Shown: positions 1-64,000 of the stretch, piece after piece
How positions within the stretch are numbered: the first letter of the stretch is position 1
How the letters are laid out: each line of letters begins with the position of its first letter
Assembly (NCBI RefSeq): GCF_900475285.1
Contig: NZ_LS483370.1
Location: forward strand, 2,928,001-2,992,000
Source of the DNA: Pseudomonas taetrolens
GTDB taxonomy: Bacteria > Pseudomonadota > Gammaproteobacteria > Pseudomonadales > Pseudomonadaceae
Reading direction: 5' to 3'
DNA: 64,000 nucleotides
Notes under the pieces: model-generated
Databases searched by the model: none
The model's input: only the letters and a program-made list of their open reading frames with translations
What the model was told of the DNA's origin: nothing
Position numbers and translations under genes: made by a program

Positions 1-326
1 ACGGCAGCCCCAAATGCCGCCACGGCCTGGGCCAGCAGCAACGCTTCGAGGCGCCTGGCACTCAATGCCAGCCCCGTCGCCACAGCGTACAGCGCCAAGC
101 CTGCGAGCAACGTCAGGCGTCGCCCCAGACGATCACTGAGGCGCCCCCAGATCACTACACCCACGGCAAACGCCAGGAAGAACACCGACAGGGTCTGGGC
201 CGCTTGTTGCGGGCTTACGGCCAATGCCAGCCCAAGGTCCGACAACGCCGGGCTGTAGAGGGTCTGGGCGATTTGCGGGAACATCAGCAAGGCAATGGCC
301 AGCGGCAGGAGGCTTTTCAGATTCAT
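1..326 (-). CDS. MFS drug-efflux-type transporter, N-terminal part (cut by window edge)
   Basis: Reading on the minus strand from the ATG at 326 gives about 108 residues before the window ends. They contain three hydrophobic segments and the MFS loop 2-3 signature (GRLSDRLGRR) at about residue 53, as in Bcr/CflA or arabinose-type proton antiporters of the inner membrane. The gene diverges from an AraC regulator starting at 425, which suggests that regulator controls it. The substrate cannot be told. The C-terminal two thirds lie outside the window, so completeness is unknown. Confidence 0.8.
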   Translation of the reverse strand, partial: MNLKSLLPLAIALLMFPQIAQTLYSPALSDLGLALAVSPQQAAQTLSVFFLAFAVGVVIWGRLSDRLGRRLTLLAGLALYAVATGLALSARRLEALLLAQAVAAFGAA

Positions 327-424
327 CAAGCAAGGCTCAACAGGGAATTGAGCGAGGATTTTAATCAGCCGTTTTCGGCGTATTATCCGGATTACGTCAA
401 ATAACCCATGAAATCGAACAACCT

Positions 425-1177
425 ATGCCCTGGCTCAAGGCCGATAGCCCGTTTGACCCCGATCAATTGGACACCCCGGTGATCGGCATCGGTGCCTTGC
501 TGGGCAATCACGACTCGGGCTTGCATCGCCATCGCTGCGGGCAACTGCTCTTCACCCAGCGAGGATGCACGCGCATTACGCTCGACCATCAAGTGTGCAT
601 GCTGCCACCGACCCAGGTTGCCTGGATTCCGCCCGGCGTTGAGCACCGGGCCGTCATGCAGCAGACGGTGGACTATCGCTCGGTCTACCTGGATCAAACG
701 CTGTCCCGGCAGTTACCCGATCATGTGCAGGTGATGTCGGTCAGCTCGTTGTTGCGTGCCGTGCTGGAAAGCATTTGCGAGGCACCGTTCAAGACTGACT
801 GGCATCACGGCAAACCGTTCCACCTGCTCAGCCTGTGCCTCGATGAAATCGCCGCCGCCCCTGCACAACCGATGCTGTTGCCCCTGCCCGTAGACAGGCG
901 CCTGTCGCCGTTGCTGGAGAACCTTGAGCAATTGCCCCCCGACCTGCAAACGCTGGTCACACGCGTAGGGGCCAGCGACAGGACCATCGGCCGTATCTTC
1001 AGGCGAGAAACAGGGATGGGTTATCAGCAATGGCGGCTGTTGCGTGCCGTCGAACTGCTCGCCACCGGCCGTAGTCTTGATTGCTGTGCTGATGAGCTGG
1101 GCTTTGCCAGCGACAGTGCGTTCATCGCGTTTTTCAAAGGCATGACGGGCTGTACGCCGCGGGGATATTTCAAGTAA
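425..1177 (+). CDS. AraC-family regulator with N-terminal cupin
   Basis: A 250-residue protein. Residues about 15-80 form a cupin sensor (HRHRCGQLLF, then WIPPGVEHRA), and the last 90 residues a double helix-turn-helix ending FIAFFKGMTGCTPRGYF. This matches the short AraC regulators of the NimR type, which usually control an adjacent efflux gene. It diverges from the MFS gene at 326 with a 98-base gap that should hold both promoters. An upstream ATG at 408 is out of frame, so 425 is the best start, although no strong ribosome binding site is visible. The effector is unknown. Confidence 0.88.
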   Translation: MPWLKADSPFDPDQLDTPVIGIGALLGNHDSGLHRHRCGQLLFTQRGCTRITLDHQVCMLPPTQVAWIPPGVEHRAVMQQTVDYRSVYLDQTLSRQLPDHVQVMSVSSLLRAVLESICEAPFKTDWHHGKPFHLLSLCLDEIAAAPAQPMLLPLPVDRRLSPLLENLEQLPPDLQTLVTRVGASDRTIGRIFRRETGMGYQQWRLLRAVELLATGRSLDCCADELGFASDSAFIAFFKGMTGCTPRGYFK

Positions 1178-1187
1178 TCGCCTGCAA

Positions 1188-1222
1188 AGACCGGCACGGG
1201 CCAGGGCGACCCGTGCCGGTCT
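1188..1222. terminator. Hairpin between convergent AraC gene and catA
   Basis: A perfect 13-bp inverted repeat (1188-1200 with 1210-1222, GC-rich, 9-base loop) lies between the convergent ends of the AraC gene and catA. It could terminate transcription from both sides. There is no long T run, so strength is inferred from the stem only. Confidence 0.7.
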
Positions 1223-1228
1223 GGTCAA

Positions 1229-2155
1229 TCAACCTTCCTGCAGCGCCCGTGGACGGTGGCTGCGAAGTTCGGCGGCGGTATCGACGGCCTGTTGCAGCTG
1301 GAAGTCGAATTTCAGTTCGGCATAACGGCCCGCCACACCGCGGGCGCCATCCTCGTGGAACACCACCTCACCGACCAGCCCTTCACGGGTGGCGTAGGCG
1401 AAGTCATCCCACAGGTACTTCTCGCCCGACAGGTTGATCTGGGTGGTCAGGTGACGGTGCCCCGGCGCCGAGATAAAGAAATGCACGTGGGCCGGCCGCT
1501 GGCCATGGCGACCCAGCAAGTCCAGGCATTCCTGGGTCGGGCCCTGCGGATCGCAGCCATAGCCCGATGGCACGATACTGCGGGCGCGATAGCGGCCCTC
1601 GGCGTCGGTGATGATGCGGCGGCGCAGGTTGTACTCGGTCTGGCTCTGATCGAAGAACGAGTAAGTGCCCTTGGTGTTAGCGTGCCACAGGTCCACCGTC
1701 GCACCGGCAACCGGTTTGCCCAGGGTGTCGAGCACCTGGCCCTCCAGAAACATGACCGTGGCGACGCCCTCTTCGCTGCCGTCGTCCATGCGCGCTTCAG
1801 CGTTACAGATCGGCGCCCCGGCCACATACAACGGACCTTCGATGGTCCGCGGTGTACCGCCGGTCAAGCCAACCTGGGCGTCTTTGGTGTCCTGCAGCAG
1901 GTCAAGGAAGTGCTCGATGCCCAGGCCTGCAACCAGCAAGCCGGCTTCCGAGCGACCACCCAGACGGTTGAGGTAATCCACCGACTTCCAGAACTCGTCT
2001 TCCGTGATATCGAGGTCTTCGATGATTTTGGCGGCGTCTTGCAGTACACGCAGAATGATGCTTTTCAAGCGCGGGCTGCCGTTATCGTTACCAAAGCCGG
2101 CGGCTTCTTTGAAGAAGCTCTGGATAGCGTCTGTGTGAGTGATTTTCACGGTCAT
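1229..2155 (-). CDS. catA: Catechol 1,2-dioxygenase
   Basis: Intradiol ring cleavage of catechol to cis,cis-muconate with a non-heme Fe(III). The 308-residue protein has the N-terminal helical dimerisation domain and the beta-sandwich catalytic domain. The four iron ligands fit the family: Tyr165 (in GTYSFFD), Tyr199 (in SGYGCDP), His223 and His225 (in RPAHVHFF). The ATG at 2155 has GAGG 8 bases upstream; a GTG at 2164 would add three residues but is badly placed for that site. It is the last gene of benABCD-catBCA, 46 bases after catC. An early dedicated gene order (catB-C-A joined to ben) is typical of fluorescent pseudomonads. Confidence 0.96.
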   Translation of the reverse strand: MTVKITHTDAIQSFFKEAAGFGNDNGSPRLKSIILRVLQDAAKIIEDLDITEDEFWKSVDYLNRLGGRSEAGLLVAGLGIEHFLDLLQDTKDAQVGLTGGTPRTIEGPLYVAGAPICNAEARMDDGSEEGVATVMFLEGQVLDTLGKPVAGATVDLWHANTKGTYSFFDQSQTEYNLRRRIITDAEGRYRARSIVPSGYGCDPQGPTQECLDLLGRHGQRPAHVHFFISAPGHRHLTTQINLSGEKYLWDDFAYATREGLVGEVVFHEDGARGVAGRYAELKFDFQLQQAVDTAAELRSHRPRALQEG

Positions 2156-2210
2156 GCTGCTCACCTCATCTTGTTCTTATGCAAGGAATTTGAACGGGAT
2201 AGCGAACGCC

Positions 2211-2501
2211 TTAACGGTCGTCGTCATGAATCGAGGACGGATGGCGGCAGAGCCCATCGACTTCGATATCCATGTACGGGAATAACGGCAGTTGCATCAG
2301 GGTATCGTGCAGCGCCTCGACGCTGGCCACATCGAATACGCTGTAGTTGGCGTAGTGCCCGGCAATACGCCACAGGTGCCGCCATGTGCCTTCGCGCTGC
2401 AGACGGTGAGCCAGCTCCTTCTCGTCGGCCTTGAGCTTGGCCGCTTTGGCCGGGTCCATATCAACCGGCAGTTTCACGGTCATTTTCACGTGGAATAGCA
2501 T
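2211..2501 (-). CDS. catC: Muconolactone delta-isomerase
   Basis: A 96-residue protein, the usual size for muconolactone isomerase, which converts muconolactone to 3-oxoadipate enol-lactone and assembles as a decamer. The N-terminus MLFHVKMTVKLP and the mid-region GTWRHLWRIAGHYANYSVFD are characteristic of the family. AGGAG sits 7 bases before the ATG at 2501. It lies 27 bases downstream of catB and upstream of catA, so the three cat genes are probably co-transcribed. Confidence 0.97.
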   Translation of the reverse strand: MLFHVKMTVKLPVDMDPAKAAKLKADEKELAHRLQREGTWRHLWRIAGHYANYSVFDVASVEALHDTLMQLPLFPYMDIEVDGLCRHPSSIHDDDR

Positions 2502-2528
2502 GGTGTTCTCCTAAAAGAGGCAGTGGGT

Positions 2529-3650
2529 TCAAGTGCGACGGAAGTGCGCCAGGCGCTCTTCGTCCAGGGTCAGGCCCAGCCCCGGCGTACGCGGAATGTG
2601 CAGCTCGAAGTCACGATACTGCGGCGCCTCGGTAATGATGTCGGCGGTCAACAGCAGCGGCCCGAACAGCTCGGTGCCCCAGGTCAGTTGCTTGAGCGTC
2701 AGGAACGCATGGGCCGAGGCCAGGGTGCCCACCGAGCCTTCGAGCATGGTCCCGCCATACAGGGCGACCCCGGCCGCTTCGGCGATCTGGGCAGTGCGCA
2801 GCACAGCGCGAGGGCCGCCATTTTTGGCGATCTTCAGGGCAAACACGCTGGCAGCGCCGTCCGCGGCCAGGCTGAACGCATCCTCGACACTTTCAATGGA
2901 CTCGTCAGCCATGATCGGGGCCGGGCTGCGCAGGTTCAGACGCACCTGCCCCGAACGGTTGACCCGTGAGATCGGCTGCTCAATCAGATCGATACCGTTG
3001 TCACCCAGCACCTGGCAACCACGAATCGCCTGGGATTCATCCCAATACTGGTTGACGTCAACACGTACGCTGGCCCGGTCACCCAGGGCCTTTTTGATCG
3101 CGATCACATGCTTGAGGTCCTGCTCCAGCGGATTGGCGCCGATCTTCAGTTTGAAGATCCGGTGACGTCGCACGTCCAGCATCTGCTCGGCTTCCGCGAT
3201 GTCACGGGCCGTGTCGCCGCTGGCCAGCGTCCAGGCCACTTCCAGGCTGTCGCGCACACGACCGCCCAGCAGCTCGCTGACCGGCAGGCCCAGGCGCTTG
3301 CCCTGGGCATCGAGCAATGCGCTTTCAATCCCGGACTTGGCGAAGGTGTTACCCTTGGCGATCTTGTCCAGGGTCTGCATGGCCGCGTTGATATTGTCGG
3401 CAGCCATGCCCACCAGCATCGGTGCCAGGTGCGCATCGATGTTGGCCTTCATGCTTTCCGGGCTTTCGTAACCGTAGGCCAGCCCACCGATGGTGGTGGC
3501 CTCGCCGATCCCTTCGATGCCGTCGCTGCAACGCAGGCGCAGGATCACCAGGGTCTGTTTCTGCATGGTGTGCATCGCCAGCTTGTGCGGGCGGATGGTC
3601 GGCAGGTCGACGATGAGGGTCGTCAGGCTTTCAATCAGGGCTTGGCTCAT
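2529..3650 (-). CDS. catB: Muconate cycloisomerase
   Basis: Enolase-superfamily enzyme turning cis,cis-muconate into muconolactone. With the start at 3650 the protein is 373 residues and the active-site residues fall on the known numbering of the Pseudomonas putida enzyme: Lys167 and Lys169 (FKLKIG), Asp198, Glu224, Asp249 for the metal, and Lys273. The chosen ATG has GGAAG 7 bases upstream; an in-frame ATG at 3707 would run into benD and adds 19 unlikely residues. No catR-type LysR gene adjoins it, unlike the classical catR-catBC arrangement, so induction probably comes from the upstream ben promoter. Confidence 0.96.
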   Translation of the reverse strand: MSQALIESLTTLIVDLPTIRPHKLAMHTMQKQTLVILRLRCSDGIEGIGEATTIGGLAYGYESPESMKANIDAHLAPMLVGMAADNINAAMQTLDKIAKGNTFAKSGIESALLDAQGKRLGLPVSELLGGRVRDSLEVAWTLASGDTARDIAEAEQMLDVRRHRIFKLKIGANPLEQDLKHVIAIKKALGDRASVRVDVNQYWDESQAIRGCQVLGDNGIDLIEQPISRVNRSGQVRLNLRSPAPIMADESIESVEDAFSLAADGAASVFALKIAKNGGPRAVLRTAQIAEAAGVALYGGTMLEGSVGTLASAHAFLTLKQLTWGTELFGPLLLTADIITEAPQYRDFELHIPRTPGLGLTLDEERLAHFRRT

Positions 3651-3693
3651 TTCAGTCTTCCACTCAGGTGAAGGTGCAGGCGACTCGGCGGTA

Positions 3694-4455
3694 TCAGCCG
3701 AGATCACCGCCGCCGACCGGCAGGGTCACGCCGGTGATATAGGACGCTTCGTCACTGGCCAGAAACAGAATCGCGCCGACCTGTTCGTCCATGGTGCCGT
3801 AGCGCTTCATCAGGCTGCTGTCGAGGGTCTGGTCGACGATCTGCTGATACCAGCCCTTCTCCTCCGGGCTCTGCTCGGCGGCATTGCGCGGAATGCGCCG
3901 GGGCGGAGCCTCGGTGCCGCCGGGTGCCGTGGCGTTGACCCGGATGCCGCGCTCGGCGTTCTCGAACGCCAGGCAGGCGGTCAGCGCATTGACGCCGCCC
4001 TTGGCTGCACCGTAAGGCACGCGATTGATGCTGCGAGTGGCGATGGACGACACGTTGACGATCGCACCGCTGCCCTGTTCGAGCATGTAGGGCAACGCGG
4101 CGTGGCAACACCACAGCGTGGGGAACAGCGAACGGCGCACTTCGGCTTCGATCTCTTCGACCTGGTAATGCTCGAAGGGCTTGGCCCAGATGGTACCGCC
4201 GACGTTATTGATCAACACGTCGAGGCGGCCAAAGGCTTCAACCCCGGCGGCCATCACCCGTGCGCAGTCCGTATAGAGTTCAAGGTCGGCGGTCAGGGTC
4301 AGTACGCCCTCGCCTTGCAGCTCGTGAACCAGCTCGGAGCGATCCACCGCGATCACTTGTGCGCCCTCAGCCAGCAGCCGTTCGCAGACACGACGACCGA
4401 TACCTTGGGCGGCGCCGGTCACCAGCGCGACTTTGTTGTCGAATCTAGGGTTCAT
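3694..4455 (-). CDS. benD: Benzoate cis-diol dehydrogenase (SDR)
   Basis: Oxidises and decarboxylates 1,2-dihydroxycyclohexa-3,5-diene-1-carboxylate to catechol with NAD+. It is a 253-residue short-chain dehydrogenase: Rossmann TGAAQGIG at 13-20, NNVGG near 83, catalytic Ser136/137, Tyr148 and Lys152 (VPYGAAKGG). The start at 4455 is preceded by GAGG at a proper distance; longer N-terminal readings extend into non-homologous sequence. It sits 62 bases after benC and 43 bases before catB. Confidence 0.96.
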   Translation of the reverse strand: MNPRFDNKVALVTGAAQGIGRRVCERLLAEGAQVIAVDRSELVHELQGEGVLTLTADLELYTDCARVMAAGVEAFGRLDVLINNVGGTIWAKPFEHYQVEEIEAEVRRSLFPTLWCCHAALPYMLEQGSGAIVNVSSIATRSINRVPYGAAKGGVNALTACLAFENAERGIRVNATAPGGTEAPPRRIPRNAAEQSPEEKGWYQQIVDQTLDSSLMKRYGTMDEQVGAILFLASDEASYITGVTLPVGGGDLG

Positions 4456-4517
4456 GACAACCTCGATTAAAAAGGGATCGCACCCGAATCGTTCATGGTG
4501 CGACCCCGAAAACAGGA

Positions 4518-5531
4518 TCAAGCAGCTGAGGCAGCGAACTTCTCGTAGTAGAAGTGGGCCGGGGTAATGCCTTGCTCGCGGATATACAGGCTGACCGCTT
4601 CCACCATCGGCGGTGGCCCGCACAGGTACACGTCGACGTCACCCTCATTGAGATGGGTCGGCTCGATGTGCTGGGTGACATAGCCCTTGAGCGGATGCTG
4701 GCTCTGCGGGTTGGCCACGCAGGCACTGAAACTGAAATTGGGAATGAGAGCGCTCAAGGCTTGCAGGCGGTCCAGCTCCACAAGGTCGAAGTCGTTGGTC
4801 ACGCCGTAGATCAAATGCACCGGGTGCGGGCTGCCCTGCTCGGCAATTTTTTCGAGCATCGCCGTGAACGGCGCCAGCCCTGTGCCGCCAGCCAGCAGCA
4901 GCAGCGGGCGATCAATCTGACGCAGGTAAAAGCTGCCCAAGGGCCCGGCCAGGGTCATGTTGTCGCCGGCTTTGGCGATACCGGTCAGGAAGCTGCTCAT
5001 CAGGCCGCCCGGGACATTGCGAATCAAGAAGCTGACTTCGCCACCCTTTTGCAGGCTGCTGAACGAATAGGCGCGGGTCTGCTCGCTGCCCGGCACCTGC
5101 AGGTTGACGTATTGCCCCGGCAAGAATGCCAGGCTGCTCAACGACTCGCCCTTGATCGACAGCGCGATGGTGCTTTCAGACAACTGTCGTATATCGCTGA
5201 TGGAGGCTTCGAAACTGGCCTGCTGAGTCTTGCACACCGTGGATGAAGCCGGCACACGCAACACACAATCGCTGGCGGCGCGCATCTGGCAGGTCAGCAC
5301 ATAACCTTGCTGAACCTCGTCGTCGCTGAGGGCGTCTTCGATGAAGTCGTCACCCAGTTCGTAGCGACCGGCTTCAGCGAAACATTTGCAGGTACCGCAG
5401 GCGCCATCACGGCAGTCCAGCGGAATATTGATGCCCTGGCGATAGGCAGCGTCGGCCACGGTTTCGTTGCCAGTGGCTTCGATGAATCGGGTCACCCCGT
5501 CTTCAAAGTTGAGCGCGATCTGAAAGCTCAT
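4518..5531 (-). CDS. benC: Benzoate 1,2-dioxygenase reductase component
   Basis: NADH-dependent electron-transfer partner of BenAB. The 337-residue protein has an N-terminal plant-type 2Fe-2S ferredoxin (Cys40, Cys45, Cys48 in CRDGACGTC, and Cys81), then a FAD domain (RAYSFSS) and an NAD domain (LLLAGGTGLAPF near the middle, YLCGPPPMV near the end). The start at 5531 has GAGGTA 6 bases upstream. It lies 70 bases after benB in the same operon. Confidence 0.96.
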   Translation of the reverse strand: MSFQIALNFEDGVTRFIEATGNETVADAAYRQGINIPLDCRDGACGTCKCFAEAGRYELGDDFIEDALSDDEVQQGYVLTCQMRAASDCVLRVPASSTVCKTQQASFEASISDIRQLSESTIALSIKGESLSSLAFLPGQYVNLQVPGSEQTRAYSFSSLQKGGEVSFLIRNVPGGLMSSFLTGIAKAGDNMTLAGPLGSFYLRQIDRPLLLLAGGTGLAPFTAMLEKIAEQGSPHPVHLIYGVTNDFDLVELDRLQALSALIPNFSFSACVANPQSQHPLKGYVTQHIEPTHLNEGDVDVYLCGPPPMVEAVSLYIREQGITPAHFYYEKFAASAA

Positions 5532-5601
5532 GATGTACCTCGCACGCAATGCCGAGCCCGGATCGCCCTCAGGCGCCTCCAGCCACTCGTCACCCCGTTG
5601 A

Positions 5602-6090
5602 TCAGATGTGGTAGATGTCGATGACTTGACGGACATAATCGTTTTTCAGCACCACTTTCTTGGCCTTGATCAGTGGCTGGGGACCACGCATGTCAAGGGT
5701 GTAGAAGCTGGTCCCGAAGTAACTGTCCGTGGTCTTGTAACGGAAGCTCAGGGTGTGCCAGTTGAAACGCACGTGGCACAGTCCATCGGCCTCCTCGACG
5801 ATCTCGATATTGCTCAGATTGTGTGAGGTGCGGGTGTCAGGCATGGTCGCACTGGAGCGCTCGGTCTTGATCCGGAAGATACGATCTTCCAGGCCACCAC
5901 GGTTGCCGTACCAGATCAGCGAGATTTCGCTCTGCGGGTCTTCGGTCAGCGTGTCGTTGTCATCCCAGGAAGGCATCCAGTAAGTGGCGTCGCTGGCATA
6001 CAGCTCCAGCCACTGGTCCCACTGGCCGTCGTCCAGATAACGCGCTTCGCGGTACAGGAAGTCACGCACGATGTCATGGGAAGTACTCAT
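5602..6090 (-). CDS. benB: Benzoate 1,2-dioxygenase small (beta) subunit
   Basis: A 162-residue ring-hydroxylating dioxygenase beta subunit with an NTF2-like fold and no cofactor. Family landmarks include [20 protein letters not shown] at the N-terminus and [14 protein letters not shown] in the second half. The start codon overlaps the benA stop (ATGA, 6087-6090), a sign of translational coupling that helps equal synthesis of the two subunits of the alpha3beta3 oxygenase. Confidence 0.96.
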
Positions 6091-7445
6091 TGCACGGCCT
6101 CCACGGGGATCAGTTCCTGCTCGGCGGCATCGGCCTTGAGCATCACTTCCTGCCAGTACTTGTGTTGCAGCACGAACAGGCCCTCATCTTCGGTACGCAC
6201 ACCTGACAACAACGGTTTGAGATCGATCTCTTTGGCGGCCTCGTCGGCCCCCTCGACCCAGTGAGTCGCGCCGCGAGACATGTCGTTCCAGCCGCGGCCG
6301 GCACCGTAGCCAGTCTGGCAGGAGCGGAACTCCTCAAGGTCATCCGGGGTGGCCATGCCACTGACATTGAAAAAGTCTTCGTACTGGCGAATACGCTTGG
6401 TACGGGCTTCACTGCTCTCGCCCTTGGGTGCGATGCAGTAAATGGTGATTTCGGTCTTGTCGACAGAGATCGGCCGGGCGATACGGATTTGCGAACTGAA
6501 CTGGTCCATCAGGTAAACGTTCGGGTACAGGCACAGGTTGCGCGAGTTCTCGATCATCCAGTCAGCACGGGCCTTGCCGAAATCGCGGGCCAGCTCATCG
6601 CGACGCTCATAGGCCGGACGGTCTTCAGGGTTGGCCCAACGGGTCCAGAGCAACAAATGGCCATTGTCGAAGGAATAGAAACCACCGCCGCTCTTGGCCC
6701 AGCTGCCAGCGCTCATGGTTTTGATTTCTTCGCCGGCTTCACGCAACGCGCGCTGGTTTTGAGTCGCCGCGTAATTCCAGTGCACGGAGCTGACGTGGTA
6801 GCCATCGGCGCCATTCTCGGCGGCGAGTTTCCAGTTACCCTCGTAGATATACGAGCTGGAACCGCGCAGGACTTCCAGGCCCTCCGGCGACTGGTCGACG
6901 ATCATGTCAATGATCTTCGCCGACTCGCCCAGGTGCTCGGCGAGCGAGGTCACGTCCGGGTTCAGGCTGCCGAACAAAAAGCCGCGATAGGATTCAAAAC
7001 GCGCGACCTTGGTCAGATCGTGGGAGCCTTCACAATTGAAGCCTTCAGGGTAGCCGGCTTCGCTCGGATCCTTGACCTTGAGCAGCTTGCCACTGTTGTT
7101 GAACGTCCAGCCGTGGAACGGGCAGGTATAGCTGGAACGGTTGCCGGTCTTGTGCCGGCACAACATCGCACCCCGGTGGCTGCAGGCATTGAGGAACGCA
7201 TTCAACTCACCGGCCTTGTTGCGCGCGATGAAGATCGGCTGGCGCCCGATGGTGGTGGTCAAAAAGTCGTTGATATTGGGGATCTGGCTTTCGTGCGCCA
7301 GGTAGATCCAGTTGCCCTCGAAGATGTGTTTCATTTCAAGGTCGAAAAGACGAGGATCCGTGAACATTTCCCGCTTGCAGCGGTGGACGCCCTTCTCCTT
7401 GTCTTCCTCAAGCATGGCATTCAAGTAATCGATTCCCAGGGACAT
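6087..7445 (-). CDS. benA: Benzoate 1,2-dioxygenase large (alpha) subunit
   Basis: Catalytic subunit that adds O2 to benzoate to give the cis-diol carboxylate. The 452-residue protein has a Rieske centre (Cys88, His90, Cys108, His111 in CSHRG and CPFHGW) and the mononuclear iron site of the C-terminal domain (bridging Asp214, His217, His222 in [11 protein letters not shown]). It is the first gene of the operon; a BenR-type promoter lies at 7482-7544. The start has GGAG about 10 bases upstream. Confidence 0.97.
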
Positions 7446-7481
7446 GGCCAGGGCCTCCGTTGTTATTGTTCAGGCCTGATC

Positions 7482-7544
7482 AGAGTAGGGAGTCGATACC
7501 CACGGCAATATCCAATTACTGCAGATCGCTATCCGTTTACCGCA
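7482..7544 (-). promoter_or_regulatory. benA promoter with two BenR half-sites
   Basis: On the minus strand two direct repeats fit the XylS/BenR motif TGCA-N6-GGNTA: TGCGGTAAACGGATA (7544-7530) and TGCAGTAATTGGATA (7523-7509). They are exactly 21 bp apart, the spacing known for the XylS sites of the TOL Pm promoter. The proximal repeat overlaps by two bases a possible -35 (TATTGC, 7510-7505), followed by 17 bases and a -10-like TACTCT (7487-7482). The weak -35 is what an activator-dependent promoter would show. The transcription start is inferred. Confidence 0.85.
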
Positions 7545-7565
7545 GAGGGCGTTTGAGATTCAGTT

Positions 7566-8000
7566 CAGGTCTCTCGGGGTGTCAGGTTTTATGGCCGCAA
7601 GCGGACGCGGCCTCGTTCTACTCGTCCGCTGCTACAGATCACGCGCCTCATTCGCCAGCGGCGACAGGTGTTCGTAGCAGTTGACGAGCTCAGCGAGGCT
7701 ACGTCCGGCTGCGCAGCAGTCGTCAGTTCAGGTCTCTCGGCGGGTCAGGTTTTATGGCCGCAAGCGGACGCGGCCTCGTTCTACTCGTCCGCTGCTACAG
7801 ATCACGCGCCACATTCGCCAGCGGCGACAGGTGTTCGTAGCAGTTGACGAGCTCAGCGAGGCTACGTCCGGCTGCGCAGCAGTCGCCAATCCAGGTCTCT
7901 CGGCGTATCAGGTTTTAAGGCCGCAAGCGGACGCGGCATCGTTCTACTCGTCCGCTGCTACAGATCACGCGCCACATCACCTCTGTCGCCGCTGACGAGG
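7566..8000. repeat. Tandem repeat, 163-bp unit, two full copies and a partial third
   Basis: Copies begin at 7566, 7729 and 7892, each with the same opening (CAGGTCTCTCGG), giving a constant 163-bp period. Copies 1 and 2 are nearly identical; copy 3 matches up to about 7975 and then diverges. Each unit contains an inverted repeat (GCGGACG ... CGTCCGC). Similar GC-rich hairpin sequences are scattered in fluorescent Pseudomonas genomes. The period is not a multiple of three and no reading frame seems conserved, so this is probably non-coding repeat DNA between benA and benR. Confidence 0.9.
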
Positions 8001-8016
8001 CACGAAGGCTACTGCA

Positions 8017-8973
8017 TCAGTGGCGGCGTTTGAGGGTATTGGAAGGGAGCTCGCCAAATTGCTGGCGATAGCTGTCAGAAAAGCGCCCGAGGTGCAGAAA
8101 ACCGTAGTCCAGGGCCAGCTCGGTGAGGCTGCGCACTGAACAGCTCGGATCGCTCAGGCAACTGTGGATCCGCTCCAGCTTGCGCTGGCGGACATACTGC
8201 AACGGGGTCACGCCCAGTTCCCGCTCGAACAGCACATACAAGGAACGCTGGCTCATGCGGGCTTGCGCCGCCAGGTCTTCGGCACCGAGGTCCTGTTTCA
8301 GGTTGCGCTCGATGTAATCAAGGATGCGCTCGATGCTGGCGCTCGGCGACGCCAGGCATTCGCGGGTGATGTTGGTGGTCATGAGCGTCAACAGTTTGCT
8401 GCCGACAATCTGCGTGTAGTGTTCCTGCACCCGCAACAGCGGGTCGATGGCCTCGGATTCCTGACAGACCATCGCGAGCAGGCCGAGGAATCCCTCCAGC
8501 TCATCAAGCTGGTAATGGTTGCGCAAAAAGCGCACACCGCCGGCCGGGCGTTTCCAGCGCTGCTCGTCGCAGACCGATTCGAGCACCGTGACCGGCAGCT
8601 TGAGGATGAATTTTTCGCAATCCTGCGAGTAGGTCAGGTCGACCGGATCATCCGGGTTGATCAGCAACAGCTCGCCCGGCACCAGATAGTGCTCGCGCTT
8701 GGGGCCGCGCCACAGGCAATTGCCACGCAGCAGCACCTGCAGGTGGAAGATGCTTTCCAGGGCTGGCGACGTCACACGCACACTGCCGCCGTAGCTGATA
8801 CGGCACAGGTCAAGCTCGGCAAATTTGCGGTGGTTGAGGCTGGCCTCGGGACGGGTGGTCCTGGACAGGCCGATACAATGCTGGCCGACATGCTGGTTCA
8901 CATAGTCAGACACGGCATGGGGGTCTGCGTGTCGGAACACGCTACTGCGCTCACTCAGCAGGCGGCTATCCAT
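8017..8973 (-). CDS. benR: AraC/XylS-type activator of benzoate degradation
   Basis: A 318-residue regulator of the XylS/BenR group: long N-terminal effector domain (about 1-205) followed by two helix-turn-helix motifs (about 225-318, MSQRSLYVLFERELGVTPLQ and LHLGRFSDSYRQQFGELPSN). BenR binds benzoate and activates benA. Its matching operator pair lies upstream of benA at 7509-7544. The gene is on the same strand, upstream of the operon and separated from it by the repeat block. No separate CatR gene is present, so BenR may drive the whole benABCD-catBCA unit. Confidence 0.94.
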   Translation of the reverse strand: MDSRLLSERSSVFRHADPHAVSDYVNQHVGQHCIGLSRTTRPEASLNHRKFAELDLCRISYGGSVRVTSPALESIFHLQVLLRGNCLWRGPKREHYLVPGELLLINPDDPVDLTYSQDCEKFILKLPVTVLESVCDEQRWKRPAGGVRFLRNHYQLDELEGFLGLLAMVCQESEAIDPLLRVQEHYTQIVGSKLLTLMTTNITRECLASPSASIERILDYIERNLKQDLGAEDLAAQARMSQRSLYVLFERELGVTPLQYVRQRKLERIHSCLSDPSCSVRSLTELALDYGFLHLGRFSDSYRQQFGELPSNTLKRRH

Positions 8974-9225
8974 CGGCTAGGCACTCAATCAATTTTTTTA
9001 ATTATTTTGCTCATCATGCACGCCAGAGTACCTACGTGCGGGCTGACATATCAATTAGATACTCGGCCAACAGGCCGATAACCGAACACTATCCGCCCAG
9101 TGGTTGAGCTGTTGCCCATTCCGCAAAAAAACATGATTCCGGGCGATTACCGGCCATCTGCCTTTGTCCCGTTCCGCGCCTCGACATACTCTGCCTCCTC
9201 TAAAAATAATCCCACGAGCACTTCC

Positions 9226-10560
9226 ATGTTTATGCGTCTACGCCCTGCCCCTTTGTACCTTGCGTTGTTCAGCGCACTGACGGCCACCACCAGCCAGGCG
9301 GCCGATCCTGCCTGGGTCGATCCAGCGGTTGCGTCGGTCAATCAGGACGTTATCGCCCTGCGCCACACAATTCATCAGCACCCCGAACTGGGTAACCTGG
9401 AGTTCAAGACCGCGGCCCTGGTGGCCGAACAGCTCAAGGCCCTGAACATCGACGTGCGCACCCAGGTCGGCAAGACCGGTGTCGTCGGTGTCCTCAAGGG
9501 CGGCCTGCCCGGCCCGGTCGTGGCCCTGCGCGCCGACATGGACGCCCTGCCCGTCAAGGAGCTGACGGGGCTGTCTTTTGCCAGCAAGGCCAGCGGCATA
9601 CGCCAGGGTAAAACGGTCCCGGTGATGCATGCCTGCGGTCACGACACCCATACCGCGATGTTGCTGGGCGCAGCCAAGGTGCTGGCCCAACACCGCGATC
9701 AAGTGCGAGGCACAGTGGTGTTTTTGTTTCAGCCCGCCGAAGAGGGGGCTGCCGACGTGGACGAATTCCAGAGCGATACGCTGATTGGTGCGCAAGCCAT
9801 GATCCGCGATGGCGCGCTGGACTCGCCCAAGGTTGAAGCCATCTTCGGCGTACACGTGATGGCGGGCTATCCGACCGGCCACCTGTATTACAAAGCCGGC
9901 ACCGTGCTCAACAGCAGCGACGCCTTCCGCATCAGCCTCAAGGGCCGGCAGACCCATGGCTCGGCGCCCTGGAGCGGGGTTGACCCGATAGTCGCCAGCT
10001 CGGCGGTGATTGGCGGCCTGCAGACGCTGGTCAGCCGACGTGTCGACCTCAGCCAGGGCATGGGCGTCATCAGCGTTGGCACCCTCAATGGCGGCTCTGC
10101 AGCCAACATCATCCCCGAAACCGTGGAAATGACCGGGACCATTCGCAGCAACAACGCGACTATCCGCGATACCCTCCTGAAAGAAATGCCGCCAATGGTC
10201 CAGGGCATCTCCAACGCCTATGGCACTGAAGCGAAACTGGTAGTGGCCAATATTGCGCCGGTCACGCGCAATGACCCGAGCCTGACCGAAGCCATGATCC
10301 CGGCGCTGGAACGGGCGGCCCCGGGCAAAGTGCACGCGCTGACCTCTTCCCTGTCCCCCAGCGAGGACTTCTCGTATTACGCACAAAAAGTCCCGGGGCT
10401 GTTCGTGTTTCTGGGAGCTACCCCCGAGGACCAGGACATGAGCAAGGCTGCAAACAATCACAGCCCCTACTTCACCGCCGACGATGCAACCCTGGCCACC
10501 GGGGTTAAGGCCCATGTGCAGTTCGTGCTGAACTACCCGGACCGCGCTGACAAGTCATGA
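9226..10560 (+). CDS. Exported M20-family amidohydrolase
   Basis: A 444-residue M20D peptidase/amidohydrolase, as in N-acyl amino acid or hippurate hydrolases. Residues 1-25 form a Sec signal peptide ending TTSQA-AD. Di-metal site features are visible: Cys137 and His139 in HACGHDTH, Glu172-Glu173 in QPAEEG, a His in FGVHVM, and a late DFSYYAQKVPG segment. I chose the ATG at 9226 rather than the in-frame one at 9100 because it starts directly at the signal peptide. A downstream periplasmic racemase is on the same strand, suggesting linked metabolism of periplasmic amino acids or amides. The substrate is not defined by sequence. Confidence 0.85.
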   Translation: MFMRLRPAPLYLALFSALTATTSQAADPAWVDPAVASVNQDVIALRHTIHQHPELGNLEFKTAALVAEQLKALNIDVRTQVGKTGVVGVLKGGLPGPVVALRADMDALPVKELTGLSFASKASGIRQGKTVPVMHACGHDTHTAMLLGAAKVLAQHRDQVRGTVVFLFQPAEEGAADVDEFQSDTLIGAQAMIRDGALDSPKVEAIFGVHVMAGYPTGHLYYKAGTVLNSSDAFRISLKGRQTHGSAPWSGVDPIVASSAVIGGLQTLVSRRVDLSQGMGVISVGTLNGGSAANIIPETVEMTGTIRSNNATIRDTLLKEMPPMVQGISNAYGTEAKLVVANIAPVTRNDPSLTEAMIPALERAAPGKVHALTSSLSPSEDFSYYAQKVPGLFVFLGATPEDQDMSKAANNHSPYFTADDATLATGVKAHVQFVLNYPDRADKS

Positions 10561-10578
10561 CAATCGGGGCAGCTCACC

Positions 10579-10599
10579 GGCCCGGAACACGACCGGGCC
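10579..10599 (+). terminator. Hairpin after the M20 amidohydrolase gene
   Basis: A 7-bp GC stem (10579-10585 with 10593-10599, 7-base loop) is followed by CACCCTTTT. It could terminate the amidohydrolase transcript before the racemase promoter region. Confidence 0.55.
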
Positions 10600-10675
10600 C
10601 ACCCTTTTCAAGACGTCTGTAGCGCACCACGACACTTTCGGACAGATCCGCGGCTGAGGGAGTGACATTCACACA

Positions 10676-10695
10676 GGCCGATCCTAGTATCGGCC
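10676..10695. promoter_or_regulatory. Perfect dyad upstream of the racemase gene
   Basis: GGCCGAT (10676-10682) and ATCGGCC (10689-10695) form a perfect inverted repeat with a 6-base spacer, 45 bases before the racemase start. Placement suggests an operator or a leader hairpin; which one is not decidable here. Confidence 0.4.
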
Positions 10696-10740
10696 AGCGC
10701 ACAGGCGCGCCCAAAAAAATAATGCATGGAAATTCAGATA

Positions 10741-11970
10741 ATGCCCTTCTCCCGTACCCTGCTCGCCCTTTCCCTTGGCATGGCATTGCTGCAAAACCCG
10801 GCCTTTGCTGCGCCACCCCTGTCGATGACCGACGGCGTAGCTCAAGTGAATACCCAGGACAGCAATGCCTGGGTCGAAATCAATAAAGCCGCGTTCGAGC
10901 ACAACATACGGACTCTGCAAACCGCCCTCGCCGGCAAGTCGCAGATCTGCGCCGTACTCAAGGCGGATGCCTATGGCCACGGTATCGGCTTGTTGATGCC
11001 CTCGGTGATCGCCATGGGTGTTCCCTGTGTCGGTGTCGCCAGCAACGAAGAAGCCCGCGTCGTGCGCGAGAGCGGTTTCAAGGGTCAACTGATACGCGTG
11101 CGCACCGCTGCCCTGAGCGAACTGGAAGCTGCACTGCCGTACAACATGGAAGAGCTGGTGGGCAACCTGGACTTCGCGGTCAAGGCCAGCCTGATTGCCG
11201 AGGATCACGGTCGCCCGCTGGTGGTGCACCTGGGTCTGAATTCCAGCGGCATGAGCCGTAACGGAGTGGACATGACCACCGCTCAGGGCCGTCGTGATGC
11301 GGTAGCTATCACCAAGGTGCCAAACCTGGAAGTGCGGGCGATCATGACCCACTTCGCGGTCGAAGATGCTGCCGACGTGCGTGCCGGGCTCAAGGCCTTC
11401 AATCAGCAAGCCCAATGGCTGATGAACGTGGCCCAGCTTGATCGCAGCAAGATCACCCTGCACGCGGCCAACTCGTTCGCCACACTGGAGGTGCCCGAAT
11501 CGCATCTGGACATGGTCCGCCCCGGCGGCGCGCTGTTCGGCGACACCGTACCGTCCCACACCGAGTACAAGCGGGTCATGCAGTTCAAGTCCCACGTGGC
11601 GTCGGTCAACAGCTACCCCAAGGGCAACACCGTCGGTTATGACCGCACGTACACCCTGGGCCGCGACTCGCGGCTGGCCAACATCACCGTCGGCTACTCT
11701 GACGGCTACCGCCGCGCGTTTACCAATAAAGGGATTGTGCTGATCAACGGCCATCGCGTGCCAGTGGTGGGCAAAGTCTCGATGAACACCCTGATGGTGG
11801 ACGTCACTGACGCGCCGGATGTGAAAAGCGGCGATGAAGTGGTGCTGTTCGGGCACCAGGGCAAGGCCGAGATTACCCAGGCTGAGATCGAAGACATCAA
11901 CGGTGCACTGCTTGCGGATCTGTATACCGTGTGGGGCAATTCCAACCCTAAAATCCTGAAAGATCAGTAA
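10741..11970 (+). CDS. alr: Periplasmic broad-specificity amino-acid racemase
   Basis: PLP-dependent fold-type III racemase of the Alr/Bsr group. With the ATG at 10741 it is 409 residues, the same length I recall for the periplasmic P. putida broad-specificity racemase. Residues 1-24 are a signal peptide (ending AFA-APP), unlike cytosolic alanine racemases. The PLP lysine is Lys74 (AVLKADAYGHG), the catalytic Tyr is in NTVGYDRTY, and SMNTLMVDVT is the second active-site loop. It would make D-amino acids such as D-Lys, D-Arg or D-Ala in the periplasm. GGAAA lies about 8 bases before the start; an in-frame ATG at 10726 lacks such a site. The symbol bsr would also fit. Confidence 0.9.
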   Translation: MPFSRTLLALSLGMALLQNPAFAAPPLSMTDGVAQVNTQDSNAWVEINKAAFEHNIRTLQTALAGKSQICAVLKADAYGHGIGLLMPSVIAMGVPCVGVASNEEARVVRESGFKGQLIRVRTAALSELEAALPYNMEELVGNLDFAVKASLIAEDHGRPLVVHLGLNSSGMSRNGVDMTTAQGRRDAVAITKVPNLEVRAIMTHFAVEDAADVRAGLKAFNQQAQWLMNVAQLDRSKITLHAANSFATLEVPESHLDMVRPGGALFGDTVPSHTEYKRVMQFKSHVASVNSYPKGNTVGYDRTYTLGRDSRLANITVGYSDGYRRAFTNKGIVLINGHRVPVVGKVSMNTLMVDVTDAPDVKSGDEVVLFGHQGKAEITQAEIEDINGALLADLYTVWGNSNPKILKDQ

Positions 11971-11984
11971 ACCGTATATTGAAC

Positions 11985-12004
11985 GAGGCCGCTGCAGCGG
12001 CCTC
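11985..12004 (+). terminator. Perfect 20-bp palindrome after the racemase gene
   Basis: GAGGCCGCTGCAGCGGCCTC is self-complementary throughout and lies 14 bases after the racemase stop. It probably forms the terminator hairpin; there is no strong T run. Confidence 0.6.
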
Positions 12005-12278
12005 TGTCCTGCCGCGCATACCGCACTTCCCCTCCCAGTGACATCACCCCGCGCGCCCTTCACACACCTTCGACACTCCCGTAATCGGTGCACCTGGAAT
12101 ACATGGCGGTTTCCGACAGTGCAGCGCGTGTCTGCCCGGCATCCATCGCCAGGCAAATCCACTTGAATGCGCACTGGGGCATGGATGAACCGCAGTCGCC
12201 ATGCCCTCCTGAAACGGGCTCCCGACTGCCGGAGAGCCTTTCACTGCGCCGAACCCGAGCACAGAAACGGAATCTCCC

Positions 12279-14189
12279 ATGAGTACACATTCCTTGGCGG
12301 ACGGGCTGGTGTTTCCCATGCACCGCGGCCCCTTCCAGAACAACGGCGCCTCACCGTGGTACGCCACCGTCACCGTGGGCACCCCACCTCAACCGCTGAA
12401 GCTGGCGATCGACACCGGCACCCACATCACCTGGGTGTCGTCGACACTTTGCCCGCCTGACCAATGCCAGCATTTCGCGGGCAATCGCTTTGATTACCTG
12501 GCCTCCCGGACCTTTGCCTTCAGAGACAGCACGCAGCACCCGTTCAGCTTCGGCCCCTGGGGCACGATGCAGGTGGAGTACGGGGCCGACGTGGTGACGA
12601 TGCCCAATGGTGCCGCACTGGAGATGGAGCTGTTTCTGGCGGCCCATTACGCGGGCAAGCAGTTTCGCCAACTGGACTGGGACGGCGGAATCGGCCTGCC
12701 CTCGAGCGCCCCTGACCTTGAAAGTCATCCATCACTGCTGTTCCAGGCGTTGCTGGAAAATGGACAGATCAACCCGGACCAACCCTATGTCAGTTTCGAC
12801 TGGGACCCGCTGACCCGTCGCGGCAGTTGCCGGATGGGCGCCGTGGAGGCGTCGAAAATCCAGGGCCCCCATGTGTTCCTGCCGTGGTCGCCGTACCTCG
12901 CGCAACCCGGCATGGAATACATCTGGTCGACTGAACTGAACAGCTACTCGGTCAACGGCGAAACCCTGGCGACCGATATCAGCTTTGCCCTGGACTCCGG
13001 CTCCTCCCGATTCAAGGGCGATGACCGGTTGATGCGGCAAACCCTGGAACGCATTACCCACGGAGGGGATTCGCAGGTCGTCCTCGGTTTTGCCGACGGC
13101 GAGATCACTCTGGGGCCCGATCAGTACAATGTGCTGATTGAAGAAGGACCGGAGCACGGTCAGACACGTCCGCAGTTCGAGCCGATTGGCCTGCCCGATC
13201 TGGTGCTGGTCGGCTCGCTGGTGATGGAGCATTGCTACACGGTTTACGAGTACCGGGTCGTCGCGGGCAGGTCGCACGGCCATTCACTCGAACCCGTCGG
13301 CATCTGGCTGTTCAATCGCCCCGACGGCCCCCGGATCATCAGCCGTTCTTCGTCACGCCGTTTCACCCCCGGCTTGCCAGCCAAGCGGCCAATCCCGCCC
13401 GACTCTGCAGGGTCGGTGGCCGGTACCTGGAAAAACGACTACGGCTCGATGATGACCCTCAGCGTTTCCGGCAATCGGGTGAGCGGTCTTTATCAGTCCT
13501 CGACCGGGGCCACCGGAACCTATGAAGTGAGCGGATTCCAACTGGGTACCGACCCGGCGCACAACCTGGGACGGCCCGTGGCCCTCGCCATCGGCTGGCA
13601 AACCATAGACAAGACACCGGCCGTCCCCAGCAGGAACTGGTCATCCGGGCTGTGCGGCCAGATCAGCGTCATCGGCACTGAAGAAGTGCTGACGCTCTCA
13701 CATTTGCTGGTGGCGAGCAGCGACTTCCCGGGGGTGTTCAACCAGGGTAACTACATCGACAAACTGGTCTATCGGCGTTCCCCACCCCTACCCAACGCAA
13801 CCGCGACTGTTGTCGTACCCCGACGATCCACGACGAAGAACCCCTTGAGCGGCAACTGGAAAGCCGCAGACGGGACACGCCTGAAACTGACTGTCGACGC
13901 TGCCGGGCCAGACCTGCCGGGCCGGGTCCACGGCTATCTAAGCTCCGCACAGGGCCAGACCGAGGTCTGCGGCTTCACCGACATCAGTGCTTCGGCCAGC
14001 GACCTGACCTTGCAGTCCGTGAGCATCAACGCCGTGCAGGCTTCGAGCGTCATGTCTTTGTGCGGCGCGCTGAACCTCAAGGATGACGTTCTGAATCTGC
14101 TGATTCTTACCAGTGCGCCGACGCCCCCCACGCAAACCTATGTGCAAACGCAAATTGCCCCGATCGCGTTCAAGCGCAAGCCTCGCTAG
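12279..14189 (+). CDS. Pepsin-like A1 aspartic peptidase fused to avidin-like domains
   Basis: A 636-residue fusion. Residues about 20-350 look like a bilobed pepsin: first catalytic motif Asp45-Thr-Gly, flap Tyr101 (VEYGADV), DGGIGLPSS at 135-143 matching the pepsin DGILGLA loop, second motif Asp239-Ser-Gly-Ser, and a VLVGSLVMEHCYTVYEY end segment. The 194-residue Asp spacing is near pepsin (183). No signal peptide or propeptide is seen. Residues about 377-500 resemble streptavidin: GTWKNDYGS (Asn386, Ser390), Tyr405, Trp440, Trp454 and Asp494 fall where biotin-contact residues lie, but the Trp108 and Trp120 equivalents seem replaced by His475 and Phe487. Residues about 523-632 look like a more degenerate second copy. 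Its end overlaps a convergent LysR gene by 20 bases. Domain calls are by eye; biotin binding and proteolysis are inference. Confidence 0.78.
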   Translation: MSTHSLADGLVFPMHRGPFQNNGASPWYATVTVGTPPQPLKLAIDTGTHITWVSSTLCPPDQCQHFAGNRFDYLASRTFAFRDSTQHPFSFGPWGTMQVEYGADVVTMPNGAALEMELFLAAHYAGKQFRQLDWDGGIGLPSSAPDLESHPSLLFQALLENGQINPDQPYVSFDWDPLTRRGSCRMGAVEASKIQGPHVFLPWSPYLAQPGMEYIWSTELNSYSVNGETLATDISFALDSGSSRFKGDDRLMRQTLERITHGGDSQVVLGFADGEITLGPDQYNVLIEEGPEHGQTRPQFEPIGLPDLVLVGSLVMEHCYTVYEYRVVAGRSHGHSLEPVGIWLFNRPDGPRIISRSSSRRFTPGLPAKRPIPPDSAGSVAGTWKNDYGSMMTLSVSGNRVSGLYQSSTGATGTYEVSGFQLGTDPAHNLGRPVALAIGWQTIDKTPAVPSRNWSSGLCGQISVIGTEEVLTLSHLLVASSDFPGVFNQGNYIDKLVYRRSPPLPNATATVVVPRRSTTKNPLSGNWKAADGTRLKLTVDAAGPDLPGRVHGYLSSAQGQTEVCGFTDISASASDLTLQSVSINAVQASSVMSLCGALNLKDDVLNLLILTSAPTPPTQTYVQTQIAPIAFKRKPR

Positions 14190-15042
14190 CCTCGCTGCAA
14201 CTGGCCTGGCACAGCTCACGCAACTGCTGCACGAGCTCCTTGCCTGCCCGGCTCAGGCCACTGCGCGCATACAGCGCCAGACGCACCCCCTGAATATCCG
14301 GCAAGCCGCTGCCGGCCGCGAGTATCCGGTGCCCGGTGCCCACCACCCGCACCGGCAACAAACTGATACCCAGCCCGGCGGCCACGGCGGCGCACACACT
14401 GGCCAGGCTTGAACTTGAATAACCAATGCGCCAGCGCCAGTCATTGACCTCCAGGTGATACAGCATTTCGTGACGATACAATCCGCCGACCGGGAACGTC
14501 ACCAAAGGCAACGGATCCCGGCCCAGGGCTGGCGTGCTGTCGCTGTCAACCCAGCACAGCGGTTCCGGCCAGGACACCAGGCAATCGTCGCTGGCTCCCA
14601 TCTGCTTGACCAGCAACAGGTCGAACTCACCCCGCCGATAGAGCCGGGTCAACTCTGGCCCGAGACCACTGGTGACCTCCAGGCGCACACTCGAATGCTC
14701 CAGGCCAAAGCGTGACAGCAAAGGCATCAGGCGCTCGGCGGCAAAGTCCTCCGGAACCCCAAGGCGCAACACCTCTTCGTTTTGCTGGTGGAGCAGTACA
14801 TCACTCGCCTCTTCATGCAGGGCCAGGATGCGCCGGGCGTAACCCAACAGCCGTTCGCCCTCGGCCGTCGCCTGCACCCGGCGCTGATCCCGGTCGAGCA
14901 ACTTGCAATCCAGGCCCTGTTCAAGGCGCCGCACTTGCTGGCTGACGGTGGATTGTGTGAGGTGCAGGCGTTCCGCGGCCCGGGTGAAGTTGGCGCAATC
15001 CACCACCGCGACAAAGCTGCGTAACAACTGGGGGTCGAACAC
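14170..15042 (-). CDS. LysR-family regulator
   Basis: A LysR protein of about 290 residues: N-terminal winged helix (FVAVVDCANFTRAAERLHLT, then QSTVSQQVRRLE) and a C-terminal substrate-binding domain. I place the start at the GTG at 15042, with AGGA 11 bases upstream and normal LysR phasing (FDPQLLRSF); an ATG at 15075 would add 11 residues without a ribosome binding site. It diverges from the deaminase/MFS pair and probably controls it. Its 3' end overlaps the pepsin-avidin gene by 20 bases. Confidence 0.9.
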   Translation of the reverse strand: MFDPQLLRSFVAVVDCANFTRAAERLHLTQSTVSQQVRRLEQGLDCKLLDRDQRRVQATAEGERLLGYARRILALHEEASDVLLHQQNEEVLRLGVPEDFAAERLMPLLSRFGLEHSSVRLEVTSGLGPELTRLYRRGEFDLLLVKQMGASDDCLVSWPEPLCWVDSDSTPALGRDPLPLVTFPVGGLYRHEMLYHLEVNDWRWRIGYSSSSLASVCAAVAAGLGISLLPVRVVGTGHRILAAGSGLPDIQGVRLALYARSGLSRAGKELVQQLRELCQASCSEASEACA

Positions 15043-15174
15043 GAGGTCACCATTCCTGATGCCACTGATTGGCATGATTATATTTAATTTCAGAATACAT
15101 CAGTCACTGACCATACTCGCACCTCATCAAAGATGACTGCGATCGCCTCTTCAACCAGACCCAGGAGCGTCCCG

Positions 15175-15636
15175 ATGCACGACGATCAACACTACCTGCA
15201 GCATGCGATCACCTTGGCCCGACGCAATGTCGAAGCCGGTGGCCGACCGTTCGCTGCGCTGCTGGTACGCGACGGCCAGGTGCTGGTCGAGGCCGTCAAC
15301 GAAATCCACCTCAGTCAGGACCCCACCGCCCATGCCGAATTGCTGGCGATTCGTGCGGCGAGCCGGCAACTGGGGGCACGCCTGGATGACTGCGTGATTT
15401 ATGCCACCGGCCAGCCCTGCCCGATGTGCTTGAGCGCCCTGTATTTATGCGGTATCGCCCGCGTGGTGTTTGCCGCCAGTAACGAAAGCGCTGCCGCGTT
15501 CGGCCTGTCGACGGCAGCCATCTACGAACAGATCAGCCTGCCCCTGAAGGACCAGCGCCTGCCGATACAGCATGTGCCCCAGGCCAGCATGACCGCGCTC
15601 TATCACGACTGGCAGGCCCGCCATGCCGGTCACTGA
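15175..15636 (+). CDS. Cytidine/guanine deaminase-like nucleobase deaminase
   Basis: A 153-residue CDA-superfamily zinc hydrolase. The zinc site is explicit: His53-Ala-Glu55 and Pro-Cys82-Pro-Met-Cys85. The closest types are guanine deaminases and tRNA-adenosine-deaminase-like nucleoside deaminases. AGGAG lies 8 bases before the ATG at 15175; the in-frame ATG at 15133 has no such site. Its end overlaps the MFS gene by 14 bases, so the two are probably translated together, pointing to use or detoxification of a purine or pyrimidine analogue. Confidence 0.88.
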   Translation: MHDDQHYLQHAITLARRNVEAGGRPFAALLVRDGQVLVEAVNEIHLSQDPTAHAELLAIRAASRQLGARLDDCVIYATGQPCPMCLSALYLCGIARVVFAASNESAAAFGLSTAAIYEQISLPLKDQRLPIQHVPQASMTALYHDWQARHAGH

Positions 15637-16828
15637 GTCGAACCTGCGCCGCCTGGGCGCCTGGGCACTGCTGATTGCGCTGGGGCTCAACCTGCGGCCG
15701 TTGCTGAGTTCCATCAGCCCGCTGTTGATGGACATCCGCGACGCCACCGGCATGAGTTTCAAAAGCAGCGCGTGGCTCACCGGCCTGCCCGTGGTGTGCA
15801 TGGGCCTGGTGGCGTTGTTCGGGATTCGCCTGGAAGCGCGACTGGGCCAGCGGCGTGGCGTGGCCTTGGGCCTGGCGATGATTCTGCTGGCCTGCGCGGC
15901 GCGGTTGCTGTTCAGCCAGGCCAATGCCCTGCTCACCACCGCTTTGCTCGGTGGCGCGGGCGTGGCCCTGATCCAGGCACTGGTGCCGGGCTTGATCAAG
16001 CAGCAGTTCCAGCAACGGGTGGCGCTGGCGATGGGGGTCTATTCGGCCTCGCTGATGGGCGGCGGCGGTCTGGCCGCTCTGTTCAGCCCTTGGGTGGCCA
16101 ACCACTTTGGCCAATGGCAGGCCGGGCTCGGAGTGTGGCTGATACCGGCAGCGCTGGCCCTGCTGCTGTGGTGGCGATTGCCCTTCAGCGCCCGCCCCAA
16201 GGTTTCGACCCGCTCGCCCGATGCCTTCTGGCACAACCGCAGAGCCTGGTTGCTGGCGCTGTACTTTGGTCTGGTCAATTGCGGGTACATGAGCATGGTG
16301 GCCTGGCTACCGGCCTACTACCTGCAACTGGGATGGAGCGCCACCCAGAGCGGCACCCTGCTGGCGTTCATGACCATTTTCCAGGTCATCGCCGCCCTGC
16401 TGATGCCAGCGCTGGCGCAACGCCAGACCGATCGCCGCCTGCTGCTTGCCATCAGCCTCAGCGCCCAGGCCATCGGCTTTGCCGGCCTGGCCTTGTGGCC
16501 CCTGCAAGCCCCGCAACTGTGGGTCGCGCTGATCGGCTTCGGGCTGGGCGCCTGCTTTGCCCTGAGCCTGATCCTCACCCTCGACCACCGACGCGACCCG
16601 CAACAGGCCGGGCAACTGGCGGCGTTCGTACAGGGCATCGGCTTTTTGATCAACGCCCTGTCACCCTGGATGAGCGGCTGGCTACGGGAGCTTACCGGCA
16701 GTTTCGTCAGCGCCTGGTGGGTGCTCATCATCACCGTACTGACGATGCTGATCCTGACCCGTCGGTTCAGCCCGGGCAGCTATCGGGAGGCTCCGCCCGC
16801 TACGGCGTGTGCCGTGCATGCCGGTTGA
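15623..16828 (+). CDS. MFS transporter, CynX/NimT type
   Basis: A 401-residue carrier with about 12 hydrophobic segments. The start LGLNLRPLLSSISPLL is typical of the cyanate/2-nitroimidazole transporter branch (CynX, NimT/YeaN). It overlaps the deaminase gene, and both diverge from a LysR regulator, which suggests it imports or exports the deaminase substrate or product. Substrate specificity cannot be read from sequence. Confidence 0.87.
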   Translation: MPVTESNLRRLGAWALLIALGLNLRPLLSSISPLLMDIRDATGMSFKSSAWLTGLPVVCMGLVALFGIRLEARLGQRRGVALGLAMILLACAARLLFSQANALLTTALLGGAGVALIQALVPGLIKQQFQQRVALAMGVYSASLMGGGGLAALFSPWVANHFGQWQAGLGVWLIPAALALLLWWRLPFSARPKVSTRSPDAFWHNRRAWLLALYFGLVNCGYMSMVAWLPAYYLQLGWSATQSGTLLAFMTIFQVIAALLMPALAQRQTDRRLLLAISLSAQAIGFAGLALWPLQAPQLWVALIGFGLGACFALSLILTLDHRRDPQQAGQLAAFVQGIGFLINALSPWMSGWLRELTGSFVSAWWVLIITVLTMLILTRRFSPGSYREAPPATACAVHAG

Positions 16829-17082
16829 TACGGGCCGCGCCTTCGACCATACGAAAAAGGTCATTTTGGCAGAGAATTGGCGCATTTTTGCGTAAGGACA
16901 TTCTGCAATACACAGGCCGTCCGATCTGACAAACAACCGTGCACGCACGCGACATGCCCCGGCCAGACGCAAAAGACTCGTTGTGCATGACAGGGGTGCG
17001 ACTGACTGCTGAAAATGGCCTGGCTTGCGCGTTCAAACGCTCACGGGATAGGGTCACGCGCTTATGTCAAAAGGACCCTGCC

Positions 17083-17604
17083 ATGAACACCAAAACCCAA
17101 TGGATAATCACGACGGCGAGCGCAATGATTTTTGGTTGCGCAAGCGGAGCCTTTATCTACCTGCAGTACTCATCGCAACAGTCGAGACAAATTGGCCGCA
17201 TCGAAGCCGAGAACAGCTTCCTGAAAGATCAGGTCAGCCATTTGAAACAAGACAACACCGCGCTTCGGCTCAAGGTAGATGAGTCAACCGCCGCCAATAA
17301 CCTGCACCTCGTGGAAGCTTCGCACTTCAAAAGCCAGCTTCAACAACGAGACACTCAGCTCGCGCAAGCAAACCGGCAAATAGAACAACTGTCCGGGCAA
17401 GCCCAGCGATTTGCAGCCCTGGCCGACAGCTCGAAGCGCTGCGCCCCCGATCGCGAAGAGATTGTCGAATTGCAAAAAGAGCTCGCCGGTCGCTCCTTTG
17501 CTTCGCTCGGCCACCCACCGGACGCGCAAAGAAAAGCCGAGATCAACGCCTTGCTTGATCAGCACCACAAAACCTTGCAAACCTGCCTGTCTGCGAAGGC
17601 CTAG
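17083..17604 (+). CDS. Membrane-anchored coiled-coil protein, unknown
   Basis: A 173-residue protein with one N-terminal membrane span (about 6-29) followed by a long helical stretch (about 35-115) rich in Glu, Lys, Gln and heptad hydrophobics, which should form a coiled coil facing the periplasm. No known domain is recognised. The ATG at 17083 has AAGGA about 8 bases upstream; longer in-frame readings from 16939 are Arg-rich and unlikely. Conserved Cys residues near 122 and 169 could form a disulfide. Confidence 0.72.
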   Translation: MNTKTQWIITTASAMIFGCASGAFIYLQYSSQQSRQIGRIEAENSFLKDQVSHLKQDNTALRLKVDESTAANNLHLVEASHFKSQLQQRDTQLAQANRQIEQLSGQAQRFAALADSSKRCAPDREEIVELQKELAGRSFASLGHPPDAQRKAEINALLDQHHKTLQTCLSAKA

Positions 17605-17634
17605 CCCTGCGTCATCGCCTCCCGGCCCGCAGGC

Positions 17635-17811
17635 TTACGCGTGGCGCTGCCTCCAACCGGACAACATCAAGGCCATGCCTGGCACCAGCAAACCCGGTGC
17701 CATGTAGGCGAATGTCAGATTGCTGAGCAGGCCGACCAGGCCAAAAACGCTGCCGCAAATCACCAGGGGGAAGCCCACCAAAAACATCGGATTACGAAAC
17801 GCCTTGGTCAT
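17635..17811 (-). CDS. 58-residue two-helix membrane protein
   Basis: A short frame starting at the ATG at 17811 encodes 58 residues with two hydrophobic segments (about 9-30 and 35-50) and basic ends (MTKAFRNP at the start, WRQRHA at the end). A purine-rich AAGGGGAAAGGGG sits just upstream of the start, an excellent ribosome binding site. It lies convergent to the coiled-coil gene, 30 bases after its stop. No family is recognised; it resembles small inner-membrane proteins that modulate larger partners. Confidence 0.62.
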   Translation of the reverse strand: MTKAFRNPMFLVGFPLVICGSVFGLVGLLSNLTFAYMAPGLLVPGMALMLSGWRQRHA

Positions 17812-18076
17812 ACCCCTTTCCCCTTAATATTTTGGCACTCCCGCCTGACCCTACCGCAATGTCCAGCAGGATATAACCCCTTGCTGCGCAGGCTGGCGCT
17901 CGCCACGGCTCAAGGCGGGTGTTCGGCGACACCTTGCCGACCCTTTAGATACATTCAGTTACAATCTGCAACCTCCGCAAAACTTGCTTTCAAGAACTTA
18001 AAACTCGAACCCCTTATCTATATTCCTGCACGAGCCTGAATTGATACCCTGCTCGCTTATTCCTGAGGTTAATAAA

Positions 18077-18496
18077 ATGCGAATGACATTGCCTGCACTC
18101 GTTATAGGCATCCTGGTTACACAAGGCGCAATGGCCGCCGGAGATGGTACGGCCGCTGTCGGAGGCGGTCTCGGCGGTGCGCTGGGGAATATCGTGGGCC
18201 AACAATTGGGCGGTTCGACAGGAGCCGCGGTCGGGGCTGGCGTCGGAGGTGCTGCCGGCAGCGCGATCGGAGCTCCTAGAGGGAACAAAACCGAAGCGGC
18301 CATTGGCGGGGGCGTCGGCTCGGCCGGTGGCTCGATCATCGGCAATAAGCTGGGAGGCTCGACCGGCTCCACCATTGGCGCCGGACTCGGCGGCGCAGCC
18401 GGCGGCGCGATTGGTAATAACCTGGGTGACGATGACAATCACCGCTCCAATGGCAAGCATAAGCACAAGCATAAGAACAAACACAAAAACCACTGA
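18077..18496 (+). CDS. Secreted glycine-zipper protein with His/Lys-rich tail
   Basis: A 139-residue protein. Residues 1-20 are a signal peptide (cut after AMA). Residues about 24-115 are almost entirely Gly/Ala with GxxxG spacing (GGGLGGALGNIVGQQLGG and relatives), as in glycine-zipper domains of outer-membrane proteins. The last 20 residues alternate His and Lys. The internal sequence repeats itself twice, suggesting a duplication. TGAGG lies 9 bases before the ATG at 18077. Likely envelope-associated; the His-rich tail could bind metal, which is inference. Confidence 0.78.
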   Translation: MRMTLPALVIGILVTQGAMAAGDGTAAVGGGLGGALGNIVGQQLGGSTGAAVGAGVGGAAGSAIGAPRGNKTEAAIGGGVGSAGGSIIGNKLGGSTGSTIGAGLGGAAGGAIGNNLGDDDNHRSNGKHKHKHKNKHKNH

Positions 18497-18516
18497 TGAA
18501 CTGAGTTCAGTTCAAC

Positions 18517-18546
18517 GCAAAAGCCCGGCCAGTGCCGGGCTTTTGC
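18517..18546. terminator. Bidirectional Rho-independent terminator
   Basis: A 13-bp perfect inverted repeat (18517-18529 with 18534-18546, 4-base loop) has A4 on one side and T4 on the other, so it can act for both the glycine-zipper gene and the convergent lipoprotein gene. Confidence 0.88.
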
Positions 18547-18631
18547 TATTTCGTCTTTGGATCAGCACGCTGCCAACCGTGAATCGACCGTCACCCCCGG
18601 CGTCCCTGCCCCGATGGGTGCCCAAAGCGCA

Positions 18632-18862
18632 TCAATCGTCGTCGCGGTCATCATCACGATCGCGGTCACGGCGCCGGTCATAACGGCGATCATACTCACG
18701 GCGGTCATAACGATGATGATCGTCCCGGTCGTAATCACGTCCCCGATCGTATCCACGATCACGATCGCGGCTGTATCTGTCGCCATCATCCCAATGGTGT
18801 ACGCACCCTCCCAAGAGGAGAACACCGGAAACGGCCAAGAGCATTTTTGCTAAGCGCTTCAT
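18632..18862 (-). CDS. Small lipoprotein with Arg/Asp repeat tail
   Basis: A 76-residue protein with a lipoprotein signal peptide and lipobox LLGGC (Cys20). After it nearly every residue is Arg, Asp, Tyr or His in alternating dipeptides, giving a highly charged, probably disordered tail. AGGACC sits before the ATG at 18862. It is convergent with the glycine-zipper gene, which also ends in a charged low-complexity tail. No family is recognised; an envelope or cell-wall-binding role is a guess. Confidence 0.75.
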   Translation of the reverse strand: MKRLAKMLLAVSGVLLLGGCVHHWDDGDRYSRDRDRGYDRGRDYDRDDHHRYDRREYDRRYDRRRDRDRDDDRDDD

Positions 18863-18966
18863 TTAAAGGTCCTGAACACAAAGGTCGGGGGTTTGACCAT
18901 CAGAGCGCAAAATGATTCCTCGGCGAGCTTGTGTTCTCACCCTATTCGGAACACATAACGCACATG

Positions 18967-18997
18967 GCAAAACGCCGCTCAAGGAGCGGCGTTTTGC
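18967..18997. terminator. Terminator after the carboxynorspermidine operon
   Basis: Perfect 14-bp stem (18967-18980 with 18984-18997) with a 3-base loop, flanked by A4 and T4. It lies 46 bases beyond the stop of the carboxynorspermidine dehydrogenase gene, which reads on the minus strand. Confidence 0.88.
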
Positions 18998-19042
18998 TTG
19001 GCGCTGTGCGCGGGAACGAGGTTCACCCGAGATTCAGGCGCC

Positions 19043-20287
19043 TCAGGCGTTACAGTCCCACGGACGGTCGCCGTTCTCGTCTTTGATGCGGGTCGGCAGG
19101 CCCATCACATCCAGCGCCTTGAGGAACGGCTCGGCCGGCAACTCTTCGACGTTGGCCATGCGTTGCACGTCCCACTCGCCACGAGCGACCAGCAGCGCTG
19201 CCGCGACAGGCGGCACACCGGCGGTGTAGGAAATGCCCTGGCTGTCAGTTTCTGCGTAGGCATCTTCATGATCGGCGACGTTGTAGATGAACACCTCGCG
19301 CGGTTGACCGTCCTTGGTGCCCTTGACCAGATCACCGATGCAGGTCTTGCCGGTATAACCGGGCGCCAGCGAGCTCGGGTCAGGCAATACAGCCTTGACC
19401 ACTTTCAACGGCACGACTTCCAGGCCCTCGGCGGTCTTGACCGGCTGCTCGGAGAGCAGACCGAGGTTTTTCAGAACGGTGAACACATTGATGTAGTGTT
19501 CGCCAAAGCTCATCCAGAACCGTACGTTCGGCACGTTGAGGTTCTTCGACAACGAGTGCACTTCATCATGGCCGGTCAGGTACAGATTCTGCGCCCCGAC
19601 AACCGGCAGGTCGTCAGTGCGCTTGACTTCGAACATGGTGTTGCTTGTCCACTCGCTGTTCTGCCAGCTCCACACCTGCCCGGTAAATTCACGGAAGTTG
19701 ATTTCAGGGTCGAAGTTGGTAGCGAAATATTTGCCATGTGAACCGGCATTGACATCGAGAATGTCGATCGAATCAATGCGGTCGAAATACTGTTGCTGAG
19801 CCAGCGCTGCATAAGCGTTGACCACACCCGGGTCGAAGCCCACACCAAGGATCGCGGTGATGTTCTTCTCTTTGCATTCCTCGAGGTGATTCCACTCGTA
19901 GTTGCCGTACCAGGGCGGCGTCTCGCAGATTTTGCCCGGTTCTTCGTGGATGGCAGTGTCCAGATAGGCCACGCCCGTATCGATGCAAGCACGCAGCACC
20001 GACATGTTGAGGAACGCGGAGCCTACGTTGATGACGATCTGCGATTCGGTTTCGCGGATCAGGGCCTTGGTCGCTTCGACGTCCAGGGCGTTCAGCGCAA
20101 AGGCTTTGATTTCGGCAGGCTGCTTGAGGCTACCCTTGGCCTTGACGCTGTCGATGATGGCCTGGCATTTGGAGATGTTGCGCGACGCGATAGCAATACG
20201 ACCGAGTTCGTCGTTGTGCTGCGCGCACTTGTGGGCCACCACCTTGGCGACACCTCCTGCACCAATGATAAGAACGTTCTTTTTCAA
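19043..20287 (-). CDS. Carboxynorspermidine/carboxyspermidine dehydrogenase
   Basis: Saccharopine-dehydrogenase-family enzyme that condenses aspartate semialdehyde with a diamine and reduces the product to carboxy(nor)spermidine using NADPH. The Rossmann motif KNVLIIGAGGVAKVVAHK opens the protein, and ILGVGFDPGVVNAYA follows in the middle. I choose a TTG start at 20287, giving 414 residues, because AAGGAGA lies about 10 bases upstream and the next in-frame ATG (20356) would overlap nspC by 41 bases. It is the second gene of an operon with nspC and ends at a strong terminator. Confidence 0.9.
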   Translation of the reverse strand: MKKNVLIIGAGGVAKVVAHKCAQHNDELGRIAIASRNISKCQAIIDSVKAKGSLKQPAEIKAFALNALDVEATKALIRETESQIVINVGSAFLNMSVLRACIDTGVAYLDTAIHEEPGKICETPPWYGNYEWNHLEECKEKNITAILGVGFDPGVVNAYAALAQQQYFDRIDSIDILDVNAGSHGKYFATNFDPEINFREFTGQVWSWQNSEWTSNTMFEVKRTDDLPVVGAQNLYLTGHDEVHSLSKNLNVPNVRFWMSFGEHYINVFTVLKNLGLLSEQPVKTAEGLEVVPLKVVKAVLPDPSSLAPGYTGKTCIGDLVKGTKDGQPREVFIYNVADHEDAYAETDSQGISYTAGVPPVAAALLVARGEWDVQRMANVEELPAEPFLKALDVMGLPTRIKDENGDRPWDCNA

Positions 20288-20315
20288 TTGCTTTATCTCT
20301 CCTTTATCCGCCAGC

Positions 20316-21413
20316 TTACGAAAGGCTGGACAGGTAGTCTTCGTAACCAAATTCACGAACCACTTCGACTGTACCGTCGAGTTGTTTCACTACGATGGAC
20401 GGCATTTTCAAACCGTTGAACCAGTTTTTCTTGACCATGGTGTAGCCCGCGGTGTCGATGAACGACAGCCGATCGCCGATGGTCAACGGACGATCAAATT
20501 GGTATTCGCCAAAAATATCCCCAGCCAGGCAGGATTTGCCGCACACCATGTAGGTGTGTTCGCCTTCGCTTGGTGCCAGCTTGGCGTTGAGGCGATAGAT
20601 CAGCAGGTCAAGCAGGTGAGCTTCAATGGAGCTGTCCACCACCGCCAGGTGCTTGCCATTGTAGAGGGTGTCAAGCACGGTCACTTCCAGCGAAGCACTG
20701 TTGGTGATCGCCGCTTCGCCCGGCTCCAGGTAAACCTGCACGCCGTACTTTTGCGAGAACGCTTTCAGGCGGGCACAGAACGCGTCCAGCGCATAGCCTT
20801 CACCGGTGAAGTGGATGCCGCCGCCGAGGCTGACCCACGTGACCTTGTGCAGCAGCTCGCCAAAGCGGTCTTCAATGGTGCACAGCATCTGGTCGAACAG
20901 GTCGAAGTCACCGTTCTCGCAGTTGTTGTGGAACATGAAACCCGAAATCTGATCGATGACGCCTTCGATCTTCACCGGATCCCATTCACCCAGACGGCTG
21001 AACGGACGTGCCGGGTCGGCCAGCAGGTAATCCGAGCTGCTGACTTGCGGGTTGACCCGCAGGCCGCGGGTCTTGCCTGCGGAGCGTTCGGCAAAACGCT
21101 GCAGCTGGCCGATGGAGTTGAAGATGATCTTGTCGCAGTTCTCGAGCATCTCTTCGATCTCATCGTCGGCCCAGGCCACGCTGTAGGCGTGCGCTTCACC
21201 TTCGAACTTCTGGCGACCGAGCTTGAGCTCGTACAGCGACGACGATGTGGTGCCGTCCATGTATTGCTGCATCAGGTCGAACACCGACCAGGTGGCGAAG
21301 CACTTGAGTGCCAGCAGGGCCTTGGCGCCGGACTGTTCGCGCACGTAGGCGATCTTCTGCATGTTCGCCAGCAGTTTCTGTTTATCAATGAGGTAGTACG
21401 GCGTTTTGATCAT
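20316..21413 (-). CDS. nspC: Carboxynorspermidine decarboxylase
   Basis: A 365-residue PLP decarboxylase of the alanine-racemase fold (ornithine/DAP decarboxylase superfamily) that turns carboxy(nor)spermidine into (nor)spermidine. The PLP lysine is in LLALKCFATWSVFD; VSLGGGIHFTGEGY and YLEPGEAAI are phosphate- and substrate-binding segments; VCGKSCLAGD carries the catalytic Cys. GGAGG lies about 10 bases before the ATG at 21413. The dehydrogenase follows after 28 bases, completing the S-adenosylmethionine-independent route to triamines. Confidence 0.93.
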   Translation of the reverse strand: MIKTPYYLIDKQKLLANMQKIAYVREQSGAKALLALKCFATWSVFDLMQQYMDGTTSSSLYELKLGRQKFEGEAHAYSVAWADDEIEEMLENCDKIIFNSIGQLQRFAERSAGKTRGLRVNPQVSSSDYLLADPARPFSRLGEWDPVKIEGVIDQISGFMFHNNCENGDFDLFDQMLCTIEDRFGELLHKVTWVSLGGGIHFTGEGYALDAFCARLKAFSQKYGVQVYLEPGEAAITNSASLEVTVLDTLYNGKHLAVVDSSIEAHLLDLLIYRLNAKLAPSEGEHTYMVCGKSCLAGDIFGEYQFDRPLTIGDRLSFIDTAGYTMVKKNWFNGLKMPSIVVKQLDGTVEVVREFGYEDYLSSLS

Positions 21414-21855
21414 TTCGAGGCGCCTCCAGCAAGGCCAGCCAAAAAAGGATGCGCATTGTGCCTTCACTGACTGGATATCGAAAGAGCAGAACGCCCGGTT
21501 CGACATGTGGCCATCCTGACCGGGATCAATGGGTGGGCTGGCGACGCGCGGGCCCGGAGGCATCGGCGGACCTCCCAGGGATGCCTGACGGGCTGGCGCC
21601 CGCTATCGGTGTGAATGCCCTACGACGCATGAAATGAACGGCCCGAGCGCAAAAGTCCCGCGATCATAAGATTGAAATATTTCAGCCATGTGACGGTGCC
21701 TTGTCATCACGTGTGATGTTCAAGCCCCCCCAGGCCGTTCAGGCCAATCTGAATATTCTGCCCCTGGCCGTCGCACTTTTTGCCGGTTTTCCGCTCTATG
21801 TCTGTCCAGGTCATGCTGATTCCCTGCGAAGACCGAAGAACCAGACTGGGTGCCG
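21414..21855. other. Intergenic region upstream of nspC and a lipoprotein gene
   Basis: These 442 bases lie between divergent genes and should carry both promoters. A 47-codon frame (21716-21859) with a hydrophobic middle ends in an ATGA overlap with the lipoprotein start at 21856, but it has no ribosome binding site, so I do not call it a gene. No repeat or RNA element was seen. Confidence 0.5.
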
Positions 21856-22605
21856 ATGAATCGAACGCGACCTGTTTTTACCCTGCGCTGGATGCGTGGC
21901 ACGCTGGTGCCTGCCGCCCTCTTCACCCTGGTTGCCACCGGTTGCAGCCAGCAACAGGGGCGCGATATCGCCCGACAATTCAATGAAGGCAAGCCTCAAG
22001 AGTTCTTCCAGACCAGCGTCGATCGCATGGCCACCCTCAGCATGAAGGACAACCTGCAAAGTCTGTACTTGCTGATGAACAAGCTCTACCTGCGAAACCC
22101 CAACCAGTGGCGCCAGTCGGGGTATCTGGATGCGGTGAGTGCGGCGCGGGAGATCCGCCAGGCCATCGAGCTGCAACAGCCGCTGCCCGCCCTGGGAGAT
22201 CGCCGTGACCTGGAAGCGTTGAGCTACTCCTTGAGTCCGGAATTTCGCGGCGATCGGGTCGGGGCCTTTATCTACGCGATCGGTAGCATGCTGGTCACCG
22301 CCCACGGCGGACACACCGAGTTTTTCATGACGAACGCGATCAATCCGCAGTTCGTGAGCAATGCCGCACGTAATATCGAAAAGGCCACCTGGCTGCTCAG
22401 CCAGCGTCAGGATGAGAGCGGAGCGTTGCTGCTGTTTTCCAATGAAATATCAGAACAGTCCAGCAACCTCAGTTTTGCCGTTGAATTCGGCAAGATCGTC
22501 GCGCGCCTCGACCTGTTGTCCCAGATGCTCGATGAGCGCTACCGGCGCATTGGCCTCAACTATGCGCAAAGCTTGTTGCTGATGAATTTCCTGCCGGTGC
22601 AGTGA
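21856..22605 (+). CDS. Predicted lipoprotein, unknown function
   Basis: A 249-residue protein with a basic N-terminus, a hydrophobic signal stretch and a lipobox-like VATGC (Cys at about 30). The mature part is helical, with no recognised catalytic motif; it includes a hydrophobic segment RVGAFIYAIGSMLVTAHGG near the middle. An alternative ATG at 21850 adds two residues. Close relatives are probably hypothetical Pseudomonas lipoproteins; I do not assign a function. It stands alone between divergent nspC and convergent AhpD-like genes. Confidence 0.75.
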   Translation: MNRTRPVFTLRWMRGTLVPAALFTLVATGCSQQQGRDIARQFNEGKPQEFFQTSVDRMATLSMKDNLQSLYLLMNKLYLRNPNQWRQSGYLDAVSAAREIRQAIELQQPLPALGDRRDLEALSYSLSPEFRGDRVGAFIYAIGSMLVTAHGGHTEFFMTNAINPQFVSNAARNIEKATWLLSQRQDESGALLLFSNEISEQSSNLSFAVEFGKIVARLDLLSQMLDERYRRIGLNYAQSLLLMNFLPVQ

Positions 22606-22670
22606 CAATCCTCGCTGCTGTGCGCGGACGTTCATCCCAGACCGTTACCAGGTCGGCGCTAACCTCGCAG

Positions 22671-23102
22671 TCAGAGATTCATGCCCACCGCCAGCCGGTT
22701 AAAGGCATTCATCAAGGCCGCTGCCAGTGTCAGGTCGGAAATCTCGGCATCACTGAAATGCGCTTTCAACGGCGCGTACAACGCGTCTGGCGCACCGCTT
22801 TCACTGATGTCTGTGAGTGTCTCGGCCCACGCCAGGGCAGCGCGCTCGCGGTCGTTGAACAGTGCGCTGATGCGCCAGCCAGCGAGGCAATCCAGTTTCT
22901 CCTGCGGCATTTCACACTCTCGCAGGCTTTTGGAATGCATGCCCAGGCAGTAAGCACAGCCGTTGATCTGCGAAATGCGCAAATACACCAGCTCAAGCAG
23001 CGGCAAGCCTAACGTGCTGGTGGCCAGCGCTGTGCTGGTGGCGACCAGGCCCTGGTAGGCGGCAGGCGACAGGGAAGGAAACTGCAGTCGGGCTTGGCTC
23101 AT
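22671..23102 (-). CDS. AhpD-like carboxymuconolactone decarboxylase family protein
   Basis: A 143-residue all-helical protein with the AhpD redox motif: Cys49-Ala-Tyr-Cys52 and His56 (GCAYCLGMHSK). Such proteins act as alkylhydroperoxidases or thiol-redox helpers. It is the last gene in a minus-strand operon with an azoreductase-like flavoprotein (27 bases upstream) and a GNAT acetyltransferase, all divergent from a MocR regulator. This context suggests a redox or electrophile-stress unit rather than benzoate metabolism. Confidence 0.88.
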   Translation of the reverse strand: MSQARLQFPSLSPAAYQGLVATSTALATSTLGLPLLELVYLRISQINGCAYCLGMHSKSLRECEMPQEKLDCLAGWRISALFNDRERAALAWAETLTDISESGAPDALYAPLKAHFSDAEISDLTLAAALMNAFNRLAVGMNL

Positions 23103-23129
23103 GGTGAAACTCCTGTGTCGAGAAAAGGG

Positions 23130-23750
23130 TCAGGCGCAAACTAAAGGGTTGAACAACGGGTCTTGTGACAGCACGGCCCGGGCATTTTCGATGGTTGCCT
23201 GGATGGCCTCATCGCCGAACACCAACCCCTGGAGATAGATGAACTGCAGGTTGAACAGACCGAGGGTGTTCAGCACCTGCCGCAGGTAAGGCGTCAGAAA
23301 ATCCGGCTGGCGTGCCTGCTCACCCTGGTGAACACCTCCGGACCCCACCACTACGTACACCGGGCGGTCGCGCAGCAGCCCGACCTTGCCCGCGGCACTG
23401 GAACTGAATGTCCGGTGAATACGCAGCACATAGTCGACCCAGAGCTTGAGCGCGGCCGGGAGCGTAAAGTTGTGCATGGGCGTGGCAATGAGCAGGATAT
23501 CGCTGCGCTCCAGCTCGCCGATCAGCGCTTCGGACAGCTCGAACTCTGGCGCGTCGAAGGGCGTTACCCGAGTCAGGGCATGGGCGTAGTCCCTACCCAG
23601 CGGTGGCAACGGAGACGCGCCCAGATCCCGCTCAACCAGTTCAAGCTGCGGATACCGCTGCCGCAGGGAGGCTACTGCCTCCAGGGCCAACTGATTCGCA
23701 TGGGAAGTCTGCCCATGGGGGCTGGCGTTGATCAACAGGGCATGGTTCAT
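23130..23750 (-). CDS. FMN-dependent NADH-azoreductase-like flavoprotein
   Basis: A 206-residue flavodoxin-fold protein of the AzoR/NQO group: phosphate-binding loop NASPHGQTSHANQL at the start, ATPMHNFTLPAALKLWVDYV for FMN binding in the middle, and VVVGSGGVH for the substrate side. It would reduce quinones or azo compounds with NADH. Its start overlaps the stop of the upstream GNAT gene by 4 bases, so they are translationally coupled. Confidence 0.88.
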   Translation of the reverse strand: MNHALLINASPHGQTSHANQLALEAVASLRQRYPQLELVERDLGASPLPPLGRDYAHALTRVTPFDAPEFELSEALIGELERSDILLIATPMHNFTLPAALKLWVDYVLRIHRTFSSSAAGKVGLLRDRPVYVVVGSGGVHQGEQARQPDFLTPYLRQVLNTLGLFNLQFIYLQGLVFGDEAIQATIENARAVLSQDPLFNPLVCA

Positions 23751-24193
23751 GCCGATTCCTCTTGCCGAAGGCTCTGGGTGAAATGCATGCCACGGGCCAG
23801 CAGCCCCTGGCGGAAATAGAAGCGCTGGGCCAACGGCATATGCAGGCCGGTATCCAGCACAAAGTGATCACAACCGCGCAGCACGGCTTCATCACGCACA
23901 GCACTCAACAGCCGCCCGCCCAGGCCGCTGCGCTGAAGCCCGGGACTCACCACCAGATCATCGACATAGATGAAGCGCCCATAGAGCAGGTTTTCCAGCT
24001 CGCGATAGCCGGCCAGACCGACCACCTGCTCTGCGCTCCATGCAGCCAGCAAACGGTAGCCCTGGCGGGCCTGTCGAGCCAATTGCGCAGCATAGGCCGC
24101 CGGATCGACGAGATGCGGCCTCAAGACCCGCATCAAAGCGAAACTGGCTGCAAAAGCCTCCTCATTTTCGAGGTGTTGAAGTGTGTAAGTCAT
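23747..24193 (-). CDS. GNAT-family N-acetyltransferase
   Basis: A 148-residue acetyl-CoA-dependent transferase. The core motif A is visible as VDDLVVSPGLQRSGLGGRLL, with the acetyl-CoA loop QRSGLG. I start at the ATG at 24193 (GGACG upstream), not the one at 24223. First gene of the operon GNAT-azoreductase-AhpD. It diverges from the MocR gene with an 86-base gap. The substrate is unknown. Confidence 0.87.
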   Translation of the reverse strand: MTYTLQHLENEEAFAASFALMRVLRPHLVDPAAYAAQLARQARQGYRLLAAWSAEQVVGLAGYRELENLLYGRFIYVDDLVVSPGLQRSGLGGRLLSAVRDEAVLRGCDHFVLDTGLHMPLAQRFYFRQGLLARGMHFTQSLRQEESA

Positions 24194-24279
24194 CGCCGTC
24201 GTCCGTTGTAGAGAGGCGCCCACTTTAGAAGTGTGATGGTTTAATCTACAGAGCCAAAAAATGCATCAATGACTAGGCC

Positions 24280-25680
24280 ATGATGATTCCCTTCGAACTG
24301 GACCGCAGCCAGTCAGCGCCGATTTATCGCCAGCTTTATCAGCGTTTTCGTGAGTCGATCGCTGACGGTCGCCTGCGCCCGGGAGACCGGGTACCGGCTG
24401 TGCGCGCCCTCGCGGCGGAGCTGAACCTGGCCCGTGGCACCGTGGACGCGGCCTATCAGTTGCTGATTGGCGAGGGCTACCTGATCGCTCGCGGAGCAGC
24501 CGGGACAGTGGTCACACCGCAATTGACCCCCACCGCCCCCCCGGTTCGCACTCCGGTCACGTCGACGACGTATCAAGCCACCCATTCCGGGACGCAACCA
24601 CTGGCCCTGCAGATGGGGCTTCCGGCGCTGGACGCCTTTCCGCGCAAACTCTGGACAAGACTGGCGGGCCGTCAGCTCAGGCAGTCGGGCCTCGAAGGCC
24701 TCGTCTACCCGGACGCCCAGGGCTATGCACCGCTGCGCGCGGCCATTGCCGCCTACCTGGGAATTTCGCGGGGCATCACCTGCCACCCGGATCAGGTGTT
24801 CGTGTGCGCTGGCTACCGCGCCTGTCTCGATTTGATCAGCCACACGTTGATGCGCCAGGGCGACTCCTGCTGGCTGGAAGAGCCGGGCTACTTCATGGCC
24901 AGGCACGCGCTGCTGGAAGCCGGTGCACAGTTGGTGCCGGTGCCCGTGGATGATCAAGGGCTGGACGTCGCACAAGGCATCGCCCGCGCGCCTGATGCGC
25001 GCTTTGCCGTGGTCACGCCGACCCATCAAAGCCCGCTGGGGGTGTCGCTGTCATTGCCGCGCCGGTTAGCGTTGCTCGAGTGGGCCAACCGCCAGGGCAG
25101 CTGGATAATCGAAGACGATTACGACAGTGAATACCGCTATCAAGGCAAACCCTTGCCGGCCCTCAAGAGCCTCGACCAGCAGGGCCGCGTGCTATATACC
25201 GGGACCTTCAGCAAAGTACTGTTTCCAGGGCTGCGCCTGGCCTACCTGGTGGTGCCCGCCGAGCAGACCCGAGCATTTGCCCGCCAGGCGGACCGCCTGC
25301 ACAACCACTGCCCCCAGCTGCTTCAGGCAACCGTCAGCGCCTTTCTCAACGAAGGCCACTTCGCCCGGCACTTAAAGAAAATGCGCAGCCTCTACGCACG
25401 CCGCCGCCAATGGCTGATCGATGCCCTGCAGCAACACTTCGGCGAACGCCTGCAGATCAACCCCCAGGCCGGCGGCATGCACCTGGTTGCCGGTCTTCGC
25501 GAGGGGAACGACCTCGAACTCGTCCAACGGGCCCAAGCCGTCGGCATCGCCATCGAACCACTGTCCCAGTGGTACCTGGAAGCCAAGCCTCAACACGGTC
25601 TGGTTATCGGCTTCACCAACATCGCCAGCGCCGAACAGGCTTCAGCGGTGGCACTGCGACTGGTTCAAGTGCTGGAGTGA
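24280..25680 (+). CDS. MocR/PdxR-type regulator (GntR HTH plus aminotransferase domain)
   Basis: A 466-residue fusion of a GntR winged helix (about 12-78, IYRQLYQRFRESIADGRLRP) with a fold-type I aminotransferase domain (about 105-466). The PLP lysine is Lys312 (TGTFSKVLFPG), and EDDYDSEYRY (278-287) and SPLG (251-254) are class features. Such regulators usually sense PLP or an amino acid and control a divergent gene. Here the divergent target is the GNAT-azoreductase-AhpD operon. Confidence 0.93.
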   Translation: MMIPFELDRSQSAPIYRQLYQRFRESIADGRLRPGDRVPAVRALAAELNLARGTVDAAYQLLIGEGYLIARGAAGTVVTPQLTPTAPPVRTPVTSTTYQATHSGTQPLALQMGLPALDAFPRKLWTRLAGRQLRQSGLEGLVYPDAQGYAPLRAAIAAYLGISRGITCHPDQVFVCAGYRACLDLISHTLMRQGDSCWLEEPGYFMARHALLEAGAQLVPVPVDDQGLDVAQGIARAPDARFAVVTPTHQSPLGVSLSLPRRLALLEWANRQGSWIIEDDYDSEYRYQGKPLPALKSLDQQGRVLYTGTFSKVLFPGLRLAYLVVPAEQTRAFARQADRLHNHCPQLLQATVSAFLNEGHFARHLKKMRSLYARRRQWLIDALQQHFGERLQINPQAGGMHLVAGLREGNDLELVQRAQAVGIAIEPLSQWYLEAKPQHGLVIGFTNIASAEQASAVALRLVQVLE

Positions 25681-25817
25681 GCAAGTGGTTTGTTCCAACG
25701 TCTGGTGCAGGTGGAACGATGGTGACGTTGGCCGTAACAAACGATCATTGACTTTATTAGACTGGCGTCGAACGCTACGTTGTAGCAGCTAAACCCACCC
25801 GGCTAACTGGCGGTGAC

Positions 25818-26732
25818 ATGGACAGGTTTCAGGAAATGAAGGTGCTGCTGGCCGTCGCGGAAGCAGAGAGTTTTGCTGGAGGCGCTAAGTTGATGAGGAT
25901 GTCGCCACCAAGCGTCACGCGTGTCATAGCCGGTCTTGAAAATCGCCTGGGCATATTGCTGCTCGCACGTAGCACCAGGAGCTTACGGCTGACTGAGGCG
26001 GGACGCCGCTATGTGGATGACTGCAAGCGCATCCTGCTCGACGTGGAGGAAGCGGAAGAGCTGGCCACCGGAAGCAGTGTCCGTGCCCGCGGCAACCTGA
26101 CGGTGACTGCGCCGGTCATGTTTGGCGAACAATATCTAATACCGCTGATCACACAATACCTGGCGGAACACCCTGAGGTGACAATAAATGCCCTGCTGGT
26201 AGATCGCCTTGTGAACATGCTCGACGAAGGGGTGGACGTCGCCATTCGTATAGGTCAGCTGCCTGATACCGGCCTGCAGGCCATCAGGGTCGGACAGGTC
26301 TCTACCGTGATATGTGCTGCGCCGACGTTTCTTGATCACGTCGGCAGACCCATGCACCCCAGCGATGTGTTAGGGCTGCCAATCGTGATGTCGTCGGCGA
26401 GTACTTTGCTCACTGACTGGCAATTCAGTGTCGGTGAACGCACCATCGCCTTGCATCCCAAAACGCGCCTGGTTGTCAGCTCCAACCAGGCATCAATCAA
26501 TGCGGCCCGAATGGGCTGGGGACTCACACGGGTTCTGTCCTACCAAGTGGCCGAGCCAGTCGCCAAAGGCGAGCTGGAGATCCTTCTAGAGGCGTACCAG
26601 ACACCTGCGCTACCGGTGCATATCTTGTATCAGGGCGGTAAACGGGTATCTGCAAAGGTCCGTACTTTCGTTGACTACTGCTCCGCTCGACTCGCCGCAG
26701 ATCCTGCACTGCAAGCCGTTCCGGTGGTATAG
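25818..26732 (+). CDS. LysR-family regulator (first of a tandem pair)
   Basis: A 304-residue LysR protein: winged helix in residues 1-60 (AEAESFAGGAKLMRMSPPSV), effector domain after about 90. It belongs to the CrgA/DmlR-like branch, where the effector domain contains VDVAIRIGQLPD. The next gene is a paralogue starting two bases after its stop, so both come from one transcript. The pair sits upstream of a GST and a flavo-iron-sulfur oxidoreductase on the same strand. Confidence 0.93.
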   Translation: MDRFQEMKVLLAVAEAESFAGGAKLMRMSPPSVTRVIAGLENRLGILLLARSTRSLRLTEAGRRYVDDCKRILLDVEEAEELATGSSVRARGNLTVTAPVMFGEQYLIPLITQYLAEHPEVTINALLVDRLVNMLDEGVDVAIRIGQLPDTGLQAIRVGQVSTVICAAPTFLDHVGRPMHPSDVLGLPIVMSSASTLLTDWQFSVGERTIALHPKTRLVVSSNQASINAARMGWGLTRVLSYQVAEPVAKGELEILLEAYQTPALPVHILYQGGKRVSAKVRTFVDYCSARLAADPALQAVPVV

Positions 26733-26734
26733 GC

Positions 26735-27637
26735 ATGGGCCGCTATCGTGAGATGCAGACATTCGTAGCGGTGGCGCAGGCCGGCAGTCTGGCCGCCGCC
26801 GCACGGTATCTCGAGGTGTCACCTGCGACGGTCATGCGCACCATTGCGTCCCTGGAAGCGCGTCTACACAACACCTTGCTGAATCGCACTCCGCGCGGTG
26901 TAACGCTGAGCCCTGCTGGCGAACAGTTCATACAAAGCTGTCGGCAAATCCTGGAACGGACCGAGCTTGCCGATCGGTCTGCGGCTGGCCTGCATGCTCG
27001 ACCTGACGGCAAACTGACGATAGCACTACCGTTACAGATGGACTCAGAGGTCTTCACTCCGATCATCCTCTCCTACCTGGCCGCCTATCCTGATGTATAT
27101 CTGGCCGTCCAGGCCAGCCGCGGAGCCCCCAAGCTCCTTGAGGATGGCATCGATATTGCGTTGGCCATCGGCCAATTACCCCATTCCTCCGAGTTCGCGG
27201 CTTCACTGGGCATGGTCAGGCCGATTGTGTGTGGCTCACCCGACTACCTGGCCGCATGGGGGCGCCCCGAAACCCCCGAAGACCTGAAGGCACATCGAGC
27301 GGTGGTGAGCTCATCACCAGGCTACGAGACCGATTGGCGCTTTCTTTGTGGTCACTCCATCCGCCAGATAAAACCGACACCGGTGCTGACCTGCACGACG
27401 CCGCGTGCGGCCATTCGTGCAGCAACACTGGGCGTGGGTTTGACTCGCTGCATGAGCCATGAAGTTTATGATGAGCTGGCCGGTGGAGCACTCGTGCCAG
27501 TACTGGAGAAGTTCACCGGCCTGAGCATGCCGGCGCAGTTGATCTACCGCCACGGTCGCCGCGCCGAGGCACGAGTGCGATCTTTTATCGACTTTGCTAG
27601 CCCCCTGCTGCGTTCCCACCCAGCGTTTATGGGCTGA
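26735..27637 (+). CDS. LysR-family regulator (second of a tandem pair)
   Basis: A 300-residue LysR protein clearly related to its upstream neighbour: shared opening (RYREMQTFVAVAQAGSLAAA against RFQEMKVLLAVAEAESFAGG), shared GIDIALAIGQLP motif, and similar length. The two are separated by 2 bases. Tandem LysR pairs of this kind may form heteromers or divide two effectors, but that is inference. A dyad suitable for a LysR protein lies just after it at 27664-27680, upstream of the GST gene. Confidence 0.93.
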   Translation: MGRYREMQTFVAVAQAGSLAAAARYLEVSPATVMRTIASLEARLHNTLLNRTPRGVTLSPAGEQFIQSCRQILERTELADRSAAGLHARPDGKLTIALPLQMDSEVFTPIILSYLAAYPDVYLAVQASRGAPKLLEDGIDIALAIGQLPHSSEFAASLGMVRPIVCGSPDYLAAWGRPETPEDLKAHRAVVSSSPGYETDWRFLCGHSIRQIKPTPVLTCTTPRAAIRAATLGVGLTRCMSHEVYDELAGGALVPVLEKFTGLSMPAQLIYRHGRRAEARVRSFIDFASPLLRSHPAFMG

Positions 27638-27663
27638 AATCATCAATTTCCCCACCACGTCTG

Positions 27664-27680
27664 ATTTCGGAAAACGAAAT
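27664..27680. promoter_or_regulatory. LysR-type operator candidate upstream of GST gene
   Basis: ATTTCG (27664-27669) and CGAAAT (27675-27680) form a perfect 6-bp inverted repeat with a 5-base spacer, which fits the T-N11-A pattern of LysR boxes. It lies between the second LysR gene and the GST gene, about 125 bases before the GST start. Confidence 0.55.
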
Positions 27681-27806
27681 TATGGATTGTTCTGCGTGGT
27701 GATTCTGCTTGGCCAGCGATGAGCGCAGCATGGCTCCAACAACGTCATAGCCGCCAACATGGTTTGCAGCTGCGTTGATTCCCGCGACCATTAAGGAGCC
27801 TGCGCC

Positions 27807-28433
27807 ATGTCAAACGCCATCAAGCTATATCGCCACCCCCTATCGGGTCATTCCCACCGCGTCGAGTTGATGCTCTCGCTGCTGAACCTGCCCACCGAAC
27901 TGGTGTTTGTCGACCTGGCAAACGGCGCCCATAAGAAAGCCGAGTATTTGGCTATCAACGCCTTTGGCCAAGTGCCGGTGATTGACGACAACGGCACGCT
28001 GATCAGCGACTCCAACGCAATCATTGCCTACTTGGCGAAGAAATACGGCAGCGGTAGCTGGCAGCTACAAGACCCGATCACCGAGGCGCGGGTCCAGCGC
28101 TGGTTATCGGTGGCTGCCGGCCAGGTGGCCTACGGCCCTGCCGCAGCGCGGCTGATTACGGTATTCGGCGCGTCATTCAATGCTGACGAAGTCATCGCCC
28201 GGGCCCATGCCCTGCTCAAGGTCATCGAGGCCGAACTCAGCGACAGTCCATTCTTGGCGGGAACCGAGCCCAGCATCGCCGATGTGGCCAACTACAGCTA
28301 TATCGCTCACGCTCCGGAAGGCAACGTATCGCTGGAGGAGTACCCGAATGTGCGCGCCTGGCTGCAACGTATCGAAGCGCTGCCTGGCTTCGTGCCCATG
28401 CAGCGCACCGTCGCAGGTTTGCACGCCAGCTAA
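27807..28433 (+). CDS. Glutathione S-transferase family protein
   Basis: A 208-residue GST: thioredoxin-fold domain (about 1-82, with the cis-Pro in FGQVPVI and the SDSNAI glutathione-binding segment) and an all-helical domain (about 95-205, with [11 protein letters not shown]). AAGGAG precedes the ATG at 27807. Likely partner in detoxification with the flavo-iron-sulfur oxidoreductase starting 53 bases downstream. Substrate is unknown. Confidence 0.92.
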
Positions 28434-28445
28434 GTGCTAACCCAT

Positions 28446-28466
28446 GCTGCCGGGCATCCCGGCAGC
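28446..28466 (+). terminator. Intercistronic hairpin between GST and oxidoreductase genes
   Basis: GCTGCCGGG and CCCGGCAGC form a perfect 9-bp stem with a 3-base loop, without a T run. It may attenuate or protect the transcript rather than end it, since the next gene follows closely with its own ribosome binding site. Confidence 0.5.
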
Positions 28467-28485
28467 TCGCCCAGGAGCCTCGGCC

Positions 28486-30543
28486 ATGGATCATTTGCCC
28501 AAGCACCGTAAATCCCCGTGGCATGCTGGAGAGAGGGTGCTTCAGCGGAAAGTTCACGCCTCCGAGCGTATGGAAGTGATCGGGCAGAAGGTCATTCGCG
28601 ACTACATGCCCGACCAGCACCGGGAGTTCTATTCCCAGTTGCCATTCATGATAGCTGGCGCGGTAGATGCAGGCGGCCGCCCCTGGGCCACGCTGCTCGA
28701 AGGGACGCAAGGTTTCGTCACATCAGCTGATCCGCAGCACCTGGTGCTGGCCGCGCAACCCGACCCGCAAGACCCGGCCGCGTCTGGTCTGCAGGCAGGC
28801 AATGCCATTGGCATGCTCGGCATTGAACTGCATACGCGGCGGCGTAATCGCATCAATGGCGTGATCCAACAAGTCTCGGCGCAAGGTCTTGAAGTCTTGG
28901 TCGAACACTCTTACGGAAACTGCCCCAAATATATTCAGCAGCGTTCCTTTACACGCGTTACCGAGACGGCATTCGGCAAGGTACCGCGTCAGGACTCCAA
29001 TCATCTGGACGAGTACAGCAGCGCTCTGATTCGTACAGCCGACACTTTTTTCATCGCAAGCTACGTCGATCATGATGCCCACCACCGCTCTGTGGACGTA
29101 TCCCATCGGGGCGGACGTGCCGGCTTCGTCAAGGTCGAAGGCAACCGACTGACCATTCCCGACTACGCCGGCAACCTGTTTTTTAACACCCTGGGGAACC
29201 TGCAAACCAATCCTGTCGCCGGGTTGCTCTTTATAGATTTTGCTACCGGCGACATGCTGCAACTCAGCGGACGCAGCCAGCTGTTACTGGACAGCCCCTT
29301 GATCAAGTCCTTCGAAGGTGCCGAGCGTCTCTTCACTGTCGAAGTTGAGCACGTGGTACTGCGCCCGGCCGCTGTGTCCATTCGCTGGCAATTTCACGAC
29401 TACGCCGTCACCAGCTTGGCGACTGGCACCTGGGAGGAAGCCGACGAGCGCGTGCGGCAGTACGAACAACGGCGGCAATGGCAGCAGTGGCGAGTCGCAC
29501 GCGTGCAGCAGGAAAGCAGCGATATCCGCTCGTTCTACCTCGAACCACAGGACAACGCCGTGGTGCCATTCGCCCCGGGCCAGCACCTGCCGATGCGCAT
29601 CGTGACCGCAGGAGAAGACATCCTGGTCAGAACCTACAGCGTCTCTAGCGCGCCTTCTGACGGGCATATCCGCATCAGCGTGAAATTGCAGGGCAATGCT
29701 TCGCGCCACCTGCACGAGAACGTGCAGGTGGGTGATCTGCTGGAGGCGCGGGCGCCTCTGGGCAACTTCACCCTGGTCGATGAAAACACACGACCGGTGG
29801 TGTTAATCGCTGCTGGAGTGGGCATCACTCCGATGATCTCGATGGTCCGAGAACTGGTGGCGCAAAACCAGCGACACCGGAGGGTACGCAATATACATCT
29901 GTTCCAGAGCGCACGGTCCTTGGAGGACCTGCCATTTCAGCTGGAACTCGCGCAATTGCTGCAACGCTCGGCCGGGCTGCTGCATATCCACCGTACCTTG
30001 AGTAATCCGGGCACCGAGGCGCTACTTGACCGTGATTACCAGATGGCGGGCCGGTTGACCTTCGCCCAGGTCAAGGCGCGACTGCCGCTGGATAACTACG
30101 ACTTCTATCTGTGCGGCCCTGGCGGGTTTCTTCAGGACATGTACGACGGTCTGCGTGAGCTGAACATCCCGGACCATCGCATCCACGCAGAGGCATTCGG
30201 CCCGTCGGCGCTGCGCCGTTCGAAAACCGAACAACCACCGACACAGGCTCAGCCACCAGCGGCTGCGGTGCCGGTGCCCGTGTATTTCTCTGCATCCGCC
30301 ACCGAGGCGCGCTGGAAGCCCGACAGCGGCAGCCTGCTGGAACTGGCCGAAAGTCGTGGGCTGACGCCCGAGTTCAGCTGCCGTGGTGGCTCGTGCGGGA
30401 CCTGCGCCGTCCGGATGATCAGTGGTTCTGTGCATTACACCAATCCTCCCGCGCAATTTCCGGACGGCAACAATGTGCTGATCTGCTGCGCTGTACCCGC
30501 GCAAACCGAAGGCAACCCACAGCCCTTGGTCCTTGATCTATAG
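28486..30543 (+). CDS. PNPOx-like / FAD-NAD(P) reductase / 2Fe-2S ferredoxin fusion
   Basis: A 685-residue three-part electron-transfer protein. Residues about 50-300 resemble a pyridoxamine-phosphate-oxidase-like split barrel that may bind FMN or a substrate (FMIAGAVDAGGRPWATLLEG, and LFFNTLGNLQTNPVAGLLFI). About 320-560 is a ferredoxin-NADP+ reductase module (RTYSVSSAP for FAD, GVGITPMISM and FYLCGPGGF for NAD(P)). About 590-685 is a plant-type ferredoxin with Cys632, Cys637, Cys640 and a Cys at 667/668. The ATG at 28486 has AGGAG 8 bases upstream. Next to a GST and two LysR genes, it probably reduces a xenobiotic or stress compound. Confidence 0.9.
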   Translation: MDHLPKHRKSPWHAGERVLQRKVHASERMEVIGQKVIRDYMPDQHREFYSQLPFMIAGAVDAGGRPWATLLEGTQGFVTSADPQHLVLAAQPDPQDPAASGLQAGNAIGMLGIELHTRRRNRINGVIQQVSAQGLEVLVEHSYGNCPKYIQQRSFTRVTETAFGKVPRQDSNHLDEYSSALIRTADTFFIASYVDHDAHHRSVDVSHRGGRAGFVKVEGNRLTIPDYAGNLFFNTLGNLQTNPVAGLLFIDFATGDMLQLSGRSQLLLDSPLIKSFEGAERLFTVEVEHVVLRPAAVSIRWQFHDYAVTSLATGTWEEADERVRQYEQRRQWQQWRVARVQQESSDIRSFYLEPQDNAVVPFAPGQHLPMRIVTAGEDILVRTYSVSSAPSDGHIRISVKLQGNASRHLHENVQVGDLLEARAPLGNFTLVDENTRPVVLIAAGVGITPMISMVRELVAQNQRHRRVRNIHLFQSARSLEDLPFQLELAQLLQRSAGLLHIHRTLSNPGTEALLDRDYQMAGRLTFAQVKARLPLDNYDFYLCGPGGFLQDMYDGLRELNIPDHRIHAEAFGPSALRRSKTEQPPTQAQPPAAAVPVPVYFSASATEARWKPDSGSLLELAESRGLTPEFSCRGGSCGTCAVRMISGSVHYTNPPAQFPDGNNVLICCAVPAQTEGNPQPLVLDL

Positions 30544-30861
30544 CGAGGTGGCCTTGAGATGAACAGGACAGTTTTCCATGGCTGGGCAAAGGACCACCCG
30601 CTTTCGGCGCGAGATGATTCGCCCGTACCTTCGTCGTGGAGCGCTGAAGCCATGGAATGGGAGGTGAGCCTGCTCCTGCCGCAGCTGATCGCCGCGCCCG
30701 AGCACTGCACCGGGCTCGTCAGCGAGTCGACGCACGAATCGGTCAACCGCCTTCCGAGCGCTTGGCGAGCATTGCGAACAACCGTCGGCCCTTCCATACG
30801 CAGGCGTTGCCTTTTATTGGCCAACTGAGCCGCTTCACCTTCACCAACAGGAGCAACCAGC
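30544..30861. other. Intergenic region without a convincing gene
   Basis: These 318 bases hold short frames on both strands (for example 30559-30828 plus) that show no recognisable motif and have no good ribosome binding site. No dyad or repeat stood out. It probably carries the promoter of the NTF2-like gene at 30862. Confidence 0.5.
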
Positions 30862-31338
30862 ATGTCCACAGCTGAAGTTCGTCATCCGGTTCCGCCCTTT
30901 ACCCACGAGACCGCCATCCTCAAAGTCCGGCTGGCTGAAGACGGCTGGAACAGCCGCGATGCTGCCAAAGTGGCGCTCGCTTATACCCCCGACACCAAAT
31001 GGCGCAACCGCACAGAGTTCGTCACCAGCCGGGCCGAGGCCGAGGCATTTTTAACTCGCAAGTGGAATTTGGAAATTGAATACCGCTTGATCAAGGAGCT
31101 GTGGGCATTCACTGAAAATCGCATTGCTGTCCGGTATGCCTATGAATGGCATGACGACTCCGGAACATGGTTCCGCTCCTACGGCAATGAGAACTGGGAA
31201 TTCGCTGAGAGCGGCTTGATGGCGCATCGATTCGCTTGCATTAACGATCTGCCTATTTCCGAAGCGGAGCGGAAATTCCGCTGGCCGCTTGGCCGTCGGC
31301 CGGATGACCACCCCAGTCTGTCGCAGCTGGGGTTGTGA
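30862..31338 (+). CDS. DUF1348 / NTF2-like (SnoaL-type) protein
   Basis: A 158-residue cone-fold protein of the DUF1348 group, rich in Trp and Arg ([40 protein letters not shown], and a C-terminal RPDDHPSL). Relatives are found widely in proteobacteria without an assigned reaction; the fold usually holds a small hydrophobic ligand. It stands alone, convergent with the threonine-dehydratase-like gene. Confidence 0.87.
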
Positions 31339-31390
31339 ACCGGCCGATAGCTGCCATCCGTTACAGGCAGCTACCGGTCATCAGCCGGCT

Positions 31391-32347
31391 TCATGCAATC
31401 ACGCTCGCATACACCGACCGGTCAACATTACCGCCGGACAAAATCACCCCCACCTTGCTTCCCGCCATTGCCTCTCGTTCCTGAATAAGCGCAGCCAGGG
31501 CAGCGGCACCAGCGCCTTCAGCGAGGTTATGGGTGTCGGTGTAATACACGCGCATGGCTTCGGCAATCTGCTCATCGCTGACCGCTACGATCCGTTGCGC
31601 GGCGGCGCCGTAGACGGCAAAGGCCTCGGGGATTGGTTTACGCACGGCAAGGCCATCGGCAAAAGTATTGGCCGAGACGGTTTCACGCAGTGCGCCAGCG
31701 TCGAACGACAATTTTGCAGCGCCAGCCTCTGTGGAAACCACCCCCACAACACGGGTTTTCAGGCCGAGCGCGTCACGGGCGGCAATGACCCCGCAAATCC
31801 CCGATCCACAGCCAATCGGCACGTAGACGGTATCCAGATCCGGCGCAGCCTGAAACAGCTCCAGCGCGTAAGTGGCCACGCCTTTGACCAGTTCGGTATG
31901 GAACGGCGGAACCAGATACAGGCCACGCATTTGCGCCAGGTGCGCAGCGGCATCACGCGCCTCATCGAAATCGCGGCCACACTCGACCACTTCGGCACCA
32001 AAGGCGCGCATGGCAGTGTTCTTTTCTACCGAGTTGCCTTCCGGCACGACGATCAGCGCCCTCAAACCCAGCGTCCTTGCCGCTAGCGCCAGGCTCTGGC
32101 CATGGTTGCCGCGGGTGGCGCTGACAATGCCCTTGGTGTACGGGTGCTCGCGTTTGAGCCAGTGCATGAATGTAATGCCGCCGCGTATTTTGAACGCGCC
32201 TGTCGGTGTGTGGTTTTCGTGCTTGACCCACACTGTGCAACCCAGGCGCTCTGCCAGCAACGGCCAAGGGTATTGCGCGGTAGCGGGCATGACCTGGTAT
32301 ACGTGGCGGGCCGCTTGTTCGATATCGTCGCGGGTCAGTCTGTGCAT
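31391..32347 (-). CDS. Threonine/serine dehydratase-like PLP enzyme
   Basis: A 318-residue fold-type II PLP enzyme. The PLP lysine is Lys53 (TGAFKIRGG), the phosphate loop is GCGSGICG, and SATRGNHGQSLALAA is the asparagine loop. No C-terminal ACT domain is present, so it is a catabolic dehydratase or a related ammonia-lyase or racemase rather than biosynthetic IlvA. AGGGAG precedes the ATG at 32347. It diverges from an AraC regulator that likely controls it. Confidence 0.88.
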   Translation of the reverse strand: MHRLTRDDIEQAARHVYQVMPATAQYPWPLLAERLGCTVWVKHENHTPTGAFKIRGGITFMHWLKREHPYTKGIVSATRGNHGQSLALAARTLGLRALIVVPEGNSVEKNTAMRAFGAEVVECGRDFDEARDAAAHLAQMRGLYLVPPFHTELVKGVATYALELFQAAPDLDTVYVPIGCGSGICGVIAARDALGLKTRVVGVVSTEAGAAKLSFDAGALRETVSANTFADGLAVRKPIPEAFAVYGAAAQRIVAVSDEQIAEAMRVYYTDTHNLAEGAGAAALAALIQEREAMAGSKVGVILSGGNVDRSVYASVIA

Positions 32348-32452
32348 GAGTCGTCTCCCTGAGGTGTTGCCCAGTCTAGGCACGGGCGCATCACGCAGGC
32401 TTTCAAAAAACTGACCTGACTTTTGTGCCCCCTCTTCACTACTATGCTGTGC

Positions 32453-33250
32453 ATGAACCATCGAAACCGCCGTCTGCCAGCGCCCTGCCCCGAACCGGTC
32501 CGCCGTGTCGAGGCAGGGCCTTGGGCGATCGAACTGCTACCCGGTGCCGCCTACGCGACCCGGTATGTAGCGCCCCGGGCAGCGATTGGTTTTGCTTTTG
32601 ACAGCCAGCACGGCCTGCACGCCATTGGCAGCGACCGGGTACAGCCCTTCACTGCACTGCCCAACGGCCTGGCGTTCGTTCCCGCCGGCTGTGACGTGTT
32701 GTCCGAGTCACCCTTGGGCGGTGAATACCTGCGGATCATGCGCATCGACGGTGTCCCGTTGCCAGGGGACCGAGCCTTCAACAATCGCATTGACCCTCCG
32801 GCCATTACCCTCGCGCTGCGTATGCGCGGCGCGATGTTACACGGCTCGGTGGAAGACGACTGGGAGGCTTGGGCACTCGCATTGGCTGAACGCGCGACAG
32901 TCGATGAAACGCTGTCGAGGCCGCCCCAAGGCACTTTCACCCTCAGTCGGATGCGCCTGCTCGATGAGTTCATTGACGCCGGTCTCGACGGGCCGCTGAG
33001 CGTCCCGGCAATGGCGGGGTTACTGGGATTGTCCGAAGGGTATTTTATGCGGGCGTTCAAGAGCACCACGGGCAAGAGCCCCCACAGCTACCTGATCGAC
33101 CGGCGCATCGCCAAGGCCCGGGCACTGATACGCGATTCAGCCGCCAGCCTGGCAGAGATCGCCCACACCTGCGGCTTCAACTCCCAGGCGCACATGGCAA
33201 CCACGTTCAAGCAACGCCTTGGGTTGAGTCCGGTACAACTGCGTGGATAA
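32453..33250 (+). CDS. AraC-family regulator
   Basis: A regulator of about 265 residues with a C-terminal double helix-turn-helix (LSEGYFMRAFKSTTGKSPHS and FNSQAHMATTFKQRLGLSP) and an uncharacterised N-terminal sensor. The start could be 32423, 32444 or 32453; none has a strong ribosome binding site, and the last fits common N-terminal length. It diverges from the threonine-dehydratase-like gene, its likely target. Confidence 0.87.
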   Translation: MNHRNRRLPAPCPEPVRRVEAGPWAIELLPGAAYATRYVAPRAAIGFAFDSQHGLHAIGSDRVQPFTALPNGLAFVPAGCDVLSESPLGGEYLRIMRIDGVPLPGDRAFNNRIDPPAITLALRMRGAMLHGSVEDDWEAWALALAERATVDETLSRPPQGTFTLSRMRLLDEFIDAGLDGPLSVPAMAGLLGLSEGYFMRAFKSTTGKSPHSYLIDRRIAKARALIRDSAASLAEIAHTCGFNSQAHMATTFKQRLGLSPVQLRG

Positions 33251-33279
33251 TCAAAGGCCGGAATGGGTGTGCACCTGTT

Positions 33280-34194
33280 TCACCCAACCACCGGCGCATG
33301 TTCGGCCATCAATTCCATGACCCAGTCGATAAATGCCCGCACCTTGGCGCTGACGTGGCGATTCGGCGGGAATGCCAGATACATCGGCATTGGCGCCATG
33401 GTCCAGTCCTCAAACAACGGCAGCAGCTCACCGCTGCCCAGATGCGGCTTGGCCATGTACTGCGGTAGCCAGAGAATACCCAGACCCGCCAGGCCGGCGG
33501 CGAGGTACGCATTGCCATCGTCGACCGTCAGTTGCGGACGACCTTGGGCCTCGATGCGCTCCTCACCCCGCTGCATCACGTAGGGCAAGGTTTTGCCTGT
33601 ACGAAACCAGAGGAAACCGACGGTACTGTGCCTGCCCTCCTCCAGCTCGCGGGGGTGCGCCGGTGTACCGAAACGCTGCAAATAGCCAGGCGTGGCATAA
33701 ATGCCGAGTTTCAGATCGCCCACATGCCTTGCCACCAGGGACTGATCGGTGATTTCACCACCACGCACTACGCAGTCCACGTTTTCGCCAATGATGTCGA
33801 CGATGCGATCGCTCGCGCCCACGGTCAGCTGGATTTCCGGATAGCGCGCAAAGAACCCCGGCAAGGCTGGAATCAGCAGCATTCGCGCCAGTGGGCTGGG
33901 CACATCCACCCGCAGCCGCCCACGCGGTGCCATCGACGCGCTGGACACACTTGTCTCAGCGTCGTCCATATCGACCAGCAGCCGGATGACACGCTCGTAG
34001 TAGGCCGCACCATCGGCGGTGACGTTGACCTTGCGTGTAGTGCGGTTGAGCAGGCGTACGCGCAGCCTCGCTTCCAGTTGCTGAACCAGCTGCGTCACGG
34101 TGGTCTTGCTCATGTGCAGGGTGGCTGCCGCCTTGGTGAAGCTGCCGGTTTCCACTACTCGGGCAAAGGCCTGCATTGCATCGAAACGGTCCAT
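33280..34194 (-). CDS. LysR-family regulator
   Basis: A 304-residue LysR protein with the helix-turn-helix FTKAAATLHMSKTTVTQLVQ and a CrgA-like effector domain (VDCVVRGGEITDQSLVAR). GAGG precedes the ATG at 34194; an upstream in-frame ATG at 34380 would run through the divergent gene's promoter and is rejected. It diverges from the RidA gene with an intervening T-N11-A-type box. Confidence 0.92.
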   Translation of the reverse strand: MDRFDAMQAFARVVETGSFTKAAATLHMSKTTVTQLVQQLEARLRVRLLNRTTRKVNVTADGAAYYERVIRLLVDMDDAETSVSSASMAPRGRLRVDVPSPLARMLLIPALPGFFARYPEIQLTVGASDRIVDIIGENVDCVVRGGEITDQSLVARHVGDLKLGIYATPGYLQRFGTPAHPRELEEGRHSTVGFLWFRTGKTLPYVMQRGEERIEAQGRPQLTVDDGNAYLAAGLAGLGILWLPQYMAKPHLGSGELLPLFEDWTMAPMPMYLAFPPNRHVSAKVRAFIDWVMELMAEHAPVVG

Positions 34195-34219
34195 TTCACG
34201 CCTCATTCGGGACTGGATA

Positions 34220-34236
34220 GTTTGGATTCTACAAAC
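34220..34236. promoter_or_regulatory. LysR box candidate between LysR and RidA genes
   Basis: GTTTG (34220-34224) and CAAAC (34232-34236) form an inverted repeat separated by 7 bases, compatible with the T-N11-A LysR recognition pattern, in the divergent promoter region. Confidence 0.5.
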
Positions 34237-34334
34237 AGTCATGACCAGTGTTGCCCGTTTATTCAGGCCGGTCGCCTTTTTATAGTGGCTCCACCGTAAA
34301 CAGCGGGCCGCGATGGCCCCGAAGAAGGTATGCC

Positions 34335-34730
34335 ATGACCAGCAAACGTGATGTCGTTTTCCCGCCTGACCGCCATGCACTGTACGAGCTTCACCGTTAC
34401 TCGCCAGCGATTCGCTCCAACGGTTTCCTGTTCGTCTCCGGCCAGGTCGGCAGCCGCAAGGATGGCTCGGCCGAGCCGGACCTCGCGGCCCAGGTTCGCC
34501 TGGCCTTCGCCAACCTCAACGCGATCCTGGCCGAGGCCGGCAGTAGTTTCGAGGATGTGATCGACACCACCCTCTTCATGATCGACCCCGACTCGACATT
34601 CGAAACCCTCTGGGAAGCAGCGGCAGCGTACTGGGGCGAAGCACCCTACCCGACGGTGACCGCTGTTGGCGTGACCTGGCTGGCCGGCTTCGACTTCGAG
34701 ATCAAGGTGATCGCCAAACTACCGCAATAG
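34335..34730 (+). CDS. RidA-family protein
   Basis: A 131-residue RidA/YjgF-type protein (LFVSGQVGSRKDGS near 34, TVTAVGVTWLAGFDFEIKV at the end). The classic enamine-deaminase arginine motif (CxRxE-like strand) is not obvious: the segment reads TAVGVTWL, so it may be a Rid subfamily member without 2-aminoacrylate deaminase activity. AAGG lies about 7 bases before the ATG at 34335. Divergent from a LysR gene. Confidence 0.87.
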   Translation: MTSKRDVVFPPDRHALYELHRYSPAIRSNGFLFVSGQVGSRKDGSAEPDLAAQVRLAFANLNAILAEAGSSFEDVIDTTLFMIDPDSTFETLWEAAAAYWGEAPYPTVTAVGVTWLAGFDFEIKVIAKLPQ

Positions 34731-34835
34731 ACTCAGCTCAGCCTCGCCTGCGACAACCCAAGGCAGCCTTCTCGCTTTCCCCAAAGAGTGGCCCTCCACT
34801 CCCGATCGGTTTCTGCCTGGTGCCACCATCCGCTC

Positions 34836-34877
34836 TTGGCCGATTGCAGACTTTCGTGACAGACAGCAATCGGCCAA
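34836..34877. repeat. Imperfect-family hairpin element
   Basis: TTGGCCGATTGC (34836-34847) is repeated inverted at 34866-34877 with an 18-base loop containing CTTTCGTGAC. Related elements occur at 35938-35980 and around 38577-38660, so this is one of a local family of degenerate hairpins. The rest of 34731-34990 shows no gene. Confidence 0.55.
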
Positions 34878-34990
34878 TAGTTGCCTTCCAACGTCCACGA
34901 ATTTAGCTCGATTCAAAAAGAGCTTCGAGCAGCTTTCCATTCGTATAGGAGAGTGAATAGACTTTCTCAGAGAGGCAGAAACATAGGCAT

Positions 34991-35812
34991 TCAGATGGGG
35001 TAGCTCACAATCGATCGACTACCATCTAATAGAATCATCTGATCCCCCTCCAGCCCAGCATTGGGAAAGGCAGCGTAAGGCAGATGTCCTGAATCGAGTT
35101 TCACGTAAAGTGTTTCGTCAGTGGGCTTCACAGGCGTTGCACCAGAGGGATAAATTCCCTGTCCTTTTTCTGTGATCAAAAATGCCAGCGGAAAAAATGA
35201 CAGGAGACTTAGGGTCGCAATGTGTCCGTGATTTTTGCAAGTAAACATTTTTATGCTCATGTGCCTACGGTGCGGATAGAACCAGACATAGAAATCATGG
35301 CTGTCATCGGTTGCGGTATCGTCCCCCATGACAAACTTTTGTAACGGGGCATAGTAGGGAACAGGCACCGGCTCTTGCAGGCAGTCCTTTACAGTGGTTG
35401 CTGAGAGTACGTGTCCAACCATTGCGCGGCAAAATCTCATCCCATCAAACAGCATATGCACGTGATTGACTGGGCTGTCGGCTCTCAAAAAATAGTGTTT
35501 GATCTTCTCTGATATGCCTTTGTAGACCCTCGCAACCTCTTGGTCATTAGTACCGAGATGTGAGCTATTGCAATGCTTGCAGATGGTTCTGAACTTACTG
35601 CCGTTAGAAGACTTCACACCAATGACAGGATCAGAATTGATTCCCATAACCTCAGTCAGGTGAGCCTGCTCAACTTTGGTGATCGTGATACTACCTTGGG
35701 GCGGAACATGATCCCAACTGAGAGGGCCGAAGGTTCCGCAGATCAGACAGTAGCCCTCCCTGAGCTGAGTGTGATGACGGCGCTCTGTGAGTCCTTTCGT
35801 GTAGTTTCCCAT
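34991..35812 (-). CDS. HNH-endonuclease-like protein
   Basis: A 273-residue protein with a zinc-ribbon HNH arrangement near the N-terminus: CLICG, then SWDHVPPQG (candidate catalytic Asp-His), then CKHCNSSHLG. The rest is unrecognised, with one hydrophobic stretch (ATLSLLSFFPLAFLI) near residue 215. AGGA lies about 8 bases before the ATG at 35812. Its base composition is lower in GC than its neighbours, suggesting transfer. Nuclease activity is inference; it could belong to a restriction or defence context, but no partner gene is adjacent. Confidence 0.72.
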   Translation of the reverse strand: MGNYTKGLTERRHHTQLREGYCLICGTFGPLSWDHVPPQGSITITKVEQAHLTEVMGINSDPVIGVKSSNGSKFRTICKHCNSSHLGTNDQEVARVYKGISEKIKHYFLRADSPVNHVHMLFDGMRFCRAMVGHVLSATTVKDCLQEPVPVPYYAPLQKFVMGDDTATDDSHDFYVWFYPHRRHMSIKMFTCKNHGHIATLSLLSFFPLAFLITEKGQGIYPSGATPVKPTDETLYVKLDSGHLPYAAFPNAGLEGDQMILLDGSRSIVSYPI

Positions 35813-35937
35813 TACTGCATCCTTTGCGCGAGGTAGACGCATCGATCTTAGCAGGCTAGACCTGAACCGCCCTTGGTTGAGTAGACGCATTTAACACCTG
35901 CTCATGGCGGGTTGCTGCCGCTCTTGAATGGGTGCTT

Positions 35938-35980
35938 TGGGTCGTTTTTCTGCCCCTCATGACAGGCAAGAATCGACCCA
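35938..35980. repeat. Degenerate hairpin element
   Basis: TGGGTCG (35938-35944) is inverted as CGACCCA (35974-35980), with further partial pairing inside. It resembles the elements at 34836 and 38577. The surrounding 35813-36143 has no convincing gene. Confidence 0.45.
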
Positions 35981-36143
35981 TAGCTGCCGGTTAGGTACGG
36001 AAAAATTCGGCCAGACACAGACATTGAAATGTTGGCCCGATACAGTTGAGTTCCGTGGAACCAAGGCATCATTGAACGCACGTGTCGATGACTATCACAA
36101 CGTCACTTTGGCTGTTCCATCAGTGCCTGCGGCCCCCTTTACA

Positions 36144-36275
36144 TCACATTGAAGAAAACCGCTTTCGATAGTTACTCGGACTGACCCCGAGACGGCGCGT
36201 GAAGGCTCGGCTGGCGCTGGATGGAATGCTGGTGGAGATCGAGGCGATGGCCGCTTGCAGATGACCAAGAAGCTT
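36144..36275 (-). pseudogene. C-terminal remnant of an AraC/GlxA-type regulator
   Basis: The minus-strand frame ending at 36144 reads SRAFTRRLGVSPSNYRKRF, the last helix-turn-helix of a GlxA/FtrA-type AraC regulator. Only about 40 matching residues remain and the sequence upstream in frame is unrelated, so this is a fragment left by a deletion or insertion in this patch. Confidence 0.6.
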
Positions 36276-36359
36276 TCTGCTGTTTTTGATCGCAGAACGC
36301 GCGTGACGGAAGTTGCGTGCGTCTAACCGCATCAGGCAGCAATCGGCGGAAGCATCGGC

Positions 36360-37475
36360 TCACAGCATAATCCGCTCGCTATCCCCCAGAAAAACCGTCC
36401 CATGCATGAAGGTCTCTCGCTCATCGGCTGTGGTCAGGGCAAACTTTGCGATGTGGGTATGCGCGACCCTTCTCAGCTCTTCCCGCCACCGCTCACGCGT
36501 TTGCTCATCATCAATGTTGCGCCCATCAAGCACCTCGGGCGGATAGGCAGCTGCAAGGTCAACCGGTATGGCATGGAGCGTGCCGATGCGCGAACGCAGG
36601 TTCACGGTCGACAGCTCCACAATCAACCCGGTCGGCCCCTTGGCCATCAATTGCCTGAGAACCTTCAGCTTGTTTTTCGCCGAGAAGCTCGTCGCCTTGA
36701 GCAAACTGTTGTAGTAGGGCTTGAAGTAATTGATAAGGCCCGCTTCGACCAGCGACACAACTTCATGGCGCTTCAGACGCACGCCCTGCAAGCGCTTGAA
36801 GTGTGCCAGGTCGGCGTTGTCGTCCGCCTGGGCATCGACGTTGAAATCGCCGCCATTGCTGACCACCGTGCGCCCGTGCTCGAAGCGATACAGCAACAGC
36901 AAAACCTCGTGCTCGTAGAAGTTGGTGAGCGTGTCGGCAAGGATCCTCTGCAGGGTGCTGTGGCATTGCAGCCTGTCCAGCGCCGTGCGCGCACGGGTTC
37001 GGCCAATCCCCTGCCCCACATACAGCACCTCCATCGCGGTGTCTTCATCGGCAAGCTCATGTTCCGATGCCGCGATGATCACGCTAGCCGACATCATCTG
37101 CTTGCCACAGGGTGTTATAGCAACCATCGCGGCACCATTGACCGCGATAGCGACATCCACGATCGGCACATCTGCGGGGATGGAGCTTTCTGGAATTTCG
37201 TAGACAAACGGCACCGCCACCATGCCCTGCGCACGGCGAACCAGGAAGTTGCCGGTTACGGTCCGGCCGCTGAGGCTGAAACTCTCCGGCTGCAGGTACA
37301 CCCGGGGGCGGCGGACGATGAGGTAGATGTTGCAGTTCTGCAGCGCCGCAAGGTGTGCGGGCTCGTACTTCACATTGTAGAGATCTGCGGGGGTGAGCAT
37401 TGCAGGGTCGCTGGAGTACAGGTGGGCTGCGCCTTCCATGGAATACAAACGTTGCACGTTGTTGATGTCGTTCAT
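36360..37475 (-). CDS. Unknown protein with divergent GIY-YIG nuclease-like motifs
   Basis: A 371-residue protein. Residues 150-172 read VLYVGQ followed by an Arg-rich helix and RLQCHST, like the start of a GIY-YIG domain, and 244-256 (E..LINYFKPYYN) match the family's catalytic Glu and Asn region. A 70-residue insert lies between them. Residues 1-145 are unrecognised. GAGG lies about 10 bases before the ATG at 37475. It lies near an HNH-like gene in an accessory patch. DNA cleavage is inferred from motifs only. Confidence 0.68.
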   Translation of the reverse strand: MNDINNVQRLYSMEGAAHLYSSDPAMLTPADLYNVKYEPAHLAALQNCNIYLIVRRPRVYLQPESFSLSGRTVTGNFLVRRAQGMVAVPFVYEIPESSIPADVPIVDVAIAVNGAAMVAITPCGKQMMSASVIIAASEHELADEDTAMEVLYVGQGIGRTRARTALDRLQCHSTLQRILADTLTNFYEHEVLLLLYRFEHGRTVVSNGGDFNVDAQADDNADLAHFKRLQGVRLKRHEVVSLVEAGLINYFKPYYNSLLKATSFSAKNKLKVLRQLMAKGPTGLIVELSTVNLRSRIGTLHAIPVDLAAAYPPEVLDGRNIDDEQTRERWREELRRVAHTHIAKFALTTADERETFMHGTVFLGDSERIML

Positions 37476-37517
37476 GGCATCCGGTCCTCAATTCCTTTGA
37501 GTGTGTTGCGTCAGCTC

Positions 37518-37859
37518 TCAATAATCCAACGTAGCCTTCGTCTGCTGACAAGTCGCCAGCTGGCCGCGCACCTTGCCATACAGCGCTTTGGTCTCCATCG
37601 ACTGCACTGCCTGGGTGTCGGCATAGTCCTTGCGGATGACGTCGAAGTCGGCCTTGGTTTTGGTCAGGTGTTCGACGCACTGGTTGATGGTTTGCCGGGT
37701 CAGCGTTCTGGTGCCGCTGGAGTTTGGGATGCCTTGCGGGCGGGCATCGAACGCTACGCTGATTGCGCCGATCTTGGTGCGGGCGGTCTTCTCTCTGTCC
37801 TCGCCGCAGCCTGTTAGTATCGATGCGATTGCAAGACCGAGTACACATTGCTTGATCAA
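37518..37859 (-). CDS. Small predicted lipoprotein
   Basis: A 113-residue protein with a lipoprotein signal peptide and lipobox LTGC (Cys18). The mature part is Lys/Thr/Gln-rich with two further Cys residues (about 61 and 105) that could pair. AAGGA lies 6 bases before the ATG at 37859. Its stop is 42 bases upstream of the GIY-YIG-like gene start on the same strand, so they may share a transcript. No family is recognised. Confidence 0.72.
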   Translation of the reverse strand: MIKQCVLGLAIASILTGCGEDREKTARTKIGAISVAFDARPQGIPNSSGTRTLTRQTINQCVEHLTKTKADFDVIRKDYADTQAVQSMETKALYGKVRGQLATCQQTKATLDY

Positions 37860-38139
37860 TGGAAATTCCTTTTAGTGGTTGATCGTCTGTAGCTCAAGTT
37901 CTGGTGAGCGAGCCATCCTAGCAGAGCCGGCTATGGAGTCTCGGTCCGTCGACCTACGTCCAGCTGCCACCCTTTTTTCTTGACGGCAAAATAAAGTGCA
38001 GCGCAGCCATTGTTGAAAATATCTGCATGCTGAAGATAGCTGCAGACCGCCCGCACAATTCACACTCCCTTGAAGAGAGTTTTGACCGGCATCGCCCCAT
38101 TGCAAACGTTCGAGAATCGCTGCTTCTGCAATAGGCTAG

Positions 38140-38499
38140 CTAGTCGGCAAGCTCGACGTAACTAGACTCGCCCCCACCCGTCGCACCAGATAACCATCCC
38201 CAGACAAAGTGAAGCGTAGTGAGCCCATGTTGGTCTTGGCCAATCTCGCCGCGCGACCAGCCAGCGAGGATCTCATCCTCAGTGGTAATGCAGTGATAAA
38301 GAAGCTCGATGGTGTTGCGGCCTGTCACCCGACCCACTTGAGAGCCCATGCGGATGCGGCCACCCCGGTAAGTGCCGGTGATGGCCCCACCGTCGACGAG
38401 ATAATGAAATACCGTTCCGTTGCCCGATAGCCCGTGGGTGTTGTTGGCTACGGTGAATCGACGGTTGTTCAACCGTTCGTGAATTTCGGAACTTGCCAT
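38140..38499 (-). CDS. Small uncharacterised beta-rich protein (N-acetylglutamate-synthase-like annotation family)
   Basis: A 119-residue protein with NRRFTV at the start, GTVFHYLVDGGAITGTYRGG in the middle and LHFVWGWLSG near the end. This pattern fits a family of small cytosolic proteins, often labelled N-acetylglutamate synthase without evidence; no acetyltransferase motif is visible. Treat as unknown. The 280 bases before the lipoprotein gene (37860-38139) contain nothing recognisable. Confidence 0.68.
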   Translation of the reverse strand: MASSEIHERLNNRRFTVANNTHGLSGNGTVFHYLVDGGAITGTYRGGRIRMGSQVGRVTGRNTIELLYHCITTEDEILAGWSRGEIGQDQHGLTTLHFVWGWLSGATGGGESSYVELAD

Positions 38500-38576
38500 A
38501 AGCCGCTTGCCCTTAACTGGTAATCCATTTCAGAACGCACAGCCTATATCTAGATGGTTGGGGCTTCCATCTGAAT

Positions 38577-38660
38577 GTCTGCTATGGGTCGAAAGCGGTC
38601 ACTCGCCAACGTCCGCTTTTGGCCGAAAGCAGCCCTTCGTGAGGGGCTACTGTCGGTCAG
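38577..38660. repeat. Degenerate hairpin element
   Basis: GGTCGAAAGCGG is followed 14 bases later by CCGCTTTTGGCC, its near-complement, and then a CCCTTCGTGAGGGG hairpin. The same style of sequence appears at 34836 and 35938. It lies in the 438-base gene-free stretch before the dehalogenase-like gene. Confidence 0.5.
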
Positions 38661-38937
38661 AAGCGAACGCCCGAAAACGTGCTCAAACAAGTGGCTGATT
38701 TCAGGGGTGGTGTCAGTTGCCTCATTACTTCGGCGCGATGAATTGTGGAGCGCGCTACCTTGTCAGGTATCGTAAAGGGCGGGTCTGAATATGGGGCTGT
38801 GCTTGCTCGCAATGGGACCCGATCGAGCGCCAGTTATCTTTTGAACACGCTTCATGAACAATATCACCACACTTTGCGACTTTTTCTTCAGCGCCAACGC
38901 TTTCAGGATGTAGGCAACTACAACAAGGAGTCACCCC

Positions 38938-39813
38938 ATGTTTGCCGGATTCCTCAAAGACCAGCGTCACGTCAACGGCGTGAACATTGCCTATCGCATT
39001 GGCGGCAGCGGGCCGGGCCTGCTGTTGCTACACGGTCATCCACAGACCCATGTCATTTGGCACAAGGTCGCCGAACAACTGGCCGAGCATTTCACCGTGA
39101 TCGCCGCCGACCTGCGCGGTTACGGTGACAGCGGTAAGCCGCTAGCCAACGACCAACACACCAGCTACTCGAAACGTGAAATGGCCAAGGATGCTGTGGA
39201 GCTGATGAAGTCCCTGGGCTTCGAACGGTTCTCGGTACTGGCCCACGATCGTGGCGCCCGCGTGGCCCATCGCCTGGGGCTGGATCATCCCGCTGCCGTG
39301 CAACGCATGGTGCTGCTCGACATCGCGCCGACCCTGTCGATGTACGCGCAAACTCACGAAGCCTTTGCCCGTGCCTATTGGCATTGGTTCTTCCTGATCC
39401 TCCCGGCGCCGCTGCCGGAAACCTTGATCGAAGCCGATCCCGAATCCTACCTGCGCAGCGTGATGGGAAGTCGCAGCGCCGGGCTTAAACCCTTTACCCC
39501 CGAGGCCTTTAGCGAATACCTGCGCTGCCTGCAACTGCCAGGCTCTGCCAGCGGAATCTGCGAGGACTACCGCGCCAGCGCCAGTATTGATCTGGAGCAT
39601 GATCGTGCCGACATCGAAGCCGACCGTCATCTGAACCTGCCATTACTGGTTCTGTGGGGTGCCAAAGGCACGGTCGGACGCTGCTTCGAACCGCTCAAGG
39701 AGTGGCAACAGGTCGCCACCGATGTCCGTGGCAAGGCGTTGCCCGTCGGCCATTACATCGCCGAAGAAGCCCCTGAACTGTTGCTCGCCGAAGCCTTGGC
39801 TTTCCTGCGCTGA
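38938..39813 (+). CDS. Fluoroacetate-dehalogenase-like alpha/beta hydrolase
   Basis: A 291-residue alpha/beta hydrolase matching haloacetate dehalogenase H-1/FAcD. The nucleophile is Asp104 in AHDRGARVAHR, with Arg105 and Arg108 placed to bind the carboxylate, acid Asp128, and His272 in VGHYIAEEAPE. His149-Trp150 (YWHWFF) and Tyr211 (CEDYRA) align with the three residues that hold the halide. An ordinary esterase would have Ser here. AAGGAG precedes the ATG. It sits upstream of dctA, so the product may be an organic acid taken into central metabolism. Fluoride specificity is not certain. Confidence 0.85.
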   Translation: MFAGFLKDQRHVNGVNIAYRIGGSGPGLLLLHGHPQTHVIWHKVAEQLAEHFTVIAADLRGYGDSGKPLANDQHTSYSKREMAKDAVELMKSLGFERFSVLAHDRGARVAHRLGLDHPAAVQRMVLLDIAPTLSMYAQTHEAFARAYWHWFFLILPAPLPETLIEADPESYLRSVMGSRSAGLKPFTPEAFSEYLRCLQLPGSASGICEDYRASASIDLEHDRADIEADRHLNLPLLVLWGAKGTVGRCFEPLKEWQQVATDVRGKALPVGHYIAEEAPELLLAEALAFLR

Positions 39814-39910
39814 CATTCGTATCTCACTGATCTGAACCAACCTCTCACCGCGGGTCATCACCGGCCTGCGGCGGGATAGTTATGCCTGAAATACGCTGGA
39901 GATAATAAAA

Positions 39911-41215
39911 ATGACAATCAGAAAACTGCTGGCAACTCTCTATGTACAGGTCATCATCGCGATCGCCCTAGGCATTGTGATCGGTCACTACTGGCCTCAG
40001 ATTGGCGTCGACCTCAAGCCGTTGGGCGACGGATTCATCAAGCTGATCAAGATGATCATCGGCCCGATCATCTTCTGCACGGTGGTCTCGGGAATCACCA
40101 GCATGCACGACGTGAAGCAAGTCGGTCGGGTGGGCAGCAAGGCATTGCTGTATTTCGAAATCGTCTCGAGCATAGCCCTGGTCATTGGACTGTTGGCGGC
40201 ACACCTGTTGCAACCCGGTGCGGGCTTCAACATCGACGTCAACACCCTCGATTCATCCACGATTGCCGGGTTTGTAGGCCAGGCCGAACACGGCGTAGGG
40301 ATTATCGGTTTTCTGCTGCATGTGATTCCAACGACCTTTTTTGATGCGTTCTCTAAGGGTGAAATTCTGCCCGTACTGTTTGTTTCGGTGTTGTTCGGCA
40401 TTGCGCTGGTGATGGTCGGAGAAAAGGGTCGGCCGTTGGTGAGTGTGATCAATCAGGCCAGCGAAGTTTTCTTCCGCATTGTCGGCATCATCAGTCGCGT
40501 GGCACCGATCGGAGCGTTTGGCGCGATTGCATTTACCATTGGAAAGTACGGCCTTGGCTCGCTGTTGCCGCTGCTGAAACTGATTGGGACCTTTTATCTG
40601 ACAGCGTTCATTTTCATTGCCTGCGTACTTGGCGGTATTGCCCGCTATGCCGGCTTCAGCATTTGTAAACTGATGGCGTACATCAAAGCCGAACTTTTGA
40701 TCGTGCTCGGCACCAGCTCTTCGGAATCGGCGCTGCCACAACTGATTCAGAAACTCGAAAACCTTGGTGCGTCCAAAGGTGTAGTCGGGATCGTTGTTCC
40801 AACCGGATACACCTTCAACCTGGACGGAACCAATATCTATATGACCTTGGCGGTGTTGTTCCTTGCTCAGGCGACCAACATCGATTTGAGTCTTGAGCAA
40901 CAACTGACCTTGCTGGCAGTGGCCATGCTCACCTCCAAAGGTGCCGGCGCAGTGGTCGGTGCGGGTTTCGTCGCGCTCGCTGCGAGCCTTGCGGTAGTGC
41001 CGACCGTACCTGTGGCGGCGATGGTGCTGATCCTAGGCGTCGACCGCTTCATGGCTGAATGTCGAGCCCTGACCAACATCATAGGCAATGCCGTCGCAGC
41101 CCTGGTAGTGGCGGCCTGGGAAGGTGAACTGGACCGAAGCAAGATGGCACCGATTGCCCTCAAGCGCGGCCGTCATGTACCGGCAGCCGTAGCGGCCAAG
41201 CTTTCCACCGAATAA
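39911..41215 (+). CDS. dctA: C4-dicarboxylate/proton symporter
   Basis: A 434-residue DAACS-family carrier. Visible signatures: [16 protein letters not shown] in the first third, the serine-rich [12 protein letters not shown] re-entrant loop, and [20 protein letters not shown]. It imports succinate, malate, fumarate and relatives. GGAGATAAT precedes the ATG at 39911. It is upstream of an RraA-type aldolase and a LeuCD-type pair, so here it may bring in the dicarboxylate those enzymes process; it could also be a paralogue of the housekeeping dctA. Confidence 0.92.
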
Positions 41216-41239
41216 GTCGCCCCCTGCGCAGATGCCATG

Positions 41240-41259
41240 CTGGCGGTTAATGCCGCCAG
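41240..41259 (+). terminator. Hairpin after dctA
   Basis: CTGGCGG and CCGCCAG pair across a 6-base loop 24 bases after the dctA stop; a T8 run occurs only about 30 bases later. Probably a terminator or a transcript-stabilising hairpin. Confidence 0.5.
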
Positions 41260-41351
41260 TACCACGCGCCCGCTTCGAATCGCGACACATTTTTTTTCAT
41301 ATTGCGAAGTTTACTACTGAAAGCCGGCACCAGCTGGCCACGAGGATGTTC

Positions 41352-42047
41352 ATGTTTGATGTCGTCACTTCGGGCAAATGGCCCACTGGCTACCTGATCA
41401 ATCCCAATGCAGAACCTCTTGATCCCGGGTGGCTAAAGCACTTCAGCAACATCCCTGCAGCCGCCGTCAGTGATTGCTTGGGACGCAATGTTGGCGGCCT
41501 TGGCCTTCGCCCTTTTCACGGCAACACACCAATGTTGGGGAGTGCCTTGACGGTAAGAGTACGTCCTGGTGACAACCTGATGATCCTGAAAGCGATACAA
41601 ATGGCGCGACCCGGCGATGTACTCGTGATTGATGGCAGTGCGGATCTCACCCGTGCAGTCTTTGGTGGAGTCATGCGGGCAATGGCGCTGAAGGCGGGCA
41701 TCGTTGGCGTAGTCATCAATGGGGCACTGCGTGACGTCGATGAATGGCAGACGGGGGCACTGCCGGCCTACGCTATTGCTGGGGTCCATCGTGGTCCGAG
41801 TACCGATGGTGGCGGCGAGATTAATGTTCCGATCTCTTGCGCTGGCATGTTGGTGACACCTGGTGACTTGATGATTGGCGACGAAGATGGCGTAGTTGCT
41901 GCCGCCCGATCCGAACTGCCTGAACTGCTCATACGTTGCCTGGACTTGCTAGCTCGCGAAAAAGCTACGCTCGCGGCGATTGAGGCTGGAACACTCGATC
42001 CGGATCGGTTTGATGCCATTTTGCGCGCAAAAGGCTGTCCGATTTAG
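41352..42047 (+). CDS. RraA-like / HMG-CHA aldolase family protein
   Basis: A 231-residue protein of the class II 4-hydroxy-4-methyl-2-oxoglutarate aldolase/RraA family. Features: AAVSDCLGRNVGG near 33, PGDVLVIDGSADLTRAVFGG near 88, and NGALRDVDEW near 123, where the Arg-Asp pair binds substrate and metal in this family. GAGG lies 6 bases before the ATG at 41352; ATG 41346 is too close to it. Between dctA and a LeuCD-type pair it probably cleaves a branched hydroxy-dicarboxylate to pyruvate, or decarboxylates oxaloacetate. The RNase E inhibitor role is less likely. Confidence 0.85.
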   Translation: MFDVVTSGKWPTGYLINPNAEPLDPGWLKHFSNIPAAAVSDCLGRNVGGLGLRPFHGNTPMLGSALTVRVRPGDNLMILKAIQMARPGDVLVIDGSADLTRAVFGGVMRAMALKAGIVGVVINGALRDVDEWQTGALPAYAIAGVHRGPSTDGGGEINVPISCAGMLVTPGDLMIGDEDGVVAAARSELPELLIRCLDLLAREKATLAAIEAGTLDPDRFDAILRAKGCPI

Positions 42048-42048
42048 T

Positions 42049-42310
42049 TTGACCAGCGTATTCGGTACAACCCAGGTCGTCGCATGAGGGTTATCACTGG
42101 CGCTGGCTGCGCCGACCACCGTTGTGGCTCTCTTGATTTATGCACTCCATGACCACGTTGATTGGAATATTGGCATTCCGATAACGCCAGACGGGGGGAA
42201 TTAAGGTTGCTCATGCCTTGCCGGAGAAGAAGGCTCCCTACTTCTTTCTGTCTATTTCTGTTGCGTACGGCACTGCTCATGCGCAAGGCATGCCCCCAAT
42301 TGACCGTCCA
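42049..42310 (+). pseudogene. Decayed TauE/SafE (TSUP) permease C-terminus
   Basis: In one plus frame, 42049-42204 reads VFGTTQVVA, a TGA stop, then GLSLALAAPTTVVALLIYAL and HDHVDWNIGIP, which resembles the second half of a TSUP sulfite/organosulfonate exporter. After a frame change, 42205-42310 reads pieces like VAHALPEK and SFCLFLLRTALLM, fitting its end. The stop and frameshifts show it is dead. The first half is missing. It fills most of the 400-base gap between the RraA and LeuC-like genes. Confidence 0.55.
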
Positions 42311-42448
42311 TAAAAACTTCATCCGATTATTCACAAGTCGTGCGCAACGCCTTCACCTTATCGCTATTGATGCAAGATCTGCGGCGAAAATATGCTGTGC
42401 ATATGGTGTACCCGTTATCTCGCTTAATACATAGAAAGAGCCGACCCA

Positions 42449-43870
42449 ATGAACAGTCCCAGAACGCTCTACCAGAAGCACATCGACAGCCACACTGTTT
42501 GTGCTCTCGACGATCAAGGCCATGTGCTTTTGTACATTGACCGCCAGGTCGCTAATGAATACACAAGCCCACAAGCCTTCAGTGGTATGCGAGCATCAGG
42601 CCGCCAGGTCTGGCGCCCGAGCGCTACTCTCGCGGTGGTCGACCACGTTAACCCAACGGCTCCAGTTCGTGTTGCCACCATGCCGGACACAGGAGGCGCA
42701 CAGCAGGTCTCTTACTTCGAAGAGAACTGCCGGGACTTCGGAATTGAGCTGTTCGATGTTCTCGATAAACGTCAAGGCATTGAGCACGTCGTCGCGCCCG
42801 AGCAAGGCTTCATACTGCCGGGCATGGTAGTCGCGGCCGGTGACAGTCATACCACGACCTATGGTGCATTGGGCGCATTTGGTTTCGGTATCGGCACCTC
42901 TGAAATAGAACACTTGCTGGCATCGCAGACGCTGGTCTACAAGCGTTTGAAGACCATGCGTGTAACGGTGAACGGTTTACTCGGAACCGGCGTCACATCC
43001 AAAGACATCATCATGGCCCTGATCGAAAAGATTGGCGCTTCGGGCGCCACAGGCTACGCCATTGAGTTCGCGGGACCGGCGATTAATGACCTCAGCGTTG
43101 AAGCCCGAATGACCATCTGCAACATGGCCGTGGAGGCTGGGGCCAGAGGTGCCTTCATGGCACCGGATGATAAGGTCTTTGCCTATCTGCAATTTAAACC
43201 CCGCGCGCCTCAAAACGAAATGTGGGACCAGGCAGTCGCAACATGGAAAGGGCTGTATAGCGACGAGGGTGCTCTGTTTGATCGCGAAGTTATCCTCGAC
43301 GTTGGTGCCCTGGAACCCATGGTCACCTGGGGTACCAGCCCTGATCAGGCCGCGCCGGTTGGCAGTCGTGTGCCAGACCCCGCCACTCAACCAGACCTCA
43401 TATTGCGTCAGGGCATGCAACGGGCCCTTGACTATATGGGCCTGGCACCCGGAATGCCGCTCAGCGATGTGATGATTAGCCATGCGTTCATCGGTTCCTG
43501 CACCAATGCCAGGATTGAAGACTTGCGTGATGTCGCACGGGTGGTGCGCGGGAAACGAGTTGCTGCCCATGTACGAGCAATGATCGTCCCGGGATCGACC
43601 TTGGTGCGTCACCAAGCCGAAGACGAAGGGCTCGCGCAGATTTTCCTGGATGCGGGTTTTGAGTGGCGGCAATCGGGCTGCTCGATGTGCCTGGCCATGA
43701 ATGATGACGTGCTCGCACCAGGTGACCGGTGTGCATCAAGCACCAACCGCAACTTTGAAGGCCGTCAGGGCGCCGGTGCGCGCACTCATCTGATGAGCCC
43801 GGCGATGGTCGCGGCGGCGGCGATTACGGGGCATTTGACTGACGTTCGATCTTTCGCTTTGGAGGCTTGA
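42449..43870 (+). CDS. LeuC-type (aconitase family) dehydratase large subunit
   Basis: A 473-residue aconitase-superfamily large subunit. The 4Fe-4S cysteines are Cys351 (FIGSCTNAR), Cys411 and Cys414 (SGCSMCLAMN), almost the numbering of E. coli LeuC. GDSHTTTYGALG and FGFGIGTSEIEH are further family motifs. It is followed 3 bases later by the matching small subunit. No leuB or leuA is near, and the neighbours are dctA, an aldolase and LysR, so I favour a catabolic (de)hydratase of a dicarboxylate (citraconate, maleate or similar) over leucine synthesis. Confidence 0.9.
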   Translation: MNSPRTLYQKHIDSHTVCALDDQGHVLLYIDRQVANEYTSPQAFSGMRASGRQVWRPSATLAVVDHVNPTAPVRVATMPDTGGAQQVSYFEENCRDFGIELFDVLDKRQGIEHVVAPEQGFILPGMVVAAGDSHTTTYGALGAFGFGIGTSEIEHLLASQTLVYKRLKTMRVTVNGLLGTGVTSKDIIMALIEKIGASGATGYAIEFAGPAINDLSVEARMTICNMAVEAGARGAFMAPDDKVFAYLQFKPRAPQNEMWDQAVATWKGLYSDEGALFDREVILDVGALEPMVTWGTSPDQAAPVGSRVPDPATQPDLILRQGMQRALDYMGLAPGMPLSDVMISHAFIGSCTNARIEDLRDVARVVRGKRVAAHVRAMIVPGSTLVRHQAEDEGLAQIFLDAGFEWRQSGCSMCLAMNDDVLAPGDRCASSTNRNFEGRQGAGARTHLMSPAMVAAAAITGHLTDVRSFALEA

Positions 43871-43873
43871 AAC

Positions 43874-44479
43874 ATGCAACCTTTTACCTTGGTAACCGGC
43901 AGTGCAGCGCCGTTGTTGGCGTCCAACATCGACACCGACGTCATCATGCCCAAGCAGTTCCTCAAGGGTATTGATCGCAAGGGGCTGGACCGAGGCCTGT
44001 TCTTCGATCTGCGGTTCCTCAAGTCCGGCACGCCCAACCCCGAATTCATCCTCAATCAGCCCGCCTGGAACGATGCCGCGTTTCTAGTGGTCGGGCCTAA
44101 CTTTGGTTGTGGATCAAGCCGCGAGCATGCCGTCTGGGGCTTGAAGCAAGTCGGTATCAGAGCACTCATTGGCACCAGCTTTGCCGGGATTTTTTATGAC
44201 AACTGCCAGCGAAATGGCCTGCTGGCCATTCAGGTGTCCGAAGCGCAACTGAAACAAATTGCAGGTGTGATCAGCAACGCAGAAACCGCGAAGATCAACG
44301 TGAACCTGCCAGAGCAAAGAATCGAGTTGGCTGATGGTGCAGTTGTTCACTTCGAGATTGATCAGTTGCGCAAGCAATCGCTGCTGTTGGGTCTAGATGC
44401 CATTGGCACCACGCTTCAGCGTGTTAAGGAAATTCGGAGCTTTGAAGCCCGGCATCTGTCGGAAAATCCATGGTTGTGA
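43874..44479 (+). CDS. LeuD-type dehydratase small subunit
   Basis: A 201-residue swivel-domain subunit: SNIDTDVIMPKQFLKGIDRK at the start and GPNFGCGSSREHAVWGLK in the middle, the substrate-carboxylate-binding loop. GGAGG inside the end of the large-subunit gene lies 8 bases before the ATG at 43874. It pairs with the LeuC-type protein. Substrate is not determined by these motifs. Confidence 0.92.
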   Translation: MQPFTLVTGSAAPLLASNIDTDVIMPKQFLKGIDRKGLDRGLFFDLRFLKSGTPNPEFILNQPAWNDAAFLVVGPNFGCGSSREHAVWGLKQVGIRALIGTSFAGIFYDNCQRNGLLAIQVSEAQLKQIAGVISNAETAKINVNLPEQRIELADGAVVHFEIDQLRKQSLLLGLDAIGTTLQRVKEIRSFEARHLSENPWL

Positions 44480-44526
44480 CGCAAGCAGTGTTGGCGGCGG
44501 ATTTCCGATTGATCCCCGCCAGCGCC

Positions 44527-45444
44527 TTACTCTACTGAAAGATGGCGGAAATACTCTTCGAGAAACTCGACACAAACCCTTAATTTCGCCGACTCGCTAA
44601 GCCTGGTGGGGTACACAGCCCATACGTTCGCACTTTGAGTGTATTCGTGAAGTACTTGCACCAGCCTCTCTTGTTCCAACATCTGTTTGACGTCCCACAT
44701 CGACCGCAACAAGATCCCACCACCGCTCAGTGCCCACTCCAGAACAATCTCTCCGTTATTAGAGGACAAAGGGCCGCTGACGCGCACCGACTCTTCTTGC
44801 CCGTCCTTTGTCAGGTTCCAAACGCCGAACGCGTTATTGCGCTCTTTCAGTACCAAGCAATCATGGGCTTTCAGGTCATCTAGCGAGTGAGGCATGCCTC
44901 GCCGCTCCAGGTACTCCGTAGTCGCACACAGAACTCGTCGATTGCTCACAAGTTTTCGACCTAGGTGCTGACCCGGCAGGTCATCTCCCACGCGTATCTC
45001 CAGGTCGAACCCCTCACCGACGATATCGACGACACGGTCAAACACGTCCAGGCGGATATCGAGTTTAGGGTAGGTTTGCGAGAGTTTGCAGATCGCGGGG
45101 GCTACGTGGTTACGTCCAAAACCGAAGCTGCTGCAGATATGCAGCGACCCCGTAGGCTGATGCCGCGCCTCGGATATTTCGCCAACAAAATCGTTGAGGT
45201 CACCCAGCAATTTTTCTGCCCATTGCCGGGCTCGTTCGCCGTCGTCGGTCAACGCGATGCGTCTTGTCGTGCGATGCAGCAGCTTTGTTGCAAGAGTCGA
45301 CTCAAGTACGGAGATGCGCTTGCTTATATAGGCTGGTGAATACCCCAACTCTTCAGCGGCATTCGCGAAGCCATTTTTTCGGATAACAGTAAGAAAGACC
45401 TTCAAATCTTCAGGCAAAGGAAACTGCTCACGATTCGTGTTCAT
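44527..45444 (-). CDS. LysR-family regulator
   Basis: A 305-residue LysR protein of the DmlR-like branch (helix-turn-helix GFANAAEELGYSPAYISKRI; effector domain with FDLEIRVGDDLPG). DmlR relatives commonly control malate-type dicarboxylate genes, which fits the convergent dctA-aldolase-LeuCD neighbours. I start at the ATG at 45444; a farther in-frame ATG at 45492 has no support. Confidence 0.9.
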   Translation of the reverse strand: MNTNREQFPLPEDLKVFLTVIRKNGFANAAEELGYSPAYISKRISVLESTLATKLLHRTTRRIALTDDGERARQWAEKLLGDLNDFVGEISEARHQPTGSLHICSSFGFGRNHVAPAICKLSQTYPKLDIRLDVFDRVVDIVGEGFDLEIRVGDDLPGQHLGRKLVSNRRVLCATTEYLERRGMPHSLDDLKAHDCLVLKERNNAFGVWNLTKDGQEESVRVSGPLSSNNGEIVLEWALSGGGILLRSMWDVKQMLEQERLVQVLHEYTQSANVWAVYPTRLSESAKLRVCVEFLEEYFRHLSVE

Positions 45445-46034
45445 ACGCCTAATGCATCCACTATTTTTCTCATTTTCCGGGAAGAATACCATCGATCCAG
45501 GGGTAATCAGCGTCTGTGTAACCGTGCGTATCTGAATCCTCGATCACCACAACATGAGGAAAGTGCGCCATGAATAAGTCTTATGAGCCATCCTTAAAAT
45601 AGACACCACAATGGCCTTCCGGTTGTTCCCTGAACACCCCAGGTGCCAAGGGCTGCTCCTGACCGAAAGCGGAAATGACCTGTGCACACGAACAGGCCAT
45701 GATCATCCAGTCTCCACAATCGATAACGCCTAGAAAACCAGGTACTGACGCAGGGATTTACCGACAAAGAGCTGGAGGTTGTTTCCCGCTGGCTAACGGT
45801 CTGCGTACTTTTCTGGCTGACAACAAGTTGATCCACATGACGGCGAACTTTACCAATTCTGATGCGATATCGAATGTCAAGGGCGGAATAGACACTACAA
45901 ATGCCCATCAGTCGCCGAACAAAAAAATCAAATAAAAAAAGTATCCCGTCACCCCCGGAAATCCTGTGGTTAGGGGGGAAACCAAGTCGCCACCATGGCC
46001 AACAGCTCCGGCCATCGGGTTGACCCAAAAAAAC
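45445..46034. other. Gene-poor region with a possible MarR-type remnant
   Basis: AT-richer non-coding stretch between LysR and nrdB. A plus-strand fragment at about 45735-45805 reads VLTQGFTDKELEVVSRWLT, like the last helix of a MarR regulator, but no start or winged helix is present. A minus-strand open frame (45594-46064) is Arg/Trp/Ser-rich, lacks a ribosome binding site and looks spurious. Confidence 0.4.
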
Positions 46035-46084
46035 AACCACCATATAGTGTGTCCACGTAGACACAAGAACACTACATGATGTGT
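46035..46084 (+). promoter_or_regulatory. Pair of NrdR-box-like sites upstream of nrdB
   Basis: Two 16-base sites, 46035-46050 (AACCACCATATAGTGT) and 46069-46084 (ACACTACATGATGTGT), resemble the NrdR consensus ACACWATATATWGTGT at 12 and 13 positions. They are separated by 18 bases, close to the three-helical-turn spacing usual for NrdR box pairs. They lie about 150 bases before nrdB, where NrdR would repress ribonucleotide reductase genes. Confidence 0.5.
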
Positions 46085-46233
46085 TTTAACCTGTGAGAGC
46101 CTTGCCGGGCTTTCCATCAACGCCCACAAACCGGGTATTGCAAAAACGAATTTATCGAATGCTTCAGCTCGATTTTCTCAAGCTGGAATTGGCATTTTAT
46201 TGCCCAGAAAAAACCAATAAGGAGCATCTTCTA

Positions 46234-47481
46234 ATGTTGAACCGGAACGAGTCCAACGAAGTAACCATCGCCTCTGTCGCTACTCATTCCTCGAAGAGAA
46301 ATGAAAACATGGCAGCTAAAAACACCCTTGATCTGGTCGGGATATCAGCTGCCGAAGAAGCTCGCGCCGTCACTGAATCAGACTCTGCGGCTATCGCTCG
46401 CGCCAAGGCAGCCTTGAACACCCTCGACGTCGCTGAAGGGCTTGCAGAACTTGAAGGTGCCAGTGCGCGTTTAGCGGTTGACGAAAAGCGCATGATTAAC
46501 TGTCGCGCCGATCTTAATCAGCTAGTTCCCTTCAAATACGATTGGGCCTGGCAGAAATATCTGGATGGCTGCGCTAACCACTGGATGCCGCAAGAAGTCA
46601 ATATGACGGCTGACATTACGCTCTGGAAAAGTGCCGAAGGCCTGACCGAAGATGAACGCCGTATCGTGTTACGTAACCTCGGTTTTTTTGCGACTGCTGA
46701 CTCTCTGGTTGCCAACAATCTGGTACTGGCTGTGTACCGCCTGATTACCAACCCGGAATGCCGTCAGTACATATTGCGCCAAGCCTTTGAAGAAGCGATC
46801 CATACCCACGCCTATCAATACTGTATTGAATCGCTGGGCATGGATGAGGGAGAGATCTTCAACATGTACCACGAGATTCCGTCTGTCGCGAAGAAGGCTG
46901 CCTGGGGGCTCAAATATACGCGTTCAATCTCCGATCCAACATTTGAGACCGGTACCGTCGACACGGATAAAGAGCTGTTACGAAATCTGATCGCCTACTA
47001 CTGCGTGCTTGAGGGTATTTTCTTCTATTGTGGCTTTACCCAAATCCTTTCGATGGGACGGCGTAACAAATTAACTGGCGTAGCCGAACAATTTCAATAC
47101 ATCCTGCGCGATGAATCGATGCACCTGAACTTTGGCATCGATGTGATCAATCAGATCAAAATCGAAAACCCGCACCTATGGGACTCCGAGATGAAAGAGG
47201 AGGCAACCCAGATGATTTTGCAGGGGACCCAGCTAGAAATTGAATACGCTCGCGACACGATGCCACGCGGTGTGCTGGGCATGAACGCTGCGATGATGGA
47301 GGACTACCTTAAGTTCATTGCCAACCGTCGACTCTCGCAAATAGGGTTGAAGGATGAATATCCTAGTACGGCCAATCCGTTTCCCTGGATGAGTGAAATC
47401 ATGGACTTAAAGAAAGAGAAGAACTTTTTTGAGACCCGGGTGACTGAATACCAGACAGGTGGAGCACTTAGCTGGGATTAA
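46234..47481 (+). CDS. nrdB: Class Ia ribonucleotide reductase beta subunit, stand-alone
   Basis: A 415-residue radical-bearing subunit, the length usual for Pseudomonas NrdB. Metal and radical residues are in place: Asp127, Glu187, His190, radical Tyr194 ([11 protein letters not shown]), then EGIFFYCGF and [10 protein letters not shown] for the second Glu and the last Glu/His. AAGGAG lies 9 bases before the ATG at 46234. Normally nrdA lies directly upstream; here none is present, and the gene has lower GC than its surroundings. It may be a second NrdB copy using the chromosomal NrdA. NrdR-like boxes lie upstream. Confidence 0.93.
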
Positions 47482-47589
47482 GAAAACACGGCACGCGTTC
47501 AGCGTAAAGGTCGGAGTATGCATTCGGGCCTTTACGAACCTTACGAATACAGCCATTAAACCCTGGCCTCTCACATCACAGAATTCAAC

Positions 47590-48105
47590 ATGTCAAAACA
47601 TACAGTAACGACACCGTGCATTGGCCTTTGCTCAACGGTATTCGGCGATTTAATATGTCGCGGCTGCAAACGCTTCCACCATGAAATCATCCAGTGGAAT
47701 GGTTACACTGATCACGAAAAAGTCGCCATATTATTGAGACTTGAGACATTACTCACCCAAGTCATGACAGACAAAATCATCATTTTGGATGCAGCCCTTT
47801 TACGTGAGCAACTAGACGCGAGAAAAATACGTTACTACCCCCATCAATCAGCCTACTGCTGGGCATACCAGCTCATTGCCAAAGGAGCCGAGAATATAAT
47901 CAATATCAATGCTTATGGCGTCGACGTGCGACTGGGGACGAGGGACGTTTCGCTGGTTGAATTGCGAAAGCAAATAGACAGGGAATTTTTTATACTGTCC
48001 GAGACACATTACCACCATCATGCTGCCTCATTTTTCTTGAATGATACCCATGATCATGCCCAAGGGCTTGGAGAAAAACCTGACAGGCTCACCGCTGCGG
48101 AGTGA
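47590..48105 (+). CDS. DUF1289 protein with C-terminal extension
   Basis: A 171-residue protein. The N-terminal 55 residues match DUF1289: four Cys in PCIGLC and CRGC, then RFHHEIIQWN, likely a metal or iron-sulfur knuckle. DUF1289 proteins are usually 60-90 residues; here a further 110 residues follow, with AYCWAYQLIAKGA and a His-rich HYHHHAASFF, not recognised. It follows nrdB by 108 bases on the same strand and shares its low GC. Function unknown; a role in supplying iron to NrdB is a guess. Confidence 0.8.
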   Translation: MSKHTVTTPCIGLCSTVFGDLICRGCKRFHHEIIQWNGYTDHEKVAILLRLETLLTQVMTDKIIILDAALLREQLDARKIRYYPHQSAYCWAYQLIAKGAENIININAYGVDVRLGTRDVSLVELRKQIDREFFILSETHYHHHAASFFLNDTHDHAQGLGEKPDRLTAAE

Positions 48106-48302
48106 CGTACCTGCGCTTCTAGGTCACAACCGCTGCGCCAGTGATTGATCTTCAGCGCCGCGACACCTCATCGCCAGACTTTTCTACCAAAGACATTGGA
48201 GATCAATCAGTCACCGAGAATATTTCTTTATATTACAAAGCAGGATGGTAATAATTTAGTTAGGCTGATCTTGTGTTGAGCGTATATATCAGGATGTACA
48301 GT

Positions 48303-50015
48303 GTGAGTTCCCTGACGACAAACCCGAGATTTACCATCGTCATCGCTATATTTTGTTCACTTTCACTGGTGCTTGCGGCCAAAATAACTTACCTCATGGT
48401 CTTTTCTCATGAATTTTTGAGCAGCGAGGGTCGTAAACGCTCAACGCGGCTGATTGAAACAGCTCCGGTTCGCGGCACTATATTTGACAGATTTAATCAG
48501 CCATTGGCAGTTTCCACACCCGTCAGCACCTTATGGGTAAACCCTGGACAGTTCGCCCCAACGAATCAGCAATCCGCCCTTTTAATTGACTATCTTGATA
48601 TTGATGCCTCGCGAATCAAAAAGCTCACATTGAATGATCGCGGTAAAGCGTTCGCCTATTTGGCCAGAAGGGTCAACCCCGAGCTCGCAAAAAAAACAAT
48701 GAGGCTTTCTATTCCGGGCCTTTATGAGCGCCAGGCATACAAAAGATTTTACCCTCAGTCCTCGAGGCTGGCTCAGACATTAGGCTTCACCAACATTGAC
48801 CAGAAAGGTATTGAAGGTGTCGAATTAATGTACAACCATCAACTCTCTGGCACGTCTGGCCTGGAAGAGCGCACCTTAAACTTACACAAGCGGCTTACCC
48901 GCGAAACCCTTGTGCACAAACCCGTCACCCCCGGCGGCGATTTACATTTAACCATTGACTCCACCCTTCAATATTACGTTGAAAAAGCATTGTTTAAAGG
49001 GCTCAAGAACAATGCCGCCAAATCGGCAAGTGCCATTCTTATAAACGCCAGAACAGGAGAGATACTAGCCCTGTCGACAATGCCCTCATTCAACCCAAAT
49101 GCACGCAGAGGGTTCAATGCTGAACTCATTAGAAATCGTGTATTTACGGATGTGTATGAGCCCGGCTCGGTGATAAAACCCTTCAGCATGGCCGCCGTTC
49201 TGACCGCCAATGTCATTGATAAAGATGCAATCATTCAGATAGCCCCTGGCTTCCTAAAAATCAATGGATATACCATTCGGGATGTCGGTAGAGACCACCA
49301 GTTAGACCTGGCAGGAATTATCCGCCGCTCTTCAAATGTCGGCATGAGCAAGGTCGCCATTCCAACGGGCGGCGCAGTAATTTCGCGATTACTTACTGAC
49401 CTTGGATTCGGAAATAATACGGCGATTTACTTCCCGGGGGAAAGTATCGGGACTGTTCCAGTCAAGAGAGTATGGTCGGATATCGCTACAGCGAGCCTCT
49501 CGTACGGATACAGTTTGTCGGTCAATCTGGCTCAGCTGGCGCAAGCCTATACCGTCTTTGCCAACGATGGAGATCTGATCTCCCTGTCACTCATCAAAGG
49601 TAAATCGCAGCCGCCACGCAATGTTATAAGTCCGGAGGTCGCCAACACTGTTCTGGACATGATGATACAGGCTGTGGATGGACCTGGAGCAGGTGGAAAG
49701 CGCGCAGCAATCAAAGGTTATGTGATAGCGGGCAAAAGCGGGACCTCACGCAAGGCGTCCAGTGGCGGATACAAAAGCAACAAATATAGAGCCATGTTCG
49801 TGGGTATCGCCCCGGCCAATGCACCTGAATTCATTATGGCTGTGGTCGTGGATGAACCGACTGCACATGGCTACTTCGGGGGGGCTATTGCAGCACCGAT
49901 TTTCAAGGAAGTCCTTGAAGACGTTCTTCGGATCAGAAACATCCCAGGCCATGAAAGTGAAGTTTTTCCGGCAGTCCACGTTTCACTTGAGCCAGAGCCC
50001 TCTGACTCCGCATAG
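48303..50015 (+). CDS. FtsI-like class B penicillin-binding protein (PBP3 paralogue)
   Basis: A 570-residue septal-type transpeptidase: N-terminal membrane span (about 11-32), dimerisation/pedestal domain, and transpeptidase motifs Ser289-Val-Ile-Lys292, Ser343-Ser-Asn345 and Lys478-Ser-Gly-Thr481. I start at GTG 48303 (AGGA 8 bases upstream); ATG 48294 and GTG 48273 are alternatives. No dcw-cluster genes (ftsL, murE) adjoin it, so it is an accessory copy like PBP3x of P. aeruginosa. GC is low compared with flanking genes. It would cross-link peptidoglycan and bind beta-lactams in the periplasm. Confidence 0.92.
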   Translation: MSSLTTNPRFTIVIAIFCSLSLVLAAKITYLMVFSHEFLSSEGRKRSTRLIETAPVRGTIFDRFNQPLAVSTPVSTLWVNPGQFAPTNQQSALLIDYLDIDASRIKKLTLNDRGKAFAYLARRVNPELAKKTMRLSIPGLYERQAYKRFYPQSSRLAQTLGFTNIDQKGIEGVELMYNHQLSGTSGLEERTLNLHKRLTRETLVHKPVTPGGDLHLTIDSTLQYYVEKALFKGLKNNAAKSASAILINARTGEILALSTMPSFNPNARRGFNAELIRNRVFTDVYEPGSVIKPFSMAAVLTANVIDKDAIIQIAPGFLKINGYTIRDVGRDHQLDLAGIIRRSSNVGMSKVAIPTGGAVISRLLTDLGFGNNTAIYFPGESIGTVPVKRVWSDIATASLSYGYSLSVNLAQLAQAYTVFANDGDLISLSLIKGKSQPPRNVISPEVANTVLDMMIQAVDGPGAGGKRAAIKGYVIAGKSGTSRKASSGGYKSNKYRAMFVGIAPANAPEFIMAVVVDEPTAHGYFGGAIAAPIFKEVLEDVLRIRNIPGHESEVFPAVHVSLEPEPSDSA

Positions 50016-50638
50016 AGGTGTGGTTATGTGTCTAAAACCAGCAACTCGCCCTCAATTCCTTATTGCCCAGACGCTGATCCGTAAGCTGCTTTTGGCCGCA
50101 AGCGGCTCACTCACGCGGTGGGCTTGGCATTTTTTCGAGTAGAACGGCACCGTCTCCGAGCAGGCTCAAACGATCACCGGGATTGCGAAGAGGACAGTCT
50201 TCCATGGAATGGTGGCAAACGTCGCCGGCCTCACCGATCCCGGCGGAGCCGCGGGCATTGCCAATGCTGCGGCGTGGCTATTTGGTGTGTTTGCATTCGC
50301 CCCGATCCTGGCCGTTTTTTACCGCACTGCGCGTCACCCGGTAGCGGCTGACACACAGGTCCCCCTTCCCGCCCGAGCCGCTCGGGCCGGGACATTTCTA
50401 CAGGCTCACGTTAACCGGATTATCCCAAGCCAGCATGACATTTTGATGGCAAAGCATGCACATCAAATTATCCGTTGCCCACGATCATATTTTGCTCAAG
50501 AACTGCTCTGGCCCGCCGATCCTGTTTAAGCCAAGTGGTCCGACCCCGACCCTATTGGCCAAGGTCGCGGACAGGGAAGCCCGGACATTTTTCACGCCTT
50601 GACGAGGCGTGCCTCACCCCTGCCATGAGTACCTTCTG
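50016..50638. other. Intergenic region with an unrecognised membrane-protein fragment
   Basis: A plus frame open from about 50143 to 50529 has a hydrophobic stretch (AAAWLFGVFAFAPILAVFY) preceded by IAKRTVFHGMVANVAGLT. It has no clear start or ribosome binding site. It may be the remnant of a permease C-terminus, but I could not place its family. A short hairpin, GCCGCAAGCGGC, lies near 50095-50106. Confidence 0.35.
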
Positions 50639-52264
50639 ATGTTTCTGCAAAAATCCCTGAGAGCGCAAATTCTTGCCCTGTTGAGCGGGAGTCTGCTGGC
50701 AATGCTGTTGATCGCCCTGGCGTGTTTTCACTTTCTGTCGAACGGCATACAGCAGTACGCAACGCTGATCGAGGGTCCGCTGCGCACGTCTCAATTGATC
50801 GATGAAGCCAACCTGCAATTCAAGGTGCAGGTTCAGGAATGGAAAAACGTGCTGCTGCGCGGCAAACAACCCGCCGATCTGGACAAGTACTGGAGGCAGT
50901 TTGAAGCACGGCAGAACGATGTGCAGGGCATCCTGGGTGAACTGATCGGAATAGCGGATATCGAGCCCCCCCTCAAGGCCCGCATCGAACGCTTGCGTGA
51001 CGAGCACCGCTTGCTGGGTATGGCCTACCTGAAGGGGCGTGAGGCCTATGTGGCCGCAGGCGCCGATGCAACGGCCGGTGACACCGCCGTCAAGGGCGTG
51101 GACCGTGCCGCCAGCGAGCAGATGAGCGAACTGGTCCATGCGTTGCGCCAGCAAGGTGTCGAACAATCGAAACGGATCAGCGCCAGCGCCGATCGCACGG
51201 TGTTGCTGGGGATCATCGTGATGCTTGCTTCTGGTCTGCTGATCGGTGTGTTGAGCCTGTGGCTGGTCAACCGCCATCTGGTCACACCGATTCGCGCGTT
51301 GATTGAATACGTGGCGCAACTTAGCCAAGGCCGCTTCGCCGAACGCGTGGTCAGCGGCCGCCAGGATGAACTGGGTACATTGGCCGCCGCCGCCAACACC
51401 CTTCGCGACTTTCTCGCCGAGACCTTCAGCCGTTTACAGGTCAGCGCCAAGGATCTGGACAGCGCCAGCAGTGAGCTGAAAGCCATCGCCAGCCTGATGG
51501 CCGGTGGCACCAACGAGCAGTTCAGCCGCACGGATCAGGTGGCCACGGCGATGACCGAAATGTCGGCCACCGCGCAAGAAGTGGCGCGTCACGCCGCCGA
51601 TGCTGCGCATGCTGCCGACGACGCCGACCAGTCCGCCCGGCAAGGCGAAAAAGTCATGCAAGGCACCATTGATCTCATCACCCGGATGCGCAGTGAAATC
51701 GCCAGCACTGCCACTGTCATTCATCGCCTGGAAACCGACAGCGGCCGCATCGGCAAAGTCCTGGAAGTGATTCGCGGGATTGCCGAACAGACCAACCTGC
51801 TAGCCCTCAACGCCGCCATCGAAGCCGCCCGCGCCGGGGAAGCCGGGCGCGGATTCGCCGTGGTGGCCGATGAGGTACGCAGCCTGGCCCAGCGCACGGC
51901 CGAGTCGATTATCGAGATCAACCAGATCATTCACATCGTGCAAACCGGCGCGGTGGAGGCGGCCCAAGCCATTGAAAGCGGTCAGTCACGTAGCGAGGAA
52001 AGCGTCGAGCAAGTGACCCTGGCCGGCGTCATGCTGGAACGGATCACCCAGGCCGTGGAAGCGATCCGCGACATGAACCGCCAGATCGCTACCGCGGCGG
52101 AAGAACAGACATCAGTGGCCGAGGACATTTCGCGCAACCTGACCGAAATCACCAGCATTGCCAGTACCAACCTGGACAACGTGCAGCGTACCGAAGCGGC
52201 CAGTCATCACCTGCATGAGCTGTCAGGGCAGTTGAATCAGGTGACGGACCGTTTGAGCGCGTGA
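50639..52264 (+). CDS. Methyl-accepting chemotaxis protein
   Basis: A 541-residue chemoreceptor: membrane span 1 (about 10-35), periplasmic four-helix ligand domain (about 36-187), membrane span 2 (about 188-212), HAMP (about 213-265) and a cytoplasmic signalling domain with the hairpin tip [20 protein letters not shown]. The ligand domain is helical with conserved Trp residues ([14 protein letters not shown]), of the type common in Pseudomonas. Ligand unknown; it could sense an organic or aromatic acid from this region, which is inference. Confidence 0.94.
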
Positions 52265-52324
52265 CACGGGGCTGGTCGCCATTGATTCAGGCGTCGAAGT
52301 GACAGGCGCAGGTGTGACCTGCGT

Positions 52325-52921
52325 CTATCCCCTCTGCGGGTCGGTCTCCGATTGAACAGACATCGATGCCGTCATTCTGGCGTGGCAAACCTCGAGGATT
52401 TCATCAGCCAGCGGCGCGTCATCCGGACAGGCCCGCGACAGAATAATCGCGCCTACCGCCTGCGCGAACATCTCGATCATCTTCGCTCTCGCGTCTGCGG
52501 GTGCTGCATCGGGCGACGACGGGTCTTTTTCAGCCAGCGTCTGCAGGGTGCACTCTATCCCCTCGGCAAACGCCGCTTTCAGCTCGTCCGGCTGGCGCGC
52601 AGCGTCGCCACACAACGCAGCCATGGTGCAGCCAGTGCCACGCCCGTCGCGGTGAGCCCTCGACACATAGATATCGATAAAACCCTGAATATCGAGCGCT
52701 TCGGCACTGGCCAGCGACCGGTCAAGGCTATTGCTGGAGGCTTCGGCCATCAAATCAGCCTTCGAGCCGAAATGTTTGTAGAAACCTCCGTGGGTGAATC
52801 CGGCAGCCGCCATAAGGTCGGCCACGCCTACGCCGTCAAAACCACGCTCGCGAAACAGCTCTGAAGCCGTCTCGACGATGTGCTCGCGGTTTGCCTGCGC
52901 CTGGGCCTTGCTCACTCTCAC
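52325..52921 (-). CDS. TetR-family regulator
   Basis: A 198-residue TetR protein: helix-turn-helix in about 20-60 (VGVADLMAAAGFTHGGFYKH) and a ligand domain ending about 190. I use the GTG at 52921 (GAGG 8 bases upstream, MRVSKAQAQ start); an ATG at 52963 would extend into the operator region. It diverges from an SDR gene, with a strong palindrome in between. Confidence 0.92.
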   Translation of the reverse strand: MRVSKAQAQANREHIVETASELFRERGFDGVGVADLMAAAGFTHGGFYKHFGSKADLMAEASSNSLDRSLASAEALDIQGFIDIYVSRAHRDGRGTGCTMAALCGDAARQPDELKAAFAEGIECTLQTLAEKDPSSPDAAPADARAKMIEMFAQAVGAIILSRACPDDAPLADEILEVCHARMTASMSVQSETDPQRG

Positions 52922-52975
52922 GTTCAACACCTCGCATTCGCTCGTAAATCGTGTGCCAATCATACATAGATGTTG

Positions 52976-52994
52976 AACGTAATCAAATTACGTT
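52976..52994. promoter_or_regulatory. TetR operator candidate
   Basis: AACGTAAT (52976-52983) and ATTACGTT (52987-52994) form a perfect 8-bp inverted repeat around a 3-base centre, in the 197-base region between the divergent TetR and SDR genes. Its right end overlaps a TTGACA (52993-52998) that could be the -35 of the SDR promoter, so repressor binding would block transcription. Confidence 0.72.
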
Positions 52995-53118
52995 GACAGT
53001 TTAGATTTAGATCATCATCTTAATGGCACGCCTGGTTTCAATTCGTTGACGGGCGCGGCGAAGCACGCAAAGCGTTTTCGCGGATCACTCCCCTGTCCCA
53101 TGAAAAAGAGATAACACC

Positions 53119-53907
53119 ATGACTTCTCGCCCCACCGTTCTCATCACTGGCGCTTCCACCGGCATCGGCGCTGTTTACGCCGAGCGTTTCGCCCAACGCG
53201 GGCATGATCTGGTGTTGGTCGCCCGCGACCACGTACGCCTGCAAACGCTCGCCACCCGGTTGCGGGATGCCTTTGACGTCAGCATTGAAGTGCTGCAAGC
53301 GGACCTGACCCAACTCAGCGATCTGGCAATCGTCGAAGCGCGCCTGCGCGATGACGCCAGCATCGGGATCCTGATCAATAACGCCGGCGCCGCGCAGGCC
53401 GGCCATTTCATTGAGCAGAGCACCGACAGCGTTGCGCATCTGGTAGCCCTCAATACCACCGCGCTGGTGCGCCTCGCCAGTGCTGTCGCTCCACGTCTGG
53501 CGAAAGCAGGCAGCGGCGCTATCATCAATATTGGCTCGGTGGTGGGTCTGGCTCCGGAGTTCGGCATGTCGGTCTATGGGGCGACCAAGGCGTTTGTACT
53601 GTTCCTTTCACAAGGTCTCAGCCTGGAGCTTTCGCCCCAAGGTGTTTATGTACAAGCCGTGCTGCCCGCCGCCACCCGCACTGAGATCTGGGATCGTGCC
53701 GGCATCGATATCAACACCTTGAACGACGTCATGGAGGTGGGTGATTTGGTGGATGCCGCGCTGGTCGGCTTCGACCGTCGCGAGGCGGTGACCATTCCGC
53801 CTCTGCAGGAAGGCGAGCGCTGGGATGCCCTGCAAACAGCACGGCAAGGGCTGTTGTCGCAGATCAGACAGTCCGCTGTTGCGCAACGCTATCTGACTCA
53901 AGCCTGA
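53119..53907 (+). CDS. Short-chain dehydrogenase/reductase
   Basis: A 262-residue SDR: cofactor loop TGASTGIG at 10-17, NNAGAAQAG near 93, and catalytic Tyr/Lys in YGATKAF. It resembles short-chain reductases of the YqjQ/DltE type. The substrate is unknown. First gene of a three-gene cluster (SDR, hydrolase, quinone-reductase-like) divergent from TetR. Confidence 0.92.
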   Translation: MTSRPTVLITGASTGIGAVYAERFAQRGHDLVLVARDHVRLQTLATRLRDAFDVSIEVLQADLTQLSDLAIVEARLRDDASIGILINNAGAAQAGHFIEQSTDSVAHLVALNTTALVRLASAVAPRLAKAGSGAIINIGSVVGLAPEFGMSVYGATKAFVLFLSQGLSLELSPQGVYVQAVLPAATRTEIWDRAGIDINTLNDVMEVGDLVDAALVGFDRREAVTIPPLQEGERWDALQTARQGLLSQIRQSAVAQRYLTQA

Positions 53908-53950
53908 ACTTTCAGAGCAGGCCGGCTTCCCCGCACTCGGACCGATCAAA

Positions 53951-54820
53951 ATGACCCTCTTGGATACACACAATCACTTTGGCTCGCAGACGCCATTCAG
54001 CAAGGCCGCGAACCAGTCGATCACGGTTGACGGCGTCTCGTTCGCCTATCGTGACGTGGGCCCCAAGACCGGGGTCCCGCTGGTGGTGTTCAATCATTGG
54101 GGCGCGGTGCTGGACAACTTCGACCCTGGGATCATCGATGGGCTGGCAAAAAAACGCCGTGTCATCACCACCGACTACCGCGGTATCGGCGGTTCGGAAG
54201 GATCCGCGCCATTGACCGTCGGCGAAATGGCTGACGATGCAATCAGCCTGATTCGTGCCCTGGGTGTCGACAAGGCTGACCTGCTCGGTTTCTCACTTGG
54301 CGGATTCGTCGCTCAAGACATCGCCCTCAAGGCGCCCGAACGGGTGCGCCGACTGATCCTCACGGGAACCGGCCCAGCCGGGGGCACAGGCATTGACCGG
54401 GTAGGCCCGGTGTCCTGGCCATTGATGATCAAAGGCTTGCTGACGCTGCGGGATCCCAAGTTCTACCTGTTCTTTACTTCGACGGCCAACGGGCGCCAAG
54501 CCGCGTCCGCGTTTTTGAAACGCTTGAAAGAACGCCAGCAGGACCGGGACAAAGGCCCAACACCCCGTGCATTGTTGCGTCAGTTGAAAGCCATCAGGGC
54601 GTGGGGCAAACAGGCCCCGCAAGACCTTGCGCGCTTGCGGGCTCCGACACTGATCGTCAACGGAGACAGCGACATCATGGTGCCCACCGTGAATTCTGTT
54701 GCACTGTCGAACCGCATTCCCGACGCACAGCTGATCATTTACCCGGATGCCGGGCATGGCGGAATTTTCCAGCACCATGCCGATTTCGTGGCGAAGGCGT
54801 TGGCGTTCCTTGAAGCCTGA
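53951..54820 (+). CDS. Alpha/beta hydrolase
   Basis: A 289-residue alpha/beta hydrolase with nucleophile Ser115 in GFSLGG, oxyanion NHWGAVLDN, an acidic residue in NGDSDIMVP and His in GHGGIFQ. It resembles 3-oxoadipate-enol-lactonase/haloperoxidase-type enzymes of Pseudomonas. It follows the SDR gene by 43 bases. Substrate unknown. Confidence 0.92.
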   Translation: MTLLDTHNHFGSQTPFSKAANQSITVDGVSFAYRDVGPKTGVPLVVFNHWGAVLDNFDPGIIDGLAKKRRVITTDYRGIGGSEGSAPLTVGEMADDAISLIRALGVDKADLLGFSLGGFVAQDIALKAPERVRRLILTGTGPAGGTGIDRVGPVSWPLMIKGLLTLRDPKFYLFFTSTANGRQAASAFLKRLKERQQDRDKGPTPRALLRQLKAIRAWGKQAPQDLARLRAPTLIVNGDSDIMVPTVNSVALSNRIPDAQLIIYPDAGHGGIFQHHADFVAKALAFLEA

Positions 54821-54898
54821 CCGCATCGAGTCTTATCGCTGCACTGTGGCAAGGGCAACCGCCACATCCTCATTTGAATCAACGAGAGCATCATTCCC

Positions 54899-55897
54899 AT
54901 GAAAGCATTTTTTATCGAGGGCTATGGCAAGCAGAACGGGGGTATCGGCGAAGTGCCCGACCCGGTACCCGGTGCCCACGATGTTTTGGTTCAAGTCCAT
55001 GCCGCGAGCGTGAACCCGCTGGATTCGAAGATCAGGACGGGCGAATTCAAACTGATCCTGCCTTATTCTTTTCCCTTGATCCTCGGCAATGACCTGGCCG
55101 GGACCGTGGTTCGCACCGGCTCGTCGGTAACGCTATTCAAGCCGGGGGACGAGGTCTATGCGCGCCCTCCTGATAACCGGATCGGGACCTTTGCGCAGCT
55201 GATCGCCGTGAACGAGGACGCGCTCGCGCTGAAACCCTCCCGCCTCGACATGGCCGAAGCCGCGTCCATCCCCTTGGCCGCGCTGACGGCCTGGCAGGCA
55301 CTCGTGGAAACTGCAGGATTGAAAAAAGGCCAGAAGGTGCTGATTCACGCCGGTTCCGGCGGTGTCGGAACCCTTGCTATCCAGCTTGCAAAACACCTTG
55401 GCGCCTTTGTTGCCACAACCACCAGCACGCCGAATGTCGAGTGGGTAAAAGCGCTCGGGGCGGATCTGGTCATCGATTACAAAAAGCAAAACTTTGAAAC
55501 CCAATTGCAGGGTTATGACGTGGTCTTGAACAGCCTCGGTACCGATGTGCTGGTCAAATCACTCAAGGTGCTCAAGCCTGGCGGCCAGCTCATTTCCATT
55601 TCAGGGCCGCCGACCGCCCTGTTCGCCCAGCAGCAACGTTTGTCCTGGGGGTTGCGGCAAGTGATGCGTTTGCTGAGCTGGGGAGTCCGCAGAAAGGCTC
55701 GCAAGCACGGGGTCAGCTACACCTTTTTGTTCATGCGCGCGAACGGCGCTCAACTGAAGGAAATCACCACGCTCATCGAGGCAGGCGCCATCAAACCGGT
55801 CATCGACCGCTCCTTTGCCTTCGAATCAACGGCAGAGGCGTTGCGGTATGTCGAACAAGGCAGATCCCACGGAAAAGTCATCGTAACCCTCAAATGA
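54899..55897 (+). CDS. NADP-dependent medium-chain oxidoreductase (quinone reductase type)
   Basis: A 332-residue medium-chain reductase: GroES-like N-terminus (ILGNDLAGTVVR), Rossmann motif HAGSGGVGTLAIQLAK near 142-157, no zinc-binding cysteines. This places it with NADPH:quinone reductases/enoyl reductases. Last gene of the TetR-associated cluster, so the cluster could respond to a reactive aldehyde, quinone or enone. Confidence 0.92.
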   Translation: MKAFFIEGYGKQNGGIGEVPDPVPGAHDVLVQVHAASVNPLDSKIRTGEFKLILPYSFPLILGNDLAGTVVRTGSSVTLFKPGDEVYARPPDNRIGTFAQLIAVNEDALALKPSRLDMAEAASIPLAALTAWQALVETAGLKKGQKVLIHAGSGGVGTLAIQLAKHLGAFVATTTSTPNVEWVKALGADLVIDYKKQNFETQLQGYDVVLNSLGTDVLVKSLKVLKPGGQLISISGPPTALFAQQQRLSWGLRQVMRLLSWGVRRKARKHGVSYTFLFMRANGAQLKEITTLIEAGAIKPVIDRSFAFESTAEALRYVEQGRSHGKVIVTLK

Positions 55898-55942
55898 TCA
55901 CCCGAATCAGGTGACGAACCGTTTGCGCGCCTGACATCGGGC

Positions 55943-56638
55943 TCAGGCCAGCAGCTCGGAGATCCACCGCGCTTGCCGGGAGAGGTCCTGAACCTTGTCC
56001 TCGGGCACGGCCTGCTGCGCCCGGGCGAAGTTGTTCAGGGTCTGCTGCTTCAGGCGCAGCAGACGCTGCCACTTGAGCAGAAAGGCCGGGCTGCGGGCCT
56101 GCATCAACAGCGGGCCGAAGTAGAGTTCCCTGGCGCTGTACAGCACCGGCCCGGCGCGCTCGGCGACGATGATTTCATAGTCGAAGCGGTTTTCGCGCAG
56201 CACTTCTTCATGGAGGATGCAGTAGCCATTGTCCATCAACCATTGGCGCAAGGGCTGCTCGCCCCCATTGGGCTGCAGGATCAACCGTTCCTGCCCGCTC
56301 AGGCGCGCCTTGCCGCTGTCGAGGATGTCACGGATGGTCTCGCCGCCCATGCCGCAGAGGCTGATCGCGGTGATGGCGTCTTGCGGTTCGATCGCCGCCA
56401 GGCCACTGGCCAGGCGCACGCTGATCTGCTGCTCCAGGCCCGTCTCACGCACGGTGCGCTCGGCCGAACGGAACGGCGTCAGCGCCACCTCGCCCGCCAC
56501 CGCTCTCGCAATCGCACCACGGCGGATCAAGGCCACCGGCAGGTAGCCGTGGTCAGAGCCGATATCGGCCAGATGTGCACCGACTGGCATCTGCGCCGCC
56601 ACCCGCTCCAGACGCCGGGACAAAGTGTGTTCGTTCAA
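55943..56638 (-). CDS. trmK: TrmK-like tRNA (adenine22-N1)-methyltransferase
   Basis: A 231-residue SAM-dependent methyltransferase: motif I ADIGSDHGYLPVALI, then AISLCGMGGETI and ILQPNGGEQPLRQWL, all typical of TrmK/YqfN. It would methylate A22 of certain tRNAs. I choose a TTG start at 56638 with AAGGA 7 bases upstream (MNEHTLSRRL), since the longer ATG form at 56680 has a non-conserved extension. Downstream of an epoxide hydrolase on the same strand. Confidence 0.88.
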   Translation of the reverse strand: MNEHTLSRRLERVAAQMPVGAHLADIGSDHGYLPVALIRRGAIARAVAGEVALTPFRSAERTVRETGLEQQISVRLASGLAAIEPQDAITAISLCGMGGETIRDILDSGKARLSGQERLILQPNGGEQPLRQWLMDNGYCILHEEVLRENRFDYEIIVAERAGPVLYSARELYFGPLLMQARSPAFLLKWQRLLRLKQQTLNNFARAQQAVPEDKVQDLSRQARWISELLA

Positions 56639-56686
56639 CTGCAGTTCCTTTTCACGCAATCGGCCATTATAACGACACAACGCGTT

Positions 56687-57853
56687 TTAAAACCCCGCGC
56701 CCCCACGCAAAGGGCTGAAGAACGCCCTTATTTCCCTGGCCAGGATCTGAGGTTGCTCCAATGCAGCAAAATGACCTCCATGGGCGACCTGTTCCCAGTG
56801 ACGCACGTCAAATACACGTTCGACCCAACTGCGCGGAGGCATGGGCAATTCTTTGGGGAACAGGGACACACCCAGTGGCGGGCCGACTCGCTCCCCCGGT
56901 TTGAAGGTCAGTGGATTTTGCCGATTCTCCTTGTAGAGCCGCAGGCTTGCGTGCACGCTCCCGCTAAACCAGTACAGGGCAATGTCGGTGAGAAGCGTGT
57001 CGAACGACACGACCTGTTCCAGGTCATCGGGATGATCAACCCACGCATGAAACTTTTCGACTATCCATGCTGCAAGCCCGAGTGGCGAGTCTGCCAAGGC
57101 GAACGCCAGTGTCTGAGGTTTTGTGCTGTGCAATGCCGCATAGGCCCCTTCTGACGCGGCAAAGTGTGTGCTCCGGGCCAGGAAATCCTCTTCTTGCTCG
57201 CTCAAGGCCTTTTGGTCGGCGCCCAGCGGTGGCCGATAACTCCCTGGAATGTAATTGAGATGAGCGCCGATAATCTGTGGTTGGTGATCACGGGCGAGCC
57301 ACATTGAAACGCCAGCGCCGATATCCCCTCCTTGGGCGCCAAAACGGTCATACCCCAGCTGCCCCATGAGTGCTTTCCATAGGGCCGCAATCTGTCTTGA
57401 GCTCATTCCGGCCTGTGTCGGTGCAGGCGAGCAGCCGTAGCCTGGAAGAGACGGCACTACCACATCAAACGCATCAGCGGCATCGCCACCGTGTGCTGCA
57501 GGGTCCGTCAGCAGAGGGAGCATCTGTTCCATTTCCAGAAATGAGCCCGGCCAGCCGTGAGTAATAACCAGAGGCATGGGCTTGGGGCCCTTCCCGCGCT
57601 GATGCAAGAAGTGAATGGCCTGGCCATCGACCTGCGCCATGAACTGCGGCAACCGGTTGATCCGCTGCTCATGCGCTCGCCAATCAAAGTGATTGCACCA
57701 ATGCTCATGGAGACGCTGAAGAAAAGCCGGGTTGCTGCCCTCTTCCCAGCTGTCTGGTTTCAAAGCGTCGGGGAAACGCGAATGGCGTAGCCGCTGCTGA
57801 AGGTCGTTCAACTGAGCATCGCTCACGGCCAAGGTATAAGGACGAACGGGCAT
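56687..57853 (-). CDS. Epoxide hydrolase (EHN domain type)
   Basis: A 388-residue enzyme with an N-terminal EHN lid domain (about 1-105; RLPQFMAQVDGQAIHFLHQR) and an alpha/beta hydrolase core. HGWPG (99-103) is the oxyanion motif, Asp177 (GAQGGDIGAG) the nucleophile, and the His in HGGHFAALEQP the base. It hydrolyses epoxides to diols in the cytosol. It is 202 bases downstream of an SDR gene on the same strand. Confidence 0.93.
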   Translation of the reverse strand: MPVRPYTLAVSDAQLNDLQQRLRHSRFPDALKPDSWEEGSNPAFLQRLHEHWCNHFDWRAHEQRINRLPQFMAQVDGQAIHFLHQRGKGPKPMPLVITHGWPGSFLEMEQMLPLLTDPAAHGGDAADAFDVVVPSLPGYGCSPAPTQAGMSSRQIAALWKALMGQLGYDRFGAQGGDIGAGVSMWLARDHQPQIIGAHLNYIPGSYRPPLGADQKALSEQEEDFLARSTHFAASEGAYAALHSTKPQTLAFALADSPLGLAAWIVEKFHAWVDHPDDLEQVVSFDTLLTDIALYWFSGSVHASLRLYKENRQNPLTFKPGERVGPPLGVSLFPKELPMPPRSWVERVFDVRHWEQVAHGGHFAALEQPQILAREIRAFFSPLRGGAGF

Positions 57854-58055
57854 GATAGTTTCCTGTGAGGATAAACACGCTGGATGATGGAACGGTTTCG
57901 CGACCAGGCAATCCCCCCACTCATGGTCGAATCAGCCCTTCACGCCTTAAAGAACGAAAATACGTTCACGCCACATCCCGAACTCACGGGTATACACCAT
58001 TCGAATCATTTTCTCAGGCACACGCGTCCGTGCGCCTTCGGTTCAACCCGTCGCG

Positions 58056-58805
58056 TTAGTAACCAACGCCGCGCACACCGCCTGACGCACGGATCGATTC
58101 GCCTGTGACCCAGTGCGACGCTTCGGACGCCAAAAACACTGCCAGCGGTGCGATGTCTTCAGGCTCTCCAAAGCGCCCCAACGGAGTGCCCGCGAGAAGT
58201 TTTTCGCCCAACTCGCCGGCAAAATTTCCGTCAGTAGCCGGCGTGTTTGTATGCCCGGGCAGGATCGAGTTGACTCTGATTCCACGCGGCCCCAGCTCTC
58301 TGGCCAGGGCGAAGGTCAAGGTATCGACGGCGCCCTTGGTCGCCGCATACACGCTCGAAGCCAGGTAGGGATCGGTGCTGAGAATCGAGCTGATATTGAT
58401 GATGCTGCCTGTCGGTCCTAGCAGTTTGACGGCCTCACGCACCGCAAGCAGGTAGCCCAGCACATTCAGGTTGAATTGCGTATGGAAGGCCTCTTCTGTC
58501 AGGTCATCGATCATCTGGAACACTGCCACGCCGGCATTGTTGACCAGAATATCCAGGCTGCCGTACTTCGTCCGGACCGTGTCAAACAGGCGCACAACAT
58601 CGGCTGCCTGGCTCATGTCTGCCTGTATGGCGAAAGCTGAGCCGCCGTGCTCTGTGATATGCGCCACCACAGCATCCGCGTCAGGCTGGCTGGAGGCATA
58701 GTTGATGATGACCGTTGCGCCCTGCGCACCCAATGCTTTGGCGATTCCGGCGCCTATGCCTTTCGACGCACCAGTGACAACCGCTATTTTTCCTTCGAGT
58801 TTCAT
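58056..58805 (-). CDS. Short-chain dehydrogenase (module 1)
   Basis: A 249-residue SDR of the FabG-like type: TGASKGIG at 11-18, NNAG near 90, catalytic Ser in NISSIL and Tyr/Lys in YAATKG. It diverges from the AraC_N-type regulator at 58999. The same arrangement recurs in module 2 (61279-63062). Substrate unknown. Confidence 0.93.
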   Translation of the reverse strand: MKLEGKIAVVTGASKGIGAGIAKALGAQGATVIINYASSQPDADAVVAHITEHGGSAFAIQADMSQAADVVRLFDTVRTKYGSLDILVNNAGVAVFQMIDDLTEEAFHTQFNLNVLGYLLAVREAVKLLGPTGSIINISSILSTDPYLASSVYAATKGAVDTLTFALARELGPRGIRVNSILPGHTNTPATDGNFAGELGEKLLAGTPLGRFGEPEDIAPLAVFLASEASHWVTGESIRASGGVRGVGY

Positions 58806-58998
58806 AACCTGACCTTTTTGACGTTGACTGAACCGAGGCGTTGTTGCTGCCGGATCGTGAATGACGGGCCTGCAACAAACTACGTGCCATCAGTATTCCG
58901 GTAGCGGGCCCACCAACGTTTGCCGGTTATTCGCACATCCTTGCCTATTCTTCTCAGCTGGCTTGCTATGCCCGAGGATATGGCTCACGGTGAGAGGC

Positions 58999-59868
58999 AT
59001 GAACAAACCGATGGCAGAACTGCGCAGCATCGTGATGCGCGCACAAGACACGTGGACCGAAACCGGATTGCCCCGTGTGGCAATGGTTCGGGCCGAGGCC
59101 TGTGCGGATCAGGTTTATCAGCCGATGCTGCATCTGGTGCTTCAGGGCACCAAGACGCTGTCGATAGGGGAAGAGATTGTCAGGTATCCGGCAGGCAGCT
59201 ATTTTCTGGTGCCTGTCGATGTGCCCGCCACGGGCCAGATTCAGCCCGAGACAGCGGATCAACCCTATCTGGCGGTCAGCCTGACCCTGGACCCGAATGT
59301 AATCGCTACGCTGCTGATGGACGAGGGCAAGACGCCAAGAGCGCCACAAAATGCGTGTTTCGAGGGTGTGCTGGCACCCGCGGAAATGATCGATGCCTGG
59401 TTACGCATGATGCGCCTCATGGATCGCCCGCATGAGGCTGTGGTACTGGCACCGATGATCGAGCGCGAGGTTTTGTTCCGTGCCTTGCAGGGGCCACAGG
59501 GAGGAATTCTGCGTGACGTAGCGCGACCGGATGGCCGGATGACACAGATCCGCCGAGTCACCCAGTGGATTCGCGAGCATTACACCGAACCTTTTCGCGT
59601 CGAGCCGCTCGCGCTCATGTCCGGCATGAGCGTGGCGGCCTTTTACCGGCACTTCAAATCGGTAACGGCCATGACGCCGATCCAATATCAGAAACGCCTG
59701 CGTTTGCTGAGGGCTCGCTGGTTGCTGCTGTTCGATACGCTGGACGCGACGTCCATTGCCTACACCGTAGGCTATGAAAGCGCGTCGCAATTCAATCGGG
59801 AGTACGCGCGGTTATTTGGCCTGCCGCCTGCGCGGGATGCGGCAAGATTCAGGTCGCCCGCCTCGTGA
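58999..59868 (+). CDS. AraC_N-type AraC-family regulator (module 1)
   Basis: A 289-residue regulator with an N-terminal AraC_N domain (about 1-160; YQPMLHLVLQGTKTLSIGEE and YLAVSLTLDPNVIATLL) and a C-terminal double helix-turn-helix (SVAAFYRHFKSVTAMTPIQY, then YESASQFNREYARLFGLPP). It diverges from the module 1 SDR. It is clearly paralogous to the regulator at 62160. The ATG at 58999 is preceded by GGTGAG; a longer form from 58861 is unlikely. Confidence 0.93.
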   Translation: MNKPMAELRSIVMRAQDTWTETGLPRVAMVRAEACADQVYQPMLHLVLQGTKTLSIGEEIVRYPAGSYFLVPVDVPATGQIQPETADQPYLAVSLTLDPNVIATLLMDEGKTPRAPQNACFEGVLAPAEMIDAWLRMMRLMDRPHEAVVLAPMIEREVLFRALQGPQGGILRDVARPDGRMTQIRRVTQWIREHYTEPFRVEPLALMSGMSVAAFYRHFKSVTAMTPIQYQKRLRLLRARWLLLFDTLDATSIAYTVGYESASQFNREYARLFGLPPARDAARFRSPAS

Positions 59869-59884
59869 GTGACCGCCTCCATTC

Positions 59885-60862
59885 TTACAGGTCACTGATT
59901 ACCGTACCCGCAATGCTCTCGGCAAATCCACCACCGAAGACCCGTACCGGGGTTGTAAATCCAGGCCGGCGCTCGCCTTCCAATACGCGACGGGCTGCTT
60001 CGACGGCCGCCAGCGGCGTATAGGAGTAACCATTCACGGTTTCGATCACAGACCGGGCGATTGCCCCTCCGGCGCCAGTGACCTCAACCACCGCGCGCGC
60101 CCGATGGGCCTCCCTCTCTTCTGCCGTTGGACCATCAGGCAGTCGGGACAGATCACCTTCTGGAAACGCATCGCCCGCGATATGCACGAACATCGCAATA
60201 TCAGGAATGCCAGTCGAGTGCCAGCCGGTTACCAGATCACCGAAAGACAGCGGTACGCAGAGAACCGGACCGTCACCAAAATCAAAGTGACGTGGCGTGG
60301 CATCGGGCGTTGAGACGAGTTCGCCATCGACCCTCGCGAGCACACCTGCACTGATGATTTCGCTGACGCTCATGGCCGACCCACGGGACATCGCCCCGGG
60401 GACTTGAAGCGCGATGCTCAGCGCCAGAGGCCGCTCTACGCGCTGGGCGACATGCACTGCCAGCGAGTCGGTAGGGACAACATCCCAGCCGACACCAGGC
60501 AGCAGCATCACGTCATTGGAGGCCGCTTCAGCACCCAGCCTCTCGGCAAGCCGGTAAACATTGATTTCGGCGGTAATGTCCAGATAGTCGACCCCGGCCT
60601 TGATGCAAGCGCGCATCAAAGGTTCGGCCGTGTGCGCAAACGGTCCCGCGAAATTGAGCAATACCGAGATGTCTGTTAAAGCGTTCTCGACATCCGCGCC
60701 GGTATCGAACACGCGAAAAGGCACGTCCAGATGCGCAGCGAGTGCCGCAAGACGCGAGTGATTGCGCCCGGCGATTTCGAATGTCAGGCCGAGCGCTTTC
60801 GCGCGTTCTGCAGCCATACGACCGGTATAGCCTGTCGCCCCGTAAATCAGAAGGATGCTCAT
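59885..60862 (-). CDS. Saccharopine-dehydrogenase-like Rossmann protein
   Basis: A 325-residue protein with a Rossmann start (LLIYGATGYTGRMAAERAKAL) and NFAGPFAHTAEPLMRACIKAG, as in the trans-acting enoyl reductase/saccharopine dehydrogenase-like family. It lacks the aminoadipate-binding domain of true saccharopine dehydrogenase. Its start overlaps the stop of the VOC gene (ATGA, 60859-60862), so they are coupled. Part of module 2. Confidence 0.87.
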   Translation of the reverse strand: MSILLIYGATGYTGRMAAERAKALGLTFEIAGRNHSRLAALAAHLDVPFRVFDTGADVENALTDISVLLNFAGPFAHTAEPLMRACIKAGVDYLDITAEINVYRLAERLGAEAASNDVMLLPGVGWDVVPTDSLAVHVAQRVERPLALSIALQVPGAMSRGSAMSVSEIISAGVLARVDGELVSTPDATPRHFDFGDGPVLCVPLSFGDLVTGWHSTGIPDIAMFVHIAGDAFPEGDLSRLPDGPTAEEREAHRARAVVEVTGAGGAIARSVIETVNGYSYTPLAAVEAARRVLEGERRPGFTTPVRVFGGGFAESIAGTVISDL

Positions 60863-61260
60863 TGGGTGTGCTGCCATTTTTTGTAGACGAATTCGAGGCT
60901 GTAGCCATCCGGGTCCAGCACATTGGCAGCGTAGTAGTCGGGGTCGTAGTGCAAACGCGCCCCAGGCCGGCCATTGTCGACCGCCCCCTGCTGTATGGCA
61001 GCGGCATAAGCGGCATCAACTTCAGCCTTGCTGTTTGCGACAAAACCAACATGTACCGCACGTCCTTCGACAACGCCCTCACGCAGCCAGAAAAACATCC
61101 GCCCATTGGCTCCGAAGCCTTTCAGGTCAGGATGACCCGGCGGGCCGTCCTTGCCGTCGTAGTCCAGGCGCGCGGTGATACCCAGCGGGGTCAGGGTCGC
61201 TTCATAGAAACGGATGGAGCGTGCGATGTCGCTCACGGATAAAAAGATGTGGTCCAGCAT
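60859..61260 (-). CDS. VOC/glyoxalase-family protein
   Basis: A 133-residue vicinal-oxygen-chelate protein: HIFLSVSDIARSIRFYEATL at the start and NVLDPDGYSLEFVYK at the end, with candidate metal ligands His at 4 and Glu near 124. Such proteins act as isomerases, dioxygenases or antibiotic-binding proteins. It is 18 bases downstream of the module 2 SDR and coupled to the next gene. Confidence 0.91.
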   Translation of the reverse strand: MLDHIFLSVSDIARSIRFYEATLTPLGITARLDYDGKDGPPGHPDLKGFGANGRMFFWLREGVVEGRAVHVGFVANSKAEVDAAYAAAIQQGAVDNGRPGARLHYDPDYYAANVLDPDGYSLEFVYKKWQHTQ

Positions 61261-61278
61261 GGCAATACCCTCATGTAG

Positions 61279-62022
61279 TCAGATGTTGTAGCCGCCGGAG
61301 ACTTCGAGGGTCTGGGCATTGATCCAGGCGCCCTCCTCTGACAGTAACATGGCGATAACGTGCGCGACGTCTTCCGGCTCGCCGACCCGGCCGAGTGCCG
61401 TTTGCGCCCTCAGCTGTGCCTCGAACTCAGCATTCAGCCCGCCGCCCAATTCGGTACGGATGGCACCGGGTGATACAGCGTTGGCCCGTATTCGCCGCTC
61501 GCCGAACTCTTTGGCCATGTAACGGGTTAGCACTTCGAGCCCGCCCTTGAAGGCCGCATAGGGCGCCACGCCAGCGGTGGCGACGCGGGTGGTGGCACTG
61601 CTGAGATTGACGATGCTGGCGTTTTCCGAGAACAGTGGCAGCAGGGTTTGGGTGAGGAAAAACGGCCCTTTGAGGTGCACGTTGAACAAGCCATCGAACT
61701 GCGCCTGGGTAACCGTTGCCAAGGGATTGAACAGACCGTAGCCGGCGTTGTTGACCAGTCCACTCAGCGTGGTGGCATCCCAGGTGTCCCGCAAGGTCAG
61801 TACCACGGACTGCCGAAATGCCTCGAAGCTGCCGACATCTGACACGTCGAGCTTGAGAGCGACAGCCTTGCCACCGACTCGCTCAATGCGTTCCACAACA
61901 GTGGCGGCAGCCTGGGAATCAGCGTTATAGGTCAGGATGACTCCCATGCCGCGCCGGGCAATGTGCTCGGCGGCACTGGCACCGATTCCACGGCTGCCAC
62001 CGGTAATGACGATGACGCTCAT
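61279..62022 (-). CDS. Short-chain dehydrogenase (module 2)
   Basis: A 247-residue SDR: TGGSRGIGAS at 7-16, NNAG near 91, NLSSATTR and Tyr/Lys in YAAFKGG (Phe replaces the usual small residue between Tyr and Lys). It diverges from the second AraC_N regulator and leads a VOC/Rossmann operon. Substrate unknown. Confidence 0.93.
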   Translation of the reverse strand: MSVIVITGGSRGIGASAAEHIARRGMGVILTYNADSQAAATVVERIERVGGKAVALKLDVSDVGSFEAFRQSVVLTLRDTWDATTLSGLVNNAGYGLFNPLATVTQAQFDGLFNVHLKGPFFLTQTLLPLFSENASIVNLSSATTRVATAGVAPYAAFKGGLEVLTRYMAKEFGERRIRANAVSPGAIRTELGGGLNAEFEAQLRAQTALGRVGEPEDVAHVIAMLLSEEGAWINAQTLEVSGGYNI

Positions 62023-62159
62023 CTGATGATCCTCTGTGGTTCATGTGTGTCCCCACAGTACTCATCACGATCGCCTGGGTCGTACCCATTTCTACTCGAA
62101 ACCTGCCTGTTTCTGCTTTTCGCTTGCAGGATGCCGAGTTTTGCCGTCACATGCCCGGC

Positions 62160-63062
62160 ATGGACAATCCATTGAACGAACTCAGGTCGCTCGCGGCCAA
62201 GGCTGAAAACCGCCGTACCGAAACGGGCATCCCCCGCGTGGCCATGGTTCAGGGAAAAATCCCCGAACACATGCTGGCGGCAGTCTATGACCCGATGATC
62301 AATGTGATCCTGCAAGGCAGCAAGAGCATGAGCGTGGGTGATCGGACGCTTCGGTATGACCCTGCGACCTATTTCGTCATGTCCATTGATTTACCCGCGG
62401 TGGGGGCTGTGCATCCAAGCGTATCGGGAGAGCCTTACCTGGCAGTCAGTCTGACGCTTGACCCGACCGTGCTGTCGACGCTATTTGCCGACCTGCCCGA
62501 ACCTGCCAGCCGCGTTGACAACACGCTCGGGTTTTCCGTAGCGCCTGTCACACCCGACCTGATGGATGCGTGGGTGCGAATGTTGCGATTGATGGGCGAC
62601 CCGGACGCCATCGCAGCCCTGGCCCCGGTTTATGAACGGGAAATCATCTTCCGTGTGCTCCAGGGTCCCCATGGCTGGATACTGCGGGAGATCGCAGCAC
62701 CGGACACGGCGATGGCCCGAGTCAACATGGCGATCCAGTGGATCCGCCGTGACTTCGCCGAGCCAATCGGGGTGGAACGCTTGGCGGAACGAGCATCAAT
62801 GAGCGTCTCGGCGTTTCACCGCCACTTCAAGGCAGTCACCAGCCTGAGCCCCTTGCAGTATCAGAAACGGGTTCGCCTGCTCCAGGCCAGAACACTGATG
62901 GTGGCCCATGCCAAGAGCGTCATGGCTGCAGCTTTCGAGGTTGGCTATGAAAGTGCGACACAATTCAGCAGGGATTATTCACGGGTGTTTGGACTGCCTC
63001 CTGCACAGGATGTCGGGAGGATCTTCAGGGAAACGAGCGCCAGCGGACAGCCAGCCTGTTGA
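62160..63062 (+). CDS. AraC_N-type AraC-family regulator (module 2)
   Basis: A 300-residue paralogue of the module 1 regulator: MDNPLNELRS aligns with MNKPMAELRS, YLAVSLTLDPTVLSTLF with the same region of the other, and the ends (YESATQFSRDYSRVFGLPP) are near identical. That alignment supports the start at 62160 over 62043 or 62151. It diverges from the module 2 SDR operon, its probable target. Confidence 0.92.
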   Translation: MDNPLNELRSLAAKAENRRTETGIPRVAMVQGKIPEHMLAAVYDPMINVILQGSKSMSVGDRTLRYDPATYFVMSIDLPAVGAVHPSVSGEPYLAVSLTLDPTVLSTLFADLPEPASRVDNTLGFSVAPVTPDLMDAWVRMLRLMGDPDAIAALAPVYEREIIFRVLQGPHGWILREIAAPDTAMARVNMAIQWIRRDFAEPIGVERLAERASMSVSAFHRHFKAVTSLSPLQYQKRVRLLQARTLMVAHAKSVMAAAFEVGYESATQFSRDYSRVFGLPPAQDVGRIFRETSASGQPAC

Positions 63063-63175
63063 GGGCTTCCGGGCTTTAACTCCTGGGGACATTGCTCCTG
63101 CCAGGACCGCTAGCCCTGTCCCTGATGAAGGTGACGGCCGCATCGGCGAGCGCCACCTTCAACCGCCTGTGCCGC

Positions 63176-63802
63176 TTAAACGGCTTTCTCCACGTTAAAG
63201 CCGTCGAAGTTTTCAAAAACGCCCATAAAGCCCGGGATACTGGCCTCACGCGCCCAGTCGCGTTGCAGCTCGCAATACATCTGCACGCGACTGATCAGTT
63301 TTGCGCCCGCTTGTTCAATTCGTCGCAACGCGGCTTCGTGTGCGGCCGGCGAGGTTCCACCGACGGCATCAATCGGTACATAGACCTCATACCCTTCCTG
63401 GATTGCGTCGAGTACCGGGAAAGTCAGGCAGGCCTCGGTCCACAGTGCGGTCATGATCAGCTTGCGGCGGCCCAGCGCCTTGACCGCTTGCTTGAACTCG
63501 GTGTCTTCCCAGCTGTTGATCGAGGTGCGGTCGTAGGTCGGCAAGTGACCGAGCACATCTTGCAGTTGCTGAATCGGCGGCTTGTTGCGGCCAGTGCCAA
63601 CGTTGACGGTGGAATGGATGATGGGGAGGTTGTAGTTGACCGCCGCCTTGGCAACGCTGGTGATGTTGAACACCAGTTCATCGCGGGACATCGAGCGGAT
63701 CGAGGACACCTGGAGCGGCTGGTAGTCGATGATGATCAGCGCCGAATTGTCGGGGGTCAGGAGCTGGTCAGTGTGGGGGTTGCGCAGAGTCTCGCTGGTC
63801 AT
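63176..63802 (-). CDS. YcaC-like isochorismatase-fold hydrolase
   Basis: A 208-residue cysteine hydrolase of the isochorismatase family. Candidate triad: Asp26 (LIIIDYQ), Lys in KLIMTAL, and Cys in LWTEACLTFPVLDA; VDAVGGTSPAAHEAAL follows as in YcaC. It lies convergent with the module 2 AraC gene. GGATCC-type purines precede the start. Substrate unknown; the family hydrolyses amides and related compounds. Confidence 0.9.
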   Translation of the reverse strand: MTSETLRNPHTDQLLTPDNSALIIIDYQPLQVSSIRSMSRDELVFNITSVAKAAVNYNLPIIHSTVNVGTGRNKPPIQQLQDVLGHLPTYDRTSINSWEDTEFKQAVKALGRRKLIMTALWTEACLTFPVLDAIQEGYEVYVPIDAVGGTSPAAHEAALRRIEQAGAKLISRVQMYCELQRDWAREASIPGFMGVFENFDGFNVEKAV

Positions 63803-64000
63803 TGCTGGATCCTTTTTATGGTTGTGATGCCCGCGTATGCATGGCTGGATATCCTCAGGTGACGGCCGTGAATCAGACGCAGCTGCGAGCCGAACACGGG
63901 GGCGTTCGCAGCCAGCTTCAGCGGCGTCGTTGCCTGGAGTACTGCATACTGTTACTCCCTTATCCGTACGGGTAGTCGCATTACGCGGCTAGCTGTGTCG
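63803..64000. other. Window edge, no gene assigned
   Basis: The last 198 bases hold no frame with a recognisable product. They probably carry the promoter of the isochorismatase-like gene. Confidence 0.4.

Follow-up and report, generated by a model that had tools for sequence, protein, structure and literature searches.

The window analysed here, a stretch of 64,000 nucleotides from Pseudomonas taetrolens, harbors an open reading frame (12279..14189) that encodes a protein of 636 amino acids. The protein is composed of a pepsin-like A1 aspartic peptidase domain (residues about 5-350, 12291..13328), a linker (residues about 357-379, 13347..13415), a first avidin barrel in which the pocket is kept (residues about 380-502, 13416..13784), and a second in which the pocket residues are lost (residues about 522-634, 13842..14180); these and all other features of the gene lie on the + strand. 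The letters preceding its ATG are acggaatctccc, and the Shine-Dalgarno sequence, judged by eye, is weak. Directly upstream lies a gene (10726-11970) whose product belongs to the alanine racemase family and starts with a signal-like stretch, and further upstream one for an M20 family amidohydrolase/carboxypeptidase (9100-10560). Beside the fusion (14170-16828) are a LysR regulator (- strand), a TadA-like deaminase (+) and a gene of the CynX-type cyanate transporter family (+). Relatives of this trio adjoin the fusion in P. weihenstephanensis (L006), in a rearranged order.

A database search with the fusion protein, in which the 7996 candidates with the most words in common were scored, returned at least 247 relatives at E ≤ 1e-3. 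Among the best 120 of these 247, 83 (P0002-P0084) are 54-97% identical over 98-100% of the length, and all named organisms among the 83 are Pseudomonas. Next come single-domain pepsins of about 50-56% identity, the named ones belonging to sphingomonad-type genera. Because relatives are intact across more than 600 residues, a chance or wrong-frame ORF was rejected, and conserved antisense ORFs across the gene were taken to reflect conservation of the coding strand.

An earlier note on this DNA had described a peptidase joined to two avidin-like barrels and had proposed structure prediction, profile searches and a survey of Pseudomonas genomes as checks. The N-terminal part matches Pfam Asp (PF00026) at 69.1 bits against a cut-off of 19.9 (E 6e-19), and the stretch 380-450 matches Pfam Avidin (PF01382) above its cut-off (E 2.8e-6). 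The predicted structure has a bilobed A1 fold and eight strands in each barrel, and hhalign relates the second barrel to the first. The observation of a peptidase joined to paired avidin barrels is thereby confirmed, and it is near certain that one protein combines an A1 pepsin-like peptidase with two avidin-type barrels. The linker is predicted with pLDDT below 50 at residues 367-374, and at a pTM of 0.58 the placing of the pepsin relative to the avidin part is poorly defined. A search with the whole-fusion profile found no PDB chain at 1e-20. As the VIA-align rows for the whole fusion were pepsins only, structure prediction and search were repeated with the avidin part by itself, and barrel 1 alone yielded no more than weak avidin matches.

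The pepsin-like domain

The two Asp-Thr/Ser-Gly motifs typical of A1 peptidases are found within the bilobed fold. Conservation was followed in 85 alignment rows and at 45 loci, namely the window and 44 loci from a scan of genome contigs whose patterns fall within the pepsin part, which places avidin-only genes outside the scan. Catalytic Asp45 (Asp-Thr-Gly, 12411..12413) and Asp239 (Asp-Ser-Gly-Ser, 12993..12995) are Asp in 85/85 rows and 45/45 loci, and Cys58 and Cys63 (12450..12467), which we take to be the equivalent of the first pepsin disulfide, Cys45-Cys50, are both Cys in 85/85 and 45/45. The Gly residues of both catalytic motifs, Trp52 (presumably pepsin Trp39), and Gly312 of the hydrophobic loop are likewise invariant at all 45 loci. 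A second pair, Cys84 and Cys330 (columns at 12528-12530 and 13266-13268), is jointly present or jointly absent in 83/85 rows, which suggests that the two residues form a disulfide; the window protein itself carries Ser and Gly at these columns.

A flap tyrosine (pepsin Tyr75) is usual in A1 peptidases, yet not strictly defining. Aligned to chymosin, its place is occupied by Phe91 of a Phe91-Gly-Pro-Trp94 (FGPW) motif (12549..12560), with F91 at 44/45 loci (Y in one) and W94 at 45/45. The motifs listed in the earlier note were right with the exception of its flap residue, Tyr101, a position that is Tyr in 1/85 rows and that is rejected in favor of Phe91. The window pepsin thus differs from chymosin (PDB 8cik, 1cms) in having Phe for the flap Tyr, in its FGPW flap motif and in having neither prosegment nor signal. 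Shewasins A and D are likewise A1 pepsins without signal peptide or prosegment, a likeness drawn from their description, which in the parts of the source consulted mentions no avidin part (PMC4814920).

With Phe at the Tyr75 position in 44/45 loci, and with the pepsin domain dispensable in four of the HyuA clusters described below, the domain might be regarded as a pseudo-peptidase that serves as a binder or scaffold. This we regard as improbable, as the catalytic Asp pair, the motif Gly residues, Trp52 and Gly312 are all invariant at 45/45 loci and are rarely kept by dead copies. The reading preferred here is that the domain would act as a peptidase.

The two barrels and the ligand pocket

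Streptavidin residue labels and roles, as we have assigned them to the barrel positions (N23, S27, Y43, S45, G48, W79, W92, W108, W120, D128), were followed through a chosen set of 58 sequences, which is made up of the window, 28 of the 34 avidin-search matches, some of them fragments of fused proteins, and 29 stretches of loci. The set leaves aside the proteins P0090, P0097, P0104, P0130, P0151 and P0152, and the loci L004, L007, L013, L018, L022, L023, L025, L027, L035, L036, L039 and L044. All 58 chosen rows match PF01382 at E ≤ 0.01. Asn386, Ser390, Tyr405 and Ser407 (N23, S27, Y43 and S45; 13434..13499) are conserved in 57/57, 57/57, 58/58 and 58/58, respectively, and the equivalents of G48, W79 and, likely, D128 in 58/58 of this set. 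Asp494 (13758..13760), the likely D128, is paired Asp to Asp in one alignment and not in two MAFFT runs. Barrel 1 thus carries the ureido-ring contact set (N23, S27, Y43, S45, D128) in the 58 sequences; among loci outside the set, D128 is not clearly kept in L035, L036, L039 and L044.

The tryptophans that close the biotin pocket are in part replaced, as the earlier note had suspected. The W108 position is His475 in the window (13701..13703), His in 48 and Asn in 10 of the 58, and no Trp is found at the residues nearest W120 in the same set. From the biotin-stacking set (W79, W92, W108, W120), W79 alone is clearly kept (58/58). The assignment of W92 to Trp454, as in the earlier note, depends on the aligner: hhalign supports it, and MAFFT and HMMER select Leu458 and set Trp454 near S88. 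Six of six single-barrel bacterial avidins, two of them rhizavidin-like by eye, have Trp at the W108 column occupied by H475, in three MAFFT modes and in agreement with hhalign; the HMMER alignment shifts this position by one residue, to L476. These avidins share the barrel and keep N23 and S27 (6/6), and differ from the fusion in having one barrel and in retaining the Trp that barrel 1 has lost. Outside the 58, the W108 column is Tyr in L035 and L036 (Oleiagrimonas) and Asn in L039 and L044.

The kept ureido positions and W79 are consistent with barrel 1 binding biotin, which would aim the protease at biotinylated proteins or make it a biotin-linked defence protein (cf. Laitinen et al.). In the parts of that study drawn on here, extended-clade avidins are judged potent biotin binders, rhizavidin binds biotin tightly without the help of a neighbouring subunit, and the peptidase fusion is tied to a possible defence function; mobile-element GO terms and two for defence are reported as enriched in the vicinity of avidin genes (PMC8033661). 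Against biotin stand the His or Asn at W108 in 58/58 and the lack of a Trp near W120. Furthermore, no biotin gene is present among the eight Hyu-cluster proteins scanned, and a cytosolic, signal-less biotin trap would be expected to burden its maker. A defence role finds no match in PADLOC (0 families at E ≤ 1e-3), and a defence or phage protein was rejected in view of the absence of PADLOC or PHROGs matches. Taken together, biotin is an unlikely ligand.

Barrel 2 aligns to barrel 1 with an hhalign probability of 96.1% (E 3.1e-9), against 0.3% for a reversed control, and its N23 position is Ala in 71/85 rows. These are properties of a degenerate avidin copy, presumably derived by internal duplication. 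The avidin part may consequently be a natural single-chain pseudo-dimer joined to an A1 aspartic peptidase, in which barrel 1, with its ureido-contact set, would be the ligand site and barrel 2 would act as partner subunit. A comparable arrangement is the engineered single-chain dimeric streptavidin, scdSav (PDB 6s50, 6s4q), to which the fusion avidin is 17% identical; it differs in being natural, in carrying a peptidase, and in having W108 and W120 replaced. The loss of the pocket in barrel 2 could also indicate that the tandem has a purely structural or oligomerising role and binds nothing, as in sea-urchin fibropellin, whose avidin domains do not bind biotin according to the consulted parts of PMC8033661. 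This is improbable as well, since the barrel 1 pocket residues, unlike those of barrel 2, are invariant across 58 chosen sequences reaching down to 24% identity, and since the tandem avidin occurs without pepsin in four HyuA clusters. A ligand-binding pseudo-dimer is therefore the reading that we favor.

Fused, split and avidin-only forms

The fusion as such is already known and not novel, as Laitinen et al. 2021 described proteins in which an A1 peptidase precedes avidin, in species including P. fluorescens, P. veronii and Oleiagrimonas soli (PMC8033661). The protease-avidin fusions of the "extended" and beta6 clades in that paper have the same order of A1 peptidase and avidin, and two of our loci belong to its species (L011, P. 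veronii; L036, O. soli). It further describes C-terminal extensions of about 150 residues in additional species, in which no domain was found, and its main text, in the parts consulted, makes no mention of an adjacent peptidase gene, a tandem barrel or a hydantoinase link. It was the sole source for "protease-avidin" in the open-access literature searched.

The pepsin and avidin parts are fused at 21/45 loci, and a separate avidin gene follows directly downstream of the pepsin gene at 19/45, with gaps of -55 to +55 bases by mechanical calculation (no value for L022). One locus of the 45, L042 from Euryhalocaulis, has its avidin gene before the pepsin gene (7998-10128), and four (L020, L032, L033, L043) have no avidin at E ≤ 1e-3. 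At L020, the joined pepsin-scan match reaches query residue 435 despite the lack of an avidin match at that threshold; this locus combines pepsin with hyuAB in a MAG labelled Bifidobacteriaceae, the contig being possibly misbinned. In a Sphingomonadales MAG (L017), two tandem avidin genes (7030-7818 and 9139-9960) flank one pepsin gene. On a 45-row pepsin tree with a midpoint root and several flagged long branches, the fused label requires at least five changes, gains or losses (bootstrap 5-5; 0/500 shuffles as low). Judged by this tree, fusion or fission of the pepsin/avidin pair is recurrent, a pattern in favor of joint action by its two members.

The Pseudomonas survey found the tandem avidin in 15/398 genomes, 11 with the full fusion and 4 with avidin only, and the tandem profile matched 6 of 398 Pseudomonadota genomes, one of them weakly. 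Two avidin-only genomes carry "stop inside" flags; in G263 the match lies within an uninterrupted frame of 271 aa, and G015 has an open frame of 259 aa. The 398-genome and 44-locus surveys overlap (G136, G233, G208, G237, G303 and G067 correspond to L003, L004, L005, L008, L010 and L012), and L087 likewise corresponds to L039.

The window protein has no visible signal peptide, in line with the earlier note, and the same holds for 41/45 pepsins, assessed by eye and from hydropathy with the start closest to the domain taken as the N-terminus; in L024 and L037, hydrophobic stretches precede that start. Signals are present in the pepsins of L039, L042, L043 and L044, and in the avidin of L044. These four loci form the most divergent clade, a designation that depends on the midpoint root and on 26-29% identity. 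The pepsin of L042 has a lipoprotein-like signal (LLPAAC) and its avidin has none, which is at odds with the two forming one complex. The missing signal indicates that the window protein may be cytosolic, whereas disulfides point to an oxidising place. Shewasin D, a signal-less bacterial pepsin, is mostly cytoplasmic, and shewasin A is inactive at pH 6, according to the consulted parts of PMC4814920; a neutral cytosol would thus suit pepsins poorly.

Ring-opening gene clusters and the candidate ligand

The usual Pseudomonas cluster comprises a LuxR-type regulator, HyuA, HyuB, sometimes an M24 aminopeptidase, a 321-aa protein, an Asp/Glu/hydantoin racemase-family protein and an MFS transporter, followed by pepsin-avidin. 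The regulator is MalT-like in a fuller sphingomonad copy of the cluster, and the Sphingomonadales and related clusters contain a TonB receptor, the MFS query being without a match there. hyuA and/or hyuB lie within 8 kb at 14/15 Pseudomonas loci and 8/29 other loci, and three of the four most divergent loci carry hyu genes (L042, L043, and L044 with hyuB only). Orthologous HyuA (at least 1197 bits) is encoded in 13/398 Pseudomonas genomes, the same 13 as the 321-aa protein. The distance to the fusion or avidin gene is 5.0-6.4 kb for HyuA and 2.3-2.4 kb for the 321-aa protein. The hypergeometric p for this linkage is 1.3e-22, with related genomes treated as independent. In these 13 of 398 genomes, the 321-aa protein is found each time in the avidin cluster, 4/13 matches being flagged with one stop. 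Visual inspection of its frame in L011 (4639-5604) indicates a likely signal peptide, and neither Pfam nor NCBIfam gives a match at E ≤ 1e-3.

In four of the 13 cluster genomes the tandem avidin lacks a pepsin, the surrounding 14 kb giving no match to one at E ≤ 0.01. Among the 15 tandem-avidin Pseudomonas genomes, two have the fusion without the cluster, the window genome and G243. The window genome gives no HyuA match with a query that finds 60/398 Pseudomonas genomes at E ≤ 1e-100, and the gene in L006 and in G243 has no HyuA nearby; the linkage is therefore not obligatory. HyuA proteins 52-53% identical occur without any tandem avidin in G172, G265, G331 and G339.

HyuA-type enzymes open lactam and hydantoin rings in an ATP-dependent manner, and lactamases or cyclic dipeptide hydrolases may lie behind many oxoprolinase annotations, as described in the consulted parts of PMC6061476. 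The nearest solved protein to the cluster HyuA is the N-methylhydantoinase 7hk5 (381 bits). Caprolactamase was rejected as its identity, as the best NCBIfam match, CapA, scores 488 bits, under the cut-off of 1000. The nearest solved relative of the cluster racemase is fungal OpaE, followed by hydantoin and allantoin racemases. Avidin and hydantoinase/oxoprolinase were not found together in the open-access literature, among the matches listed.

A different type of neighbour is seen at 16/29 non-Pseudomonas loci, either a PAS-GGDEF protein upstream or a hybrid kinase with a GGDEF-type response regulator downstream (Pfam was run on five representatives, and the L027 sequence ends too early to classify). 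The genera are Marinomonas, Vibrio, Enterovibrio, Psychromonas, Aliivibrio and Oleiagrimonas; L032 and L033, among the 16, are without avidin, and L086 shows the same neighbour type. The ligand-bound pepsin-avidin might accordingly report to diguanylate cyclases in a c-di-GMP or kinase circuit, the HyuAB link being a lineage specialty. This is highly improbable, as the 15 Pseudomonas loci give only weak matches, 3-5 kb off, in L007 and L013, and hyuA and/or hyuB linkage extends to the most divergent clade (L042, L043, L044).

We return to the reading that the protein is an A1 pepsin fused to a single-chain avidin pseudo-dimer, with barrel 1 binding a cyclic ureide or lactam that places or switches the peptidase; it is the explanation we favor, tentatively and at somewhat less than an even chance. 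The proposed ligand is small and contains a cyclic ureide or lactam, for instance a hydantoin or a diketopiperazine; it is suggested by the location of the tandem avidin within HyuA/HyuB clusters in most Pseudomonas and several further lineages, and by the replacement of biotin-stacking Trp residues. Once bound, it would either bring the peptidase to peptides that bear the ligand or switch its activity. The substrates of HyuA are not readable from sequence, and this ligand class is put forward as the most likely candidate. Counting against it are the lack of HyuA in the window genome, the four genomes with HyuA and no tandem avidin, the GGDEF or hybrid-kinase neighbours at 16/29 non-Pseudomonas loci, the four HyuA clusters without pepsin, the unequal signals at L042 and the poor fit of a pepsin to a neutral cytosol. 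Of the two proposals in the earlier note, the better fit is a barrel that has been repurposed for another ligand, rather than a protease recruited to biotinylated proteins, since the tandem avidin lies in Pseudomonas HyuA/HyuB clusters and does so also without a peptidase. The broader proposition, that a one-site single-chain avidin dimer has left biotin, recognises HyuA/HyuB-related cyclic ureides or lactams, and targets or gates a cytosolic pepsin in many lineages, is rather doubtful.

Beyond the published fusion, the pairing of the barrels and the HyuA/HyuB linkage in relatives point to a small-molecule partner that may not be biotin. The bacterial role of avidins is not settled, and linkage to a ring-opening cluster offers a candidate ligand class. 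If barrel 1 does bind cyclic ureides or lactams, the avidin fold would have a non-biotin role, and the family would supply natural single-chain, one-site avidins of the kind built by engineers. If, in addition, the pepsin is active and ligand-controlled, this would constitute a new mode of regulation for an A1 peptidase without a propeptide.
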